Shown piece after piece: positions 1-64,000 of a stretch of DNA of 64,000 nt. The translations under genes and the position numbers were made by a program. The notes below the pieces were generated by a model that saw only the letters and a program-made list of their open reading frames with translations, was not told where the DNA came from and did no database searches. The stretch is taken from positions 186,001 to 250,000 of the forward strand of contig NZ_VKKH01000009.1 in NCBI RefSeq assembly GCF_007197995.1, written 5' to 3'. The stretch's first letter is position 1; the number at the start of each line of letters is the position of its first letter. The stretch comes from Aliiglaciecola sp. M165. Its GTDB lineage: Bacteria > Pseudomonadota > Gammaproteobacteria > Enterobacterales > Alteromonadaceae.

Positions 1-1493
1 TCAAACTTTCCTAGTCTCAAGTCTCGAATTATTTCTATTCGTTCCACCGTATCAATATCGGAATGTAAGTAACGCACCTTTATGCCATGTTCATCAAGAT
101 AATCGCTAAGATCTTCTGCCATGCGTTTGGTCAAGGTCGTCACCAGAATACGTTCGTTCACCGCTACGCGCTTATGAATTTCAGACATAACGTCATCAAC
201 CTGTGTGGCGACCGGGCGAACTTCTAATACGGGATCAATCAATCCCGTCGGACGAACAACTTGCTCAATGACATCATCTCCCGACTTTTCCAATTCGTGT
301 TTGCCGGGGGTAGCCGACACATAAATGGTTTGCGGTGATATCTGTTCAAATTCTTCAAACTTTAACGGTCGATTGTCTAGCGCCGAAGGCAATCTAAAGC
401 CAAATTCTACCAGCGTCTCTTTTCTTGAGCGGTCACCTTTATACATGGCACCAATTTGTGACACAGTTACGTGAGACTCATCGATGAATAACAACCCATC
501 TGCAGGAAAATAGTCAATCAACGTAGGTGGTGGCTCACCAGGCGCTCTACCTGACAAATAGCGGGAATAGTTTTCAATTCCAGAGCAATAACCAAGCTCT
601 TGCATCATTTCTATATCAAACTGGGTGCGTTGCACAATACGTTGTTCTTCAATCAGTTTGTTTACCGATTTAAGCTGTTCTTTTCTTTCTTTAAGCTCGA
701 CTTTTATCTCGTCGATAGCAGACAGTATCTTTTCACGAGGAGTAACGTAATGAGTTTTCGGAAACACTGTTGTGCGTGTTACGGTGCTTTCTACTGCCCC
801 TGTCAATGGGTCGAATAAGCGGATGGCGTCGATTTCCTCATCAAACAGCTCAACTCTGACCCCTTGTTTTTCAGAATCCGCGGGAAATATATCAATCACA
901 TCCCCTCTAACGCGGAAAGTGCCTCGTTCGAAAGAAATATCGTTACGGGTGTATTGCAGTTCAGCAAGTCTGCGCAGAATCGCCCGCTGATCCATCAGAT
1001 CGCCTTGACGAAGATGTAACAACATTTTCATGTAGGATTCTGGATCACCCAAACCGTAAATTGCAGAAACACTGGAGACAATAACAACGTCTCGACGCTC
1101 CATTAATGATTTTGTAGCAGATAAACGCATTTGCTCAATATGATCGTTTATCGATGAATCTTTTTCGATGAAGGTATCTGTACTTGGCACATAGGCTTCA
1201 GGTTGATAGTAGTCATAATAAGAAACAAAATACTCTACCGCATTATTGGGAAAAAATTCCTTCATCTCACCATAGAGTTGGGCTGCCAGGGTTTTATTGT
1301 GGGCCAGGATCAAAGTTGGGCGTTGGACTTGATTAATAACATTCGCCATCGTAAAGGTTTTACCTGAGCCTGTTACTCCCAGAAGCGTCTGACTGGCCAA
1401 TCCACACTCCAAACCATCCACCAGGCTTTCAATCGCTTTAGGTTGGTCGCCAGCGGGTTGATATTTAGAGTTAAGTTCAAACGGTCTATTCAC
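1..1493 (-). CDS. uvrB: UvrABC excinuclease subunit B, 3-prime end outside window
   Basis: Damage-verifying helicase subunit of nucleotide excision repair, cytoplasmic, works with UvrA and UvrC. The reading frame is open from a GTG at 1491-1493 to the left edge, about 497 of the usual 670 codons. The start reads (M)[18 protein letters not shown], matching the UvrB amino terminus. Visible motifs are Walker A GVTGSGKT near residue 39, the damage-binding beta-hairpin region with YDYYQPEAY near residue 93, and DESHVT of the Walker B helicase motif near residue 338. The carboxy-terminal UvrC-binding part is not in the window. Its GTG lies only three bases after the MATE stop codon, so it may be co-transcribed with that gene. 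No LexA-box-like operator was recognised directly upstream. Confidence 0.95.
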
Positions 1494-1496
1494 TCA

Positions 1497-2879
1497 CTAA
1501 TTTCCTTCACTACTTGTTGAGGCCGCTAATCGACACGAACTGCTGTGCATAAACCAAAAATAAGCAACTGCCGCAGTAAAGATGTTGGCCAAAACTGTCC
1601 CCCAGAATATGCCTGGGATTTGGTACCATTGACTTCCTAAGTAAGCCAGTGGGACAAAAAATACAAAGAGCCTAATGATACTTAATATCATTGCTGACAT
1701 CGGTTTGTGCATGGCATTAAATGAGGAATTGGTCAAAATAACGATGCCTTGCAATCCGTATCCAATCGGTACGATCATCAAGAACATAGTGATCAGATCT
1801 GCCACAGATTGCTCTTCTGCAAAAAGTGCTGCGATATAGGGAGCGGCGAGCCACAACAGCCCATAAATCACCAGCTGGAAAACAATCACAAAACGCAGAG
1901 CTAAGGTGTAACTTTGCCTGACTCTATCAATTTTATTTGCGCCGTAATTTTGGCTGATAAAAGGCGGTAGTGACATAGAAAGCGCTAAAACAACGATACT
2001 GGCAATCGATTCCAACCGACTCCCTACTCCCCATGCGGCGACGGCTGCTGGACCATAACCAGCAATAATAGCCGTCACTACTCCCCCGGCAATTGGGGTG
2101 AGCATATTGGACCCGGCGGCAGGTAATCCAATTCTCAATACATCTCGACCAGTTAGTTTAAGTTCTGACCAGGTAAGCAGCCGAGGCAGCATCAATTTGC
2201 GCTTGATGGCCAGTAGATACAAAATATAAATCAGTCCAAGACCCCAGGCGATAGCCGTCGCTAATGCTGCGCCTTTGATCCCCATTGCCGGGAATGGCCC
2301 CCAACCAAAAATTAATATGGGATCGAGCACCGCATTAATAAAACCGCCACTGGCCATGACAATGCTTGGCGTTTTGGTGTCACCAGAAGCTCTCAGTACA
2401 CTGTTGCCAACCATAGGCACAGCGAGAAAAATTCCGGCACTATACCAAATCAGCATATAGTCACGAATGTAAGGCAGTAAATCGTCTGTGGCACCTAACA
2501 TTCTAAAAATCGGGTCTATGGTCAGTGCGCCGATCAATGCCAGAACACCAACCATCACGAATGACAACATCAAAGCGCCTGTTGCATACTCCTTGGCTAG
2601 ATGTTTTTCACCAGATCCCAAACATCGACCGATGGTGGCTGAGGCACCGATACCTAAACCAATGTTCAGACTGATAATGGTAAATGTCACAGGGAATGTA
2701 AAACTTATCGCAGCAAGCTCTTCTGTGCCAAGTAAACTGACAAAAAAGGTGTCAACTAATCCAAAGGTCATTAGCATAATCATGCCAAGTATCATCGGCA
2801 TCGTCATGCGCTTTAGCGTCCCACCTATGGGTCCATTAAGAAGATCGTTGTTTCTTTTTGAATTGTCGGATTGACTCAC
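1497..2879 (-). CDS. MATE family multidrug/Na+ antiporter
   Basis: Inner-membrane exporter of the MATE family (two MatE domains, twelve predicted membrane segments, 460 residues, the usual family length). Such proteins expel cationic drugs in exchange for Na+ or H+. The amino-terminal segment with PMILGMIMLMTFGLVDTFF and the glycine-rich GLGIGASATIGRCLGSGE loop resemble the first MatE repeat; the second repeat begins near residue 240 (RIGLPAAGSNMLTPIAGG). The start is a GTG at 2877-2879 with a GAGA stretch upstream. It ends three bases before uvrB, an arrangement that suggests a shared transcript. The substrate cannot be told from sequence. Confidence 0.9.
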   Translation of the reverse strand: MSQSDNSKRNNDLLNGPIGGTLKRMTMPMILGMIMLMTFGLVDTFFVSLLGTEELAAISFTFPVTFTIISLNIGLGIGASATIGRCLGSGEKHLAKEYATGALMLSFVMVGVLALIGALTIDPIFRMLGATDDLLPYIRDYMLIWYSAGIFLAVPMVGNSVLRASGDTKTPSIVMASGGFINAVLDPILIFGWGPFPAMGIKGAALATAIAWGLGLIYILYLLAIKRKLMLPRLLTWSELKLTGRDVLRIGLPAAGSNMLTPIAGGVVTAIIAGYGPAAVAAWGVGSRLESIASIVVLALSMSLPPFISQNYGANKIDRVRQSYTLALRFVIVFQLVIYGLLWLAAPYIAALFAEEQSVADLITMFLMIVPIGYGLQGIVILTNSSFNAMHKPMSAMILSIIRLFVFFVPLAYLGSQWYQIPGIFWGTVLANIFTAAVAYFWFMHSSSCRLAASTSSEGN

Positions 2880-3856
2880 GTAATTCTGTCTCTTTAATCA
2901 ATGTGGGAAAGTGCTGTTTAAACGATGATATTGTGCCTGTTTGAGTGTGGAGTTTAGTCAACACAAAACAACTGCAAATAAGTCGATGAAACTTAAGTAT
3001 CTAAAGGACAAAAAAGCTGTTAAAAAAGATATCCGATGTCCAATACATCATATTAAGTCAGACAGCGAAGCAAATAAATTCCTATTTTGCTTATCTGAGA
3101 GTAAATCAGCATAGTTAGCATCAAAAAAGCAAAAAGCCGCCAATTTTTGCAGTGATAGTATTTTGACACTTAATGTCAATAAAGTGCCGTTATTCAATCT
3201 GTTAATAACAATATAGTGAGAATTTTAATAAAGTACACACAGCAGCGGACAATCTCGGTAAGGATACTTACCCAAAAATATCACCACCCCTCATATAAAA
3301 CTTATACCATTGATTTTATTGGATTTTATTTTATTTTCCAAAAAACTCGTATAACATGTTGACAATATCCTTTTGCTTTGAGCTTATAAACTGAAACAGT
3401 TACTCACAGAGTTATCCACAGGAATCGTGGATAACTGTACTTAGCCCAATGACAGCGCCATATTACAGTTATGTGACGAAAAATTAGGTAAGTCGACACT
3501 AACCTTATGAGCTGTAACTTTATGTTTCAGTTTTATGAAACACTGATCACACGAACAGTGATCAACGATTTATTTATAACAATTTAATCTAGAAACCCAC
3601 TAAATTCGTTATTAAGCGAAGTGACCTTGTTGGCATTGATTTTGCCCAAATTTTGGGCAGCACTTTTTGCCTTTTTAGTAATCTGTAAGCGCTTTCCAAA
3701 AAGCCACAAAAACACTAAAAATTCGCGTGTAATCTCTCCTTTCAAAAAGACAAAAAATATGAATGACCAAAATGGCGATTTATTCAACAAATCATCGTCC
3801 TTCTGATGGATAAAGCATCAATTAACGCTTTTGTCTAAAAAACCTCAGATATTGTA
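2880..3856. other. Gene-free region, about 1 kb
   Basis: No convincing coding sequence. Two short overlapping reading frames on opposite strands (about 3584-3806) have no ribosome binding site and no recognisable product. The stretch is A+T rich and contains several inverted repeats: TTGACACTTAATGTCAA at 3163-3179, the DnaA-box pair at 3410-3436, and TGATCAC / GTGATCA around 3544-3562. It separates the MATE-uvrB pair from the divergently oriented tRNA and rsx genes and probably holds promoters for both. Confidence 0.6.
3410..3436. promoter_or_regulatory. Inverted pair of DnaA-box-like sites
   Basis: AGTTATCCAC (3410-3419) and GTGGATAACT (3427-3436) form a perfect ten-base inverted repeat with a seven-base spacer. 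The left arm contains TTATCCACA, an exact match to the TTATNCACA DnaA-box consensus; the right arm read on the other strand gives TTATCCACG, one mismatch. It could be a DnaA-binding site, or a hairpin that resembles one. No dnaA or other origin gene is near. Confidence 0.45.
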
Positions 3857-3885
3857 TTGACAGCGCGGCTGTTGCTCATTAATAT
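3857..3885 (+). promoter_or_regulatory. Sigma-70 promoter of the tRNA-Asn pair
   Basis: TTGACA at 3857-3862, a 17-base spacer, then TAATAT at 3880-3885. A G+C-rich stretch (CGCCTCCG) follows the -10 box, as in stringently controlled stable-RNA promoters. The first tRNA begins 21 bases after the -10 box. Confidence 0.8.
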
Positions 3886-3906
3886 TCGCCTCCGTTGAAA
3901 ATCTGG

Positions 3907-3983
3907 TCCCCCTTAGCTCAGTTGGTTAGAGCGACGGACTGTTAATCCGCAGGTCCCCCGTTCAAATCGGGGAGGGGGAGCCA
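3907..3983 (+). tRNA. tRNA-Asn (anticodon GTT), first copy
   Basis: A 77-base cloverleaf with encoded CCA. The acceptor stem TCCCCCT pairs with AGGGGGA, the D-arm reads GCTCAGTTGGTTAGAGC, the anticodon GTT is at 3941-3943 in loop CTGTTAA, and the T-arm is CCCCG TTCAAAT CGGGG. Identical to the second copy 21 bases downstream. Confidence 0.97.
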
Positions 3984-4004
3984 ACTTCAACAGTACAATT
4001 TGAT

Positions 4005-4081
4005 TCCCCCTTAGCTCAGTTGGTTAGAGCGACGGACTGTTAATCCGCAGGTCCCCCGTTCAAATCGGGGAGGGGGAGCCA
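4005..4081 (+). tRNA. tRNA-Asn (anticodon GTT), second copy
   Basis: Identical over all 77 bases, CCA included, to the copy at 3907-3983; the anticodon GTT is at 4039-4041. The 21-base spacer contains no promoter, so both are probably cut from one precursor. No clear rho-independent terminator was seen before the rsx promoter. Confidence 0.97.
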
Positions 4082-4158
4082 AATTCCTCCAGGCTATGCG
4101 CGTTCAACAAAGCTTTTACTGTTCAAAAAACCATCGCAATATCCCTATAAATATCAAG

Positions 4159-4187
4159 TTGTTAAACTGCCCTTAAATTGGGATAAT
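4159..4187 (+). promoter_or_regulatory. Putative promoter of the rsx operon
   Basis: TTGTTA at 4159-4164, a 17-base spacer and GATAAT at 4182-4187. The rsxA ATG lies 42 bases after the -10 box, so a short leader is expected. Transcription reading through from the tRNA genes cannot be excluded. Confidence 0.6.
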
Positions 4188-4229
4188 AACCGAGTTTCCC
4201 CTCATCGTTAGGCGATATTCAATTTTTCC

Positions 4230-4811
4230 ATGACAGAATTTTTGGTTTTACTGATAGGCACAGTGCTGGTAAATAATTTTGTGTTGGTACAATTTCTTGG
4301 ATTGTGCCCGTTTATGGGCGTGTCTAACCGCTTAGAAACAGCCATTGGTATGTCTATGGCGACCACCTTTGTTCTGACCTTAGCTTCGCTTTCAAGCTAT
4401 TTGGTTGAACACTATGTTTTGATCCCTCTTGGCATTGGCTATCTTCGCACGTTGAGTTTTATTCTAGTGATTGCTGTTGTTGTGCAGTTTACTGAAATGG
4501 TTGTGCACAAAACCAGTCCAACTTTATATCGTCTATTAGGCATTTTTCTGCCGCTTATTACCACCAATTGTGCAGTATTAGGTGTTGCGCTGTTGAACGT
4601 TAATGAGCAACACAATTTTGTTGAGTCAGTCGTTTATGGTTTTGGTGCCGCTGCTGGGTTTTCTCTGGTGTTAATTTTGTTTTCAGCAATGCGTGAAAGA
4701 CTTGCTGCAGCGAATGTCCCTACCCCGTTTAAAGGTGCGTCAATTGCGATGATTACCGCTGGGCTAATGTCACTGGCATTTATGGGCTTTACGGGGTTAG
4801 TAAAATTCTAA
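4230..4811 (+). CDS. rsxA: Electron transport complex subunit RsxA/RnfA
   Basis: Integral membrane subunit of the Rsx/Rnf ion-translocating ferredoxin:NAD oxidoreductase. It has 193 residues, the same length as E. coli RsxA, with six hydrophobic segments and the conserved [14 protein letters not shown] start and ITTNCAVLG segment near residue 110. The two halves of RsxA and RsxE carry cysteine motifs (LGLCPF, TNCAVLG) thought to bind a shared iron-sulfur centre. First gene of an rsxABCDGE-nth operon. Its TAA overlaps the rsxB ATG by one base (TAATG), implying coupled translation. The ribosome binding site is weak. In E. coli this complex also keeps SoxR reduced; soxR is not in the window. Confidence 0.96.
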
Positions 4812-5365
4812 TGACTATCTTCGCTGCTCTGATCTCAATTGGAATAATGGCACTCGTGTTTGGCGCCATTTTGGGTTACGCAGCTATTCGCTTCAAAGTA
4901 GAAAGCGACCCTTTGGTAGAGCAAATTGATGAAATCTTGCCACAAACCCAATGTGGACAATGTGGTTATCCAGGCTGCCGTCCTTATGCTGAGGCCATCG
5001 CTAATGGAGATGACATCAACAAGTGCCCTCCCGGTGGTGAAGCAACCATTAAAAACCTGGCCGACCTAATGGGTGTTGAACCTAAGCCTCTTGACGAAGC
5101 CCATGGTAGCGAAGATGTTAAAAAGGTTGCCTTCATTCGAGAAGACGAATGCATTGGTTGTACTAAATGTATCCAAGCCTGCCCTGTTGATGCCATTATT
5201 GGCGCGGCAAAACATATGCATACAGTTATTGAAGATGAGTGCACGGGCTGCGACCTATGTGTCGACCCATGCCCTGTTGATTGCATTGATATGATCCCGT
5301 TGACCCAAACGACTGCTTCCTGGCGCTGGCAGCTAGAGTCGATACCTGTCAAACAAGTGAGTTGA
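4811..5365 (+). CDS. rsxB: Electron transport complex subunit RsxB/RnfB
   Basis: Iron-sulfur subunit of the Rsx complex, 184 residues. An amino-terminal membrane anchor (residues 1-25) is followed by a 4Fe-4S domain with CGQCGYPGC near residue 45, then two ferredoxin-type motifs, [12 protein letters not shown] near residue 114 and [12 protein letters not shown] near residue 144. It passes electrons between soluble donors and the membrane subunits. Overlaps rsxA by one base; ten bases separate it from rsxC. Confidence 0.96.
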
Positions 5366-5375
5366 GGAATAGGAT

Positions 5376-7601
5376 TTGTATAATCAATACGATGACATCG
5401 TAAACCGCCTCAACCAAGACCGGCTTTGGGATTTTCCAGGTGGTGTGCACCCACCAGAATTTAAAACCCTGTCGAATCAAAAAGACATCGCGCGAATTCC
5501 GATGCCGGCCAAGTTATATGTCACGGTAAAACAGCATATTGGCGTTGAAGGCAATCTTGTTGTTGAGGTGGGTGACAGAGTATTAAAAGGTCAGGCCCTA
5601 ACCCGCAGTTCCAATCCTTTTTCCGTGCCAGTGCATGCTCCGTCATCAGGTACGGTTACGCATATTGGCCCCCATGTTTCCGCGCACCCATCTGGGATAA
5701 AAGAGCTAAGCGTCGAAATCAGCACAGACGAATTCGAAAAATGGATTGAGCTGAATCCCATTTTGGATTACCAACAGAAACCCAAAGCGCAGATAGTCGA
5801 GGCAATATGTAACGCTGGGATCAGCGGCATGGGGGGTGCAGGCTTCCCAACTCATATCAAGGCGTCGCCCAAAAAAGATGTCGAGTTCCTCATCGTTAAT
5901 GGCGTGGAATGCGAACCCTACATCAGCTCAGACGATAGATTAATGCGAGAGCATGCGTGGCAAATTCGTCAGGGTATTGACGTTTTGGTGCATTTGCTCT
6001 CACCTAAAATGGTGATTGTTGCCATTGAAGACAACAAACCTGAAGCTATCGAAGCTATGCAGGTGGCCTGTCAGGAAAACGCCAAGTATCGCGTTGTGTC
6101 GATTCCCACTAAGTACCCCGCAGGCGGAGAGAAACAACTCATCCAGGTCTTGACCAATCGTGAAGTTCCAGGAAGAGGTCTGCCTATTGATGTGGGCGTG
6201 ATCATGCATAACGTGGGCACTTGTTACGCCATAGCCGATGCCATTTTTAGTGGCAAACCCTTAATTGAAAGAGTGGTTACCTTAACAGGTGAAGCGTTCA
6301 AGCGCCCTCAAAACGTATGGGCGCCGATAGGAACACCGATTTCTCATTTGTTGGAATTTGGACAATATCGAGAGCACAAGCAACGTCAAGCGAAGGTCAT
6401 CATGGGCGGCCCCATGATGGGCTTCGATGTCATCAATGCTGATGTGCCAGTAGTAAAAATCACCAACTGTATACTCGCACCATCGGCAGCAGAAGTCGCA
6501 GAGCCTGGACCTGAACAACCCTGTATTCGCTGCAGTGCCTGTGCAGATGCTTGCCCTGCCAGTTTATTACCTCAACAATTGTTCTGGCATAGCAAAGCCA
6601 AAGAATACGACAAAGCACAAGATTACAACTTGTTTGATTGTATTGAATGTGGCGCCTGTGCTTATGTGTGTCCCAGTGAAATTCCGCTAGTGCATTATTA
6701 CCGTATTGCTAAATCTGACATTCGCAATCAGCAACATGAAAAAGACCAGGCAGATAAGGCACGTGAGCGATTTGAAGCGCGTAAAGCCAGGTTAGAACGT
6801 GAGCAAAAAGAACGCGAAGAAAAACACGCCAAAGCGGCCGAAGCAAGACGTCAAGCAATGAGTGAAAAAGGCAGTGACGCAAAAGATAAAATAGCAGCTG
6901 CCCTTGCACGTGCTAAGGCTAAAAAGCAAGGCACAGCGTCTGACGCCGCCTCAACAGAAGACGCAGCTTCTGCATCGGTAACGAAAACGCCTGAATCATC
7001 CCAAACAGTCAAACAAGACAAAGTCGCGGCGGCGATTGCCAGAGCCAAAGCCAAACGCGCCGCAGCTAAAGCACAGCTAAGTGAAACGCCCGATGCGGTA
7101 CCCGCACAGCCCGAAGCTCAGGAAAAGCCCAGTGAAGTAAAAAAAGAAAAAGTTGCTATTGCGATCGCCAAAGCTAAAGCTAAGCGCGAAGCCGCTAAAG
7201 CGGCTAGAGCAAAAGAGTTAGATAAGCAAAGCACAGAAACGGTAACCGCAGAACCCACTTCTAAAGAAGATTCTAAAGTGAACGCTAAATCTGACAAAGA
7301 TACAAAAGTTGCTGCAGCGATTGCTAAAGCCAAGGCCAAAAGACAGCTACAAAAAGCGCAGCAAGAAGCACCTGTTGCTGAAGGCAAATCAGCCCCCAAG
7401 CCATCAAGCGCTAAAAAGGCCACCAAGCCGGCAGAAAGTAAGCAACAAGAAACGCCTGAACTTACAGCTGCACAAATTAGAAAACAAAAAGTCGAAGCCG
7501 CTGTGGCAAAAGCGAAAGAGAAAAACCTGCAAGCCAAGGCTAAACGAGACGCAGCGAAAAAAGCAAAACTGCAGGCACAGTCAGAAAAGGATGAAAATTA
7601 A
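5376..7601 (+). CDS. rsxC: Electron transport complex subunit RsxC/RnfC with repetitive tail
   Basis: NADH-interacting flavoprotein subunit of Rsx, 741 residues. The amino-terminal part has WDFPGGVHPPE and a KQHIGVEGNLVVEVGD lipoyl-like fold, then the NADH/FMN domain (GMGGAGFPTHIK near 150, NGVECEPY near 172). Two 4Fe-4S motifs follow: CIRCSACADACP near residue 382 and CIECGACAYVCP near 421. After about residue 450 comes a long Lys/Ala/Glu-rich, probably helical tail with five copies of a KVAAAIAKAKAKR-like motif (near residues 503, 548, 591, 643, 704). Such tails are known in enterobacterial RsxC. The start is TTG at 5376-5378 behind GAGGAATAGGA; no in-frame ATG lies nearby. Confidence 0.95.
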   Translation: MYNQYDDIVNRLNQDRLWDFPGGVHPPEFKTLSNQKDIARIPMPAKLYVTVKQHIGVEGNLVVEVGDRVLKGQALTRSSNPFSVPVHAPSSGTVTHIGPHVSAHPSGIKELSVEISTDEFEKWIELNPILDYQQKPKAQIVEAICNAGISGMGGAGFPTHIKASPKKDVEFLIVNGVECEPYISSDDRLMREHAWQIRQGIDVLVHLLSPKMVIVAIEDNKPEAIEAMQVACQENAKYRVVSIPTKYPAGGEKQLIQVLTNREVPGRGLPIDVGVIMHNVGTCYAIADAIFSGKPLIERVVTLTGEAFKRPQNVWAPIGTPISHLLEFGQYREHKQRQAKVIMGGPMMGFDVINADVPVVKITNCILAPSAAEVAEPGPEQPCIRCSACADACPASLLPQQLFWHSKAKEYDKAQDYNLFDCIECGACAYVCPSEIPLVHYYRIAKSDIRNQQHEKDQADKARERFEARKARLEREQKEREEKHAKAAEARRQAMSEKGSDAKDKIAAALARAKAKKQGTASDAASTEDAASASVTKTPESSQTVKQDKVAAAIARAKAKRAAAKAQLSETPDAVPAQPEAQEKPSEVKKEKVAIAIAKAKAKREAAKAARAKELDKQSTETVTAEPTSKEDSKVNAKSDKDTKVAAAIAKAKAKRQLQKAQQEAPVAEGKSAPKPSSAKKATKPAESKQQETPELTAAQIRKQKVEAAVAKAKEKNLQAKAKRDAAKKAKLQAQSEKDEN

Positions 7602-7607
7602 TCTCTT

Positions 7608-8711
7608 ATGAGTTTTAAAATGGCAAGCTCTCCGCACCAGCGTGTCAAGCGCACTACCGGACAGGTAATGCGTTTAGTGATTTACGCGGGTATTCCAGGC
7701 TTGGCCTTGCAAACTTGGTTTTTCGGATACGGAGCACTTATACATTTTGCAATAGCTGCGCTAACCGTTATCGTTACCGAAGCTGCAATTCTTGAAATGC
7801 GCAAGAAAAATTTTGAAACAGCTATCAAGGATAGTAGTGCGCTGCTTACTGCATTTTTAATTGCAATTTGCATCCCTCCCTTTGCTCCTTGGTGGATCAC
7901 CGTCATTGGTAGTTTTTTCGCAATAGCCATTGTTAAACAATTATACGGCGGTTTGGGATTCAACTTATTTAATCCGGCGATGGCAGCTTACGTAATGTTG
8001 TTGGTATCGTTCCCAGTGCAAATGTCGACCTGGGCAATTCCGCAGGAAATGAGCCAATTTCCTCAATCCTTCTCCGACTCATTCAGCATTATTTTTACTG
8101 GATTTAGCGCTGAAGGCTACAGTATTGAGCAATTGCGCACGCACATAGATGGTTACACGTTAGCCACGCCACTAGATGCGGTGAAAACCGCGGTCAGTCA
8201 GGGAATGACAGTACAAGAAAGCTTCCAAGGTGCAATCTTCGAAAAAGGCTTGGGTGTAGGGTGGTTCTGGATCAATGCTGCCTATCTTTTGGGTGGTCTT
8301 TTGTTATTGAAACTTAAAGTCATCAATTGGCATATACCTGGCGGCGTCATTGCAGGGATTAGTGTGGTTTCATTAATTATGTACCTTACCGATGATGGAC
8401 TGTACACATCCCCTATGTTCCATTTGTTCAGCGGCGGATTAATGATGGGCGCGTTCTTTATCGCAACAGACCCTGTGTCGGCTTCGACAACGAATAGAGG
8501 CCGATTTATTTTTGGGTTCGGTATTGGACTTTGGACATACATTATTCGTACTTGGGGCGGCTATCCAGATGCCATAGCTTTTGCGGTGCTAATTATGAAT
8601 ATGGCAGTGCCGTTGATCGATTATTACACCCAACCACGCACTTATGGCCATCGCTCTGGTCATAATAAAGCAATCAAAGCAAAAGATTCAGATAAGCAGT
8701 CAGGCTCATGA
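7608..8711 (+). CDS. rsxD: Electron transport complex subunit RsxD/RnfD
   Basis: Membrane subunit of Rsx related to NqrB, 367 residues (E. coli RsxD is 352), about ten membrane segments. The segment [10 protein letters not shown] near residue 182 fits the flavinylation site in which FMN is bound covalently to a threonine. [14 protein letters not shown] near residue 285 is the conserved signature of the NqrB/RnfD family. It follows rsxC after six bases; its TGA overlaps the rsxG ATG by four bases. Confidence 0.96.
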
Positions 8712-9385
8712 AAAAAAGTATACTTAACAATGGCATGATACTGACAGGCTTTGCATTGGCTACTACGGCCATGATTGCCCTAACCTTCACCGGCACCAAG
8801 GACAAAATTGAACAACAACTTGTGCAAAAACGCCTTTCTATACTTAATGCGATTATCCCTGCGGAAAGTTATGACAATGATATTCATCACGATTGCACAA
8901 TTGCTGTAAATGAGGAATTTTTGGGTACCGACCAGCCTCATGCGATTTATTTGGCTCGCAAGCAAAATCAACCTGTGGCGATGGCGATAGAAACAACAGC
9001 GCCAAATGGTTACAGTGGTAAAATTGAACTCATAGTTGGCGTTGACCTTGAGGGTAAAGTTAGTGGCGTAAGGGTATTGGATCACAAAGAAACCCCTGGC
9101 CTGGGCGACAAAATCGAACTGCGGGTGAGCGATTGGATAACGTCGTTCACTGGCAAAACCGTCACTGATAATAACCTTGATGATTGGCAAGTGAAAAAAG
9201 ACGGTGGACAGTTTGATCAGTTTACAGGCGCAACCATCACACCTAGAGCGGTTGTCAACGCGGTGAAAAATGCAGCCTTATTTGCGAAGCAGAACCAGTC
9301 AAAGTTATTCAATAGTGCGGTTCAGTGCGAACAAGGTGCAAGTGATGCTAAACCCGACACGTCTACTTCAAGTGATCAGTCATGA
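8708..9385 (+). CDS. rsxG: Electron transport complex subunit RsxG/RnfG
   Basis: Periplasmic-facing FMN subunit of Rsx, 225 residues. One amino-terminal membrane anchor (residues 8-28) is followed by an FMN-binding domain with [12 protein letters not shown] near residue 128 and [14 protein letters not shown] near residue 171. The second threonine of TGAT is the covalent FMN attachment site in characterised homologues. Overlaps rsxD and rsxE by four bases each (ATGA). Confidence 0.96.
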
Positions 9386-10080
9386 ATGAATACCAAGAGC
9401 TAAGTTGGCAAGGCCTGTGGAAAAACAACCCGGCAATTGTGCAATTGTTGGGTTTATGCCCGTTGTTGGCAGTGACCATGACAGTGGTCAATGGATTGGG
9501 CTTGGGATTAGCCACTACCCTAGTATTGATCGGATCTAACTGCACCGTTTCATTGGTGAGAAATATGGTGCCTAACGAAATCCGCATTCCAATTTTTGTC
9601 ATGGTCATCGCGGCATTTGTGACAGTCATCCAATTACTTATGAACGCATACACCTTTAGCCTTTATGAATCTTTAGGGATCTTCATTCCGCTGATAGTGA
9701 CAAACTGTGCGATCATCGGCAGAGCAGAAGCCTATGCATCGAAAAACCCAGTTAAGTATGCAGCGTTTGACGGCTTAATGATGGGCGCAGGTTTTACAGC
9801 AATATTGGTCATTCTCGGTGGCATGCGCGAACTTTTGGGCAGCGGAACGCTGTTTGCCGGCGCCAACTTATTGTTAGGCGACTGGGCGACTATCCTCAAA
9901 GTCACGGTTTTCGAGCCGGAAAATCCATTTTTATTAGCCATTTTGCCCCCCGGTGCCTTTTTAGGCATGGGCTTACTTATCGCGTTCAAAAACGCGTTAG
10001 ATCGACGAGTAGAATCTTGGGTGGTAACACCTAGTGAAGAAAAAACCGTGCAACGGGCCCGTGTAACCGCCGATAGCTAA
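9382..10080 (+). CDS. rsxE: Electron transport complex subunit RsxE/RnfE
   Basis: Membrane subunit homologous to RsxA and NqrD, 232 residues (231 in E. coli), six membrane segments. [10 protein letters not shown] near residue 22 and [20 protein letters not shown] near residue 106 hold the paired cysteine motifs that match those of RsxA. Last gene of the rsx set; nth follows after 23 bases, as in E. coli. Confidence 0.96.
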
Positions 10081-10103
10081 GCTCATAGGTTCTGAGAAAA
10101 ACA

Positions 10104-10739
10104 ATGAATAAAACCAAACGCCATGATATTCTGACACGGTTGCGCGATGACAACCCGCACCCGACAACAGAATTAAACTTTTCCTCACCATTTGAACTAC
10201 TAATAGCTGTGATCCTCTCTGCCCAGGCTACAGATGTCAGTGTCAACAAAGCCACCGACAAACTCTATCCTGTCGCCAACACCCCAGAATCAATTTTGGC
10301 GCTAGGCGTCGACTGCCTAAAGGAATACATTAAAACCATCGGCCTGTTTAATGCCAAGGCAGAAAATGTTATCAAAACCTGCCGCATCCTCGTTGAGCAA
10401 CACGGTTCAGTAGTGCCAGAAAACCGCGAAGCACTCGAAGCCCTGCCCGGTGTCGGTCGAAAAACTGCAAATGTGGTGCTCAATACCGCCTTTGGCTGGC
10501 CGACAATCGCCGTGGACACCCACATATTTCGCGTCTCCAATCGCACTAAATTAGCCATGGGAAAAAATGTTGATCAGGTGGAGCAGAAGCTGTTAAAAGT
10601 GGTTCCTGCCGAGTTTAAAGTCGATGTACACCACTGGCTGATTTTGCATGGGCGCTACACTTGCATTGCTCGCAAACCTCGTTGCGGCTCTTGTATTATT
10701 GAAGACTTGTGCGAGTTTAAAGAAAAGACTGAAGACTAA
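10104..10739 (+). CDS. nth: Endonuclease III, DNA glycosylase/AP lyase
   Basis: Removes oxidised pyrimidines in base excision repair; cytoplasmic. It has 211 residues, exactly the E. coli length. The helix-hairpin-helix LPGVGRKTANVV carries the catalytic lysine near residue 120, VDTHIFRVSNR the catalytic aspartate near 138, and C-x6-C-x2-C-x5-C (CIARKPRCGSCIIEDLC) is the 4Fe-4S site. GAGA precedes the ATG. The gene is intact, but its last 249 bases, from TTTGGCTGGC at 10491, recur in two broken copies at 12429 and 15047. Its 3-prime end may therefore have been renewed by incoming DNA. Confidence 0.97.
   Translation: MNKTKRHDILTRLRDDNPHPTTELNFSSPFELLIAVILSAQATDVSVNKATDKLYPVANTPESILALGVDCLKEYIKTIGLFNAKAENVIKTCRILVEQHGSVVPENREALEALPGVGRKTANVVLNTAFGWPTIAVDTHIFRVSNRTKLAMGKNVDQVEQKLLKVVPAEFKVDVHHWLILHGRYTCIARKPRCGSCIIEDLCEFKEKTED
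10491..10739 (+). repeat. Repeated 3-prime segment of nth, intact copy A
   Basis: This part of nth is the reference copy of a threefold direct repeat; B is at 12429 and C at 15047. All three begin with TTTGGCTGGCC. A and B differ at 10502, 10505 and 10508, are identical from 10509 to 10561, and with one mismatch at 10562 stay identical to 10591. About 18 further differences follow, nearly all at third codon positions. Confidence 0.9.
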
Positions 10740-10831
10740 ATGGGATCTGATTTAACTGCACGGAGCAATGCTGACATCAGAAAAATCGATAGCAACCGTC
10801 AATTTTATGTTGTTAAGTGAGTGCAAAGGGC

Positions 10832-11293
10832 TTACTTACAATTTCCTTGATAACCTGACACATGGGACTGGATGGCTTTCCATTTTCCGCTCATCTTGAT
10901 TAGCACATTTGTTGACACATAAGTAAAACAGTAGTCGCCTTTTTCATTCTTTCCCGATGCCCTACCTTGTCCAGCAACAATTGCCGTGTCGTTTTCAAAA
11001 ATATTCAATCGTTGGATATGGTATTCAAATTCATCGTGTGGCCAGGTGTAGGTTTTCAAAAAATTTAACTCTTGCGCTTTGAACGTGGTTTTTCCTTGTG
11101 GATCGACTATAACAAAATCTGGGTGGGTCAAATCGTCAAGTCCTGCTACATCTGAAGTTTTGTAGATAGCAGGCCAGATATGTTGTTTTAATTGTGTCAA
11201 ATATTCCACGTCATTCTCATAGGTTGTGCTGTCTGAGCTAGCATCAGCGCTTAACGAACTTAAAAAAAGGATTGAAAAAGTAAAAGCTTTCAT
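10832..11293 (-). CDS. Secreted NTF2/SnoaL-like protein
   Basis: About 153 residues from the preferred ATG at 11291-11293, which has GGAG eight bases upstream; a longer frame starts at 11323. Residues 1-18 form a signal peptide ending near SADA. The rest resembles the DUF4440/SnoaL NTF2-like fold: helical start (YLTQLKQHIWPAIYKTSDVAGLDDLTHPDFVIVDPQG) and a carboxy-terminal sheet with YVSTNVLIKMSGKWKAIQSHVS. Such domains bind small ligands or are enzymes; no specific function can be assigned. It lies on the opposite strand to nth, behind the LytTR gene in the same orientation, inside the first block between nth copies. Confidence 0.75.
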   Translation of the reverse strand: MKAFTFSILFLSSLSADASSDSTTYENDVEYLTQLKQHIWPAIYKTSDVAGLDDLTHPDFVIVDPQGKTTFKAQELNFLKTYTWPHDEFEYHIQRLNIFENDTAIVAGQGRASGKNEKGDYCFTYVSTNVLIKMSGKWKAIQSHVSGYQGNCK

Positions 11294-11387
11294 GACATGT
11301 CTCCAAGTTAGATTTGATAACAAGCTAACTGGAGAGGATCAGAAAACAAAGGTTTTTGTGACAAACCTATTGCTTGGCGTGATGAAT

Positions 11388-12281
11388 TTATTCGATGTGA
11401 GCCTGCTGCGTTATATCTAGTTTTCTCATTCTCACTAGGCGCTGTTTAAACCGCTTACCAACTGGCAGAAATGTACCGTCAATTAATGTAACACCAGGAC
11501 TTTGGCTACCCAATCCACTTACGCTGTCGATACATTTTACCTGGACGATATATTTTCTATGAATTTGAATAAAGCCCTGGTCTTCTAAAACGGAAAATAT
11601 CGATTTTAAGGTACTTCGATACAAATATTTTTCGCCAGCCAAGGACAGTTCTACGTAATTGCCAGCGCTGCTTATTAAAGAAATATCATTGATACCTATA
11701 ACTTGCTCTCGATTCCCTTTAGTGACCAATAGGGATTGTATTGGAGCACCTGAACTAGTTTTCTTTTGTCCATCTGGTTTAGTAATAGACAACTTTTTAT
11801 CTACGTTGGTATTGAATAAGGTGAAAGATAAAAGACTTGCATAGATCAGCAACGCCACTGGTATAAAATGAAAAGCCAGCTTCAATGTAGACTCAAGATC
11901 TAAATCCCAGATGAATGATTGCGCCGCCAATCCGAAGATTACAGTGAGGCAACCGATTACACTGTACCCTGTTAATCTTGCAGCAGTTCTTCCGAACAGG
12001 GTGGCTTTTATTATCCCTTGAGTAAGCACGGGGACAGCTAAAAACCAGAAAATAAGAACATCAAATGACCAGCGAAGCGATAAAAATAGTCCAAAATCAC
12101 TGTCTTGAACAACAGCGCTATGCATAACACAATAAAGTGTCAATACAATAAAGGCGCAAGCGGAAGTGCATAAATATTTGGCAAACATTCGCGCGCACGT
12201 CACTAAGCTGAGCGTGCTGATATGTTTTTCAGTCAATTCTTTTAGCGATTTACGATTATTCAGAATATAAGTTAACGTCAT
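11388..12281 (-). CDS. Membrane-anchored LytTR-domain transcription regulator
   Basis: Four hydrophobic segments in the amino-terminal half (around ACAFIVLTLYCVMH, FDVLIFWFLAVPVL, VIGCLTVIFGLAAQ and FHFIPVALLIYASLL) are followed by a LytTR DNA-binding domain over the last 110 residues, with INDISLISSAGNYVELSL and FIQIHRKYIV as typical elements. Membrane LytTR proteins usually control one neighbouring gene or operon. I prefer the ATG at 12279-12281, which has AGGA nine bases upstream; the open frame extends to an ATG at 12338. The only gene behind it in the same direction is the small secreted protein at 10832-11293, a possible target. Confidence 0.85.
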   Translation of the reverse strand: MTLTYILNNRKSLKELTEKHISTLSLVTCARMFAKYLCTSACAFIVLTLYCVMHSAVVQDSDFGLFLSLRWSFDVLIFWFLAVPVLTQGIIKATLFGRTAARLTGYSVIGCLTVIFGLAAQSFIWDLDLESTLKLAFHFIPVALLIYASLLSFTLFNTNVDKKLSITKPDGQKKTSSGAPIQSLLVTKGNREQVIGINDISLISSAGNYVELSLAGEKYLYRSTLKSIFSVLEDQGFIQIHRKYIVQVKCIDSVSGLGSQSPGVTLIDGTFLPVGKRFKQRLVRMRKLDITQQAHIE

Positions 12282-12428
12282 ACCGCATATTCCTGCTAGA
12301 CAATTGTTTCTTAGCCACGATTGTAATACATGAATCATGCATGTTTGAAGCTAATACCTTCAGACTTTCCGATAATGCCAAACCTAATAGCTCTTTTTCT
12401 CAATACGACGACTCTAGTATTCTTATCA

Positions 12429-12659
12429 TTTGGCTGGCCAACCATAGCCGTGGACACCCACATATTTCGCGTCTCCAATCGCACTAAATTAGCCATGGGC
12501 AAAAATGTTGATCAGGTGGAGCAGAAGCTATAAAAAGTTGTTCCGGCCGAGTTTAAAGTAGATGTACGCCATTGGTTAATTCTGCATGGGCGATACACTT
12601 GCATGGCGCGCAAGCCGCGCTGCGGCTCTTGTATTATTGAAGACTTGTGTGAGTTTTAG
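12429..12659 (+). pseudogene. 3-prime fragment of nth, copy B
   Basis: A 77-codon stretch that aligns without gaps to nth from 10491 (offset 1938). Frame and protein are almost fully kept (WPTIAVDTH, LAMGKNVDQVEQK, CGSCIIEDLCEF), but TTA is changed to TAA at 12531-12533 and the last residues end early at TAG 12657-12659. Differences from the intact gene are nearly all synonymous, so this fragment came from a working nth gene of a diverged lineage rather than from decay of a recent duplicate. The sequence before 12429 has no nth homology. A chance frame from 12330 runs into the fragment and is not regarded as a gene. Confidence 0.9.
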
Positions 12660-12891
12660 GATAAAACAGACTAGTTGAGATCAAAATACGGACGTTCGTT
12701 TTTAATTTCTCTAATCTCAGCTACTCAAACAAAGTAGCTGTAAAGCTAGCGACGTTTTACGTTTAACATGTTTCGACACATTCTGGTTTATCAGCTATAG
12801 ATCTTAAGATAAATAACTGAACAGACCTATTAGCAAACAAGATCCCTTCATCAGTTATATTTCAATAAATACTCTTAACTAAGGAAAAATC

Positions 12892-13767
12892 ATGGTTGTA
12901 GCCTTTTTTCAAAAACACAGAGTAATTTTGTTTCTAGTCGTATTTGCTTTACCAACCCGAGCAGAAACAGCTCTCCCTGACATCTGGGATGAGGCAATAG
13001 GTGGCGTAGATACGGTTTTTCTAGAAGAAATGACCGCAGGAGAAATTGCTCTTGCTTTACGAAGCGGTATGACGTCGGTAATCGTTGCAACAGGTGGAAT
13101 AGAGCAAAATGGACCAAATGTGGTAACGGGTAAACATAATTATGTGCTCAGAGCGACTACTGAGTCTATTGCTAGAAAGCACGGAAAAATGTTGATCTCA
13201 TCTATTGTTCAATTTGTTCCAGAAGGAAATATTACACCACCAAGTGGTCATATGAATTTCCCGGGTACAATCAGTATTAGTCAGAGTACCTTCATTGCAT
13301 TATTGTCTGATATCTGCAATAGCCTGCGTCAACATGGGTTCAAAAATATATTCTTAATAGGTGATAGCGGTGGCAATCAGGATGGAATGCAATTTGTAGC
13401 AGATTCTCTAAATTCAAGCTGGTGGAGTGAAACTGAACATGTGTTTTACATTCCTGAATATTACGCTGAAGATATCTGGAGCTATGATTACTTGAAAAAG
13501 TTGGGTTATGTGCAAAAGCCAGACATAAAAACTTCATTTAGAAATAACATACATACAGATTTGCACTATGAATCTATTATGTCAGTTATAAACCCAGATA
13601 CAGTGCGAGCCAGCTCGCGAATGAAAAACGGTAAGTTAGCCATTCATGGGGTAGAGTTCAAATCAATTGATGAGCTAGTAGAAGTAGGTAAATTATTGAC
13701 TGAATATCGAGCAAAAATAACTGTAAATGCAATGAAAAAGGCACTGAGTGGAACGCTAAAAAAATAA
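12892..13767 (+). CDS. Creatininase-family protein, exported, altered metal site
   Basis: 291 residues, with AAGGA six bases before the ATG. Residues 1-25 look like a signal peptide (hydrophobic VILFLVVFALP, cut after RAE or nearby). The remainder has the creatininase fold signature: VFLEEMTAGEIALALRSGMTSVIVATGGIEQNGPN near residue 43, SGHMNFPGTISIS near 122 and FLIGDSGGNQDG near 155. In characterised creatininases the first motif is EQHGPH with a following aspartate as metal ligand; here it is EQNGPN and GKHN. The metal site is therefore changed and the substrate unknown. It opens the second block between nth copies. Confidence 0.8.
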   Translation: MVVAFFQKHRVILFLVVFALPTRAETALPDIWDEAIGGVDTVFLEEMTAGEIALALRSGMTSVIVATGGIEQNGPNVVTGKHNYVLRATTESIARKHGKMLISSIVQFVPEGNITPPSGHMNFPGTISISQSTFIALLSDICNSLRQHGFKNIFLIGDSGGNQDGMQFVADSLNSSWWSETEHVFYIPEYYAEDIWSYDYLKKLGYVQKPDIKTSFRNNIHTDLHYESIMSVINPDTVRASSRMKNGKLAIHGVEFKSIDELVEVGKLLTEYRAKITVNAMKKALSGTLKK

Positions 13768-13877
13768 TTTATAAAAGTAACCTAAAAACAGCTATGACAG
13801 TAAAAAGCGGCTAACGATCGTTCAATGTCGTAAGCGACTGTTGATTTTCAATATGTTTTGCGGTGAGCCCATGTTGA

Positions 13878-14309
13878 TTATGTAATTGTGAAGCTTGCAG
13901 CCAGATTCCAAGCGACAAATATGAACATGAAGATCAATATCGCACTGCCAAATAAAAATATTCTAAATCTCATCGGAACAAAATTGCTACCAACATGGGC
14001 ATAAGCGTGAGCATATCGGCTCACTGCATACAAACAGGCCAGAACCATAGCAACCATGTCGACGGCATTGATCAAATAGATTACCAAGCAGAGAATATAA
14101 AACAAAACAGGGGTTTCAAATTGATTGGCGATATTGTTAGAAACTTTAACTACATCCTCAGGCCAAACCCTATTGTCCAACGAAGCCTTTTTGCGATCAA
14201 CTTCACCAGCTTTAACCGCTTTGGTCTTTCTCATACCAAGAATAATAAACAATGTTAGGGTTAGGAAAATCTGAGCCAATACTGGCCAAAAAATATAGTT
14301 TGGATGCAT
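13878..14309 (-). CDS. MAPEG family membrane protein
   Basis: About 143 residues with four hydrophobic segments. It matches the MAPEG family (eicosanoid/glutathione-metabolism type membrane proteins; bacterial members are mostly uncharacterised). Typical features are the polar stretch with VKVSNNIANQFETPVLFY near the second helix and ACLYAVSRYAHAYAHVGSN before the fourth. The preferred start is ATG at 14307-14309 with AAAGGG upstream; the frame extends eight codons further. It is divergent from the TetR-type gene and shares its operator region, so it is the likely regulated target. Confidence 0.85.
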   Translation of the reverse strand: MHPNYIFWPVLAQIFLTLTLFIILGMRKTKAVKAGEVDRKKASLDNRVWPEDVVKVSNNIANQFETPVLFYILCLVIYLINAVDMVAMVLACLYAVSRYAHAYAHVGSNFVPMRFRIFLFGSAILIFMFIFVAWNLAASFTIT

Positions 14310-14366
14310 GGAATACCCTTTAAAAATTATCATTAAACTTGGTTAGAATAATGAGGGATGCTAAAA

Positions 14367-14406
14367 TTGACAGTGTCAATATAGTGAATTAAATAGACGG
14401 TGTCAA
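14367..14406. promoter_or_regulatory. Two palindromic operators between MAPEG and tetR-type genes
   Basis: TTGACAGTGTCAA (14367-14379) is a perfect inverted repeat around a central base. TAGACGGTGTCAA (14394-14406) is a second, less perfect copy starting 27 bases later. TTGACA at 14367 with TAAATA at 14390-14395 (16-17 base spacer) also reads as a promoter toward the TetR gene, so a repressor bound here would shut its own promoter. This is the usual TetR autoregulation pattern; the binding itself is inferred. Confidence 0.6.
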
Positions 14407-14407
14407 T

Positions 14408-15025
14408 TTGAAGACGAATCTGAAACGTACAGCAGGCCAAAAACACGGAGACTTAAGGTCTGAGTTACTTCGCGAAGGATTAGAATTGCTTGATACGCAA
14501 GGAATAGAAGCGGTTACCATTCGTGCAATAGCGCGAAATGCAGGTGTAGCTCATTCGGCGCCTGCCAATCATTTCCCATCTAGACGGGCAATGCTAACAG
14601 CCATCGCCGCAATGATTTTTGCCGATTTAGCGGATCAAACCATAGAATCAGTAGCCGCAATAAAAAATAACCCAAGACAAGCTATTCAGGCGTTTGCAGA
14701 TACCTGCTTCAGATTTGCTTTTCGCACACCTAATCGTTATCAATTGCTTTGGCAACGCCAATTGATCGATCAAGATAATCCTGCTGTTGCGAAAGAAATG
14801 GATCGTATCTACTCAGCACTGCTTGCATCACTGCAACAAGAGAATATATGCCGTCGTGTTGATATTGATACTGATGCGATTGCTATCTGGTCAATGATTC
14901 ACGGCTACATAAGCATGAGATTAGACGGAAATCTTGTTGCCGCTGAAGATACAACAACTAGCCTGCCAAGACATAAAGCTATACTGTTGTCACTTATTGA
15001 CGGCATTTATCATAATCAAGATTAA
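14408..15025 (+). CDS. TetR family transcriptional regulator
   Basis: 205 residues. The amino-terminal TetR helix-turn-helix spans about residues 17-63 (LRSELLREGLELLDTQGIEAV, TIRAIARNAGVAHSAPANHFPSR), followed by an all-helical ligand/dimer domain with a TetR_C-like W-x-M-I-H-G-Y segment near residue 160. The longest frame starts with TTG at 14408, only 12 bases after the putative -10 box and just behind the second operator, so the message may be nearly leaderless; no Shine-Dalgarno sequence is seen. The next in-frame ATG would cut into the DNA-binding domain. Probable repressor of the divergent MAPEG gene and of itself. Confidence 0.88.
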   Translation: MKTNLKRTAGQKHGDLRSELLREGLELLDTQGIEAVTIRAIARNAGVAHSAPANHFPSRRAMLTAIAAMIFADLADQTIESVAAIKNNPRQAIQAFADTCFRFAFRTPNRYQLLWQRQLIDQDNPAVAKEMDRIYSALLASLQQENICRRVDIDTDAIAIWSMIHGYISMRLDGNLVAAEDTTTSLPRHKAILLSLIDGIYHNQD

Positions 15026-15046
15026 CCCCTGTCCATTTTCTAACGT

Positions 15047-15181
15047 TTTGGCTGGCCAACCATAGCCGTGGACACCCACATATTTCGCATTTCAAATCAC
15101 TCTAAACTGGCAATAGGTAAAACGATTAAAAGTCGCACCGGCAGAAGTTAAAATTGGTGTGAGTTTAACGGCAAGACTTAG
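15047..15181 (+). pseudogene. Decayed 3-prime fragment of nth, copy C
   Basis: Begins at the same base of nth as copies A and B (TTTGGCTGGCC). Its first 42 bases are identical to copy B and differ from A at three third positions. Beyond that it reads NHSKLAIGK in place of NRTKLAMGK, then has a deletion, then remnants of VVPAEFK (as VAPAEVK) and of the gene end. The most decayed of the three copies and the farthest from the intact gene. Confidence 0.85.
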
Positions 15182-15343
15182 TAGTCAACATTCTTTACAC
15201 TTCTTTTTGACACTTTACTAGGATGTTGATTTATATGGATATTATATTCGGCATGATTTGTGCTTTTTTTCTGCAGTTGAATAATCAAACATGGTTTGAG
15301 CATTCGCTATCTAATAATAATATTCACTTACACGGTAGTAAAT

Positions 15344-16042
15344 ATGAAGAAAAACTCCTTCGCGCTAATCGCAATTTTTGCTTTATCTGTTTTTTTGGGA
15401 AAAGCATCTGCCTCAATAATACTTGATCCGACGGTCCAGTTTTCAAATCTAGATAGTTCCGGAGACGGTATCTATGAAACATTCGAACCGGATCCATTCA
15501 ATAACACGGTTAACCCAGGTGTTCCAGGTAATGCGAGAATTAATAATTTGGAGTATCTACTCCCTGATTTGAGCTCATCAATTGTCCAAGAGGCATTGCT
15601 GAATATCTCTATTTTTTCTAACAATGTTTTCCACGAAACCCAGTTTAACGAAGATTCACATTTGCGAACTTTTGATATAAATGTTTATTTCGGAAACGGC
15701 GTGGCCGACGTAAGTGATGCAGATCAAAATGACAACGTTAAGATTACAAACGTTTCATACGTCGAAAATTTTATGGGTGACCCAAATCTTTTTTCTATCG
15801 ATTTTTCAGACTTCATCAACGCAAATAGAATGGCGCTTAGTGGCAGTTTTTTAGGCATTTCATTTGTGGGTCTTGAGACTGACGGTGGCGGTTGGGGGCC
15901 AAGTGTTGTGACTGCGACAGACTTTATTTCAGCGCCTCAGTTGTCATTAACGGTTAACCAAGTTAATGCCCCAACTACGCTATTGTTAATGTTACTAAGT
16001 CTATGTGTCATGCTTCCTACGATAAAGAGAGATAATCGCTAA
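15344..16042 (+). CDS. Putative sorted surface protein with APxTL (PEP-CTERM-like) tail
   Basis: 232 residues from the ATG at 15344 (a longer frame begins at 15296). A signal peptide covers about residues 1-24 (hydrophobic ALIAIFALSVFLGKASAS). The middle is Asn/Asp-rich and predicted beta-rich, without a recognised domain. The carboxy terminus is VNAPTTLLLMLLSLCVMLP followed by the basic KRDNR: a sorting motif, a hydrophobic helix and a positively charged end. That is the architecture of PEP-CTERM proteins, in the AP-x-TL variant seen in Alteromonadales. Such proteins are processed by an exosortase; none is in this window. It is the first gene after nth copy C. Confidence 0.65.
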   Translation: MKKNSFALIAIFALSVFLGKASASIILDPTVQFSNLDSSGDGIYETFEPDPFNNTVNPGVPGNARINNLEYLLPDLSSSIVQEALLNISIFSNNVFHETQFNEDSHLRTFDINVYFGNGVADVSDADQNDNVKITNVSYVENFMGDPNLFSIDFSDFINANRMALSGSFLGISFVGLETDGGGWGPSVVTATDFISAPQLSLTVNQVNAPTTLLLMLLSLCVMLPTIKRDNR

Positions 16043-16355
16043 ATAGAAGGTGTTAATTTGTCCTTGAATTTCACCATATAAATTTGCTGACTTGCGGTTG
16101 CGAGTATCATGACTAGTAACCGTAAGTAGCAAAAAACAGAGCGAATCAACCGATTTAGCGTTGACGTATTGTCATTATCTTTCGACTCCCCAGCAATCAC
16201 GTAGATTTTCACATTAGAGTCCTTAACTCGCTAGTTTCGCAAAGGCACCATCCATACGCTCCTATTGCTGTTAAAGCGCCTTCACACAAGTTTTCAGCAA
16301 ATTTTTAGCGATCATTCTGCATGCGTTTTAAGTACAAGAGATATACTGTATTTAT
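16043..16355. other. Intergenic region without recognised features
   Basis: About 310 bases with no convincing reading frame, RNA or strong terminator. It probably holds the promoter of the gene at 16356; no clear -35/-10 pair was identified. Confidence 0.4.
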
Positions 16356-17093
16356 ATGATGTGTCGGATGATAAAACCTTTAGTCGCAATCTTATTGTGC
16401 ATAACAGCAATTTCGAATGCCTATGCTAATTATGAACTAGGCTGTGACGACCCTGCATATCATAAGTATATGGAACAGAGATTCGTTCATTTCGAGTCAA
16501 AAAATCGTCGTTTATTTGCTGAAACGCTTCGCAACTATGAACAAAGCTTAGCGACAAGCAATAACCCTTACAGAGTGATTGGCGATTTAAGCAGACATCT
16601 TAAGTACAGCGCACAGTTCGACGCCATTGAAAAGGTCAATGCCAAAATTGATCATATTTTTGACCATGCAGAAGCGCTTAGTGCAGAGCAACAAATTGCT
16701 GGCGATGTGTTTGATCGCTTTAGTAGTGAATCACATGCAGTGGGTATAGCTCGAGCTTGGCTCGCATACCGACAAGGCAACTATGAACTAGCCTTTAAAG
16801 AGTTGTTGCAGTCGCTTGAAGTAAGCAACTCGGCGGTGTTGAGTGCGTTTGGTCCTGACGTCGAATTAATTCGCCGAATCTATCACGATGGGCACGTTGC
16901 GCCAGTGATTGCTTATATCAACAAAACTGAAGAATTTTGGACTGGCCGGCGCCCTGACAACCTGCGCTACGTTTGGCTCAAAATGATAAATGCTCAGTGT
17001 AAAATACAATTTGATTTCATTGATACAATCAAGGCGCTGGAGCTTGGTCTTAGTCTCATTGATGTCAATAACGGAAAAGGATTGAAGCGATAA
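16356..17093 (+). CDS. Exported protein of unknown function, helical
   Basis: 245 residues. A signal peptide near residues 1-24 (IKPLVAILLCITAISNAYA) is followed by a mostly helical protein. AWLAYRQGNYELAFKELLQSLEVS near residue 130 looks like a TPR-type helix pair; I recognise no family. An alternative start is the ATG at 16368, which gives a shorter and more typical signal peptide. No strong ribosome binding site is seen for either. It lies in the accessory stretch after the nth copies. Confidence 0.6.
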   Translation: MMCRMIKPLVAILLCITAISNAYANYELGCDDPAYHKYMEQRFVHFESKNRRLFAETLRNYEQSLATSNNPYRVIGDLSRHLKYSAQFDAIEKVNAKIDHIFDHAEALSAEQQIAGDVFDRFSSESHAVGIARAWLAYRQGNYELAFKELLQSLEVSNSAVLSAFGPDVELIRRIYHDGHVAPVIAYINKTEEFWTGRRPDNLRYVWLKMINAQCKIQFDFIDTIKALELGLSLIDVNNGKGLKR

Positions 17094-17264
17094 TTTAGTA
17101 ACACAATTATTTCTGCGTGCCGCCTTTAGTATTTGACCTAGCACTCATTTTTTAACATTTTGGATCTAGTTATTGGGTCGGCTAGTTTTTAGATAAGTAA
17201 CCTATACACTGCTATAATTTTATTTTGAGTCGCTCTTGTTTGTATCTGCGTAGGGGTTAAGTTT

Positions 17265-18023
17265 ATTAAACTGCTAACACTCATCGGGCTGATTTACACA
17301 ACCCTCTATACAACGCCCACGCAGGCCCAAAGTGGTGACGTGTTAGAATTCATGGCAGTCGAATCAGAGCCCTATGCATTTGTTAACTCCAATGGTGAAA
17401 TAGCAGGTTTAGTTGTTGAAATAGCGAAGCTGATTTCTAAAGAATCTAATATCCCATTCAACATTAGTTTAGCGCCCGCGATTCGCGTGGTGCGAGAGTT
17501 AGAGGCTGGACGAGTTGATCTTTCAATATTGACTCAGACACCTCACTTTGAAAGATTTGCGGAAAGTATTGGCATTGTAAGTCCGACTACCATGTTTTTA
17601 ATAACATTAAAACGTGGCTCCTCCTTCACTGAACATTCAAGTTTGCGGCAAGTGCTCAATGTAGGGTTCATTCGAGGTGGATATTACACAGATAATTTTT
17701 GGCGGTTCGTTGAAAGCAAAAACTTCGAGCGAGTTCCTCTCACCACTGCACGAGTTGGTTTTGAGATGCTTATCAAAAAAAGAATCGACATGTTAGCCAC
17801 TACCGAAAGCACTTTAGCTTTTCAAATTAGGCAGCTTAATATTGCACACAATATTGAGGTAGTTAAAAAATTTGAACACACTCCTGCTGTACTATACCTT
17901 TCAAAGAACAGAAGTTCTGTACGTCAGCCAAGACAGACACTCCATAAAGCGTTGTTTAAATTAAATGCTGAAGGTCAAATTGAAAAATTGCTGTCTCAGT
18001 TAAAATTTTCAGAGCGAAAATGA
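17265..18023 (+). CDS. Family 3-like periplasmic solute-binding protein, start codon non-canonical or lost
   Basis: The mature part resembles SBP family 3 / PBPb domains: EPYAFVNSNGEIAGLVVEIAKLISKES, then ELEAGRVDLSIL and a second lobe with IDMLATTESTLAFQI. It lacks the canonical amino-acid-binding signature and may be of the histidine-kinase-sensor-like group. The frame extends upstream through a perfect signal peptide (KLLTLIGLIYTTLYTTPTQAQ), yet between the in-frame TGA at 17226 and the GTG at 17340 there is no ATG, GTG or TTG. AGGGG at 17252-17256 sits eight bases before ATT at 17265, which would be a rare ATT start. Starting at the GTG would delete the signal peptide, so the gene may be a young pseudogene. 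Confidence 0.6.
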   Translation: MKLLTLIGLIYTTLYTTPTQAQSGDVLEFMAVESEPYAFVNSNGEIAGLVVEIAKLISKESNIPFNISLAPAIRVVRELEAGRVDLSILTQTPHFERFAESIGIVSPTTMFLITLKRGSSFTEHSSLRQVLNVGFIRGGYYTDNFWRFVESKNFERVPLTTARVGFEMLIKKRIDMLATTESTLAFQIRQLNIAHNIEVVKKFEHTPAVLYLSKNRSSVRQPRQTLHKALFKLNAEGQIEKLLSQLKFSERK

Positions 18024-18086
18024 TTCATGACCCTTTTGTTAGTTTCGCCAGCTTTTCATATCATTATGTTATTTTGATTCGCCAAG

Positions 18087-18992
18087 TTAGTGACAAGCTT
18101 GAACTAGCGCTGTGTAAGACTTTGCAAAATCCTCCCCCATTTTAATAAAGCCTTCACTTAGGTAATGCCAAGGATCGTTTTCGCTGTAGGGATAACGCTC
18201 AGTTTGATTCATATAAATTGCACAAATATCTTGCTCAATAAATTGCTCTTGGGCCAAGTGAACTCGCCTGATATACGGCATTAAGTCCTCTTCGCCTAAC
18301 TCCGAATCCGTTATTTTACCAATTACTACAGGGATATCATCTTTCCAAAACGCAGCACGCAACAATCCCATCAAACGGGTCAAATTGTTAAAGTAGGCAT
18401 TGGCTGAAGCTTGGCTCGCATGGGCATCAGCCTCGCCTTGCATCCAAAAAATACCAGCGGGAATTAATCGATCAACTTCGCCATCACCGTCGATATCGGT
18501 AACCGAAAACGCATTTTTAATTGTGTTTAGCGCAAAGTCATATTGGTTTTTTCCTTCTCCGTCTTGAAAGTCAGGTGACCAATTACTGTAGCCAGTACTT
18601 AGATGAAGCCCCGTCCCGCCTACTGCATATTTAATAAACGCTAGCTTTTTGTTTGGATACATTTTCGATAGCGTCGAAGCTAAGCTTAGTTCTGAACCAA
18701 AACGGTCCGCATAAACGTTAGTTTTGCCATCCGACTTAAAACCAGCACCATGACCAGGTCTTAGCCTTGTCCATTTACCTAGCCCTCCACCAGGTTGATT
18801 GTCAAACACACCGTTACCATGAAAAATCATGGTACTTTGTGTGCCTCGTAACTTTTCAGGCAAATCAGCGACATAGCCGTAGCCATCCATATTAGATTGA
18901 CCTCCTAAAAAGAAGGTCAAGTATTCAGCAGCAAAGCTAAATTTTGTAAACAAAAGAAAAAGAAAGAATGTTATGAGCAATTTGGTATTCAT
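18087..18992 (-). CDS. Exported SASA-domain carbohydrate esterase
   Basis: 301 residues with a signal peptide at 1-21 (ITFFLFLLFTKFSFA). The domain is the sialic-acid-specific acetylesterase type (SGNH hydrolase superfamily): FLGGQSNMDGYG near residue 28 holds the nucleophile serine, GIFWMQGEADA near 180 the oxyanion/Glu block, and DPWHYLSEG near 278 the Asp-His pair. It probably removes acetyl groups from polysaccharides in the periplasm or outside. Opposite in orientation to the preceding gene and single. Confidence 0.85.
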   Translation of the reverse strand: MNTKLLITFFLFLLFTKFSFAAEYLTFFLGGQSNMDGYGYVADLPEKLRGTQSTMIFHGNGVFDNQPGGGLGKWTRLRPGHGAGFKSDGKTNVYADRFGSELSLASTLSKMYPNKKLAFIKYAVGGTGLHLSTGYSNWSPDFQDGEGKNQYDFALNTIKNAFSVTDIDGDGEVDRLIPAGIFWMQGEADAHASQASANAYFNNLTRLMGLLRAAFWKDDIPVVIGKITDSELGEEDLMPYIRRVHLAQEQFIEQDICAIYMNQTERYPYSENDPWHYLSEGFIKMGEDFAKSYTALVQACH

Positions 18993-19449
18993 AGTTTGAT
19001 TTTCTTTGTAGTAGTAAAAAACAATAATCTTGCTTTATAGCCGATAAATAGATCGAAACTAAAAAAAGAGTAGCCGCATATACATAGCAGCGAAAGTAAA
19101 GATAACGTGAATACGTTTGCAGAAATTACGTTTCTTGCAGGTACAGTGTGCGTAAACTGAATATTACTAAATATTCTAGTATTATTCTTCTAACATAGAA
19201 ATGCACCTAACACTCCCCACTGAATGAACGTACACACTATTTTTGGTGTCGAGAGCGATTGAAAGGCTATTGCGCAGATACGTAAAAATCTCTGTCTATT
19301 TCACAGCGCATTAAATTTATCTGTCTTATCGAATTGTTGCGCGCTTTTCGTTATGATAATCAAACAATTATTGAACGCCGTTATTGCTTTATCAAACGAT
19401 CTCAATAGTCTAACCCCAGCCTTTCTACCCTTTAGTTAATGGAGTTATT
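18993..19449. other. Intergenic region between divergent genes
   Basis: About 450 A+T-rich bases between the SASA esterase (minus) and the M28 peptidase (plus). No reading frame or RNA was recognised. It should hold both promoters; TATGATAAT near 19352 is a possible -10 region for the peptidase but lacks a well-spaced -35 partner. Confidence 0.4.
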
Positions 19450-20850
19450 ATGCAATTTCACAAGCGCCTCTTCATTTGCGTAGCGATAAGTATTTTTAGT
19501 GTTCATGTATTGGCGTCCGAAGCCATTATCTCCAGTGAGCAAAAACAGACCGCCACGCAACTGATGCAAACAGCACTTGAGAGCGATCTCGGCTTCGATA
19601 TTGTCGAGTCTCTCACCACCGAAATTGGTCCTCGGCTAGGCGGTTCAGAAGCAGAAGAGCGTGCTCGCGTGTGGGGGAAAGAACTCGGTGAAAGCTTAGG
19701 TTTCGATAAAGTAACAATCGAAGAATTTACCATGCCATTTTGGGATCGCGGACATCTTCACATCTCGCTTACCTCACCCTACCAGCAAGAACTGTATGGC
19801 ACGGCGCTGGGCGGTGCTGCTCCGTCTAAAGAAAGTATCAATGCTGACGTGGTTTATTTCCGAGATATTCATGCACTCACCGACGTTAAAGATGGCGCGT
19901 TGCAAGGCAAAATAGCATTTGTGGATGGCGATCTCATGGTGAAGAGCCAAACGGGTGCAGGTTACGGTCATGCTAATCAACGCCGCAGAATTGGTTGGCA
20001 ACATGCCCAACGCGGAGGCGCAAGTGCTCTCGTGGTGCGTTCGGTAGGCTCCGATTCTCATCGATTCCCACATACAGGAATGATGAGCAAAGACGGTGAC
20101 AAGTGGGCAACTATACCTGTTATCGCCATTTCTAATCCCGATGCAGATCACCTTCGCAGATTGCATAGCCTGAGTAAGCCCATTGAAATATCGCTTCACT
20201 CTGAATCAAAGTGGAAAGGTGAAGTGAGCAGTGGCAACGTTATCCTAGATCTGATTGGCAGCGAAAAACCCGAAGAAATTGTTCTTATTGGCGGCCATTT
20301 AGATAGTTGGGATTTGGGTACTGGGGCAGTCGATGATGGCGCGGGTATCGCGATTACTACCGCTGCAGCTGCGCTTATTGCTAAGTTACCCAAGCGCCCT
20401 AAACGAACCATTCGCGTCGTCATGTTTGGCGCCGAAGAAGTGGGATTGTTGGGCGCATTTGCTTACGCCAAACAGCATGAAGCCAACTTAAAAAATCATG
20501 TATTGGCTACTGAATCGGATTTTGGTGCACAAACTATTTGGCAACTGGTGTCTAACGTTAACCCTCAAGCTACTATATTGATCGATGAGATTGGAAAAAT
20601 ACTGTCTCCTCTTGGGATCGTCAGAGGTGGAGCTGATGTGCCAGGTGGCGGACCCGATATTATCCCTCTTGCGGCGAAAGGTGTTCCGACTATTCGATTA
20701 AATCAAAATGGTCGTGACTATTTTGACTTGCACCACACGCCAGATGACACCCTCGACAAAATTGATCCAGATGAATTGGCACAGAACGTTGCAGCTTATG
20801 CCACGACCATTTATTTGATAGCCGATTCAGACGTTGAATTGAAACCTTAA
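19450..20850 (+). CDS. M28 family zinc aminopeptidase/carboxypeptidase Q-like
   Basis: 466 residues with a signal peptide at 1-22. A protease-associated (PA) domain around residues 130-250 interrupts the M28 catalytic domain. Metal and catalytic residues are visible: GGHLDSWDLGTGAVDDGAG near 283 (His, Asp, Asp), FGAEEVGLLGA near 328 (Glu-Glu), ATESDFG near 355 (Asp) and LHHTPDDTLDK near 430 (His). These are typical of secreted PGCP/CPQ-like dipeptidases. GGAG precedes the ATG. A palindrome follows the stop codon. Confidence 0.92.
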   Translation: MQFHKRLFICVAISIFSVHVLASEAIISSEQKQTATQLMQTALESDLGFDIVESLTTEIGPRLGGSEAEERARVWGKELGESLGFDKVTIEEFTMPFWDRGHLHISLTSPYQQELYGTALGGAAPSKESINADVVYFRDIHALTDVKDGALQGKIAFVDGDLMVKSQTGAGYGHANQRRRIGWQHAQRGGASALVVRSVGSDSHRFPHTGMMSKDGDKWATIPVIAISNPDADHLRRLHSLSKPIEISLHSESKWKGEVSSGNVILDLIGSEKPEEIVLIGGHLDSWDLGTGAVDDGAGIAITTAAAALIAKLPKRPKRTIRVVMFGAEEVGLLGAFAYAKQHEANLKNHVLATESDFGAQTIWQLVSNVNPQATILIDEIGKILSPLGIVRGGADVPGGGPDIIPLAAKGVPTIRLNQNGRDYFDLHHTPDDTLDKIDPDELAQNVAAYATTIYLIADSDVELKP

Positions 20851-20882
20851 TTAACCCCAATCCCTGATTGGGGTTAATTAGG
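20845..20882. repeat. Long palindrome after the M28 peptidase gene
   Basis: TAATTAACCCCAATC and GATTGGGGTTAATTA form a perfect 15-base stem with a three-base loop. No T-run follows, so it is not a classical terminator, though it could stop transcription or protect the message. The arms contain TTAACCCCAATCCC, which matches the end of the MITE-like element at 43039, so this may be the two ends of such an element joined together. Confidence 0.6.
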
Positions 20883-20979
20883 TTTGATCCTGATCTGCAG
20901 CTGAAGCAGTTTCAGCAGGTAAAAGTGTAAGTCTAAAAATCTACTATCAGACTTACCCTCCAATACAAGGGAGACAAGG

Positions 20980-21225
20980 ATGAGTTACAAAGTAAAACTA
21001 TATCCACAGCCCGTTGAAGCAACGAGTAAAAGCGGATTAGGAATGACACTTGTTGAGTTTTGCATAGCACTGATCAGTACCGCCATGGCCTATTTTGGAT
21101 ATATGACGGGTATGGCTTTGATGATGGTACCATGCATCGTTGTCGCAATTGGGGCGTATTTTGTCTCTGCTATTAACCTGTACTTTTATTTTTCTAATAA
21201 GCAATCGTCACAATCAAAAACATAA
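20980..21225 (+). CDS. Small two-helix membrane protein
   Basis: 81 residues with two hydrophobic segments (about 25-45 and 48-73), a hydrophilic start and a Ser/Gln/Lys-rich end. GGGAGACAAGG directly precedes the ATG, a good ribosome binding site, which supports it as real. No family recognised. Confidence 0.6.
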   Translation: MSYKVKLYPQPVEATSKSGLGMTLVEFCIALISTAMAYFGYMTGMALMMVPCIVVAIGAYFVSAINLYFYFSNKQSSQSKT

Positions 21226-21288
21226 GTCGACATTTTTTTCAAAGAAAACTGTACTTATGATATAACAGTATTAGGTTAATAAAATCAT

Positions 21289-21768
21289 GTGAAACAATTA
21301 GTTATGAAAATATTGCTGGCAATAGCTCTGATATTCAACACATTCTCTGCCTGTGCAGAGCAACTGTCCTTACAAGAAAAAATGCTTTCATTAGATAACG
21401 CTGCATTTGATAGTTTTAATCGTTGTGAAGACCCTAAAATGTTGAAAAAACACGCAACTTACTTTGCACCCGATGTTGAGTTCTATCACGATAATGGCGG
21501 TGTCACTTGGGATAGAGAAACAATGCTAGAAAATACGCAAAAGCACGCCTGCGGAAAGTTCACGCGCAAACTATTGCCAAACACTTTTCAAGTCAGTCCT
21601 ATTCGAGGGTTTGGGGCGATCACTGAAGGTGTTCATGTTTTTTGCCAAACTTCGAGCCAAAAGTGTGAGGGCAAAGCTAAATTTGTCATGGTCTGGCGAG
21701 ACACTGAAGGCACATGGGAAGTTACCCGTGTACTAAGTTACGGCCATCAGGCGCATACTGACAACTAG
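21289..21768 (+). CDS. Exported NTF2-like (DUF4440-type) protein
   Basis: 159 residues from a GTG at 21289, or 154 from the ATG at 21304, which gives a neater signal peptide (MKILLAIALIFNTFSACA, then EQLS). The body resembles the DUF4440/SnoaL NTF2-like fold: DNAAFDSFNRCEDPKMLKKHATYFAPDVEFYHDNGG at the start and FVMVWRDTEGTWEVTRVLSYGHQ at the end. Characterised relatives are diverse and the ligand is unknown. A second NTF2-like gene lies at 10832. It ends 18 bases before a bidirectional terminator. Confidence 0.75.
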   Translation: MKQLVMKILLAIALIFNTFSACAEQLSLQEKMLSLDNAAFDSFNRCEDPKMLKKHATYFAPDVEFYHDNGGVTWDRETMLENTQKHACGKFTRKLLPNTFQVSPIRGFGAITEGVHVFCQTSSQKCEGKAKFVMVWRDTEGTWEVTRVLSYGHQAHTDN

Positions 21769-21785
21769 AGCTTGCCTCGCCAAAA

Positions 21786-21819
21786 AGGCGACATTTTATT
21801 CAATTGCAAAATGTCGCCT
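21786..21819. terminator. Bidirectional rho-independent terminator
   Basis: AGGCGACATTTT (21786-21797) and AAAATGTCGCCT (21808-21819) pair perfectly over 12 bases around a ten-base loop, between the convergent NTF2-like and nitrilase genes. Confidence 0.85.
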
Positions 21820-21838
21820 GCAGATCCTCTGCGCACAT

Positions 21839-22807
21839 TTAGTCTTTAAATTTTGCCGTGCTTTGCCGTTCCCGGTTAACGTGAAGCTGTGTTACATCTG
21901 GTCTTGAATAATGCCCCACGGGATCAAAACTGTGCCGCTCCTGTAGTACAACATCATGATCGATCTCGGCAAAATATACCTTTTCTTCTCCGACTTGAGG
22001 TTCAAGTATCCACTCTCCAGTGGGCGCTGCTACACAGGAGCCACCGTTGGCCATATACTCAGGCGCATCAGCAAGAATATCATCAAGATAAGGTGTATCT
22101 TTAGGAAAGTCTTCCGGGCGCATTAAGCTTGAGACAGATACCACATAAGAACGGGACTCCTTGGCAATAAATCGAGTGATGTCTTTAGTGTTGTGCAAAC
22201 CACCGGGCCAAATCGCTACGTGCAGATCTTCGCCTTGGGCATACAGCGCAGCTCTGGGTAATGGCATCCAGTTTTCCCAGCAGTTTAGCGCACCAACAGT
22301 AAAGCGTCCTAATGGCTGCACTTGTAGGCCGTTGCCGTCACCGGGCGACCAGGTTAATCGTTCTTCGTAAGTGGGCATGAGTTTGCGGTGTGTATGAGTA
22401 ACCACACCCATTTCATTTATGTAAACTAAGGTGCAGTAGACACTATGACCACCTCTGTCTCCTGCCCGTTCGGCGGTACCAATGATCACGGCAATTTTTC
22501 GTTGTTTAGCTAGCTGACATATTGTATCCAAATCGCCATTTTCGATGCTAACGGCTTGACGAAGATAGTGAGCGTGGATCTCTTTTTGCCGCTGCGATTC
22601 AAATCGCGCCCCATCCGTGCGTTCCACCCAAAAAGGATACCCAGGCAACAAGGTCTCACCAAAGGTCACCAATTTAGCACCACCATCGGCGGCTTGGTTT
22701 ATCGTTTCCAGTACCTTATCAATGGTTTTTCGTTTGTTTAACCACACCGGTGCAATTTGCCCCAGTGCTACTGTCATTGTTGCCGAATGTGTCATCAGTA
22801 TCTCCAT
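21839..22807 (-). CDS. Carbon-nitrogen hydrolase (nitrilase family)
   Basis: 322 residues, cytoplasmic, of the nitrilase superfamily. The Glu-Lys-Cys triad is present: GETLLPGYP near residue 50, HRKLMPTYEER near 139 and GALNCWENWMP near 172. Length and the CWEN motif fit the aliphatic nitrilase or cyanide hydratase branch, converting nitriles to acids plus ammonia; the exact substrate is not predictable. An internal ATG at residue 6 (MTHSATM) is an equally plausible start. Convergent with the preceding gene and followed by a strong terminator. Confidence 0.9.
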   Translation of the reverse strand: MEILMTHSATMTVALGQIAPVWLNKRKTIDKVLETINQAADGGAKLVTFGETLLPGYPFWVERTDGARFESQRQKEIHAHYLRQAVSIENGDLDTICQLAKQRKIAVIIGTAERAGDRGGHSVYCTLVYINEMGVVTHTHRKLMPTYEERLTWSPGDGNGLQVQPLGRFTVGALNCWENWMPLPRAALYAQGEDLHVAIWPGGLHNTKDITRFIAKESRSYVVSVSSLMRPEDFPKDTPYLDDILADAPEYMANGGSCVAAPTGEWILEPQVGEEKVYFAEIDHDVVLQERHSFDPVGHYSRPDVTQLHVNRERQSTAKFKD

Positions 22808-22918
22808 GTTTGTGGGTCAAATTTGCTTTTCCACAGATTCTTTTAAATTCTTTTAAGCCTGTTATCTTGACTTAAAACCATGTATTTTCAAACAAAATAA
22901 CATCGATCGGATGGGATA

Positions 22919-23914
22919 ATGAGTCGAACTTCACGAATTGTTGTGGGAATAGCGTTGCTTTTTCAGTGCACACTATTAATCGCCAAACCCTTGGTTATTG
23001 CCCATCGAGGCGCTTCAGGTTACTTGCCCGAACATACTCTTGAAGCGGCGATTTTGGCCTATTCCCAAGGTGCTGATTATATTGAACAAGACTTGGTATT
23101 GAGCAAAGACGGTGTACCAGTGGTCTTGCATGATATTCACTTAGAATCTGTAACCAATGTTGAGCAAGTTTTCCCCAAGCGCGCTCGAAAAGACGGGCGG
23201 TACTATGCGATCGATTTTACCCTGACAGAATTACAAACCTTACATAAACATGAACGCACTGATGCTCAAGGACAACAGGTCTTTTCTGGGCGATACCAAG
23301 GAATGTCCACCTTTAAAATCGCAACTTTCGAGCAACACATTCAACTTATTAACCAGTTGAACCGTCAGTTTAAAAAGCAAGTCGGTATTTATCCGGAAAT
23401 CAAGTCACCCGCCTGGCATAAAACCCAAGGAGCAGACATCAGTCAAATAGTCGTCGACATATTACGGCGCTACGATTTAGACCGGTTAGAAAGTAATGTT
23501 TTTGTGCAGTGTTTTGATTTTGCAGAGACCAAACGATTACGCAATGAGCTAGGCGTAAAGGTCAAACTAGTGCAGCTTATTGCAGAAAATAGCTGGGCTG
23601 AATCAACGTCTGACTATAATTATTTAAGGACTGCATCTGGACTAGCTGAAATTGCTAAGGTTGCACAAGGTATTGGTCCTTGGATGCCACAACTGTTTGA
23701 CCTGCAAGCGATGCAACCCACTCAATTAGCCTCTTTGGCTAAACAACAGGGATTACAAATTCATCCCTATACTTTTAGAGCCGACGCATTGCCTGAAGGT
23801 CTGACGACCCAATCGACACTCAATATTTTATTCAACATCCTGAAGGTAGATGGAGTCTTTACAGATTTCACTGACGTTGTAATAAGTCACTTAGACGCAA
23901 CAAAGCAGCCATAG
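22919..23914 (+). CDS. Periplasmic glycerophosphodiester phosphodiesterase
   Basis: 331 residues with a signal peptide at 1-22. The GDPD fold is clear: [17 protein letters not shown] near residue 28 (catalytic His, Arg, Glu), [20 protein letters not shown] near 55 (Glu, Asp, His) and YPEIKSP near 158. It splits deacylated phospholipids into glycerol-3-phosphate and alcohols. Length and export match GlpQ, but no glpT is adjacent, so I leave the symbol empty. Confidence 0.92.
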
Positions 23915-23945
23915 ATCAATCAGAAAAGTACAGGGGAAATCAAGG

Positions 23946-25268
23946 ATGAAAATGTTATTCATATGTTTGGGATTAATGAGTTTTTCGGTCGCAGGAGATA
24001 CGCAATTTTCACAGTTGGATGACTACCTGCAAACCCTGCACGACAATAACAAATTGATGTTCAGTGTGACTGTTAATCAAAAAGGTAAGGTTATCTATGA
24101 CAAACACTTAGGGATTGCTTCGCAAATTCCTAAACGTGAAATCAACAAGGACACCCAGTTTCGGATCGGGTCAGTCACCAAAACCTTCACCGCTGCTATA
24201 ATTATGCAGCTTGTTGAGGCGAAAAAGCTTAGTCTGGACACGCCTTTATCGACGTTTTATAAGCAGATAAAACATGCCGACAAGATCACCGTTGCTCACT
24301 TACTCTCCCATCGAAGTGGCATTGCCAATTTTACTGATGACGCCAGCTTTTCGCGATATATGTATTTTCCTCAATCAACCGAGCAAATGCTAAAAATCAT
24401 TGAAGGCATGGAGTCGCTCTTTGTACCTGGTTCGAAACATCAATACTCCAACTCAAACTACGTGTTGCTTGGGTTTATTATCGAACGTCTCACGCAACGT
24501 TCCTATGCAAAGGTATTAGAGCAGCAAATCACTAAGCCTTTGTTAATGAATCGAACAGAGTATGGACAAGCCATCAATATTGACAACAATCAGGCCCGTT
24601 CATTTCACTACAGCGGATTCTGGAGCACACTGCCCGAATCAAATATGACGGTTCCCCACGGTGCTGGCGCGATCATTTCAACGTCAAAAGAGCTTACCCA
24701 TTTTTTTGAAGCCTTATTCAAAGGCAAATTACTGTCTTTGTCTTACGTAAAACAAATGACTGCCTTAAATGATAATTATGGATATGGCCTATATTCGTTT
24801 CCCTACCACGACAAACAGTTTATCGGCCACAATGGTCGAATCGACGGGTTTATATCCGTCGCCGCCTACCAGCCCGAAGATGAAATCGCGATAGCACTTC
24901 TCGCAAATGGGGTGAACTATGCTTTCAATGATGTGGTAATTGCGATTCTGGATAGCGTGTATAACAAAGGCCTAGTGCTCCCAAATTTTAACCGCCAAAG
25001 CAAAACTTACAGCGAGAAGGAATTGCAAAAACTTGTGGGTCATTACGTTTCAAACACCCTGCCTTTAGACATAAAGGTTTATATTGAGAATGGCCAGCTC
25101 TACGCTCAAGCAACCAATCAACGAGCACTTCCGCTGGATGGATACGAAGATCTGGTGTTCAAGTTTGATCTGGCAGGAATAACTATAAAGTTTGAACATC
25201 TGGATGATGATTCAGTTAAGTTTTTACTTATTCAAGGAGGTGGGCAACACCTATTTGTCAGAGATTGA
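23946..25268 (+). CDS. Exported serine hydrolase, beta-lactamase class C / DD-peptidase fold
   Basis: 440 residues with a short signal peptide (about 1-17). Motifs of the Beta-lactamase (PF00144) family: FRIGSVTKTF near residue 76 (S-x-x-K), YSNSNYVLLG near 173 (Y-x-N) and FIGHNGRIDGF near 296 (H-x-G). The last 100 residues form a separate beta-rich domain (KTYSEKELQKLVGHYVSNTL), as in many such proteins. Function may be a peptidase or esterase; resistance to antibiotics cannot be inferred. 31 bases after the phosphodiesterase gene, with AGGGGAAATCAAGG upstream. Confidence 0.88.
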   Translation: MKMLFICLGLMSFSVAGDTQFSQLDDYLQTLHDNNKLMFSVTVNQKGKVIYDKHLGIASQIPKREINKDTQFRIGSVTKTFTAAIIMQLVEAKKLSLDTPLSTFYKQIKHADKITVAHLLSHRSGIANFTDDASFSRYMYFPQSTEQMLKIIEGMESLFVPGSKHQYSNSNYVLLGFIIERLTQRSYAKVLEQQITKPLLMNRTEYGQAINIDNNQARSFHYSGFWSTLPESNMTVPHGAGAIISTSKELTHFFEALFKGKLLSLSYVKQMTALNDNYGYGLYSFPYHDKQFIGHNGRIDGFISVAAYQPEDEIAIALLANGVNYAFNDVVIAILDSVYNKGLVLPNFNRQSKTYSEKELQKLVGHYVSNTLPLDIKVYIENGQLYAQATNQRALPLDGYEDLVFKFDLAGITIKFEHLDDDSVKFLLIQGGGQHLFVRD

Positions 25269-25296
25269 TCCTCATCCCCCCAAGTTCACAATTCAA

Positions 25297-25396
25297 CGTC
25301 ATCCCCGCATGTTTTTAGCGGGGATCTCCATAAACATCAACCAGATCCCGGCTTAAGGTTCTGCCAGGATGAAATATTTTTCTATTTGGGAATGAC
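25297..25396. repeat. MITE/REP-like element with GTCATCCCC ends
   Basis: 100 bases, bounded by GTCATCCCC (25297-25305) and its near inverse GGGAATGAC (25388-25396). Inside, CCCCGC ... GCGGGGATCT forms a hairpin, and AGATCCCGGC and TGCCAGGATGA resemble the interior of GTCATCCCC-type intergenic repeats common in gammaproteobacteria. It sits between the convergent serine hydrolase and motY genes. Confidence 0.6.
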
Positions 25397-25415
25397 CTTA
25401 AATCGTTACCTTAAC

Positions 25416-26282
25416 TTAAGGTTTCGCCATTCGAATCACTACCCGTCGATTTTTGGCCCGAGACATCTTATTGGTATTAGGTGCTGCATGGCGTCTTTCG
25501 CCGTGCCCGGTAACTTCAATGCGCGTGGGATCTACGCCCATGTCACTAAAGAAACTTTTAATTTCAACCGCGCGTCTAATGGATAATTGTTTGTTGTTCC
25601 AACGGCCACCATAACTATCGCTATAACCGTCCAGTAAGACTAATTCTAAATCAGTATCTTCCTTGAGATAATCCGCGATCATTTGCAGGCGCTTTTTAGA
25701 ATATTTGGTCAGATCAACACTATTGCTTTTATAACTCAACACAGTGTAGGCAATATCGTCGAAACTGTATGGCAATAAATTGGCCACGCATTCAACGAAC
25801 TCAACGTAAGGTTGAGAAAAGTTACTGGCATTGAGTCCGACCGAGATGCGGTCAAAATCGCTATACCAGTCTTGGTAATACAAGGTTGGCCAATAGCCTT
25901 TTTCCAGCTCAGACAGCATCGTCCATGCCGCTTTTTCAGGTATATCGCCATTGTATTGCTTGCGGATAGGCATGGATGTGATTTCTCGTTGTACCTGACC
26001 TGGCATCCATTGGGGAGGGACAGAATAAACCGACGCAACACTATAGTTAGCAGGAAGACGCAACATCTCCAGCTCAAATTCCATGTTCAACTGCTTAGAT
26101 GCCATGCTGGTGAACATTGCTTCGCCATAACCGGGAAGTGGATGGGCGAGTGTACATTGTAATCGCGATTTTTCACTAACCTGCCATTGCGACATCTCAA
26201 CAGGCGCTGAATAGTGACGCAGTCCGGCTGACGCACAAAAACTCATGGCAATACTCAGGGCAACAGCTGTCTTTCTAACCAT
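25416..26282 (-). CDS. motY: Sodium-type polar flagellar stator ring protein MotY
   Basis: 288 residues from the ATG at 26280-26282, which has GGTGGA nine bases upstream; the frame runs ten codons further. A signal peptide ends near SASA/G. The amino-terminal MotY domain (RHYSAPVEMSQW, HPLPGYGEAMF, WTMLSELEKGYWPTLYYQDWYS) is followed by an OmpA-type peptidoglycan-binding domain over about residues 170-288 (LVLLDGYSDSYGG, LSIRRAVEIKSFF, NRRVVIRM). In Vibrio, MotY with MotX forms the T-ring that anchors PomAB stators. Gene order motY divergent to rnt is conserved in related bacteria. Confidence 0.92.
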   Translation of the reverse strand: MVRKTAVALSIAMSFCASAGLRHYSAPVEMSQWQVSEKSRLQCTLAHPLPGYGEAMFTSMASKQLNMEFELEMLRLPANYSVASVYSVPPQWMPGQVQREITSMPIRKQYNGDIPEKAAWTMLSELEKGYWPTLYYQDWYSDFDRISVGLNASNFSQPYVEFVECVANLLPYSFDDIAYTVLSYKSNSVDLTKYSKKRLQMIADYLKEDTDLELVLLDGYSDSYGGRWNNKQLSIRRAVEIKSFFSDMGVDPTRIEVTGHGERRHAAPNTNKMSRAKNRRVVIRMAKP

Positions 26283-26481
26283 GTTATTAAATCCACCCAC
26301 AACAAGTCTCAATCTAATCTTCTATCGACTGTTTCGACAAAAGGTTTAAGAATTGGTAATGACTTTCAGTGTAATCTTCGGTCAACATCTATGCAAACCC
26401 TTCACCGCTAAAAATAACCGCTGGAATGCCTTATCAAAGATTGCCATAATGCTCGGCCTTTAAGCGCACATTTAGGTCACA

Positions 26482-27120
26482 ATGTTAGAATCCGAGTCGC
26501 AAATAACTCCTTCTCTCGATAAAAGGTTTCGTGGGTATTTTCCGGTCATTATTGATGTCGAGACCGCAGGGTTTAACGCTAAGACCGATGCATTACTTGA
26601 GTTGGCGGCGGTGACAGTGAAAATGGATGAAAAAGGGATTTTGCATCCTGACAAAACCTTTCACTATCACATTACGCCATTTGAGGGTGCTAATTTGGAA
26701 CAAGCTGCACTGGAATTTAATGGTATTGACCCGGATTGTGCATTGCGCGGGGCAATTGATGAGGCTGAAGCGTTAAAAGATTTGTGCAAACAGATCCGCA
26801 AGGCGCAAAAAGAAGCAGATTGCCAACGCTCGGTGATCGTCGCTCACAACGCTGCCTTTGATCAAGGATTTGTTAATGCGGCGATAGAGCGCAGCAATAT
26901 TAAGCGCACGCCATTCCACCCTTTTGTATCGTTTGATACTACCAGTTTGGCCGGTTTAACCTTGGGTCAAACCGTGCTAATCAAAGCGTGTGAGGCAGCA
27001 AAGATAGAATTCGACCAACGGGAAGCACATTCAGCGTTGTATGACACACGCAAAACGGCCGAATTGTTTTGTTATATGGTCAATCGTTGGCAAGAGCTTG
27101 GTGGTTGGCCATTACCCTAA
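26482..27120 (+). CDS. rnt: Ribonuclease T
   Basis: 3-prime exoribonuclease of the DEDDh family that trims tRNA and 5S rRNA ends; 212 residues (E. coli 215). Catalytic motifs: [10 protein letters not shown] near residue 22 (Asp, Glu), [14 protein letters not shown] near 120 (Asp) and [16 protein letters not shown] near 179 (His, Asp). Divergent from motY. Confidence 0.95.
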
Positions 27121-27151
27121 TCGCTGATTAGAGTAGACCTGACAACAAAGC

Positions 27152-28678
27152 TTAGTCTTCGCCGTCAACATCAATATTATGCATTTCAAGGTTACTCAAT
27201 TCTGTTTGGATCCCAGCAGATTTAGCGCCTTCTGAGCGCGCTCCGTCGACCCGTTCAAGATACGCTTGATCGATATCACCGGTGATATATTTGCCATCAA
27301 ATACTGACGTTTCAAAACGATTAATGCTCTGATTTTCTTCGCTTACCGCGTCTACCAAGTCTTGAATATCTTGGAAAATAAGTCCGTCAGCCTTGATTAA
27401 ATCGCTAATTTCGTCGATCTCGCGACCATAAGCAATCAACTCATTTGCACTAGGCATGTCGATACCATAAACGTTCGGAAAGCGGATTTCAGGTGCAGCC
27501 GAGGCAAAATATACTTTTTTCGCTCCAGATTCCCGTGCCATCTCGATAATTTGCTCAGAGGTAGTTCCACGAACAATGGAGTCGTCAACTAACAGCACGT
27601 TTTTGTCTTTGAATTCAGACTTAATGGCGTTGAGCTTGCGACGTACTGATTTTCTGCGCATGGTTTGCCCAGGCATGATAAACGTGCGGCCGATATAGCG
27701 GTTTTTCACATAACCTTGGCGATAAGGTAAATTTAGCTCAATAGCGATTTGTAGTGCCACATCCATGGATGTTTCAGGGATTGGAATAACAACATCGATG
27801 TCCAAATCAGCCCATTCCTTGGCAATTTTCTGACCAAGCTTTTTGCCCATATTGACGCGAGACGCATAAACAGAGATACCGTCGATAAAAGAGTCTGGGC
27901 GTGCAAAATAGACAAACTCAAATATACAAGGGGCATGAGATGGATTCTTTGCACATTGTTGGGTATGCAACTCGCCCTCTTCGGTAACGTAAATGGCTTC
28001 GCCTGGTGCTACATCGCGAATAAAAGTAAAACCAACGGCATCCAGCGCAACACTTTCTGAAGCGACCATATATTCATCGCCACTTTCCGTTTTGCGTTTT
28101 CCTAGGGCCAAAGGACGGATCCCATGGGGGTCTCTAAATGCAACCATACCGTTGCCAATGACCGCTGCGACAACCGCGTAAGCGCCGCGGATTTTATCAT
28201 GAACGTTCGACACCGCAGAAAATACCTGCTCAGGGGTTAACGTCAGGCCAGCACAATTTTGTAATTCGTGGGCAAAAATGTTGAGTAGTAACTCTGAATC
28301 GGACGTTGTATTAATATGGCGTCTGGCAATACGATAAACTTCGTCTTGCAATTCATGAGCATTGGTCAAATTGCCGTTATGCGCAAAAGCGATACCAAAA
28401 GGCGAATTGACATAAAATGGTTGAGCTTCTGCAGAACTAGAACTTCCAGCGGTTGGATAGCGTGCATGGCCAATACCAAAATTTCCAGTCAGACGCTTCA
28501 TATGTCGAGTGTGAAAAACATCACGGACTAAGCCATTGGCTTTGCGCAGATGAAACATGCCTTCATCAACTGTCATGATCCCAGCGGCATCTTGCCCTCT
28601 ATGTTGGAGCACGGTTAATGCATCGTACAAAGCTTGATTAACTGCGCTTTTACCCACTATTCCAACAATACCACACAT
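27152..28678 (-). CDS. purF: Amidophosphoribosyltransferase
   Basis: First committed step of purine synthesis: PRPP plus glutamine to phosphoribosylamine; cytoplasmic. 508 residues (E. coli 505). The start MCGIVGIVG exposes the catalytic Cys2 of the glutaminase domain; TSDSELLL near 125 and the PRPP site [14 protein letters not shown] near 367 mark the two domains. Last gene of the minus-strand run cvpA-purF, nine bases after cvpA. No hairpin terminator was recognised after it. Confidence 0.97.
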
Positions 28679-28687
28679 GCGATTTAC

Positions 28688-29179
28688 CTATATATTCGGT
28701 TTTATAAAACTTGAATTATCTTGTATATAACTAAAGAACCACTCGATAACAGGAGTGAATTCTGGAATGAGAATTGAACCTGTCCAGCCGCTAGAATCTG
28801 CCGCAGCGGTAAAGGTATCTAAGAAAAACAGACCTGCACTAACAATTAACACGCCTCGCAAGGCTCCAAATACTGATCCGAGGGCTCTATCGGTTCCGGT
28901 CAGACCGGTAAACTGTACAAGCTGTGAAATGAGGTAATTCACTAATCCGCCAAGAATTAGCGTACTGACAAACAAAATCAGAATCGACACACCGTTTTTA
29001 ATCAATTGATCATTAAAGTGGGTCATGTAAACAGCGAGATTTTCGTAAAATTGACTAGCGATAAAAAAGGCGGCGAACCAAATCGCCAAAGAGATAGCCT
29101 CTTTGACAAAACCACGGATCAGACTAATGATGGTGGAAAGAGCGATAACACCAATAATGGTGAAGTCAATCCAATTCAT
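28688..29179 (-). CDS. cvpA: Colicin V production protein CvpA
   Basis: Inner-membrane protein of 163 residues with four hydrophobic segments; start [27 protein letters not shown] is characteristic. Required for colicin V export in E. coli and for envelope stress resistance elsewhere; biochemical role unknown. Directly upstream of purF as in E. coli. Confidence 0.93.
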
Positions 29180-29254
29180 AATGATACAGTCACACTAGTG
29201 TTGGTTCGTTGAAATCGCGCGCATTCTATCAGAGATTGAAACTTTTTCTAGCAC

Positions 29255-29929
29255 TCATTTCACTGTAAAGGGTGTAACGCGCCCCTGTAATTTGGTCAAT
29301 TCCAGTAAATGTGGCAGCGCATTTTCCAGCACTGCTTTGTCTAAATCTGGACCAACAAACACTTTGGTGAGTTCTCCAGTGCTGGTTTTTACCGGACGAC
29401 TAAAAGCTCGATATCCAGAATCTTTTAATTTGTTGAGTAGCTCTCTCACGTTCTTTTGATGTCTGAAAACGCCTAATTGCACGACCCAGCCTGCTTCTTC
29501 GAGCAGACTATCCGCTCCTAAACTCTGTGCGACGGATGTAGTTACAGGTGGTTCAACAGCAATATCGACAAGAGGACGGTCTTCAACAGGACGATCTTGC
29601 ACCTCGTTGAGAGCTGCGCCCTCAACCTTATCTTGTGCTGTCGAAACGTTCTCTACTGGCTCGACTGCAGTAGGCTGTTCGTCCATATCAAAATCATCAG
29701 TCGCGACATCAGGAATGATTTCTGCTTTGCGTTCTACTTGCTGTTTAACTTGTTCTTGGGGAAAGGTTTCAGATTCTGAAACAGGCCTCATCTGAGGAGG
29801 GGTTGGAAGTTCAACAAATAAATCCTGGTTGGTTTGTTTTTTCCCACCGAGAATATCTGGTAAAAAGATGACCGCAAGAGCCACGACGATTATGGTTCCA
29901 ACTAAGCGATTTTGTAACGCAGAAGACAA
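29255..29929 (-). CDS. dedD: SPOR-domain cell-division protein, DedD-like
   Basis: 224 residues. One membrane segment near the start (TIIVVALAVIFLPDILGG), an acidic Pro/Glu-rich linker, and a SPOR domain over about 145-224 (WVVQLGVFRHQKNVRELLNKLKDSGY, VFVGPDLDKAV). SPOR domains bind denuded septal peptidoglycan. Position between folC and cvpA matches E. coli dedD (220 residues), which supports the name. Confidence 0.88.
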   Translation of the reverse strand: MSSALQNRLVGTIIVVALAVIFLPDILGGKKQTNQDLFVELPTPPQMRPVSESETFPQEQVKQQVERKAEIIPDVATDDFDMDEQPTAVEPVENVSTAQDKVEGAALNEVQDRPVEDRPLVDIAVEPPVTTSVAQSLGADSLLEEAGWVVQLGVFRHQKNVRELLNKLKDSGYRAFSRPVKTSTGELTKVFVGPDLDKAVLENALPHLLELTKLQGRVTPFTVK

Positions 29930-29990
29930 TGATTTTCCCTCTTAGGTTTGCAATAAGCGCCTTTTATCGACAGGCCAGTGGCAGAAATGT

Positions 29991-31265
29991 TCAATTAGCC
30001 AACACATTCATAACTTGGCTAACGGTGAAAAACGAACCAAATACAATCACCATATCATCCTTTTCTGCATCCTCTATTGCCTGTTGATAGGCCAATTCTA
30101 CCGATTCAAATGTTAACACCTTTTGCGTCCATGTTAGCACTGATTTTAATGTCTCGTTCGGTGCACCTCGAGGTGCATCAAGTGATGCAACATACCACAA
30201 TGCATCGAGGGAATTAAGGCATTTTAAACTAGTTTCTACGTCTTTATCTGCCAACATTGCCACAACAATTCGAAGAGTTTTATATGGTTGCTGCAAAATA
30301 CGCTGTTTGAGATAGCCAACGGCCTGGGGGTTATGGGCAACATCTAAAAACACCTTGGGAGAAGATCTCACCTGCTGAAATCTGCCTGGTAATCGTGTCT
30401 CAGCGATTAATTTGCTAACGCTTTTATCACTAAGTGAAATGTTTAAAACCGATAACACCTGCAACGCAGTGGACGCATTTTGAATCGGAATATGTGGAAA
30501 AGGCAGTTCGGTGTAGTGCGCTTGACCATTGTGCCATTGCCAATGATGTTTATCCTTTGTGTAGGTAAAACTCTTTCCTTGCCAACTGGTGTTTGCATTA
30601 AAACGCTGGCATTCACTGACTAACGATTGCGGCGGCTGCTCATCTCCGATAACGGCTGGAATGTTGTGCCTTAAGATCCCGGCTTTTTCAACGGCAATGA
30701 GTTCGCGGGTATCCCCCAGCCAGTCTTGGTGATCAAGATCTATATTGGTGATCACCGCCAAATCTGGCTTGACCACGTTGACCGCATCCAATCTGCCACC
30801 TAGACCGACCTCAAGTAACACGTAGTCAACGTTAAAACGTTTAATTAAAACAAAAGCTGCCAGGGTGGCAAATTCAAAAAAAGTGAGCGAGATATTGCCT
30901 CTGGCTTTCTCAACTTGCATAAATGCAGCGACATGGTCTGCGTCAGTCAAAAGTTGATCATTGACCCGAACACGCTCTTTGTAATCAATTAAATGAGGCG
31001 AGCTGTATACAGCAACGGTTTTGTTTGCCATTAACAAGCCGTTTTCGATCATTCTGCACGTTGTACCCTTGCCGTTTGTGCCAGCGACAGTGACAACACG
31101 CTGTGCAGAGAAATCCAATCCAAGTTTTGTGAAAACGCTTTGTGTGCGTTCCAGTCCCATGTCGATATTTTTCGGATGGATCGACAGCAGGTAATCGGTC
31201 CATTGGTGGAGAGACCAGGATAAGTTTGGCTTATCCTGGCTGACAACAGATTTTTGCTCTGACAT
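29991..31265 (-). CDS. folC: Bifunctional dihydrofolate synthase / folylpolyglutamate synthase
   Basis: Mur-ligase-fold enzyme adding glutamate to dihydropteroate and folates; 424 residues (E. coli 422). P-loop VAGTNGKGTTCRMIE near residue 61, DYVLLEVGLGGRLDAVNVV near 149, ITNIDLDHQDWLG near 171 and DVAHNPQAVGYL near 319 are family signatures. Its ATG overlaps the accD stop codon by one base (TAATG), so translation is probably coupled. Confidence 0.96.
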   Translation of the reverse strand: MSEQKSVVSQDKPNLSWSLHQWTDYLLSIHPKNIDMGLERTQSVFTKLGLDFSAQRVVTVAGTNGKGTTCRMIENGLLMANKTVAVYSSPHLIDYKERVRVNDQLLTDADHVAAFMQVEKARGNISLTFFEFATLAAFVLIKRFNVDYVLLEVGLGGRLDAVNVVKPDLAVITNIDLDHQDWLGDTRELIAVEKAGILRHNIPAVIGDEQPPQSLVSECQRFNANTSWQGKSFTYTKDKHHWQWHNGQAHYTELPFPHIPIQNASTALQVLSVLNISLSDKSVSKLIAETRLPGRFQQVRSSPKVFLDVAHNPQAVGYLKQRILQQPYKTLRIVVAMLADKDVETSLKCLNSLDALWYVASLDAPRGAPNETLKSVLTWTQKVLTFESVELAYQQAIEDAEKDDMVIVFGSFFTVSQVMNVLAN

Positions 31266-32113
31266 TAGTGCGAAGTGTGATGTAACTTCTTAAGCACACC
31301 GTGAATTTTGTCTCGCAATTCGCGACGATCAACGATCATATCAATTGCGCCTTTGTCTAACAAAAATTCACTGCGCTGAAATCCCTCAGGTAGGGTTTCT
31401 CTTACTGTCTGTTCAATAACACGAGGACCAGCAAAACCGATCAAGGCTTTTGGCTCAGCGATATTGATGTCACCCAACATGGCAAGACTGGCCGAAACGC
31501 CTCCCATGGTTGGATCGGTTAACACCGAAATATAAGGTAGTCCTTTTTTGCTCAATCGGGCAAGCGCAGCACTGGTTTTTGCCATCTGCATAAGAGAAAA
31601 AAGAGCTTCTTGCATTCTCGCACCGCCACTGGTTGAAAAACAAATCAACGGTGTGTTGTTTTCTAAACAGGATTCCACAGCTTTGACAAATCGCGCCCCT
31701 ACTACCGATGCCATAGAGCCACCCATGAATGAAAATTCAAACACGGCACACACTACGGGCATCCCTTTAAGCTTGCCCTGCATGACAACCAAAGCATCTT
31801 TTTCTTTAGTCGCTTTTTGTGCTGCACTGATACGATCTTTGTAGCGTTTTGAGTCTTTAAATTTCAAAATGTCTTGAGGTTCTAACTCTTCGCCAATTTC
31901 TTTGCGATCAGCTTGATCCAAGAATGTATTGATTCGAGCGCGAGCGGTAATTCGCATGTGATGGTCGCACTTGGGGCAAACCTCTAGCTGCTTTTCCAAT
32001 TCGGTTTTATACAATACAGCCCCGCAAGACCCACATTTTGTCCAGATCCCCTCAGGAACGTTACTTTTAGTCGCGGACTGAGTGCGTGGTAATATTTTTT
32101 GTATCCAACTCAT
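31265..32113 (-). CDS. accD: Acetyl-CoA carboxylase carboxyltransferase subunit beta
   Basis: Carboxyltransferase subunit in malonyl-CoA formation, with AccA. 282 residues (E. coli 304). A zinc ribbon near residues 27-49 (CGSC and CPKC) precedes the crotonase-like domain with [12 protein letters not shown] near 130, [12 protein letters not shown] near 156 and [13 protein letters not shown] near 203. Overlaps folC by one base. Its promoter is presumably in the 186 bases between it and truA, where I could not define the boxes. Confidence 0.96.
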
Positions 32114-32299
32114 TTAACTTTTCCTAAATGCATTTAAAAGCGGCATGTTTGACGCTATTTTCGCCAAATTAACAACGAAAACAATTTATCGCGCCATTAA
32201 AGCATAGTTTGCGCGAAGCAAGAAAACAAAACTGGTCTAAGAAGTCGATTTGGCGTTGCTTATAATAAAGTTCAAGGGGCCTTTTTCAAGCAAGAATAC

Positions 32300-33097
32300 T
32301 CAAATGAATACTGGACCCAGAGGAATTTCCGGCACGCCAAAGTGTTCTGGATAAATCACCTTAACTAAATATAATCCATTCGGTTTAGCCGTGGCGCCGG
32401 CTTTGGTACGATCTTTTAATTCCAACATGTCCTGCATCCACGTCACTGGCTGCTCACCACTGCCTATCACAATTAAGCTTCCAGCGATATTTCTTACCAT
32501 GTGGTGCACAAACGCATTGGCTTGAACATCTATCATGATGTATTCGCCTTTGCGTGTCACGTCGATATGTTTAAGACGACGAATGGGCGATTTTGATTGG
32601 CATAGCGACGCTCTAAATGCGCTGAAGTCATGTTCACCGACCAAACACTGGGCGGCTTCATGCATCTTTTCATGATCTAGCTGTGCGTATACGTGAGTGA
32701 CACCTTTATTCATAATCGCTGGACGAAAGGGGTTATTAAAAATGATGTAACGGTATCGCCTTGCCGTTGCAGAAAAACGGGCGTGAAAATCACTGCTCAT
32801 GTTTTTCACCCATTTAACGGCAATATCGTCGGGTAAGTTTGCGTTAACGCCTAATGTCCAACCTCTCTCTGGCCTTGTAACTGGTGAATCAAAATGTACC
32901 ACTTGTCCTGTAGAATGCACGCCTGCATCGGTTCGACCTGCACATTGTACTTGAATAGGACAGTTGGCGACCTTACTCAAGGCTGATTCCAAATGACTTT
33001 GCACACTGGCGGCGTGAGATTGCCTCTGCCAGCCGTAGTACCCTGAGCCATCATATTCTATACCCAAAGCAACTCTTGTTAGCGCTTGTTCTTCCAC
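32300..33097 (-). CDS. truA: tRNA pseudouridine(38-40) synthase
   Basis: Converts U38-U40 of the anticodon arm to pseudouridine. About 265 residues from the preferred GTG at 33095-33097; the frame is open to a TTG at 33139. [16 protein letters not shown] starts the fold, [19 protein letters not shown] near residue 50 carries the catalytic aspartate, and [19 protein letters not shown] near 190 is conserved. The start is uncertain: GTG at 33112 is also possible and no site has a strong Shine-Dalgarno. Next to accD as in E. coli. Confidence 0.95.
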
Positions 33098-33287
33098 TAA
33101 AATTAGTCTCACTTCATTGTGCTTACTTGAAATAAGCAATTGAGTTAAAAACGTATTGTAATTTATATTTTTAACCAGTGCACAAGTGCTTGAAACTAGA
33201 CCTAATAATTACGGCCGGCAATTGACGTTAATGACCTTGAACGATTAAAGTGCATTATCGCAACCAATTGCTTTAGCCAGGATCGAT

Positions 33288-34436
33288 ATGAAGATAATTA
33301 TACTGGGGATTGCGCTGCTATTCAGCGGCTTTCCACTCCATGCGCAAACTTCACCTTACTTCCCTGAAAAAGGGCAATGGCAAAGCAAATCCCCTAGTGA
33401 AGTAAATCTGGATCAAGATACACTGCAACGAGCGGTGGAATTTGCCTTAAATAACGAATATTCAGGCGCCAAAGATCTACGCAGAGCAATTTTGAAAGGG
33501 TTTGAGCGCGAACCTTTTCACGAAATACTCGGACCGACAAAAAAACGGGGCGGTCCTGCGGGTTTGATTGTTAAAGATGGCTTTATCGTTGCTAAGTGGG
33601 GTGATCCCGAGCGTGTTGACATGACATTCAGTGTGACAAAAAGTTACCTGTCAACCATTGCTGGATTAGCTTATGACAAGGGGTTGATAGATGATGTCAA
33701 TTCGAAGCTCGACAACTATGTTTGGGATGGAAGCTTCGCCGGCGCTCACAACAGCCAAATAGAATGGCAGCATTTACTCAATCAATCGTCTGATTGGTCG
33801 GGTGAATTGTTTAGCATCAAGGATTGGGCTGACAGGCCGCCTAGAGAAGGCGGTTTAGATGACTGGCAAAGGCGAGTGTTAAATCCTCCAGGAACAGCCA
33901 TGGAATACAATGATGTCCGGGTCAATTTGCTCGCATATTCTTTATTGCATACTTGGCGTACTCCTCTTCCACAAGTGCTCAAAAAACATGTCATGGATCC
34001 TATTGGAGCCTCAACAACCTGGCGGTGGTTTGGCTATGATCATGCTTGGGTAAATATTGATGGGATTAAAATGCAATCGGTCACGGGCGGAGGACACTCT
34101 GGAGGCGGTGTGTTTGTCTCGACGTTGGACCAGGCAAGGTTTGGTTTACTTTTCACCCGAGATGGTAAGTGGGAAAACCAACAAGTTATCTCATCAAAAT
34201 GGATAGATATGGCCACTGAATCTTCACCCGCACATCAAAGTTATGGCTACATGTGGTGGATTAACAAAGGCCCAAGAAAATGGTCTGAAGTGGACGATGA
34301 ATCGATATTTTATGCTGCGGGCTTCGGTGGCAATTTTGTCGTTGTCGACCAAAAAAACGATTTGCTAATTGTCACACGTTGGTTAGAACCAAATAAAATT
34401 GGCCAGTTGGTGTCTATTGTTAAGGAAGCATTATGA
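33288..34436 (+). CDS. Exported serine hydrolase, beta-lactamase class C fold
   Basis: 382 residues with signal peptide 1-19 (IIILGIALLFSGFPLHA). FSVTKSYLSTIAG near residue 110 (S-x-x-K), MEYNDVRVNLLAYS near 204 (Y-x-N) and GGGHSGGGVF near 265 identify the Beta-lactamase/CubicO fold. The final domain has YMWWINKGP and FYAAGFGGNFVVVD. Probably an esterase or peptidase. It overlaps the following SDR gene by four bases (ATGA), so the two form an operon, inserted on the opposite strand between truA and fimV. Confidence 0.85.
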   Translation: MKIIILGIALLFSGFPLHAQTSPYFPEKGQWQSKSPSEVNLDQDTLQRAVEFALNNEYSGAKDLRRAILKGFEREPFHEILGPTKKRGGPAGLIVKDGFIVAKWGDPERVDMTFSVTKSYLSTIAGLAYDKGLIDDVNSKLDNYVWDGSFAGAHNSQIEWQHLLNQSSDWSGELFSIKDWADRPPREGGLDDWQRRVLNPPGTAMEYNDVRVNLLAYSLLHTWRTPLPQVLKKHVMDPIGASTTWRWFGYDHAWVNIDGIKMQSVTGGGHSGGGVFVSTLDQARFGLLFTRDGKWENQQVISSKWIDMATESSPAHQSYGYMWWINKGPRKWSEVDDESIFYAAGFGGNFVVVDQKNDLLIVTRWLEPNKIGQLVSIVKEAL

Positions 34437-35182
34437 CCCCAAATAGTATTGCAATTGTCACCGGTAGTAGCCGAGGTATTGGTCGCCAGACTGCTTTGAT
34501 GTTATCAGAACAAGGCTACAAGGTGGGTGTAAACTTTATACAAGACAGAGTATCTGCCCAATCTTTGATCAATGACATTGATTGTTGCGGTGGGCAAGGT
34601 TTTTTATTACCGGGCGACATGAGTGATGAAAAAACTATTTGTGACGTATTTGAGCAAGCAGACAAACATGGTTTATTGCGGGTATTGGTAAATAATGTAG
34701 GAATTGTTGCTCAACAATCGTCACTGCTTGGCATGGACAGCCAGCGAATACACAAAATAATCGATACAAATCTGATTGGGCCCATGCTGTGTTGCCAACA
34801 AGCTGTCAAACGCATGATGGAACAAAACCCAAAAGATAAACGCTGTATTATCAATATTTCATCGATAGCAAGTAAAACGGGGTCACCGAATGAGTATGTG
34901 GATTACGCGGCGAGCAAAGGTGGCTTGGACTCTTTCACCATAGGTCTGGCGAAAGAAGTTGCCAAGTATGGGATACGTGTCAATGGTGTTCGACCTGGCA
35001 CAGTAGATACGGATATACATCGACTTGGTGGTGAGCCTGAACGAGCAAAAAGCATTGCCAAAATTATCCCTATGCAGCGACCAGGCACTGCCCATGAAGT
35101 AGGCAAAACCGTTGCATGGCTTGCTTCAGATGAAGCCTCGTATATGACAGGTACAATTATAGATGTGGCAGGGGGTCTTTGA
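34433..35182 (+). CDS. Short-chain dehydrogenase/reductase (SDR)
   Basis: 249 residues, classical SDR. Cofactor motif TGSSRGIGRQTA near residue 11, NNVGI near 88, catalytic Ser in NISSIASKTGS near 140 and Y-x-x-x-K in YVDYAASKGGLDSF near 156, ending in TIIDVAGGL. Residues after the first beta strand suggest NADP(H), and 3-oxoacyl reductase-like activity is the usual annotation; the substrate is unknown. Coupled by a four-base overlap to the serine hydrolase. Confidence 0.9.
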   Translation: MTPNSIAIVTGSSRGIGRQTALMLSEQGYKVGVNFIQDRVSAQSLINDIDCCGGQGFLLPGDMSDEKTICDVFEQADKHGLLRVLVNNVGIVAQQSSLLGMDSQRIHKIIDTNLIGPMLCCQQAVKRMMEQNPKDKRCIINISSIASKTGSPNEYVDYAASKGGLDSFTIGLAKEVAKYGIRVNGVRPGTVDTDIHRLGGEPERAKSIAKIIPMQRPGTAHEVGKTVAWLASDEASYMTGTIIDVAGGL

Positions 35183-35256
35183 GCTTTGCATCGAGTTCGC
35201 CAAGTAAAAAGCAAAACGCCTTATTTACAAAAGCTCATATTCGAAATCTATTATCC

Positions 35257-38200
35257 CTAGACCAATTTTTCCAACAACTCTTTGGCTTCAGCTTGCTGTG
35301 ATTCATCACCTTTTTCGAGAATCTCTTCAAGAATTTCTTTGGCCGAGTCTAAATTATCAGTTTCGATATAGGCTTGGGCAAGGTCGAGTTTTGCCCCCAC
35401 ACCATTATCGCCATCTACGTCCACTTGTTGGATTTCACCAATGCCTGCATAAGAATCCAACGCAGCATCTAAATTAAGTTCACGTTCGGTGTCACCATCG
35501 CTTTCAGCTTCAATACTTTCGTTGATAAGATCATCAACATCAAGAAAGTCTGACTCGTTATCTTGTGCTTCTGCGGAAGCCCCTTCACTTTCCGTCTCAG
35601 ATAAAAGTGCGTCTAAATCAAGTCCAGTTTCTTCAAGGATCGCTTCTTTTTCGGCGACGTCGTCAACATCGTCAATACTTTCCAGCAGTTCATCAAAATC
35701 TGTTTTTTCAAGCTCGTCAATTGATGCGGTCTCTTCAGCTTCCGATGTCGATAACCAGTCACCAAGCCCAGGCAGATCTTCCAATTCAACATCATCTTCC
35801 TGTTTAGCGGCTGAATCCCCAGTCTCTTCTTCGAGTGAAGATTCATCGAAGGAACGCAGAGCCTCATTTAGGTCAGCGTCATCAAATCCGTCATCGTGGT
35901 CAGAGGCAATGCTATCCAAATCGCCGATACTTGGAATTTCATCATCGAGTTCAGAAATGACTTTTTCAATATCGTCGGCTCTGTCATCAGGGATGATTTC
36001 GTCGAGTTGCACTTCACCTTTTGCCTCACTGACAAGGTCTTCGACACTATCAGACTCTTCGAAACCGTTGTTTTCGGAAGATATTTCCTGCTCAAACTCT
36101 TCCAAGGCTTTATCTAATTCTGGGATATCAGCTAATTCATCAGAAGAAGATGCAGGTTCGTCACCGTCAGATGCAAGGTCATCTTCAACATCGAGCTGCC
36201 CAGCAGATTCAAGCTCTTCACTGGCATCTGGCTCCGGCGCAGACTCTTGTTCGGATTGTCCTTCTAAACTGTTGTCTAATTCCGCTAACAATTCATCTGC
36301 TGATACCGATGAAATTGATTCATCTTTGATGTTTTCTTGCTCTAGCAAAGCATCAATATCATCAATGGCTAATTCAGGTTCTTGTTGGTCACCAGATTCT
36401 GTGGCTGCCGGTTCTTCTGAGGGACTTTCTTGCTCCAGCAAAGCGTCAATATCATCAACGGCTAGTTCAGATTCTTGTTCATCACTAGATTCTGCAGACG
36501 CTGCATCCTCTGAGGAGCTTTCTTGCTCTAACAAAGCATCAATATCATCCGCTGCTAGTGCCGATTCCTCATCGACAACTTCAGCCGCATCCCCAACTTC
36601 TGGCTCTCCTTGGGAACCTGTATCTTGTTCTTTTTCACTTTCGGCAGTGCTGTCTTCAACACTTTGCAATATGTCGTCTATATTGACTTCGTCTTGTTCG
36701 GTTCCTGTCTGCGATTCTGAATCAACAGTCGGTGTATTTTCCAACAAAGACTCAATTTCATCTAAGGATTGTTCACCAAGCGATCCCTCAACAGGATCGT
36801 CGAGCATGTCGTCTAGTCCCTCAGACAGAGTATCTAATGCTTGTATGTCCATTTGTTGTTCGGCGTCTGCAGACGAAGTATCAGTATTTTCAGTGACATC
36901 TTGATCGTCTTCATCTTCTTCGAGCATGCCGCCCATTTGTTCAAGCTGCTCAATTTCATTGAGCAATTCATCCGTTACTTTGTCGAGCTGTTCGTTTTGA
37001 GAACTAATCTCTTTATCAATGTTTTGCAACATCTCTTCGTTCATCAAATCCGGATCTTCGGAGATAATAGATTCTGGTAATTCAGGCTCTGGCTGCTCTA
37101 AAAGCTCATCGATGCTGATCTCAGGTTTTTCAGGTTCATCATCAATTGCGGCTTTCGCCATCACGGGTGCTTCGCCAGCGTCAGATGCTGGTTCTGGTTG
37201 CGAAGCGGAATCCATTATTTCGTCAACATTAAGCTCTTGTGTCTGCTGCTCAAGCTCTTCATCTAATGAGGCGCCCAAGTCCTCTTCAGAAATGTCTATA
37301 CCGCCATCGGTCTCTTCATCACTTGATTCGGCGAGTAATTCAGACGCGTCTTCATCTAATAAACTGTCTAACTCGGCATCTGAGCCAGATAAATCGCCAA
37401 TGTCGTCACTGACTGTCGATTCTAAATCATCGAGTTCACTATCAATATCAGCCAACAGATCATCATCAGATTCATCAAATAGATTGTCCAAATCTTCCTG
37501 ATCTAGCAAGCCATCATCATCATCCAGTGCGTCGGTAGCCTCCTCAATAATCGGATCTAAACTTTCATCATCTAGGTCGTCAAAACTTTCAAATTCATCG
37601 TCAAGTGCAGTGTCTAATGACTCTTCAAGTTCATCAGACAACACGTCATCAAGAAGATCTTCATCGCCGAATAAATCGTCGTCGTTGTCTTCGTCTAACT
37701 CTTCACTGAGTTCACTGGTTAAAGCGTCTGCCAAGTCATCCATTTCATCGCTTTGCTCTAACACTGCTGCATGGATCTCATCATGCGAGGGTTCCGAACT
37801 GTCAGTAGACGTTTTGTTTCTGCGAATTAGCCACATGGCGAAGCCGCCAAGTAAACTAATTGACATCAGCACAGTTAAGAAAATCAGAAAAATCGGATCG
37901 GTCAGCCAAGCGAAACTGTCACTTTCCATTTCCGCTTTACGTTGAGCTTCAGCTTCTCTGGAAATCGATAACAGCTCGTTTTGCAGGGATAACATCTGGT
38001 CCATCTGCACCTGCAGCTCTTCATCTACGCGGCCACGTAAACTTCCGATCTCTTGATCAACCGTATCCAATCTTTCGACCAGCTTACGATTTTCATTGAG
38101 AAGAGATTGAACGCTGTCGATCGACTCGGCAAATTGCTGCCGTATTGCCATAAACTGGCGATTTTGTTCCTGATCCAAAGCGGTGAGCTTTTGTTCGATA

Positions 38201-38667
38201 ACTTCTTTTGTTTCGGTTAAATCGTCTTTGCTAGCGACCGAACTTGGCGGCGTGCTGACGACTGTTGCAGTTTCGCCTTTGGTGAAAGCTTGCCAGCTAC
38301 TATCGTCTTGTTCGGCTTTTAGCCTTGCCTGCTCAGCATCGATGCGAGCAATGTAACGCTCAGAGGGTAATTTTAAGATCGCACCGTCTTTAAGATGATT
38401 GAAGTTTTGATCTTCAAACGCATCGGGATTTAGCTCATAAATCGCCTGCATGATTTGATAGACGGATAAATTTTTATTCTGCCTATAGCGATTAGCGATA
38501 CGCCAAAGGGTATCTTCTGGGGTAATAGGACCATAAGTAGAACCAGATAATTGACTGCTGCTATTTTTGGGGCCTTTGATCTGTATCTGTTGAGCATCAA
38601 CGGAAGCGCCTATAAAGGAAAGCCCAATGCTTAGCAAAAATAAAAACGCAACCTGTCGCACATTCAT
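35257..38667 (-). CDS. fimV: FimV/TspA-type LysM protein
   Basis: Inner-membrane peptidoglycan-binding hub protein; in Pseudomonas and Vibrio it governs twitching, type II secretion or polar landmark functions. 1136 residues: signal peptide 1-25, FimV amino-terminal LysM-like domain near 45-115 (DTLWRIANRYRQNKNLSVYQIMQAI, ILKLPS), coiled coil about 150-240, one membrane segment near 255 (IFLIFLTVLMSISLLGGFAMWLI), a very acidic cytoplasmic region of about 750 residues, and a carboxy-terminal TPR-like FimV domain (LDLAQAYIETDNLDSAKEILEEILEKG). In the acidic region three units around IDALLEQE repeat with a 93-base period from 36335. Adjacent to truA/asd as is common. Confidence 0.93.
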   Translation of the reverse strand: MNVRQVAFLFLLSIGLSFIGASVDAQQIQIKGPKNSSSQLSGSTYGPITPEDTLWRIANRYRQNKNLSVYQIMQAIYELNPDAFEDQNFNHLKDGAILKLPSERYIARIDAEQARLKAEQDDSSWQAFTKGETATVVSTPPSSVASKDDLTETKEVIEQKLTALDQEQNRQFMAIRQQFAESIDSVQSLLNENRKLVERLDTVDQEIGSLRGRVDEELQVQMDQMLSLQNELLSISREAEAQRKAEMESDSFAWLTDPIFLIFLTVLMSISLLGGFAMWLIRRNKTSTDSSEPSHDEIHAAVLEQSDEMDDLADALTSELSEELDEDNDDDLFGDEDLLDDVLSDELEESLDTALDDEFESFDDLDDESLDPIIEEATDALDDDDGLLDQEDLDNLFDESDDDLLADIDSELDDLESTVSDDIGDLSGSDAELDSLLDEDASELLAESSDEETDGGIDISEEDLGASLDEELEQQTQELNVDEIMDSASQPEPASDAGEAPVMAKAAIDDEPEKPEISIDELLEQPEPELPESIISEDPDLMNEEMLQNIDKEISSQNEQLDKVTDELLNEIEQLEQMGGMLEEDEDDQDVTENTDTSSADAEQQMDIQALDTLSEGLDDMLDDPVEGSLGEQSLDEIESLLENTPTVDSESQTGTEQDEVNIDDILQSVEDSTAESEKEQDTGSQGEPEVGDAAEVVDEESALAADDIDALLEQESSSEDAASAESSDEQESELAVDDIDALLEQESPSEEPAATESGDQQEPELAIDDIDALLEQENIKDESISSVSADELLAELDNSLEGQSEQESAPEPDASEELESAGQLDVEDDLASDGDEPASSSDELADIPELDKALEEFEQEISSENNGFEESDSVEDLVSEAKGEVQLDEIIPDDRADDIEKVISELDDEIPSIGDLDSIASDHDDGFDDADLNEALRSFDESSLEEETGDSAAKQEDDVELEDLPGLGDWLSTSEAEETASIDELEKTDFDELLESIDDVDDVAEKEAILEETGLDLDALLSETESEGASAEAQDNESDFLDVDDLINESIEAESDGDTERELNLDAALDSYAGIGEIQQVDVDGDNGVGAKLDLAQAYIETDNLDSAKEILEEILEKGDESQQAEAKELLEKLV
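36335..36555 (-). repeat. Three 93-base tandem repeats inside fimV
   Basis: TCTTGCTC(T/C)A(G/A)CAAAGC begins at 36335, 36428 and 36521, giving an exact 93-base period. On the minus strand each unit encodes DDIDALLEQE followed by an acidic Ser/Glu spacer (31 residues per unit). Part of the fimV coding sequence. Confidence 0.75.
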
Positions 38668-38998
38668 ATGATTTAATCGACGCCCTTTAAGAATTATTGT
38701 TGTTGGTCATTTTCCGCCAACTTATTTATAAATATTCACTACTTTTTCGATTGTAAATTTTATCTGCAAAACTCATTCCACTATCATGCAGGAATGTCAT
38801 TAGATCGCAATGCAAATATAAACCACCTGACCATTATGATCCAGAATCGTCAGGTGGAAATAATCCCAATCCTTGTTAAAAGACGACACTAATCATCACT
38901 AACATTTATTATCAAATTCAATACATGTATTTGAAGTGGTTATCGGCAATACTTAATAATCTATGATGCCTTCGCCGACATTTATTTTTAACCACAAC
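38668..38998. other. Intergenic region upstream of fimV
   Basis: About 330 A+T-rich bases between fimV and asd, both on the minus strand. It should carry the fimV promoter. No reading frame or RNA gene was recognised. Confidence 0.4.
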
Positions 38999-39025
38999 AA
39001 AAAAGCCAGTCGAATATCGACTGGC
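38999..39025 (-). terminator. Rho-independent terminator of asd
   Basis: GCCAGTCGA and TCGACTGGC (39005-39013 and 39017-39025) form a nine-base stem with a three-base loop. On the minus strand it is followed by a run of six T, just after the asd stop codon at 39048. Confidence 0.9.
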
Positions 39026-39047
39026 CGTTTTATAGTGAAAGTGTGCT

Positions 39048-40064
39048 TTACATGTATTCGTTAACTAACACTTCAGCAATTTGAATGCTGTTGGTCGCAG
39101 CACCTTTTCTAACATTATCCGACACAACCCACATATTAATGCCGTTCGGATGAGAAATGTCATTCCTCACTCTGCCAACAAATACATCATCTTTTCCACT
39201 TGCATCGCCAATCTGCGTTGGGAAATCTTCACGATTCTCCATAAGCGTGACACCTGGTGCGTCGCGCAACAAGTTTTTCACATCTTCGGCATCAATGGGA
39301 CTATGTGTTTCAATGTGGATTGCTTCACCGTGACCAAAAAACACCGGCACACGAACAGCTGTCGCGTTGACTAAAATCGAGTCATCACCCATGATCTTTT
39401 GTGTTTCCCACACCATTTTCATTTCTTCTTTGGTGTAGTCGTTATCCATAAAGACATCAATTTGTGGGATAACATTAAAGGCGATTTGGCGGCTAAAGGC
39501 TTTTGGCGTAATTTCTCTTCCGCTTAGCAAGTCCGTCGTCTGCTTAGCCAACTCTTCCATAGCTGACTTTCCAGCACCTGAAACCGACTGATAAGTCGAA
39601 ACGTTAATACGGGCAATTCCTACAGCATCTTGTATAGGCTTGAGCGCTACCAACATTTGTATCGTTGAACAGTTGGGATTGGCAATAATATTGCGATTGC
39701 GAAAATCAGCCAATGCGTGGGAGTTGACCTCTGGCACGACTAAAGGAATATCTGCGTCGTATCGGTAGTGCGACGTATTGTCAATCACAACACAACCAGC
39801 CTCTGCCGCAATGGGTGCGAATTTTTCGGAAATACTGCCACCCGCAGAGAAAAAGCCTATCTGAACCTGGGACCAATCAAACTCGTCAGCGTCTAAAACG
39901 GTAATATCTTTGCCTTTGAAGGTCACCTTCCCTCCCGCAGAGCGACTGCTCGCTAAGGGATACAATTTATTCACAGGAAAATCTCTTTGCTCGAGAATTT
40001 CTATCATATTTTGACCAACTAAACCTGTTGCACCCAATACAGCAACATCAAACGCACGAGACAT
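39048..40064 (-). CDS. asd: Aspartate-semialdehyde dehydrogenase
   Basis: NADPH-dependent reduction of aspartyl phosphate, branch point for lysine, methionine, threonine and diaminopimelate. 338 residues. VAVLGATGLVGQNMIEIL at the start binds NADP, IANPNCSTIQMLVAL near residue 132 holds the catalytic cysteine, and VPVFFGHGEAIHIET near 244 the catalytic histidine. Follows pdxB after 33 bases on the same strand and ends at a clear terminator. Confidence 0.96.
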   Translation of the reverse strand: MSRAFDVAVLGATGLVGQNMIEILEQRDFPVNKLYPLASSRSAGGKVTFKGKDITVLDADEFDWSQVQIGFFSAGGSISEKFAPIAAEAGCVVIDNTSHYRYDADIPLVVPEVNSHALADFRNRNIIANPNCSTIQMLVALKPIQDAVGIARINVSTYQSVSGAGKSAMEELAKQTTDLLSGREITPKAFSRQIAFNVIPQIDVFMDNDYTKEEMKMVWETQKIMGDDSILVNATAVRVPVFFGHGEAIHIETHSPIDAEDVKNLLRDAPGVTLMENREDFPTQIGDASGKDDVFVGRVRNDISHPNGINMWVVSDNVRKGAATNSIQIAEVLVNEYM

Positions 40065-40097
40065 TAACCTATTACTCCAATAAAAGAAAAATCGCCA

Positions 40098-41222
40098 TTA
40101 TGGCGTGTTGAATCCGAGGCCGTAGATTGCCTCGGAAAGAGAATGATTTCCAGCATTTAACTTCACGTGAGCAAATTCTCTTCGAATAGCATAGTGTTTT
40201 CGGCTATAAACAAATTTATCTGCGCTGTTTACATCCTGGATAAACCTATCACTATCGATTCTAACGTTATACGTATTGAGCACCGCAGCACAAATAAGTT
40301 GTTCATTACTGGTGATATTTTGTGAAGAAATATCAATTTCAGGTGGTTTGGGCAAACAACTCTCAAAACTCAATGTTTTTGCCAAACCAAAACGGCTGCA
40401 AAGTTGCTCGTACAACATATATGTGCCTCGTGCTTTGCCTTCTAAGGAATGACCGGCGATATGAGCGGTTGCTAGATTGACCTTCCCAGCGAGTTCGAAG
40501 TCAATATTTGGTTCATTTTCCCAAACATCCAGCACGACGTTGCGCTTGGCTCCGCTTTTCAGTAAAGCTAACAATGCTTTATTGTCGACCACCTCGCCAC
40601 GACAGGCATTGATCAATAATTGATTTTCGTCTAATCGATCTAACCGTGAAGCATCAAACATGTGTAACGTCGGCCAAGGACCTTCATTCACAAATGGAAC
40701 GTGTAAACTGATGATGTCACATTGACAAACCTCGTCGAGACTAACCATTTGCCTTGGATCACCTTTTGCCTCTAGCGGCGGATCACAGAGTTTGGTTTTT
40801 ATCCCTGTTGTAGCCAGACGTTTTTGCAGCTGAGTTCCTACATGCCCTGCACCAACGATCCCCACTGTCTTATTAAACAGCTCATGCAAATTGTCTTGGT
40901 GCTCGACCATCAAACAACTTAATACATACTCTGCAACTGCGATCGCATTACAACCAGCAGCGCTTCCCCAAGGAATGTTGCGCTGATTTAAATAGTGTTT
41001 ATCAAGATGGTCTGAGCCTGCTGTGGCGGTCGCAACATATTTTAATTTGTCAGCTCGGTGTATCAATGACTCATTGACTTTAGTGGTAGAGCGCACTAAC
41101 AGTACATCAATGTTATCAAGGTCTACGGCTAGAATCGTGCCGCTTGAAAAAGCCCGACAGTGCCCTAAATGTGCAAAAAAGTGTTCCGCATAAGGCATGC
41201 TATCTTCATAAAGAATATTCAT
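40098..41222 (-). CDS. pdxB: Erythronate-4-phosphate dehydrogenase
   Basis: Second step of pyridoxal phosphate synthesis by the DXP-dependent route. 374 residues (E. coli 378). D-2-hydroxyacid dehydrogenase fold: MNILYEDSMPYAEHFF at the start, TATAGSDHLD near 66, NAIAVAEYVLSCL near 95, NAD motif VGIVGAGHVGTQL near 116, NACRGEVVDNKALL near 204 and TAHIAGHSLEGKARGTYML near 251 with catalytic His, then the PdxB-specific dimerisation domain. Lies just before asd. Confidence 0.96.
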   Translation of the reverse strand: MNILYEDSMPYAEHFFAHLGHCRAFSSGTILAVDLDNIDVLLVRSTTKVNESLIHRADKLKYVATATAGSDHLDKHYLNQRNIPWGSAAGCNAIAVAEYVLSCLMVEHQDNLHELFNKTVGIVGAGHVGTQLQKRLATTGIKTKLCDPPLEAKGDPRQMVSLDEVCQCDIISLHVPFVNEGPWPTLHMFDASRLDRLDENQLLINACRGEVVDNKALLALLKSGAKRNVVLDVWENEPNIDFELAGKVNLATAHIAGHSLEGKARGTYMLYEQLCSRFGLAKTLSFESCLPKPPEIDISSQNITSNEQLICAAVLNTYNVRIDSDRFIQDVNSADKFVYSRKHYAIRREFAHVKLNAGNHSLSEAIYGLGFNTP

Positions 41223-41235
41223 TTTATGTCAGCGT

Positions 41236-41682
41236 CTATTCTGGTGTGTGAAAGGTTTGTTTGAATGAAAATGCATAGGCCGTATCTCCATGCTTTCGCA
41301 GGTGGTCAAGTCGCTCAATCGCTTCTTCAAGGCTTGGGATATGGCCTTGTTCTATCCACCACAATACATATGTGGCTTCTGGCGATGATTCAAACCAGCT
41401 TTTGCGATTTGCCATGAAGCTCGCGTGGTGCGTTTTAAACATAAAGTGTTTTAACGATGCAATATCTCGCCATACAGACATGTTAACGAGCATATTAGGG
41501 TCGTCAAAGAATTGGATGTTTGTGGCATCACCATTTTCATCTTGAAGGCGCCAAACGAAACCTTCCGACGCTTCGGCGGTGGCATTAACCGGCACTAAAC
41601 CATCCGAAAATTCTTTCATTACTGCGCTGTCCATAGCACCTAAAGCCCGTGCAATATTCAATTGTGCCAAATGAAATTCCAT
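41236..41682 (-). CDS. DUF3291 domain protein
   Basis: 148 residues, cytoplasmic. Start FHLAQLNIARALGAMDSAVMKEFSDGL and later VWRDIASLKHFMFKTHHASFM and TYVLWWIEQGHIPSLEEAIERLDHLRKHG are typical of DUF3291, a dimeric alpha/beta-barrel-like family related to monooxygenases. Function unknown. 13 bases before pdxB, same strand, so likely co-transcribed. Confidence 0.85.
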   Translation of the reverse strand: MEFHLAQLNIARALGAMDSAVMKEFSDGLVPVNATAEASEGFVWRLQDENGDATNIQFFDDPNMLVNMSVWRDIASLKHFMFKTHHASFMANRKSWFESSPEATYVLWWIEQGHIPSLEEAIERLDHLRKHGDTAYAFSFKQTFHTPE

Positions 41683-41831
41683 TAAAACTCCTACAATCTA
41701 AGATAATCGTCACGTGTTTTTACTATTAATTTCTGCAGTATAACGAATAAGTTTATGAACCCTTTGATTTTTTGTACTACTTTATACTGATTCGACAAAC
41801 TTCAATAAAAACACAAGGTGATCACGGATTT

Positions 41832-43028
41832 ATGAGCACAATGGACGATTCACTTCATTACAACGAGTCACTAATTTTAAGTGAGTTGGAACGCCGTTTT
41901 TATTTGTATTTAATCGGAGGCGATTACGAAAAGCTTTTTTATACTTTCGATGCTGGGCAAGGTAATAATGACTTGGACGATGAACAACTCAATATGTCTC
42001 GGATTCGACTGGAAGTAGAGGTTTCTCAGCAAGATCGCCTACAAAAAGCCAGAGAAAATTATGCTGATCCAGAATACAAAGGTATTTTGGACTACATGTT
42101 AAAGTCGAGAATTAACAACAAGCTGGAGAAGCAAGATGACCTATTCGCGTCTTGCCCTGAGTTGAGAGATCTTCAACCTATACTCAAATCCTTTGGTGAG
42201 CACCAAGAATTTGACCAAGCACTGCTAAAAGACATTAACCAGATCCCGTGGTTATCGGCTCAAATCAAACGCTTTTCTCAAAACCCCGAATATCAGAATT
42301 TATTAGGCCTTAAGTCAAAAGGTGATACCAATGAGATTCTCAGTAAGCTCGGTTATCAACTATTCGTTTGGTTGTTACCGCGTTTTATAAGTGAGGTGTT
42401 ACACGCTAAAATGCATCCTTCATTGCGTGATCTCGTTGGTCGGCTGAGACAGTATGGTCGATTTACCTCTGGTGCCATCGCGAAGTTGGTTGTTAGGGCA
42501 AACATTCAACAAAAAGACAAATGGATGATCTACATGTTAGCGGGTATCAGTGTCGTCCCATTGTTTTTAATCATTAATATGGTAAACGCTGAAATCAACT
42601 CACTTATTGCACAGCAAAAAGAAGCCTTATTGCAAGAAGAGCATGTCGATAAGAACAAGCTGGATGTGCTTGATAATTATGTATTTTCGAGCGATGCGAT
42701 GCGGGAATTTTTGTGTCTTGAAGAGATCCTAAAACCGCATATCCTGGAGGATTTGGGCTTCGAACATTTTGACCCCATGCCATATTTGCTTGGTTACGCT
42801 GACCAAGACTCACCGCTTGCAAACGTGTTTTTTCAAGCCCGAGCCTATGCTTTGTATCGACAACTGTTTAAAACCGGCAGAATACACCCGCACGAAACAG
42901 CAATATTTTTGCGCAAACACAAAATAGATAAGACTCTTCTGCATCAGCTTAACGAGTTCGATTTGACCTCAATTGCAACGCATATAAACCTATTTCAGTC
43001 TATGCTTGCGTTCCATCAAAAGGGCTAG
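41832..43028 (+). CDS. Unknown protein with one central membrane segment
   Basis: 398 residues from the ATG at 41832; the open frame extends 20 codons upstream to 41772, but GGA lies only before the later ATG. Hydrophilic helical amino-terminal part, a single hydrophobic segment near residue 240 (WMIYMLAGISVVPLFLIINMV), then a further helical domain containing HPHETAIFLRKHKIDKTLL. No family recognised, although length and absence of internal stops make it a real gene. Stands alone and is followed by a MITE-like element. Confidence 0.7.
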   Translation: MSTMDDSLHYNESLILSELERRFYLYLIGGDYEKLFYTFDAGQGNNDLDDEQLNMSRIRLEVEVSQQDRLQKARENYADPEYKGILDYMLKSRINNKLEKQDDLFASCPELRDLQPILKSFGEHQEFDQALLKDINQIPWLSAQIKRFSQNPEYQNLLGLKSKGDTNEILSKLGYQLFVWLLPRFISEVLHAKMHPSLRDLVGRLRQYGRFTSGAIAKLVVRANIQQKDKWMIYMLAGISVVPLFLIINMVNAEINSLIAQQKEALLQEEHVDKNKLDVLDNYVFSSDAMREFLCLEEILKPHILEDLGFEHFDPMPYLLGYADQDSPLANVFFQARAYALYRQLFKTGRIHPHETAIFLRKHKIDKTLLHQLNEFDLTSIATHINLFQSMLAFHQKG

Positions 43029-43038
43029 TCTGCATAAA

Positions 43039-43271
43039 TAACCCCAATCCCGGATAAGCAACGCCTGTAAGCACCGCTATTTATCCCCCTATCTTCGTTA
43101 TTCATTATGCGTTTAGAGCGACTAGACAACATAATTCTCGCCTTGATAAGGGAATAAATCACGGCACTTACCTATTAAAAACCAATATCAAAATGACGAT
43201 AGCTTCTATGTCATTGATAAAGCTTTAAAAACTAAGCAATTCCGACATTTCTTATCCAGAATTGGGGTTAA
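43039..43271. mobile_element. MITE-like element, 233 bases
   Basis: The terminal inverted repeats are TAACCCCAATCCCGGATAAG (43039-43058) and CTTATCCAGAATTGGGGTTA (43252-43271), matching at about 17 of 20 positions. No coding capacity inside. Located between the 3-prime ends of two convergent genes. The ends resemble those of the element at 62883. Confidence 0.7.
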
Positions 43272-43282
43272 ATAGATAGCGA

Positions 43283-44149
43283 TTAGCATTGTTGTTGAAA
43301 ATGTAAAAATTCTTTTAGAACCAATTCTGGTTGCTCCAGTTGTGGATAGTGCCCACAATCTAATTTGCTACACATTGCATGAGGAACTTCTCGCTCAAAC
43401 TGCTCAACCATATGCAGCCCTGAGATAGGATCGTGAACCCCATTGATAAAACAAAGTGGCACCTGCGTGTTTTGCATGGCGTCCACCCACCTTTGTCGAT
43501 AACGTTGTCGTTCATCGATATAAGTGAGCAAACTGGGTAATACTCGCTGACCTTTGTTGAAACCTAACAACTCCCAAAGCACATCAATTTCATATGATTT
43601 AGGAGGCGTGTGGGGACCAAAAATCTTATTAAACCCTCTTTGCAGGGCGCTCTTTCCCATAAATTTGGCGACAAGTGGACCCAAAGCACTTTTGAGGATT
43701 TTTTGCGTCATGAGCGGACGGTGGGATTCTGCAAATAGCCCACCATTTAGAAAACATACCGACTGGATATCCAGTTCAATTTCTTGATTAAAATGGCGAG
43801 CTAACACTTCTTGTGTAACAGAGTCACCATAATCGTGAGCCAAAAAATGTGCCTGTTTAACAGAAAGGAATTTCAATAACGCGACAACCAAATCGCCTTG
43901 CTCAATCACGCTGTAACGATGGGGGTGCGGCTTAGCCGAAATCCCGTAACCAAGTAAATCCAGGGCAATAACTTTATACTGCTTGGTGAGAGCTTCGAAC
44001 AAAGTATGCCAATCCCATGCAGCACTGGGAAAGCCATGCACCAACACCAAAGTTGGTCCCTGCCCCGCTTGCCAATAGGCAATTTTGTGCCCACCAAAAT
44101 CAAAGTTTTGACTATTTTTTCGATAGGCGGTTAAGTCAGAATAAGGCAT
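43283..44149 (-). CDS. Alpha/beta hydrolase with aspartate nucleophile
   Basis: 288 residues. LVHGFPSAAWDWHTL near residue 36 (oxyanion HGFP), LAHDYGDSVTQEV near 102 where the nucleophile elbow carries Asp instead of Ser, GVHDPISG near 242 and CGHYPQLEQPE near 268 (His). An Asp nucleophile with HGFP is typical of epoxide hydrolases and haloalkane dehalogenases; the substrate is not predictable. 15 bases after the aldolase-like gene, same strand, probable operon. Confidence 0.88.
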   Translation of the reverse strand: MPYSDLTAYRKNSQNFDFGGHKIAYWQAGQGPTLVLVHGFPSAAWDWHTLFEALTKQYKVIALDLLGYGISAKPHPHRYSVIEQGDLVVALLKFLSVKQAHFLAHDYGDSVTQEVLARHFNQEIELDIQSVCFLNGGLFAESHRPLMTQKILKSALGPLVAKFMGKSALQRGFNKIFGPHTPPKSYEIDVLWELLGFNKGQRVLPSLLTYIDERQRYRQRWVDAMQNTQVPLCFINGVHDPISGLHMVEQFEREVPHAMCSKLDCGHYPQLEQPELVLKEFLHFQQQC

Positions 44150-44164
44150 TAATAGACCGTGCTT

Positions 44165-44935
44165 TTATTGTTCATAACCCGGGTTTATTCTGTCTAGTTT
44201 TCTCAAAATACCGGGCCAGGCTAAAGCACCACCCGCAGAACGCGTGACTTGTTCTCCTTGAGCTTGGATACCTTGTAATATCACATCAGGAATTTTAATC
44301 ATTTCCTGTCCTGTGGCCTGGGCTTGCAGTTGTATTTCACAAGAACGTTGCAACAAAAACATAAACAAAAAGGTATCAGCGATGCTTTCGCCGCAAGTCA
44401 ATAAACCATGATTGCGTAAAATCATAAACACCTTATCACCCAAGTCAGCAACTAATCGTTTTTTCTCATCCGGATTTAACGCCACACCTTCGTAATCGTG
44501 ATAGGCCAAAGATGACAAGGCAAACAAAGACTGCTGACTGTAGGCCTGCAATCCGTCTTTCAATGTTGAAACTGCGACACCGGCGTTGGTATGCAAATGT
44601 AAAACACATTTGGCATTTTCTCTAGCTTCATGGACGGCACTGTGGATCGTAAATCCTGCTGGATTAATATTGTAATCAGTATCCATCACAATGTTGCCTT
44701 GTAGGTCAACTTTCACCAAAGAAGAAGCGGTAATTTCTTCAAACATTAAGCCGAAGGGATTAATCAAAAAATGATGCTCTGGTCCAGGTACTCTGGCGGA
44801 AATATGCGTAAAAACTAAATCATCCCAACCATAATGGGCAACAATACGATAGCAAGCTGCAAGGTCCACGCGGGCTTGCCACTCTTCTTCACTTACTCGA
44901 TCTTTCACTGACAATGTCATCTGTGTTCTCCACAA
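44165..44935 (-). CDS. Class II aldolase/adducin family protein
   Basis: 256 residues. LAACYRIVAHYGWDDLVFTHISARVPG near residue 26, INPFGLMFEEITASSLVKVD near 58, the zinc ligands VLHLHTNAGVAVS near 114 and ILRNHGLLTCGES near 170 fit the fuculose/ribulose-phosphate aldolase fold. Many members of this subgroup are annotated without known substrate. Divergent from the Crp/Fnr gene with a 73-base gap. Confidence 0.9.
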   Translation of the reverse strand: MWRTQMTLSVKDRVSEEEWQARVDLAACYRIVAHYGWDDLVFTHISARVPGPEHHFLINPFGLMFEEITASSLVKVDLQGNIVMDTDYNINPAGFTIHSAVHEARENAKCVLHLHTNAGVAVSTLKDGLQAYSQQSLFALSSLAYHDYEGVALNPDEKKRLVADLGDKVFMILRNHGLLTCGESIADTFLFMFLLQRSCEIQLQAQATGQEMIKIPDVILQGIQAQGEQVTRSAGGALAWPGILRKLDRINPGYEQ

Positions 44936-45008
44936 AGTAGTAAATCCTACAGTACGCGAAGAAAATCCAGTAGACTGTCGTCAAATTGACAATTCAACGG
45001 GAGATTGT

Positions 45009-45713
45009 ATGGAAAAACAACATATCGAAATGATGTTCAAGCGCAATGCCTGGTTTACACAATTGCCCGAAGATGTCATTCATTCACTGGTTTCTATGAG
45101 TAAAACTAAGCATTTAGCAAAACACCAACAGTTACATGCGAAAGGTGATGAAGCTGATGGATTGTACTGTGTATTGGACGGAAAAATCCGCGTGAGCAAC
45201 GTGAATATGCACGGCAAAGAAATGGTATTAACTTGGTTAGAAAGCGGCAGTTGGTTCGGTGAAATCTCTTTATTTGATGGTTTACCCAGAACCCACGATG
45301 CCCATGCGGAGCAAGACACTCAATTATTGATGCTGCCCAATACAACGTTCCAAAAGCTGTTACGCAAACAACCTGAGCTCTATCCACATTTTATGCGCCT
45401 GCTTTGTCAAAGAATTCGAGCGACATTCGCTCTGATAGATGAAACGGGTGGATTGAGCTTGTCTGGTCAATTGGCTAAGAGGCTGCTCTTATTGGCTAGT
45501 GGATTAGTAAACGGACTACCCGATGACAAAGCGGACAATGGAAATCCAATAATCAAGGTTTCGCAAGAGTCCCTCGCACAGATGATCAATAGTTCGCGAC
45601 AAACAGTGAACAAGCTGCTCAATGAGCTAAAAAAACAAGGGGTTATCCACAATCAATACGGTGGCATTGAAATATTAGATGTCAATGCTCTAAAAAAGCT
45701 GAGTGAGATATGA
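45009..45713 (+). CDS. Crp/Fnr family transcriptional regulator
   Basis: 234 residues. A cyclic-nucleotide-binding-like domain spans about 20-130 (GDEADGLYCVLDGKIRV, GSWFGEISLFDGLPRTHDAHAEQDT), and a Crp-type helix-turn-helix spans about 175-220 (ISQESLAQMINSSRQTVNKLLNELKKQGVI). The amino-terminal cysteine cluster of Fnr is absent. Divergent from the aldolase-hydrolase pair, which it may control (inferred from position only). Confidence 0.9.
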   Translation: MEKQHIEMMFKRNAWFTQLPEDVIHSLVSMSKTKHLAKHQQLHAKGDEADGLYCVLDGKIRVSNVNMHGKEMVLTWLESGSWFGEISLFDGLPRTHDAHAEQDTQLLMLPNTTFQKLLRKQPELYPHFMRLLCQRIRATFALIDETGGLSLSGQLAKRLLLLASGLVNGLPDDKADNGNPIIKVSQESLAQMINSSRQTVNKLLNELKKQGVIHNQYGGIEILDVNALKKLSEI

Positions 45714-45741
45714 TAAAAAAGGACGAGGAAGAACCTCGTCC
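45714..45741 (-). terminator. Terminator of fabB
   Basis: GGACGAGG (45721-45728) and CCTCGTCC (45734-45741) form an eight-base stem around AAGAA. On the minus strand the hairpin is followed by six T, right after fabB. It overlaps the tail of the convergent Crp/Fnr gene by only one base or none and may stop it as well. Confidence 0.9.
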
Positions 45742-45750
45742 ATTGATAGG

Positions 45751-46965
45751 TTACGCTTTATATTTTTTCAGCACTAGTGTTGCGTTAGTGCCACCAAAGC
45801 CAAAGCTATTTGACATGATTGTAGTGAGTTCACCAGCGCGCGTTTCCGTGACAATATCTAATCCTTCAGCGGCATCGTCCAACGTATCGATGTTGATTGA
45901 TGGCGCAATAAAATCATTTTCCATCATTAAAATGCTATAAATGGTCTCATTCACACCAGCGGCACCCAATGCATGGCCGGTCATCGATTTGGTTGAGCTA
46001 ATTGCAGGGCTATCATTGCCAAATACTTCTTTGATCGCAGCAAGCTCTTTGACATCCCCCACAGGCGTAGAGGTGCCATGGGTATTCAAGTAATCGATTT
46101 TGCCTTCGACTCCTTGCATGGCCATTTTCATGCATCGAACCGCCCCTTCACCAGAGGGCGCAACCATGTCTTGACCATCTGATGTTAATCCATAGCCGAC
46201 AACTTCAGCATAGATTTTTGCGCCACGTGCCAATGCATGTTCAAGCTCTTCAACAACGACCATACCGCCGCCACCAGAACTAACAAAACCATCACGATTA
46301 GCATCGTAAGTACGAGAAGCGACTTCGGGCGTATCATTGTATTTTGATGAAAGAGCACCCATGGCATCAAATTGAACCGATAGGGTCCAATGTAATTCTT
46401 CGCCGCCGCCGGCAAACACTACATCTTGTTTATTGAGTTGGATTTGTTCCAGCGCATTGCCAATGCAATGTGCGCTTGTTGCGCAGGCCGAAGCGATAGA
46501 ATAGTTAGTTCCTTTAATTTTGAAAGGCGTTGCTAAGCAAGCTGATACAGTGCTGGCCATGGATTTTGTCACCATGTAGGGCCCAACACGTTTCACGCCT
46601 TTATTGCGCAATATATCTGCAGAATCAACCTGACTTTTTGATGATGCACCACCCGAACCTGCGATAATTCCGGTTCGAACATTTGACACTTGGTCTTCGC
46701 TCAAACCTGAATCTTCAACTGCCTGCTGCATCGCAATATAAGCGTAAGCCGCCGCGTCTCCCATAAAACGTAACTGTTTACGGTCAATATGCTCAGAAAA
46801 ATCGATATCTACTTTTCCCCAAACTTGGCTGCGCAAGCCCATTTCCGCAAACTCGTCAGAAAAGGTAATACCTGAGCGGCCTTGTTTGAGAGACTCCAAT
46901 ACTTCTTGTTGATTGTTGCCGATACTCGAAACAATACCGATACCTGTAATGACAGCTCTTCTCAT
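45751..46965 (-). CDS. fabB: 3-oxoacyl-ACP synthase I
   Basis: Condensing enzyme of fatty acid synthesis, needed for unsaturated fatty acids. 404 residues (E. coli 406). The Cys-His-His triad: [17 protein letters not shown] near residue 163, [11 protein letters not shown] near 298 and [18 protein letters not shown] near 333. Begins [18 protein letters not shown]. Divergent from mnmC, as in E. coli where fabB and mnmC are neighbours. Confidence 0.96.
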
Positions 46966-47118
46966 AAATCACCTTTTTTCACTTAAAACTCGAACAATTT
47001 TGCCGCATATAGTAATGATTTTGCAGACTGAACTGGTCTGCTCTTATGCGAAATGGGATAATATTTCCATCTTAAGTGGATTTTTGCCATAACTCGAACA
47101 CTTTTCTGAGGAGTATCT

Positions 47119-49140
47119 GTGCCATTACGGCCCGCGCAAATTACCTTCAATACCGAAGGAACCCCTGTCGCATCGGATTTTGATGATGTCTATTTTTCCA
47201 ATCACAATGGCTTAGAAGAGACTCGTTACGTTTTTATCCAAAATAACAACTTACTTGATCGCTGGAAACCTCACACAAATAGTTGTTTTGTCATCGCTGA
47301 GACGGGATTTGGTACTGGCTTAAATTTTTTGGCCACCTGGCAAGCTTTTATGTCACAAGGCATAAAAAATACACATCAGGAAAAAGCCAATCATAGATTA
47401 CATTTTATAAGCGTTGAAAAGTTCCCATTGCAGAAGCACGACTTGATGGCAGCTTTGGCAAAATGGCCTGAATTAGGGATTCATTCAGAGCAACTTTTGG
47501 CCCAGTATCCTGACCTAGTAGAAGGCTGCCACCGACTCGAATTTGAACATGGCAAAGTCATACTGGATTTATGGTTTGGCGATGCTGCGGATGTTTTCCG
47601 TAACATTCACAATTTCCAAGATGGCCAAGTTGATGCCTGGTTCTTAGATGGCTTTGCGCCTAGCAAAAATCCTGACATGTGGAATGATAATTTATTTCAA
47701 CAAATGGCCAGACTAAGCAAGGTTGATGCAACGTTTGCGACCTTCACTGCAGCAGGCTTTGTTAAACGGGGTTTAGCAAACCAAGGTTTTAACGTGAATA
47801 AGGTCAAAGGATTTGGCAAAAAACGAGAAATGTTGACGGGTGTTTTCACCCAACATGATGTTCCTCGTCAAACTGCTCAATATTTTTATCGAAACCCGCT
47901 AATAACCGATAAAAAAGCACTCAATGTTGCGATTGTCGGCGCAGGATTGGCCGGTGCGAATATCGCTCTATCACTCATTCAAAGAGGTTGCAAAATCACC
48001 CTTATCTGCGAAGAGGATGAAGTTTCCCAAGGGGCATCAGGCAATCCACAGGGAGGTTTTTATCCTCAACTAAACGCGCAGCTAAATATCACAAGCCACA
48101 TTCAAGCTTTATCCTTTGGTTTTGCTAAAAGGCGATATCAACGATTGTTGGATGACGGATTTGATTTTGCGCATCAATGGTGTGGTGTGCTGATGTTAGC
48201 GTTTAAAGACGAAGTGTTAGCCCGCCAGCAAAAACTTCTAAAAAGTTGTTTGTGGCCTGATACCCTTATCAGCGCCCGCAGCCCAGAGCAAAGCAGCAAA
48301 TTAGCCGGGCTGCATTTACCCTATCACGGTTTATTTGTTGAAGCTGGCGGATGGCTGAGTCCTCCGCAACTTGTAAAACAATTAATTTGTTGTGCCCAAT
48401 CAATTGGGGAATGTGAAGTGTTCACCGGTCAACATATTGATGAAATAACACCCAATTCGCTTGACGATGGTCAAGGTTGGTCGCTGAAATTAGGTCAACA
48501 ATCTCGCAGCTTCGACAGTGTGGTGATTGCCACAGGTGCAAACACTCATAAAATTGCAGCGGCGCAACACTTGCCGTTTAATTTAGTGCGCGGTCAAGTA
48601 GAAGCCATCCCATCAACTCCGCCACTTTCCAACCTCAAAACGGTACTTTGTCATAAAGGTTACCTCACTCCTCAATATGAGGGGTTTCACGCGCTAGGGT
48701 CTACTTATATTAAGCGGGATACAAATATCGAATACAGAGCTGAAGAGCAAGACATTAACCTGGCGACGCACCAGGCATCGCTAGCTCAGACTGATTGGGC
48801 AAATTTACTTGAAGGAAAAGGATTGGGGCGCGCGGCGATAAGATGTGGACTGCCAGATCATTTGCCGGTTGTCGGTGCGCTTTTTGATCAAGCAGTACAA
48901 AAGGTGCAATTTACCGATTTGTATAAAGCTTTGCCTTTGCGAGCCTACCCTATTGCCGAAGATAAAAACGGCTTATATATCTTCACGGGGCTAGGCTCTC
49001 GAGGGTTAACTACCGCACCGCTGATGGCTGAAGTGTTAGCCAGCCAAATGACTCAACAACCGTTGCCATTGCCCAACCGCCTTTTGAGGGCATTAAACCC
49101 TAATCGTTTTTTAATTAAAGATCTAATCCGCCAGCAATAA
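47119..49140 (+). CDS. mnmC: tRNA 5-methylaminomethyl-2-thiouridine biosynthesis bifunctional protein
   Basis: Last steps of mnm5s2U34 synthesis: the carboxy-terminal FAD domain converts cmnm5 to nm5, then the amino-terminal SAM methyltransferase makes mnm5. 673 residues (E. coli 668). Methyltransferase residues: ETGFGTGLNFLATW near 60 and DAWFLDGFAPSKNPDMW near 173. FAD-binding VAIVGAGLAGANIALSLIQRG near 272 and the final GLGSRGLTTAPLMAE near 626. The start is GTG at 47119 with GAGGAG eight bases upstream. Confidence 0.96.
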   Translation: MPLRPAQITFNTEGTPVASDFDDVYFSNHNGLEETRYVFIQNNNLLDRWKPHTNSCFVIAETGFGTGLNFLATWQAFMSQGIKNTHQEKANHRLHFISVEKFPLQKHDLMAALAKWPELGIHSEQLLAQYPDLVEGCHRLEFEHGKVILDLWFGDAADVFRNIHNFQDGQVDAWFLDGFAPSKNPDMWNDNLFQQMARLSKVDATFATFTAAGFVKRGLANQGFNVNKVKGFGKKREMLTGVFTQHDVPRQTAQYFYRNPLITDKKALNVAIVGAGLAGANIALSLIQRGCKITLICEEDEVSQGASGNPQGGFYPQLNAQLNITSHIQALSFGFAKRRYQRLLDDGFDFAHQWCGVLMLAFKDEVLARQQKLLKSCLWPDTLISARSPEQSSKLAGLHLPYHGLFVEAGGWLSPPQLVKQLICCAQSIGECEVFTGQHIDEITPNSLDDGQGWSLKLGQQSRSFDSVVIATGANTHKIAAAQHLPFNLVRGQVEAIPSTPPLSNLKTVLCHKGYLTPQYEGFHALGSTYIKRDTNIEYRAEEQDINLATHQASLAQTDWANLLEGKGLGRAAIRCGLPDHLPVVGALFDQAVQKVQFTDLYKALPLRAYPIAEDKNGLYIFTGLGSRGLTTAPLMAEVLASQMTQQPLPLPNRLLRALNPNRFLIKDLIRQQ

Positions 49141-49191
49141 TCTTGTCCAGAAGGTTTTACAAGCGGTTAGCGTATCCAACCATTAAAATGA

Positions 49192-49926
49192 TTAGTCGCT
49201 CACAACAATAATGTTTGGTTGCAGTGAGTCGACCACAAAATGCGGGATCAAAAGTGTGGCACTCGACACCACAATTTTGGAACTCAAATCAACGATACGG
49301 GCATTCACGCGGACACCTTTTTCGTTGCGTATCAAGGTGCCTGACAACACAAAATCAAGCGCCATTGACGAGGCTAATCGCTGCGCATCACGTGAAAATA
49401 CCATGTCACCGGCAGCACCTACACTAATTGCGTTGGTGAGTTTAAAATCAACTACTGGCACGCCAAAACTCTGCACTTCGCTTATCAGCAGTTCGGCAAG
49501 TTGATTGCCTAGGGCTCCAGCGTCGTTTAACTGGGCATCAAGATTCACAAATGATGCCACACCAACGCGACTTTGGGTTGTCAGTTGGCGTCCATTTTTA
49601 ACCAACTCCATGCTAAGCTGCTCGGCGTAGTCAGTCAGCGACTTATGACTAAATTTTGGATAATAAAGTGTATTTGGACTCTGATAGTAAACAACCTGTT
49701 GACGCTGTGCTGATTTAGCTTGTTGAGTCAACATTTCACGACGTTCTGCACGATAACGAATACCGGTATCTTGCGGTGCAGGAGGCGGGGTCACGGATTC
49801 TTGCATTTGCTCTTCAGATTCAGAGGGTGCAGAAAATAGATCAGCAAAAGAAAAACCATTGCTGGCACAGCCCGTCAACGATATAGTCGCAGCAGATATT
49901 AAGAGAAGTCTGGTCAATGGCTTCAT
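49192..49926 (-). CDS. FlgO-domain lipoprotein (third of three)
   Basis: 244 residues. Lipobox ISLTGCAS near residue 20 predicts a lipoprotein. The FlgO domain occupies the last 150 residues: VGVASFVNLDAQ, LGNQLAELLISEVQSFGVPVVDFKL, VFSRDAQRL, VLSGTLIRNEKGVRVNARIVDLSS. In Vibrio, FlgO is an outer-membrane lipoprotein needed for flagellar stability and motility. Four bases after the second copy. Its linker has a Tyr/Gln-rich stretch not seen in the other two. Confidence 0.85.
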   Translation of the reverse strand: MKPLTRLLLISAATISLTGCASNGFSFADLFSAPSESEEQMQESVTPPPAPQDTGIRYRAERREMLTQQAKSAQRQQVVYYQSPNTLYYPKFSHKSLTDYAEQLSMELVKNGRQLTTQSRVGVASFVNLDAQLNDAGALGNQLAELLISEVQSFGVPVVDFKLTNAISVGAAGDMVFSRDAQRLASSMALDFVLSGTLIRNEKGVRVNARIVDLSSKIVVSSATLLIPHFVVDSLQPNIIVVSD

Positions 49927-49930
49927 TCGC

Positions 49931-50683
49931 CTACTCCCCTTGGGTCAACTTAACCCCATCAACCATGTTGTGCTCACTGGGAAGCAATGCATCGACTACA
50001 TAAAATGGCATCAACATCTGTGCAGTGGCAACGACCGCTTTAGATTCTAAACCTAATATTCGAGCATTTACCAAATAGCCGCTTTGATGCTTGGTTAACG
50101 TGCCAGTCAGTATATATTGAATTGGCGCTCGATCAGTCAATTCCAGGAAATCTCGGGTTAATAAAAAATCACCATGATCGGTCACACGGATGTAGTCCGT
50201 CGCTTTGTAGTCAATGACTGGAATTCTAAATTTATGCAGTTCATGTATGAAGGACTCCGACAACTGGTAACCAAGCAAGTTGGTGCGTTGTAAATCACTG
50301 TCAATCAATGCAAAGTTGGTCACACCTACGGGTGTTTTGTCGGTCAAATATTCCATATTAGAAATTAAGTCTTGCGTCATACTTTGTACGTAATCACCAA
50401 CGTGCTTACTCAATAGTTTGCCGTTTTGCCCACTATTGCCGCCATATACGGAATTTGCCGGCGCACTGCCATACAAACTGGCTTGAGCACTTGTTCCAGA
50501 CTGAGAATAATCAATGTCCGCCGTATTAGGATCAGACATTACATTGACTACTTGCAATCTTGACGTCGCTTCAGGCGACGCATTTTGTGAAGGTTGTTCA
50601 CTGCCCCATCCAGAAAACATTGAAGAGCTTGAGCACCCTAGAAGCATTGATGCCGCCGCGATGGATAAAATTAGTTTAATCAC
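49931..50683 (-). CDS. FlgO-domain lipoprotein (second of three)
   Basis: 250 residues. Lipobox MLLGCSSS near residue 16. FlgO domain over the last 150 residues: VGVTNFALIDSDLQRTNLLGYQLSESFIHELHKFRIPVIDYKA, LLTRDFLELTDR, ILTGTLTKHQSGYLVNARILGLESK. Paralogous to both neighbours, moderately diverged. 13 bases after the first copy. Confidence 0.85.
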   Translation of the reverse strand: MIKLILSIAAASMLLGCSSSSMFSGWGSEQPSQNASPEATSRLQVVNVMSDPNTADIDYSQSGTSAQASLYGSAPANSVYGGNSGQNGKLLSKHVGDYVQSMTQDLISNMEYLTDKTPVGVTNFALIDSDLQRTNLLGYQLSESFIHELHKFRIPVIDYKATDYIRVTDHGDFLLTRDFLELTDRAPIQYILTGTLTKHQSGYLVNARILGLESKAVVATAQMLMPFYVVDALLPSEHNMVDGVKLTQGE

Positions 50684-50696
50684 AATAATGCCTCAT

Positions 50697-51314
50697 TTAC
50701 GAATCTGTTCGGTATAACATGCCACCGCGAGTGGTGACGCTTTCACGCTCCCAAAACAATTCAGCTGGGAAAAATTTAGTCGCAGAAGCCACTACATCTT
50801 TGCTTTCAACATGAATGATGCGTGCATTGACAATCGCACCTTCCTGCTGTTCTGTGATGGTTCCAGCGATATAAAAATCGACATTCTGTAGCGGCGCCAG
50901 CCGATTAACATCCCGACTCATCACATATTCTGAATTGTTCGTTATTAATATATCGTTTGTAACTTTATAGTCTTGAGTAATAAATCCTCTGCGACTAGCC
51001 TCAGTAACTAACCCTTCTGATAGCTGATGACCCAACAACATCATGGAATGTTGGTGATCAGAAGCGTGTTTCAAACTGCCAACAGGCACAAAACTCACCA
51101 CAGCAAAGCGAAAGTCTCTATCAGGTCTGATTCTGGAAAAAAGTTCATCCGCCAATTGCGAAGTATGGTATTCAACATTACCCAATGCTGGGACTTGACT
51201 GAAATCTTCAACGGTTTGCTGGGCCACAGTATATTGCTCCGGCTCAGTAGATGAGCAAGCAGCCATTGCCATCAAGATCGATAGCATAAATGCTTTCAAA
51301 TAAAAGTGTGCCAT
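50697..51314 (-). CDS. FlgO-domain lipoprotein (first of three)
   Basis: 205 residues. Lipobox AMAACSST near residue 20. FlgO domain: VVSFVPVGS, MLLGHQLSEGLVTEASRRGFITQDYKV, VMSRDVNRLAPLQ, IAGTITEQQEGAIVNARIIHVESKDVV. Likely first gene of a three-gene operon; AAAAGGA lies upstream of its ATG. No other flagellar gene is adjacent apart from motY some 25 kb away. Confidence 0.85.
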   Translation of the reverse strand: MAHFYLKAFMLSILMAMAACSSTEPEQYTVAQQTVEDFSQVPALGNVEYHTSQLADELFSRIRPDRDFRFAVVSFVPVGSLKHASDHQHSMMLLGHQLSEGLVTEASRRGFITQDYKVTNDILITNNSEYVMSRDVNRLAPLQNVDFYIAGTITEQQEGAIVNARIIHVESKDVVASATKFFPAELFWERESVTTRGGMLYRTDS

Positions 51315-51700
51315 TGGCTGTCCTTTTATGTTTTGGATCGACTATATGCGATGCAAAAACTTAACATTGATAATTTGGTTTCACGTAAACGCCAATCAGA
51401 TTCAACTCTGCACGAGTCCTTTTCATCGACTACGTAAGGTTTAAAAGTCTTTAACTATTGGAGATTCAGCAATAATCGCGCCAACAAACCACGAATATTA
51501 AATAGGAGTGAAAAGCAGCTAAAAAGCCTTAACTACAGGTACTCTAGCCTTAACATTATGTGCCTAGCACTTTAGCAAGCAATTAAAAAACCGAAAATGT
51601 ATACGACATGCGGCAAACTTTTTCCTGCAGCGGCAAGTAGCTTATCTGAGTTGGATAAAGTTGGATGTAGAGAGATTGAGTAATTTCTTTCAGAAACACT
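51315..51700. other. Intergenic region, no gene recognised
   Basis: About 385 bases between two minus-strand genes. It should carry the promoter of the FlgO-like operon. I looked for a sigma-28 type promoter (TAAA ... GCCGATAA) and found no good match. Confidence 0.4.
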
Positions 51701-51895
51701 CTAAAGGCGCTTTACATCGTCAATCAGTGGCCAGACATCTTCAAGAGGTAGACCTTCAACCAACTGAAAATCGTCTGTTCGAAGATGAATTCGGTGATTT
51801 TCGATAATCATGAACACACCAAACTCGTCTTTGCCGTGAGGATTAAAAATTACTTGCGCATGGTTTTTGATTAGCTTGTTCAAGTCCATTTTCAT
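51701..51895 (-). CDS. Small conserved-looking hypothetical protein
   Basis: 64 residues, soluble, acidic. It has a well-formed alternating pattern (AQVIFNPHGKDEFGVFMIIENHRIHLRTDDFQ) suggesting a beta-rich fold. No family recognised and the Shine-Dalgarno is poor; start could also be the ATG two codons later. It might be a real gene because of its codon pattern, but evidence is thin. Confidence 0.45.
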   Translation of the reverse strand: MKMDLNKLIKNHAQVIFNPHGKDEFGVFMIIENHRIHLRTDDFQLVEGLPLEDVWPLIDDVKRL

Positions 51896-52028
51896 AGAGA
51901 TTCAGTCCATGTAAAAGTACAAATTCTAAACAATAATAGTTGCTTTAACGCACTGTACCAACTTTTAGATCAACCTAAAAGGTCCTCTTGCGTATCAAGA
52001 GCGGTACTCTGAATTCAAGCCATTGCAA

Positions 52029-52304
52029 CTAGTTTTTAATATCTGACCATAACGTAAAGACTTTATGTTGATCCCTTTGTTCAAGTTCTTTGTTGGCAAA
52101 TGCATCATTTAAGTTGCTAAGTAAAACGTCATTGAGGATATTCAAACAGATATTATCTGACTGCAATACCTGACTCACAGCTAGAGAAAAATGCCCATGT
52201 AAATAACTGGCGATAAATAATTCGTCATCACTTCCACTAACCACTACCTCGTCAAGTTTAGCTTCAGCTTGGTCAACAAAGTGATTAAATGCGATCATAT
52301 CCAA
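52029..52304 (-). CDS. yfcL: YfcL family protein
   Basis: 91 residues. ASDDELF-like segment GSDDELFIASYLHGHFSLAVSQ near residue 24 and ELEQRDQHKVFTLW near 74 match E. coli YfcL, a small protein of unknown function encoded near mnmC and epmC. Begins two bases after the ATP-NAD kinase-like gene ends, so it closes the operon epmC - kinase - yfcL. Confidence 0.85.
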   Translation of the reverse strand: MDMIAFNHFVDQAEAKLDEVVVSGSDDELFIASYLHGHFSLAVSQVLQSDNICLNILNDVLLSNLNDAFANKELEQRDQHKVFTLWSDIKN

Positions 52305-52306
52305 AA

Positions 52307-53449
52307 CTAATTTTCCTCGTCTGGGTTGGCAATAGGATACAAAACCTGATCGCGATAACCGGTGACAATCGGGATCAAGCCACTTAACTGTGCATCTAAT
52401 AGTGGGTCGCCGCTGTCGCTTATGAGCGGGCGTCCTTGTAACGATTCCAACTTGGTTTTGGTCGCTACGACTATAATGTTCTGACGCCCAATCTGGCGAA
52501 TAACCTCGGCACTAAGTTGCTGATTTCCGCGTCCCAAAATATGCCCCTGCCCTCCAATCAATGTGATCACTAACTTACTTGAGGAGTGTTGCACACATTG
52601 CAGCAACTCTTGTGCGGTTGCGTCAGATTTGACTAGCTGTTGATCGCGGACAATATCTACGCCGAGCAACGTATTGGACAAACCCAGTTCTTCCATGATG
52701 GCGTTGACTGTGGAGCCAGATCCCATCACAAACGTCGTTTCTGGTTCGTCTTGCATCATATCGGTAATATGCGCTGCAATGTCGGCTAGCACTAATTCTT
52801 GGGATTCCTTTCCTCCCATTTTTACCGCTTGAATATAGCGAAGCTCTGTGGGAACACGCATCTCACCATAATACTGAGCTTGAACTTTTCCTTGTCGGAA
52901 TTTTTGTTCGTCGATATCTTTAACCTCGGCTTCATTCAAGCTAACGATGTCTCCCTCGACCAACATTTTGACAACTCTACCCGCTGATTTGGGGGTGATC
53001 GCATAAACGCCTGAATGAATCTTGCACCCCGCGGGGATCCCTAAAACCGCGAGTTTGTTTGCTACGACATCAAACAAATTTCTGGCGGTTCCGTCGCCTC
53101 CGGCAAAAAGTAATAAATCAACATCTTGTTTAATCATTGCGCGGGCGGCATTTTGTGTGTCTATGGCTTCTGTCTGTGCATTGTCAGGGCCATATACTAC
53201 TTCTGTATTAAAGCCAAGAGTGCGACAAATATCTTCTCCCATCTCACCTTCTGCGGTGTATATCACCAATTGGTCAAGGAGGTCGGTCAGCTCTAGTAAG
53301 GCTAATTTGGTCTTTTCATTGGCTTTTTTCACTGCGCCCATGGCCAGCGCTTTTTCTCTGATAAGGGCACCATCACTACCTTTAAGTGCCAAGGCGCCCC
53401 CTATCCCTGCGAAGGGGTTAACGATTAAGCCAAGTTTAAAGGTTCTCAA
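52307..53449 (-). CDS. ATP-NAD kinase-like protein
   Basis: 380 residues. LGLIVNPFAGIGGALALKGSDG at the start, LLLFAGGDGTARNLFDVV near residue 113 (the GGDG motif of NAD and diacylglycerol kinases), GVYAITPKSAG near 147 and VMGSGSTVNAIMEELG near 245. Corresponds to the ATP-NAD/AcoX kinase family (COG3199), longer than NadK. Phosphorylation of NAD or a related molecule is inferred. Overlaps epmC by four bases. Confidence 0.88.
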   Translation of the reverse strand: MRTFKLGLIVNPFAGIGGALALKGSDGALIREKALAMGAVKKANEKTKLALLELTDLLDQLVIYTAEGEMGEDICRTLGFNTEVVYGPDNAQTEAIDTQNAARAMIKQDVDLLLFAGGDGTARNLFDVVANKLAVLGIPAGCKIHSGVYAITPKSAGRVVKMLVEGDIVSLNEAEVKDIDEQKFRQGKVQAQYYGEMRVPTELRYIQAVKMGGKESQELVLADIAAHITDMMQDEPETTFVMGSGSTVNAIMEELGLSNTLLGVDIVRDQQLVKSDATAQELLQCVQHSSSKLVITLIGGQGHILGRGNQQLSAEVIRQIGRQNIIVVATKTKLESLQGRPLISDSGDPLLDAQLSGLIPIVTGYRDQVLYPIANPDEEN

Positions 53450-53985
53450 AACGCCCCCTCAAGACTGTATCGCCCTGTGGATTTTTCAGCGCTCTGACTT
53501 GAATAAAAAGCATCCAATACATCTAAAAATCGTGCTGCTCTGGGAGGAAAGCCTTGTTGTCTTAATATTGTCAACTGCTCTTCAACCTGTTTTGCAAAGC
53601 CTTCTCTGTCTGCTTCGACGCCATTTAAGTTGTCAGTGCTAACCTGAAATGGGAACCTCGCTGCTAGACTAAAGGCACACTCAATGGCCTGAGGTTTTAC
53701 CTCTACTTTTTCAAAATCAGCTTGTTGGATTGCATTTCTGCCATCTGGACAATACCAATACCCGTAATCTTCAAGTTGCCTGCGCGCCCGTCCCGCAATG
53801 CACCAATGCGCAATTTCATGCAAAGCACTTGCGAAATAACCATGGGCAAAAACAATTTGATGATAGTCGCGGGCATCTGAAGCTGGCAGATAGACGGGCT
53901 CGTCCTCACCTTTCACCAGTCGCGTATTGTCGCTTTGCGAAAACGTTTGGTTGAAAAGTTGGATGAGATCTTGATAGTGATGCAC
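53446..53985 (-). CDS. epmC: Elongation factor P hydroxylase EpmC
   Basis: 179 residues (E. coli YfcM 182). Hydroxylates the beta-lysylated lysine of EF-P. H-E-x-x-H in ALHEIAHWCIAGRARR near residue 57 is the iron site, followed by EDYGYWYCPDGR near 74 and the conserved VKPQAIECAFSLAARFPFQVS. The partners epmA, epmB and efp are outside the window. Confidence 0.93.
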   Translation of the reverse strand: MHHYQDLIQLFNQTFSQSDNTRLVKGEDEPVYLPASDARDYHQIVFAHGYFASALHEIAHWCIAGRARRQLEDYGYWYCPDGRNAIQQADFEKVEVKPQAIECAFSLAARFPFQVSTDNLNGVEADREGFAKQVEEQLTILRQQGFPPRAARFLDVLDAFYSSQSAEKSTGRYSLEGAF

Positions 53986-54111
53986 GTTAAACCGATACTA
54001 CATTTTGAAGAATGTAATATTGTAACTAGTCAAGCAAGTCAGACTCAACAGTAAAAACAAAAAACCAGGGGATGAACCTAATATTTCTCTCGATTGGTAT
54101 AAGGATATGTG

Positions 54112-54834
54112 ATGTTTTCAAAGCTCGCGTTGTTATCAGTGGTAATTAGCCTACCTCTGATGTCTCAAACAATTGTTCATACGTCTTTGCCTCCGACAAT
54201 AGATGGCATCGACAATGAGCCTCAATGGCAAACTGCAAAGTGGCATAATTTTAATACCGTGATCATTGGTGATAAATTAGCTGAAGAGGATTTCAGTGCC
54301 CAATACCGCTTGTTATGGGACCAGAATGCGATCTATATTCAAGTCAGCATTGTAGACGATGTTTTGTATGACAATCATGCCAACCCACTAGAGGGCTACT
54401 GGAGCGATGATTGCCTTGAAATTTTTATTGATGAAGATGCGTCCGGAGGCAACCACCAATACAACCACAACGCGTTTGCCTACCATGTGGCCTTAGATAA
54501 TCAGGTTGTCGACATTAATACCTCTAAACAACCCGCACTTTATAATGATCATGTAACGAGCCGTTGGCAACGAGATACCACATCGCCCCATAATATAACC
54601 TGGGAAGCCGCTGTCAAAGTCTTTGATGACAGTTTTACTGACGGAAAACCTGCGTTGCCGGTTAAATTGCACGCAAATAAAAAGGTAGGTTTCATGTTGG
54701 CATATTGTGACAACGATGGCAGTCCAATTCGTGAGCACTTCATTGGTTCAAAAGATATCATCCCTGTGGATAGTGATAAAAACCTAGGCTGGATTGACGC
54801 TTCGGTGTTCGACACTTTTACGCTAATCAAATAA
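54112..54834 (+). CDS. Exported CBM9-like carbohydrate-binding protein
   Basis: 240 residues from ATG at 54112 with AAGGA six bases upstream (a GTG directly before also fits). Signal peptide about 1-18. The whole mature part resembles carbohydrate-binding module family 9: PPTIDGIDNEPQWQTAKW at the start, LLWDQNAIYIQVSIVDD near 67, GYWSDDCLEIFIDED near 93, and a conserved carboxy-terminal GWIDASVFDTFTL. There is no catalytic domain, so it may be a surface glycan-binding protein. Confidence 0.82.
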   Translation: MFSKLALLSVVISLPLMSQTIVHTSLPPTIDGIDNEPQWQTAKWHNFNTVIIGDKLAEEDFSAQYRLLWDQNAIYIQVSIVDDVLYDNHANPLEGYWSDDCLEIFIDEDASGGNHQYNHNAFAYHVALDNQVVDINTSKQPALYNDHVTSRWQRDTTSPHNITWEAAVKVFDDSFTDGKPALPVKLHANKKVGFMLAYCDNDGSPIREHFIGSKDIIPVDSDKNLGWIDASVFDTFTLIK

Positions 54835-54844
54835 TTGAAGACAT

Positions 54845-55555
54845 ATGTCAGAAACACTTAATAAAATTGTCCAGCATTTAGAACTGGCTAAATCACTCCA
54901 CCAGCGGGTTGAGCAACATAATATGACGCGCTCTTTGCGAGCATTGCAGGAATGGCAAACCAAACGCTTATTGACCACTCATCAAGACCTATGGCAAAGC
55001 AAGCGCTTCAAACCAGCAATGAGCTTTTTCATTGATGAGCTATACGGTCCTAAAGATTTCAGTAAACGAGACAGCGACATTGCTAGAGTCGTGCCTAAGA
55101 TGGCTAAACTACTACCGCAACAGGCGTTAGATTCCTTAGAGTCCGCGCTAAGACTTAACAGTTTGTCTTTTGAGCTAGACGTGAAAATGAGTGAGCAATT
55201 GGAACAAACACCGGTCGACCGACACACCTATGCCCAAGCGTATCAGCGTTGCGATAATTTCAATCAAAGGGAAGAACAAATTAGTTTGTTAGAAAGCCTT
55301 GGGGAGGACTTAGCTGACGTGGTCAAAATACCTGGGATAAGCGCCTTGCTGATGTTATCTAGAAAACCGGCGAAAATGGCAGGAGTCGAAAGCTTACAGG
55401 TCTTTTTAGAAAGCGGGTTTAAAGCATTCAAAAAGCTCGGTAATGTAGAAGATTTTATTGTACCCATCGTGTCAAGGGAACGACAAATGATGCATGCATT
55501 ATTCGACGCTGAAGATTTATTGACCATGAACCCACTACCGGAAGTAGTGATATGA
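54845..55555 (+). CDS. FFLEELY-motif type protein, function unknown
   Basis: 236 residues, helical, soluble. FFIDELYGPKDFSKRDSDIARVVPKMAKLLP near residue 58 corresponds to the FFLEELY motif of an uncharacterised gammaproteobacterial family, and the end has KLGNVEDFIVPIVSRERQMMHALF. It overlaps the thioesterase gene by four bases (ATGA). Confidence 0.78.
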   Translation: MSETLNKIVQHLELAKSLHQRVEQHNMTRSLRALQEWQTKRLLTTHQDLWQSKRFKPAMSFFIDELYGPKDFSKRDSDIARVVPKMAKLLPQQALDSLESALRLNSLSFELDVKMSEQLEQTPVDRHTYAQAYQRCDNFNQREEQISLLESLGEDLADVVKIPGISALLMLSRKPAKMAGVESLQVFLESGFKAFKKLGNVEDFIVPIVSRERQMMHALFDAEDLLTMNPLPEVVI

Positions 55556-56013
55556 GTGAACTGTATGCAAATTTACCTTGGCGTCTCGCTGCACCACATG
55601 TGCTGCCTTGGAGAATCGAAGCTGAACATATTGATCACTATAACCATGTCAATAATGTCGCCTATGTCGCTCAACTTGAGCGAGTTGCCTGGTCTCATTC
55701 TAATCATCTTGGCCTGACAATCGAAAAGTATCAGGAACTCGACCGAGGAATGGCCATCAGCCGGCATGAAATAGATTATCTGGCTGCAGCACTGTTGGGT
55801 GAAACCCTGTATTGTGCCACCTGGATTATCCACTGTGATTCAAGATTGAAACTATCCAGGCAATTTCAATTCATACGCGGCTCTGACAAGGTAACCTTGC
55901 TCACGGCTAGAACCGATTTTGTCTGTATTGCACTTTCATCAGGCAAACCGAAACGCATGCCTAAAGCGTTTTCTGATATCTATGGGCCAGCGAGTTTAGA
56001 ACAGCAATCATGA
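55552..56013 (+). CDS. Hot-dog fold acyl-CoA thioesterase
   Basis: 153 residues, 4HBT type. WRIEAEHIDHYNHVNNVAYVAQLERVAW near residue 21 carries the Asp/His-Asn-His signature of the 4-hydroxybenzoyl-CoA thioesterase-like group (DHYNHVNN), and ISRHEIDYLAAALLGETL follows. It presumably hydrolyses acyl-CoA; chain length unknown. Coupled to the preceding gene by a four-base overlap. Confidence 0.85.
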   Translation: MSELYANLPWRLAAPHVLPWRIEAEHIDHYNHVNNVAYVAQLERVAWSHSNHLGLTIEKYQELDRGMAISRHEIDYLAAALLGETLYCATWIIHCDSRLKLSRQFQFIRGSDKVTLLTARTDFVCIALSSGKPKRMPKAFSDIYGPASLEQQS

Positions 56014-56041
56014 GCATTTATTGGATAAAAGGAGATGGTCA

Positions 56042-57193
56042 ATGAAAGGACTTGTGACATTATTAATTATTGCTCTCATGGGCTCGCTTTTTCTTAACTG
56101 GCAGTTATGGAACAAACTTAAATCTGAACAGTCTTATCAAAGCACAACGCAAACAGAATCAGTTAAAGGAGAGCCTAATCACAATGCTCTAGCATCTGGT
56201 AATCGTACCGCAGTGAATCAACAAACCGAGGCGGAGCAAGTGGCGGAACTTGCTGGGCATCAAAGCTCGCCGCAGATGCGACAAAAGGCCCAGGCTATCT
56301 ACGCAATTCGTCAGCAACTGGCAGCGGGTGAGACACAAAAAGCAAGGGATGCGATTTTAGACTATTTGCGGGCCAACCCGCGTGATATTGATTATTTGCT
56401 GCTTGAAGCTGATTTAGTCAAGCTCACCGCCCAAACCAGTGATGTGCTTCAACATTTTTATGGATTGTTAGATTTACCTTTAAACACTGAACAAAAAGCC
56501 GAAGTGCTACTTGTTATCACAAGCCTAACCATAAATAACATAGAAAAACTCAAAAGCATTCGCTCTTGGGATGTGCTAGCCACCTTTTTAGAACCGCTTT
56601 GGCAGTTTGATCCCAACCGTCGATCTATCATTGTTGGACTTGCCGAAGCTTATGCGCGACAGGGCCAGGAATTTTTAATGGAAAACGTGCTGGCCTCGCT
56701 TCCGCAAGATGACTTGGAGGTTTCAAAAATTCGCAGCATGTTAGCGAATGTCAATAACGCGTCTGAGATAACCGATATTGATGAAAACCAGCGCTTAGAC
56801 TACGAGCGTACGCTCGACCTTGAAAATTTTGGCGATCATTTTATTGCACAAGCCTTCATAGGTAGATATTCCCTTAATCTGATGATCGATACTGGAGCCT
56901 CAACGACAGTCATCACTGACCGAACGTTTCAACAGTTACGTCGTCGATCAGACTTCAACTATGTAGGTACATACAAGATTAATACTGCAGGTGGCCAAGT
57001 TTATGCTCCGATTTATCAGCTCCAGCAGCTATTTATCGGCGGTTTTCGCTTAGATGATTTGGCTGTGGTAGTGCTGCCGATGCCCGATTTCACTCAGGCA
57101 AATGGACTATTAGGGATGAATTTATTGCGCCAATTTGATTTCAAGATTGATCAGCAAAATAGTCAATTATTATTAAACCGATTACCACGTTAA
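56042..57193 (+). CDS. Membrane-anchored retropepsin-like aspartic protease
   Basis: 383 residues from ATG at 56042, which has GGAG seven bases upstream; a frame from TTG at 56021 is open but has no such site. One membrane anchor near residues 3-20 (LVTLLIIALMGSLFLNW), a helical TPR-like middle (LAAGETQKARDAILDYLRANPRDIDYLLLEADLV), and a clan AA protease domain over about 270-383 with LMIDTGASTTVITD carrying the catalytic aspartate and NGLLGMNLLRQFDFKID at the end. This belongs to the TIGR02281-like group, active as a dimer. Substrate unknown. Confidence 0.85.
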   Translation: MKGLVTLLIIALMGSLFLNWQLWNKLKSEQSYQSTTQTESVKGEPNHNALASGNRTAVNQQTEAEQVAELAGHQSSPQMRQKAQAIYAIRQQLAAGETQKARDAILDYLRANPRDIDYLLLEADLVKLTAQTSDVLQHFYGLLDLPLNTEQKAEVLLVITSLTINNIEKLKSIRSWDVLATFLEPLWQFDPNRRSIIVGLAEAYARQGQEFLMENVLASLPQDDLEVSKIRSMLANVNNASEITDIDENQRLDYERTLDLENFGDHFIAQAFIGRYSLNLMIDTGASTTVITDRTFQQLRRRSDFNYVGTYKINTAGGQVYAPIYQLQQLFIGGFRLDDLAVVVLPMPDFTQANGLLGMNLLRQFDFKIDQQNSQLLLNRLPR

Positions 57194-57214
57194 AGGTTGA
57201 GTTTGGAGTGTCCA

Positions 57215-57856
57215 ATGAAGCTAGACTTTGATCAATGCAAGTGGATAAACCGTCCTGAACATTATCAGGTCAGCGAAAATCGTATTTCGCTCACGACATC
57301 ACCACATACCGACTTTTGGCAGCGGACTTTTTATGGGTTTAGAAATGATAACGCGCCGGCATTGTTGTTTTCGCAAAACGAAAATTTTAGTCTGACAACA
57401 CGAGTCTCATTTGCTTATCGCAATCTGTTTGATCAGTGTGGACTAGTGATATATTTAGATAGCGAAAACTGGTTTAAGGCGTCAATCGAATATGAGAATT
57501 CGTCCTTTGCTCGGCTTGGCAGCGTCGTTACGAACTTTGGATTTTCTGATTGGGCGACCACAGACATTCCATTACCCACAGAAATTTGGTATCGCTTGAG
57601 TCGTCGTCACGCAGATTTTTTAATCGAATACTCTCTGGATGGCAACGAATTTAAACAGATGCGAATTTTTCGTCTGCATTCCTTACCAGAAGGGTCCGAG
57701 GCCGAGTATTTTGGAAAGGTGTCACTATTGTCAAAACAGGCAATTGACGTCGGTTTTTATGCGTGTAGTCCAACGGATTCTAGATTCGAAGCAAGGTTTT
57801 CTGATATTCAATTTGGTCCATCAATATGGTCCGCTCATGGTGATGAATCGGCCTGA
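57215..57856 (+). CDS. DUF1349 family protein
   Basis: 213 residues from ATG at 57215, which follows GGAG by six bases. Concanavalin-like beta-sandwich expected: FWQRTFYGFRNDNAPALLF, FDQCGLVIYLDSENWFKASIEYE near 80 and VGFYACSPTDSRFEARFSDI near 178. The DUF1349 family is typified by yeast YJL171-like/regulation of enolase proteins; function unknown. Cytoplasmic, 21 bases after the protease gene. Confidence 0.85.
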   Translation: MKLDFDQCKWINRPEHYQVSENRISLTTSPHTDFWQRTFYGFRNDNAPALLFSQNENFSLTTRVSFAYRNLFDQCGLVIYLDSENWFKASIEYENSSFARLGSVVTNFGFSDWATTDIPLPTEIWYRLSRRHADFLIEYSLDGNEFKQMRIFRLHSLPEGSEAEYFGKVSLLSKQAIDVGFYACSPTDSRFEARFSDIQFGPSIWSAHGDESA

Positions 57857-57866
57857 ACCATTTATG

Positions 57867-58691
57867 CTAGAAGTTGATATCAACCTCTGATTGATTTTGT
57901 CGAAAATGCTCAATTGCGTTACTGACTTCAAAATTGACCAGGGAGAGAGTGACCCCCTGCCCTTTCATATTGCCACTTGAAGGCTGAAAGGAACACAGAC
58001 TTAGGATTTCTGCGAAATCACTTTTTTGCCAAAAATAACACTGACGAAACCCAGATAGTAACAACGCCCGTCCATTGTCAGTTTCGACGAAATGGGTGCG
58101 CGGCGTAATTTGCTTGTCTTCAAAAAATGCTAAAACATCTTCGGCAACATCTTGATTTATTTGCATGTTTTTTAAAAATGCAGACAAACGTGGCTTATCG
58201 TTTTGTCCACCGGAAAGCGCTTGGACCTGATCAAAACTCAATGGGGAGCCGTATTTGACAGCCGCTTGCTCAACGGTTTTCTGATAGATAGGCAAAATGT
58301 CCACATATCTACTAGCGATACGATAGGTCAATTCAATTTGATGAATAAAGCCTATGTCTTTATCAAACTGTAACTCTAAATTTTGAACCAGCTCAGAATC
58401 TTTGTAGGGCTGTTTGAATATAAATTCTACATCGCCACTGCGATTACCACCTGAAACGTGTTGCAACTCACCACCAAGCTCGGACAGCCTAGACGCTTGA
58501 ACACGCGCGTTGTCTCCGATGCGGATATCACGAATATCAAATGTTGATAAAGAAGTCATCGTAATAGACGGGTCAAATCGCTCCAGACTGGATAAATTTG
58601 GCGCCTGTTGAGCAGCTACCAAAACGGGCAACATTATCAGGAAAACTAGTACACATTTTAACGCTACGACTGTATTCATCCTGCTATTCAC
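57867..58691 (-). CDS. Exported protein of unknown function
   Basis: 274 residues with a signal peptide at about 1-28 (VALKCVLVFLIMLPVLVAA). The mature part is mixed alpha/beta: TFDIRDIRIGDNA, DKDIGFIHQIELTYRI, VEQAAVKYGSPL, LLLSGFRQCYFWQKSD and GVTLSLVNFEVSNAIEHFRQ. I recognise no family. Last gene of the minus-strand run prmB-aroC-MFS, 29 bases after the MFS gene. Confidence 0.7.
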   Translation of the reverse strand: MNSRMNTVVALKCVLVFLIMLPVLVAAQQAPNLSSLERFDPSITMTSLSTFDIRDIRIGDNARVQASRLSELGGELQHVSGGNRSGDVEFIFKQPYKDSELVQNLELQFDKDIGFIHQIELTYRIASRYVDILPIYQKTVEQAAVKYGSPLSFDQVQALSGGQNDKPRLSAFLKNMQINQDVAEDVLAFFEDKQITPRTHFVETDNGRALLLSGFRQCYFWQKSDFAEILSLCSFQPSSGNMKGQGVTLSLVNFEVSNAIEHFRQNQSEVDINF

Positions 58692-58720
58692 TCCAACCCT
58701 GTTAATAATTCTACCTTAGC

Positions 58721-59908
58721 TTAAGCCTTCATTTTTTTCGAGCTTATACACAACAAACATAATGCTGATAACACGGCCGCGGCGGTAGAAAAAATAAAGG
58801 ATGCAAACGCGCCCTCACCCTGATGCCACATTTGCCCTGAGATGTAATTCCCTAGTGCGCCGCCGACACCAAACCCTATACTGATATATATGGCCTGTCC
58901 TCGGCTTTGAAAGGCTTTACCCATAAAGTGATGGATAAAATGCACCGATGCGGCGTGGGTCATGGCAAAACTAAACGCATGAATAATTTGGCTGATGATG
59001 ATCACCCACAACAATTCCGCTGCCGCCCCGAGCAAGAACCAGCGAGCAGCGGTCACCATGATGCTTATAAATAAGATCCACTTCACGCCAAAAAGTTTAA
59101 TTAACTTGCCCGCGAGTAAAAAAATAACGATTTCAGCTGCAACTCCTAAGGCGATAAATAAACCTGTTGCTTGGCCGCTGTAGCCAAGATCTCGCGCATA
59201 GAGCGCAAAGAAACCGTAATACGTACCAAAGCTGACTTGCAGTAATGCTGCAGACAATAAAAAAAATAAAAATGGGCGTGTTAGGACTTGTGTCCATATT
59301 GAGCCTACTTCGGCATTTTCGTTTTGTGTTGTTTTGGTTTCTGTCAGGAACAGCGTAGACAAAAATAAGACTAGCAGCACCAATGCACTGGCATAAATAG
59401 GCGCTTCACTGGAAAACATATCGATCGCTTTGCCTGCCGCGACCGTCAGTAATATAAAGCCGATACTTCCCCACAACCGTATTCGACTGTAACGATTTGC
59501 CTGGCCGTCAACACAATTTAAGGTAAGCACTTCCAATTGTGGCAAAATAGCTGTCCAAAACATCATCATAAGTGCAAAGCTTAGTGTCAGGCCCCAGAAC
59601 CCCTCAACAAAAAATACCAAGCTAAAAGTCGAAAAAGTGAAAAAGCTTCCTAAACGGAGAATATTCAGGCCTTTACCTGAACGGTCAGCCATAGAAGCCC
59701 AAAGATTTGGACCAAGGATACGTGCAATGGTGATCAGTGCGAAGAGTTCGCCAATTTGCTCTGATGTAAATCCTCGTCCATCGAGGAAAACCCCTAAATA
59801 GGGGACTAGGACCCCTAGTTGTCCAAAATACAGAAGATACGTAACACCCAAAAGTCCAATGTTGAGGGCAGACCTTGCTCTGCTGTCGTCATTGGGATTT
59901 TGCAGCAA
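58721..59908 (-). CDS. MFS transporter, HcaT/nucleoside-symporter-like
   Basis: 395 residues, twelve membrane segments. LGLLGVTYLLYFGQLGVLVPYLGVFLDGRGFTSEQIG at the start and WASMADRSGKGLNILRLG near 70 resemble the MFS_1-like/HcaT branch (3-phenylpropionate and nucleoside transporters). Substrate unknown. Five bases after aroC on the same strand. Confidence 0.87.
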   Translation of the reverse strand: MLQNPNDDSRARSALNIGLLGVTYLLYFGQLGVLVPYLGVFLDGRGFTSEQIGELFALITIARILGPNLWASMADRSGKGLNILRLGSFFTFSTFSLVFFVEGFWGLTLSFALMMMFWTAILPQLEVLTLNCVDGQANRYSRIRLWGSIGFILLTVAAGKAIDMFSSEAPIYASALVLLVLFLSTLFLTETKTTQNENAEVGSIWTQVLTRPFLFFLLSAALLQVSFGTYYGFFALYARDLGYSGQATGLFIALGVAAEIVIFLLAGKLIKLFGVKWILFISIMVTAARWFLLGAAAELLWVIIISQIIHAFSFAMTHAASVHFIHHFMGKAFQSRGQAIYISIGFGVGGALGNYISGQMWHQGEGAFASFIFSTAAAVLSALCLLCISSKKMKA

Positions 59909-59913
59909 GATTG

Positions 59914-61011
59914 TTATGCCTGCCCAGGAATGACGGGGGTAATCGATTCCACATCGGCGTTTTGCCCACGATGACGCAGTAAGTGATCCATTAGCACGAT
60001 CGCCATCATGGCTTCAGCGATTGGAACAGCGCGTATCCCAACACATGGGTCGTGACGCCCTTTGGTGATGACCTCGGCTGATTGCCCTTTTATATCTATG
60101 GTTTCACCAGGGACACTGATACTAGACGTGGGTTTAAGCGCCATATGCACAACCACATCTTGGCCAGTTGAAATACCGCCTAAAACCCCGCCAGATCGGT
60201 TCGACCTGAAGCCTTCCGGTGACAGTGCGTCGCGATGTTCACTGCCTTTTTGTTCAACTACGTCAAACCCATCGCCAATTTCAACGCCTTTGACCGCATT
60301 AATCCCCATCATCGCCAGCGCCAAATCAGCATCAAGGCGATCAAAAATCGGTTCTCCTAGTCCAACCGGAACATTAGTCGCCACACAGGAGACTTTAGCG
60401 CCTATTGAATCACCCTGTTTTTTCAGATCGCGCATATACTGATCAAGATCATCAAGTTTACTCGAATCTGGACAAAAAAATGCGTTTGTATTGGTGACAC
60501 TGTGATCAACGGTGTCAATTTTTATTGGTCCCAATTGCGACAAGTAACCGTGGATTTCAATGCCATGAACTTGTTTAAGGTACTTTTTAGCGATACCGCC
60601 CGCGGCGACTCGGATTGCCGTTTCTCTAGCGGAAGAACGCCCTCCTCCACGATAGTCACGCAATCCATATTTTTGTTGATAGGTATAATCCGCATGACCA
60701 GGTCTAAAAGTATCTTTTATCTTCGAATAATCATTGCTGCGTTGATCTTTATTTTTAATCAACAAACCTATACTAGTACCCGTGGTCTTTCCTTCAAAAA
60801 CGCCGGATAAAATCTGTACCTCGTCGTCTTCTCTGCGCGCCGTTGTATAACGAGAGGTACCAGGTTTACGTCGATCCAAGTCACCTTGGAGATCGGATTC
60901 GTCTAACGCCAAATTTGGTGGGCAGCCGTCCACAACACCACCTATTGCAATGCCATGGCTTTCGCCAAAAGTGGTTACCGTGAAAAGTTTGCCAAATGTA
61001 TTTCCAGCCAT
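59914..61011 (-). CDS. aroC: Chorismate synthase
   Basis: Final step of the shikimate pathway, needs reduced FMN. 365 residues (E. coli 361). Signatures [17 protein letters not shown] near residue 16, [30 protein letters not shown] near 104 and [15 protein letters not shown] near 267. Preceded by prmB with 21 bases between, as in many gammaproteobacteria. Confidence 0.97.
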
Positions 61012-61032
61012 GTATATATATTTCCTGTACGC

Positions 61033-61968
61033 TTAGTGTGAAGCCAAGTAGGCTCTCAGTGCGGATTGATTGATTGCGAACACACCATGTCCTCCATGCT
61101 CAAATTGCACCCAGTGCAATGGCATACCAGGATAGCGGTGCTCCATATGGACTTCGCTGTTACCCACTTCTACAAATAACCATCCATCTTCGCTAAGATG
61201 TTCAACCGATTGGCGTAAAATGGTATCAACTAAATCGAGTCCATCCTGGCCAGCGGCCAATCCTAATTCGGGTTCATGATGAAATTCAGTGGGAAGATCT
61301 GACATATCTTCTTCATCTACATAGGGTGGATTGCTAACAATCAAATCGTATTTTTGACCGCTCAACGCCGCCATTAAATCAGATTGAATGGGAAACACTC
61401 GTTCTTCTAATCCATGTTCATGAATATTAATGTTGGCGACATCTAGCGCATCTCGACTGATATCGACCGCGTCGACAACAGCGTCCTCAAATTGATACGC
61501 CAATGCGATTGCTATGCAGGCACTACCCGTACACAAATCCAAAATTTGTTTTGGGGGTTGCTTCAGCCAACTGGAAAAATCCTGAACAATTAGCTCCGCA
61601 AAAGGAGAACGCGGTACTAACACACGCTCATCGACAAAGAACGGTAATCCACAAAACCATGCTTTGTTGGTTAGGTACGCGACAGGTACTTTTTCATCAA
61701 TGCGTCGTTTCACGAGATTTACAATGGCGCCTTTCTCGGATTTGGTTAGCCGCGATTGCATTAAGAATCGTAAATCTTCGTCAGGTAAGTCATGGGGCAA
61801 ATGTAAAACCTGACAGACCAAATTAACCGCCTCACTCCACGCGTTATCAGTTCCATGTCCGTAATACAGATCAGATTGATTGAACTGAGTCATTGACCAA
61901 CGTACTACATCTAACATGGTCTTAAGTTGCTTTGCAGCCTTTTTAATATCAATCGATTCTGTGTGCAT
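61033..61968 (-). CDS. prmB: 50S ribosomal protein L3 glutamine methyltransferase
   Basis: SAM-dependent methyltransferase for Gln150 of ribosomal protein L3. 311 residues (E. coli 310). ILDLCTGSACIAIALAYQF near residue 138 is the SAM motif and DLIVSNPPYVDEEDM near 204 the NPPY catalytic motif; the length and amino-terminal domain separate it from PrmC. Divergent from smrB, upstream of aroC, the conserved order. Confidence 0.95.
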   Translation of the reverse strand: MHTESIDIKKAAKQLKTMLDVVRWSMTQFNQSDLYYGHGTDNAWSEAVNLVCQVLHLPHDLPDEDLRFLMQSRLTKSEKGAIVNLVKRRIDEKVPVAYLTNKAWFCGLPFFVDERVLVPRSPFAELIVQDFSSWLKQPPKQILDLCTGSACIAIALAYQFEDAVVDAVDISRDALDVANINIHEHGLEERVFPIQSDLMAALSGQKYDLIVSNPPYVDEEDMSDLPTEFHHEPELGLAAGQDGLDLVDTILRQSVEHLSEDGWLFVEVGNSEVHMEHRYPGMPLHWVQFEHGGHGVFAINQSALRAYLASH

Positions 61969-62068
61969 TTTGTTCGCTTGTATTGATTAAGGGATGTAGC
62001 GCCAGTGCTTATTTTGCTATGCTTGGCGGCGAATTTCTTGACTGTTTGTTTATAAACCATAACAAAAT

Positions 62069-62659
62069 ATGAAAAAACCACTGAATCTGGCTAACGAAAA
62101 AGGCAACGACACATCTGTTGATGATGAGTTTACAATGTTTCGCGACACTTTCAGTGATGTCAAACCGATCAAGCAGGACAAAATAACGCCTCCGCAGCGA
62201 TCCAGCAAGAAAAAATCTCGTTATTCTGAGAAAAATCTATCGCAAGGAAAACATCTTAAACAAGCCCTAGCCTCCTTTCATTTTTCGGACGGCTTTGAAG
62301 CACATTTTGCTGAACAAGGACCTTTGAAATACACGAAGGAAGGCTGTCCCGCATACGAAGTGAAACGACTGCGTAGAGGAGACTACCCCCCAGATCTGAT
62401 ATTAGACCTGCATGGTCTCAACAAAGAGCAAGCTAAACTAGAAATTGCAGCATTAATCCATGCTGCACAGAAACAACATGCACACTGCGTTTGTATTGTC
62501 CACGGCGTGGGATCATATGTGTTGAAAAAGGCTGTACCAAATTGGCTGGTCCAGCACCCTGCGATATTAGGTTTTCACCAGGCACCACTGGAATGGGGTG
62601 GAAAAGGAGCATTGCTAGCGTTAATTGAAATCCCAGATATACACGAAGGAATTCGTTGA
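62069..62659 (+). CDS. smrB: Smr-domain ribosome rescue endonuclease
   Basis: 196 residues (E. coli SmrB 183). Basic amino-terminal part, then the Smr domain: DLILDLHGLNKEQAKLEIAALI near residue 110 with the DLHG motif, CVCIVHGVGSYVLKKAVPNWL near 143 (HG-x-G) and FHQAPLEWGGKGALLALIE at the end. SmrB cuts mRNA between collided ribosomes. Divergent from prmB. Confidence 0.94.
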   Translation: MKKPLNLANEKGNDTSVDDEFTMFRDTFSDVKPIKQDKITPPQRSSKKKSRYSEKNLSQGKHLKQALASFHFSDGFEAHFAEQGPLKYTKEGCPAYEVKRLRRGDYPPDLILDLHGLNKEQAKLEIAALIHAAQKQHAHCVCIVHGVGSYVLKKAVPNWLVQHPAILGFHQAPLEWGGKGALLALIEIPDIHEGIR

Positions 62660-62730
62660 CTGGTCTCTATTCCAGATATTTATGAATCTGCGCACTTGAC
62701 GGACAGGACAGCCGCCAAGTGCAAAAAAAC

Positions 62731-62853
62731 CTATAAATCGTGATTGGTGTTGTACACAAACAAATATAAGTAGTACGCACAAAGGCCGATCACAACCGCC
62801 AACCCGAAAAGTGAACCCCAAACTACAGGATCTTTGAATAGTATCTCTAACAT
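62731..62853 (-). CDS. DUF3149 mini-protein, one membrane segment
   Basis: 40 residues from ATG at 62851-62853, with GAGGA seven bases upstream. LFKDPVVWGSLFGLAVVIGLCAYYLYLFVYN is the DUF3149 pattern, a single-helix inner-membrane protein of unknown function. The open frame extends 21 codons upstream into element-derived sequence; that part is unlikely to be translated. Confidence 0.8.
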   Translation of the reverse strand: MLEILFKDPVVWGSLFGLAVVIGLCAYYLYLFVYNTNHDL

Positions 62854-62882
62854 GATCTTATCCTCGCTATGACTTATTAACT

Positions 62883-63086
62883 GATTAACCTGAACTCGGG
62901 ATAAGAGAATCTGCAACTTATTGATTTTAATGAAAAGACTAAAACATATGACCCGGTAGTGGTCTAAAGTTCGAGTTCAAGGCACACAAGTGAAGGAATA
63001 ACGGGTTATTTCGAGCTTGTGTAACGCAGAAATCGTACTTTAGAACGCTGCTGGGTGGATTCGCTTATCCCGAATTCAGGTTGATT
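62883..63086. mobile_element. MITE-like foldback element, 204 bases
   Basis: Terminal inverted repeats GATTAACCTGAACTCGGGATAAG at 62883-62905 (here abbreviated ends AACCTGAACTCGGGATAAG) and CTTATCCCGAATTCAGGTTG at 63064-63083, about 20 of 23 matching. Nested inside are TCTAAAGT/ACTTTAGA, ACAAG/CTTGT and ATAAC/GTTAT pairs, so one strand can fold into a long hairpin around 63000. No coding capacity. TIRs end in GGGATAAG, like the 43039 element (GGATAAG). Confidence 0.65.
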
Positions 63087-63361
63087 ACCATTGTAGTGAT
63101 TGTCATCGAATTCTTGACTGATCCAGATCAAACAATTGAGTCGAAACATCGTGTTTTGCATTTTTTGACTGTCTGTAGATTGCGCCATAACAGCCTAAAC
63201 AAGCGTCCAAGAAATCACTTATCCCTTTGATTTTATTACTTTTAAATTTTTGGAACAGAAGATGCAATTCAGTTCATTGCCGTCGCATTTTACGCGCCAT
63301 GACATAATGTGGAAGGTTGATTTATTCACCCTCCAAAATAACAAATAAAGGGGATAGGCTG
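63087..63361. other. Intergenic region upstream of the dehydrogenase-like gene
   Basis: About 275 A+T-rich bases. A short minus-strand frame (to 63188) overlaps the MITE-like element and is not accepted. AAAGGGGATAGG just before 63362 serves as ribosome binding site for the following gene. Confidence 0.4.
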
Positions 63362-64000
63362 ATGAACCCGCTTCAACAAAATCAATCGTACTCGAAAACC
63401 AAAATGACAAGGGCAAGCAATAATGTGCAAGGTGCCAGGCAATATCAATACGAAAAAATTACTGTAGTTGGCCTAGGCTTAATGGGGACGCTACTAAGTG
63501 TCTCTTTTGCCAACAACGGGCACCAGGTCATTGCCGTAGATATGGACGGCAGAAAGGTTAATTGTGTCAATCAAAATCAATCGCCCATTCAGGATAAAGA
63601 GTTGCAAATAGCAATCCGAAACGCCCGATTCAAACGCAATCTGATTGCAACAGGCGATATGCATCATGCTGTGTTAAAAACGGATGTCAGTTTGGTATGT
63701 ATTGGGCAATCTCAAACTTCCGAGACGGTGAAAAGCAATAAGCAGTTAGAAGCGGTCTGCCAACAAATTGGCGCAAGTCTAGCAAGTAAGGGTAAATACC
63801 ATTTGGTTGTCGTGCATTCTCATTTAGCGCCTACAACCTGTGAATCGCTAGTTTTACCGATCCTTGAAAATTGGTCGAATAAACGTTGCGGAAGTGACTT
63901 TGGTTTATGCTACTTACCCTTGCATGTTGCCCACAAGAGTCAGCACTCTCCGGCAAAATTACATGACAGCATCTTACATGGCGCGTACGACAATAAGAGT
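63362..64000 (+). CDS. UDP-glucose/GDP-mannose dehydrogenase family protein, 3-prime end outside window
   Basis: Open from ATG at 63362 to the window edge, 213 codons visible of an expected 400 or more. After about 33 extra polar residues the Rossmann motif ITVVGLGLMGTLLSVSFANNGHQVIAVDMD appears near residue 35, then CVNQNQSPIQDKELQ, typical of the NAD-binding domain of this family, and DVSLVCIGQSQT near 119. The family oxidises a nucleotide sugar to the uronic acid for exopolysaccharide; AlgD/GDP-mannose-type is possible. The stretch near 185-213 lacks the usual PEFLREG motif, so this is a diverged member. Confidence 0.8.
   Translation, partial: MNPLQQNQSYSKTKMTRASNNVQGARQYQYEKITVVGLGLMGTLLSVSFANNGHQVIAVDMDGRKVNCVNQNQSPIQDKELQIAIRNARFKRNLIATGDMHHAVLKTDVSLVCIGQSQTSETVKSNKQLEAVCQQIGASLASKGKYHLVVVHSHLAPTTCESLVLPILENWSNKRCGSDFGLCYLPLHVAHKSQHSPAKLHDSILHGAYDNKS

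Follow-up and report, generated by a model that had tools for sequence, protein, structure and literature searches.

The 3' end of nth, the gene for endonuclease III, occurs three times in direct order in the window, as we call the whole 64,000-nucleotide stretch of Aliiglaciecola sp. M165 DNA analyzed here, and such repeats are widespread among its relatives. Comparison of the loci shows units made of an nth 3' tag (about 249 bp), 0.7 to 8.5 kb of cargo, and a 17-bp end, C' (ATCTACYTTMATTATCT), in that order. These packets apparently encode no enzyme for their own movement, and each brings a spare back half of nth. We consider it somewhat probable, as part of the explanation that we prefer as a whole, that the window contains two members of a family of mobile gene cassettes with its attachment site at nucleotide (nt) 388 of nth. 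The cassettes resemble integron-style gene collecting with a different docking site: units lie in tandem, in arrays of as many as eight displaced tags, at a locus outside integrons that is common to marine bacterial families and is easily missed because no integrase marks it. We found no description of nth as a target among open-licence papers, in agreement with the sequence-only reading, which knew of none.

In the window, the conserved gene rnfE/rsxE (9382 to 10080, + strand; called as an open reading frame [ORF] and recognized from relatives) lies 5' of an intact nth gene (10104 to 10739, +; Pfam HhH-GPD and EndIII_4Fe-2S). The 3' part of this gene, from nt 388 to the stop codon, is by inference tag A, the left end of the newest cassette (10491 to 10739, +; delimited by sequence comparison), with the core TTTGGCTGGCC at 10491 to 10501. 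Cassette 1 cargo, between tags A and B (10740 to 12428), encodes a DUF4440/SnoaL-like protein (10832 to 11323) and a LytTR-domain regulator (11388 to 12338), both on the − strand and assigned by Pfam. Its right end, CTCTAGTATTCTTATCA (12412 to 12428, +), is a degenerate match to C' and fits the junction pattern with 2 mismatches. Tag B (12429 to 12677, +), the left end of cassette 2, is a displaced nth 3' end with 89% identity to tag A; its BLAST match to nth (12429 to 12670, 89% ungapped identity) contains two in-frame stops. Cassette 2 cargo, between tags B and C (12678 to 15046), encodes, again according to Pfam, a creatininase-family protein (12892 to 13767, +), a MAPEG-family protein (13878 to 14333, −), and a TetR-family regulator (14408 to 15025, +). 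At its right end position (15030 to 15046, +), the motif is barely recognizable by eye. Tag C, the oldest displaced end (15047 to 15181, +), was delimited by BLAST (15047 to 15122, 83% identity) and by eye, continuing with deletions to about 15181. The sequence-only reading had the last 249 bases of nth repeated at 12429 and 15047 with a common start, and we confirm this: copies A, B, and C all open with the same core at 10491, 12429, and 15047, corresponding to nt 388, and the DNA preceding each is unrelated. These are the only nth matches in the genome (three in total, all at this locus).

In relatives, rnfE precedes nth, and gloA follows it wherever a cassette is absent. Copies that begin at nt 388, preceded by a conserved C', occur in many relatives, including members of two further GTDB families. 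The repeats are not due to chance, since searching relatives with their own nth gave copies starting at nt 386 to 388 in 10 of the 37 loci having nth, and the junction pattern, searched across 295 genomes of the order, matched 20 times in 14 of them, compared with 0 matches when reversed. The 3' end of nth follows the pattern in 20/20 matches. A junction start that differs among strains had been named beforehand as evidence against insertion; the start is constant at nt 388 across genera and families, and some worn displaced copies begin later. With up to 6 mismatches, the nth strand had 71 junction matches and the opposite strand 8, compared with 0 when the pattern was reversed; of the 8, 7 fall within long-type nth sequences, and the remaining one (G017) is unexplained. 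Among 69 distinct junctions, information is high from −17 to −1 and almost absent further upstream; these junctions were selected by motif similarity, and therefore the controls matter. The junction consensus is TTATCT/TTYGGC, the slash marking the boundary. One genome, G023, has a textbook cassette end, and a second, rarer end type, TTTATCAACNGCGATANTGCCGTA, is at odds with a single arm sequence. The arm pattern matched 16 times in the order, in 11 of 394 genomes (control, 2); four of six loci inspected were linked to nth, and two (L226 and L235) were not.

Unrelated cargo lies between the nth copies. In 80 segments with a good end, it spans 738 to 8,535 bp (median, about 2.7 kb), mostly with one to three ORFs per unit, often including a regulator of its own and in both orientations. 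Comparison of one genome per species shows entire units repeated in other genera and families and at differing array positions. Cassette 1 of the window, tag included, corresponds to the second cassette of G002, with 68.7% DNA identity over 1.8 kb and with 74% and 55% identity for the two proteins. In the pairs G000/G002, G104/G323, and G199/G241, the shared unit begins at nt 388 in both genomes, and in G025/G182 it begins within 3 nt of this point (positions obtained by arithmetic). Between families, G117 and G323 are 88.6% identical over 7,785 bp versus 70.4% in the upstream flank (358 bp).

Two close relatives offer an occupied and an unoccupied locus. G096 equals G128 plus 7,617 bp (three units) at nth nt 388, and the nth 3' end of G128 with its downstream DNA, 11,877 bp at 99.5% identity, lies displaced in G096. 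The two nth genes differ at 2 positions in nt 1 to 398 and at 40 in nt 399 to 633. In this pair, where addition can be seen, the new units joined at the nth-proximal end, and insertion leaves nth whole and can swap its 3' half. The earlier proposal of nth as an insertion hot spot is thereby borne out, nth being kept whole and the old end displaced outward, and the 7,617-bp gain at nt 388 supports the proposed order, with newer units closer to nth. The single mappable crossover, a reciprocal switch, falls at nt 433 to 446, 45 to 58 bp inside the tag; a crossover within the 11-bp core was dropped for this reason.

To explain these arrays, we lean toward a cassette system with a recombinase acting in trans, in which exchange is initiated at the site at nt 388 and finished by tag homology. 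A site-specific recombinase encoded elsewhere, probably of the tyrosine type, would attack a circle, in which C' is joined to the tag, at the nth core TTTGGCTGGC, with C' and a matching arm across the core as its predicted binding arms. Exchange would begin at nt 388, proceed for varying lengths through the homologous tag, and be completed inside it by host enzymes. Such a reaction would jointly explain the long tag, the sharp boundary at nt 388, the conserved C', and the left-anchored tracts described below. More tentatively, this may be a distinct cassette system parallel to the integron, combining a trans recombinase with branch migration through the ~250-bp tag. If so, a repair gene would serve as a docking site, its back half continually exchanged across Alteromonadales, and a recombination arm would have become part of a protein in some lineages. 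Any phylogeny based on nth is affected, as half of this conserved repair enzyme is exchanged.

The end motif resembles a single arm of a recombination site because “long” nth alleles hold the reverse complement of C' as in-frame codons; under the trans-recombinase model, the matching arm would persist there as a coding insertion. In the 10 long alleles that were scored, out of 14, 17 to 19 of 19 positions match the inverted C', and 0 to 1 of 20,000 shuffles did as well. As for the unscored alleles, G032 and G007 have 4 and 6 mismatches to the inverted junction, and G027 and G033 have no match within 6. Against the short-allele side, C' forms no clean inverted repeat and matches only in part.

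Homologous recombination alone, through the ~246-bp tag and RecA, with circles or linear DNA and any copy of nth, is a serious rival, although we regard it as rather unlikely. It would need no recombinase at present, and none was found in the cassettes; it fits the patchwork identity among the nth copies of G005 and G008, and it would equally produce the switch at nt 433 to 446, which counts against site-initiated exchange. C' would then be the relic of an ancient founder. Yet unrelated cassettes have these 17 bp in common and little before them, which would be hard to retain without function. Moreover, RecA should favor neither side of the tag, whereas between nth and the first displaced copy, tracts of at least 50 nt before the third difference run from nt 388 in 8/37 cases and from the other end in 1/37. 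This test was done with gaps, since indels could bias an ungapped version; comparisons between genomes gave 2/1,332 in each direction, and of 5,000 shuffles of the partners, 0 (left) and 1,326 (other end) reached the observed mean tracts. Weighing against our preferred model, this polarity is due to a minority of genomes (median left tract, 20 nt, versus 17 nt between genomes), and congruence between the 5' and 3' halves of nth shows no more than a modest drop in carriers (rho, 0.26, versus 0.37 for short alleles). With the paired genomes, the two end types, and the left-anchored tracts, the recombination step can be tested.

We searched for a recombinase with a profile built from 19 local tyrosine recombinases. 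In 76 units, with 168 cargo ORFs, none was found; the top score there, 8.9 bits, belonged to an amidohydrolase. Six-frame searches of 102 loci (1.73 Mb) and 80 named loci (1.47 Mb; genomes partly overlapping) gave a single clear case of a tyrosine recombinase; it belongs to G166, lies about 12 kb past the last nth copy, and was rejected as an array member, being beyond gloA, which directly follows that copy. A seemingly lossy PF00589 search gave no recombinase near nth among the matches listed. None of the recombinases tested tracks the presence of arrays, and these negative results count against our preferred model. An orphan tyrosine recombinase of about 300 amino acids in G104 and G096 (L211) was rejected as the driver: it recurs at 78 to 86% identity in 16 other genomes of 246, some of them in genera that carry no arrays in our set, and has no match in G061, G065, and G070 and only weak ones in G000 and G227. 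Recombinase groups like those of GInt and the strand-biased circularizing elements (SEs), located elsewhere in some genomes, were set aside as having no link to nth.

A known trans-acting system, namely, integron IntI, host XerC/XerD, or the SE pair IntA/IntB, seems improbable as the driver. Of the 246 family genomes, 180 have an IntI above the cut-off (about 66 to 67 fall below it), and it is more frequent in genomes with at least two nth 3' matches (68/81 versus 112/165; Fisher p = 0.009, a hand tally uncorrected for ancestry), but 13 of those 81 genomes, G023 among them, lack it at this cut-off. The IntI genes listed lie elsewhere in their genomes, not by nth, and GTTRRRY, the integron attC junction consensus, is absent at the junction. 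The dif-like site of G000, ATGCGCATAATGTATATTATGTTAAAT, is unlike C' and the junction when compared by eye, setting the units apart from Xer-dependent elements (IMEX). Near the scanned recombinase genes, no C'-like site stood out (best score, 11.2 of a possible 28.4, as in shuffled sequence). SEs invite comparison, as they have 13- to 19-bp imperfect inverted-repeat ends with a 6-bp spacer, and SE-6283, which carries a homolog of bcp, has bcp as its insertion target (PMC9345347, PMC10214605). SEs are reported from 17% of Alteromonadales replicons, carry intA-tfp-intB-srap, and have a median length of 15.7 kb (PMC9345347, PMC10214605). The inverted C' of nth is near-perfect in 10 long alleles and partial on the short-allele side; unlike SEs so described, nth units are shorter and have no recognizable recombinase.

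Still less probable are decayed ICE, IME, or prophage insertions that lost their integrase and transfer genes. Such elements normally target gene 3' ends and restore the gene, as nth units do at their fixed site, and the window tags are more decayed farther from nth. Against this, cassettes with good ends are small, the three units that G096 has and G128 lacks are already without a recombinase, and no integrase-bearing element was found at nth in the 102 and 80 loci. Within the gene-3'-end insertion reading, the hot spot and the order stand, and the ordinary element with its own integrase gives way to small cassettes. Tandem duplication of the nth 3' end followed by divergence would give direct-order copies on one strand, but the unrelated cargo, the common C' before displaced copies, the whole units matching other genomes, and the G096/G128 pair leave it next to no probability.

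As for the trans-recombinase cassettes that we prefer, phages e14 and 21 also insert well inside a gene (icd) and bring a long replacement 3' end; those phages, unlike nth units, have their own integrase. Integron cassettes, too, are small and non-autonomous and bring in unrelated cargo; they join at a fixed end and are common to distant hosts, and in both systems the recombinase apparently acts in trans. The nth arrays differ in having no adjacent intI and no attC-type junction, in a docking site within a housekeeping gene, which is repaired by every unit, and in their frequent cargo regulators and both orientations. CIMEs are cis-mobilizable and stack by tandem accretion at ICE attachment sites. 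The nth units are like them in having no integrase and in lying in tandem at one gene, bounded by putative attachment sites, and unlike them in their small size, interchangeable cargo, and tag of about 249 bp; no integrase-bearing ICE or IME for such accretion was found at nth (102 and 80 loci; one genome per species). The term CIME appears in PMC9345347.

Pfam was run on 137 of the 168 cargo ORFs, the other 31 having a homolog in the set; the families cover the best 25 of 44, 25 of 45, 25 of 28, and 25 of 25, and rare ones may be hidden. A padloc scan of 38 cargo ORFs found nothing. Viral contigs gave no exact match to the junction pattern; the arm pattern matched five, all without nth. One phage contig, L278, terminates in an nth 3' fragment and is taken for a chimeric assembly because the other relatives retrieved, including one with an identical terminase, lack this fragment. 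The phage collection yielded 14 records (best, 70% identity). In the plasmid collection, 192 records matched (17 in a second search), and the best 20 of 192 include several of chromosome size. The single plasmid inspected, from Shewanella, carries a chromosomal-looking rsx-nth-gloA block.

The nth gene (10104-10739, plus strand) lies directly after the rnf genes in Aliiglaciecola sp. M165, which has a genome of 4.61 Mb and belongs to a GTDB genus that also includes genome G001. The last 249 bases of nth (tag A, from 10491) are present again at 12429 (tag B) and, in worn form, at 15047 (tag C). Both repeats begin at nth nucleotide (nt) 388, and unrelated DNA precedes each. The proteins encoded between tags A and B are, according to Pfam, of the DUF4440/SnoaL-like and LytTR-regulator types; those encoded between tags B and C belong to the creatininase, MAPEG, and TetR-regulator families. 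We refer to an nth 3' tag with its cargo and end sequence as a cassette. Elsewhere in the window, two tRNA-Asn (GTT) genes stand in tandem (3907-3983 and 4005-4081).

At least two matches to the C-terminal part of nth were found in 81 of 246 sampled genomes of the family, a count that includes at least one exception (G126, whose nth homologue is divergent and in which the 15 kb examined show no remnant). At least one displaced copy was present in 63 of 89 loci with an intact nth, a sample picked mainly for having copies and with a few loci represented twice; G096 carries eight, worn ones included. When each genome's own nth was used in self-BLAST, the copies began at nt 386 to 388 in 10 of 37 loci and were partial, later-starting, or weaker in 8 more. 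The same junction occurs in named loci from Cognaticolwellia, Psychrosphaera, Neiella, and Alteromonas, and the nt-388 junction is also found beyond the family, in genomes from two others of the same order. Across the order, the strict junction pattern was matched in 14 of 295 genomes, every one within three families.

Directly 5' of nt 388, the displaced copies carry ATCTACYTTMATTATCT, with nearly no conservation further upstream among 69 distinct junctions; these were selected by likeness to the end motif, hence the need for controls. At up to 6 mismatches, the motif occurs 71 times on the nth strand versus 0 times as the reversed pattern (4 at 7 mismatches). The other strand has eight occurrences, seven of them inside long-type nth sequences and one, in G017, unexplained. 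A second, rarer end type is TTTATCAACNGCGATANTGCCGTA; the most permissive cut-off yields 14 places, of which 9 lie at nth tags on visual inspection, and reversed sequence yields 2. The first, or class I, end is present within 5 mismatches in 80 of 130 segments, whose cargo spans 738 to 8,535 bp (median, 2,724). After duplicate removal, 76 cassettes contain 168 open reading frames (ORFs) of at least 100 amino acids, 62 running with nth and 106 opposite; 30 cassettes have a single ORF and one has none. Among the Pfam matches listed are regulators (LysR, AraC, and OmpR type), dehydrogenases, esterases, hydrolases, beta-lactamase-family proteins, sulfatases, and a phosphoethanolamine-transferase-type domain, with others. 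The largest group of similar cargo proteins has four members (first set, 100 cargo ORFs).

Comparisons between genomes show the units in different contexts. The sequence of G128 from nth nt 388 onward reappears in G096, starting at the third displaced copy (11,877 bp, 99.5%), and G096 has an extra 7,617 bp, amounting to three cassettes, at nth nt 388. The second cassette of G002 is the first of G000, tag included; G005 and G008 have a common first cassette and different second ones, that of G008 matching that of G003. Units common to distant hosts start at nt 388 on both sides (G104/G323 and G199/G241) or within 3 nt of it (G025/G182). For G117 and G323, from different families, identity is 88.6% over a common 7,785 bp and 70.4% over 358 bp of flanking DNA upstream. 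Since gloA lies directly 3' of a displaced copy in G166 and next to nth in G018, we take nth-gloA as the empty arrangement.

The G096 array also allows an exchange to be located. In its third displaced copy, nt 388 to 432 are foreign, and the rest matches G128 nth with one difference up to nt 633; the second matches G128 nth over nt 388 to 446 and is foreign from 447. Both switch points fall in one common 14-bp interval; therefore, a single reciprocal crossover 45 to 58 bp inside the tag would be the simplest reading. Later exchanges in this array are more mixed: the nth genes of G096 and G128 differ at 2 positions in nt 1 to 387, 0 in 388 to 398, and 40 in 399 to 633, so that nth itself differs from nt 399, and the first displaced copy of G096 is a mosaic. 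Displaced copies were present in 60 loci. Requiring an nth of window length and a recognisable junction left 42, from which 5 were excluded for excessive divergence or insufficient length. Between nth and the first displaced copy, tracts of at least 50 nt before the third difference ran from nt 388 in 8 of the remaining 37 and from the other end in 1, compared with 2 of 1,332 in each direction between genomes. The medians were only 20 versus 17 nt in the between-genome control; the polarity is therefore carried by a minority of genomes. The left-anchored tracts suggest that exchange begins at the junction, and the mapped crossover suggests that it ends within the homology of the tag. A serious rival explanation is that homology alone accounts for the exchange.

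Certain nth alleles are 9 residues longer after F-G-W. The added stretch, TAAAAGATAATGAAGGTAGATAC, corresponds to the cassette end read in reverse complement, agreeing at 17 to 19 of 19 positions in the 10 alleles scored. The search expression did not capture the other 4 of 14; of these, G032 and G007 lie 4 and 6 mismatches from the inverted junction, and G027 and G033 give no match to it at up to 6. The cassette end at the left and this extra DNA form two inverted arms flanking GGCTGGCT, an arrangement typical of tyrosine-recombinase core sites. We infer that a cassette deposited the long-allele arm in nth, where it became coding sequence.

A profile built from 19 local tyrosine recombinases detected one clear member in 102 loci (1.73 Mb), beyond gloA in G166, and none in the 80 named loci (1.47 Mb). 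The profile's highest score on any of the 168 cargo ORFs was 8.9 bits (E = 0.007), for a Pfam amidohydrolase. In sets of 26 and 16 genomes searched for the Pfam integrase family and compared by eye, no integrase near nth was among the matches listed; this search seems lossy, as some genomes lack XerC- and XerD-like scores. For recombinases of other types, the assessment relies on the Pfam families listed for the cargo. Elsewhere in the genomes, integron integrase (IntI) scored above the cut-off in 180 of 246 members of the family (e.g., loci L208 in G000 and L212 in G104), and a stand-alone tyrosine recombinase of about 300 amino acids, 78 to 86% identical to the G104 protein, occurs in 16 additional genomes belonging to several genera (L247-L263). 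At four loci (L279, L280, L281, and L287), large tyrosine-recombinase-like genes stand side by side in groups of two or three, resembling those of strand-biased circularizing elements (SEs)/GInt or related trios.

Judged by features, the nth units most resemble cis-mobilizable elements (CIMEs) in composition and integron cassettes in the way they behave. None of the matches listed from the main texts of open-licence PubMed Central papers describes nth as an attachment site, and a word search found no "nth" in the main texts of the SE papers PMC9345347 and PMC10214605. There is a real chance that the recombination step of nth cassettes is new.

A divergent nth homologue (about 41% identity, without FGWPTIAVDTH) replaces nth between rnfE and gloA in L303 (G009) and L304 (G026), lies between two parts of a broken nth in L300 (G258), and is upstream of nth in L295 (G161), L299 (G180), and L306 (G198); it may remove the docking site. 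L302 (G186) has a well-kept nth 3' copy (3785-4033 of the oriented locus) with no nth in the 19.5 kb examined, and the best nth-like match of that genome is a 41%-identity homologue elsewhere. A viral contig (L278/L309) ends in an nth 3' fragment and is probably an assembly chimera. The Shewanella baltica OS155 plasmid pSbal01 (L307) carries a chromosome-like rsx-nth-gloA-msrPQ block.
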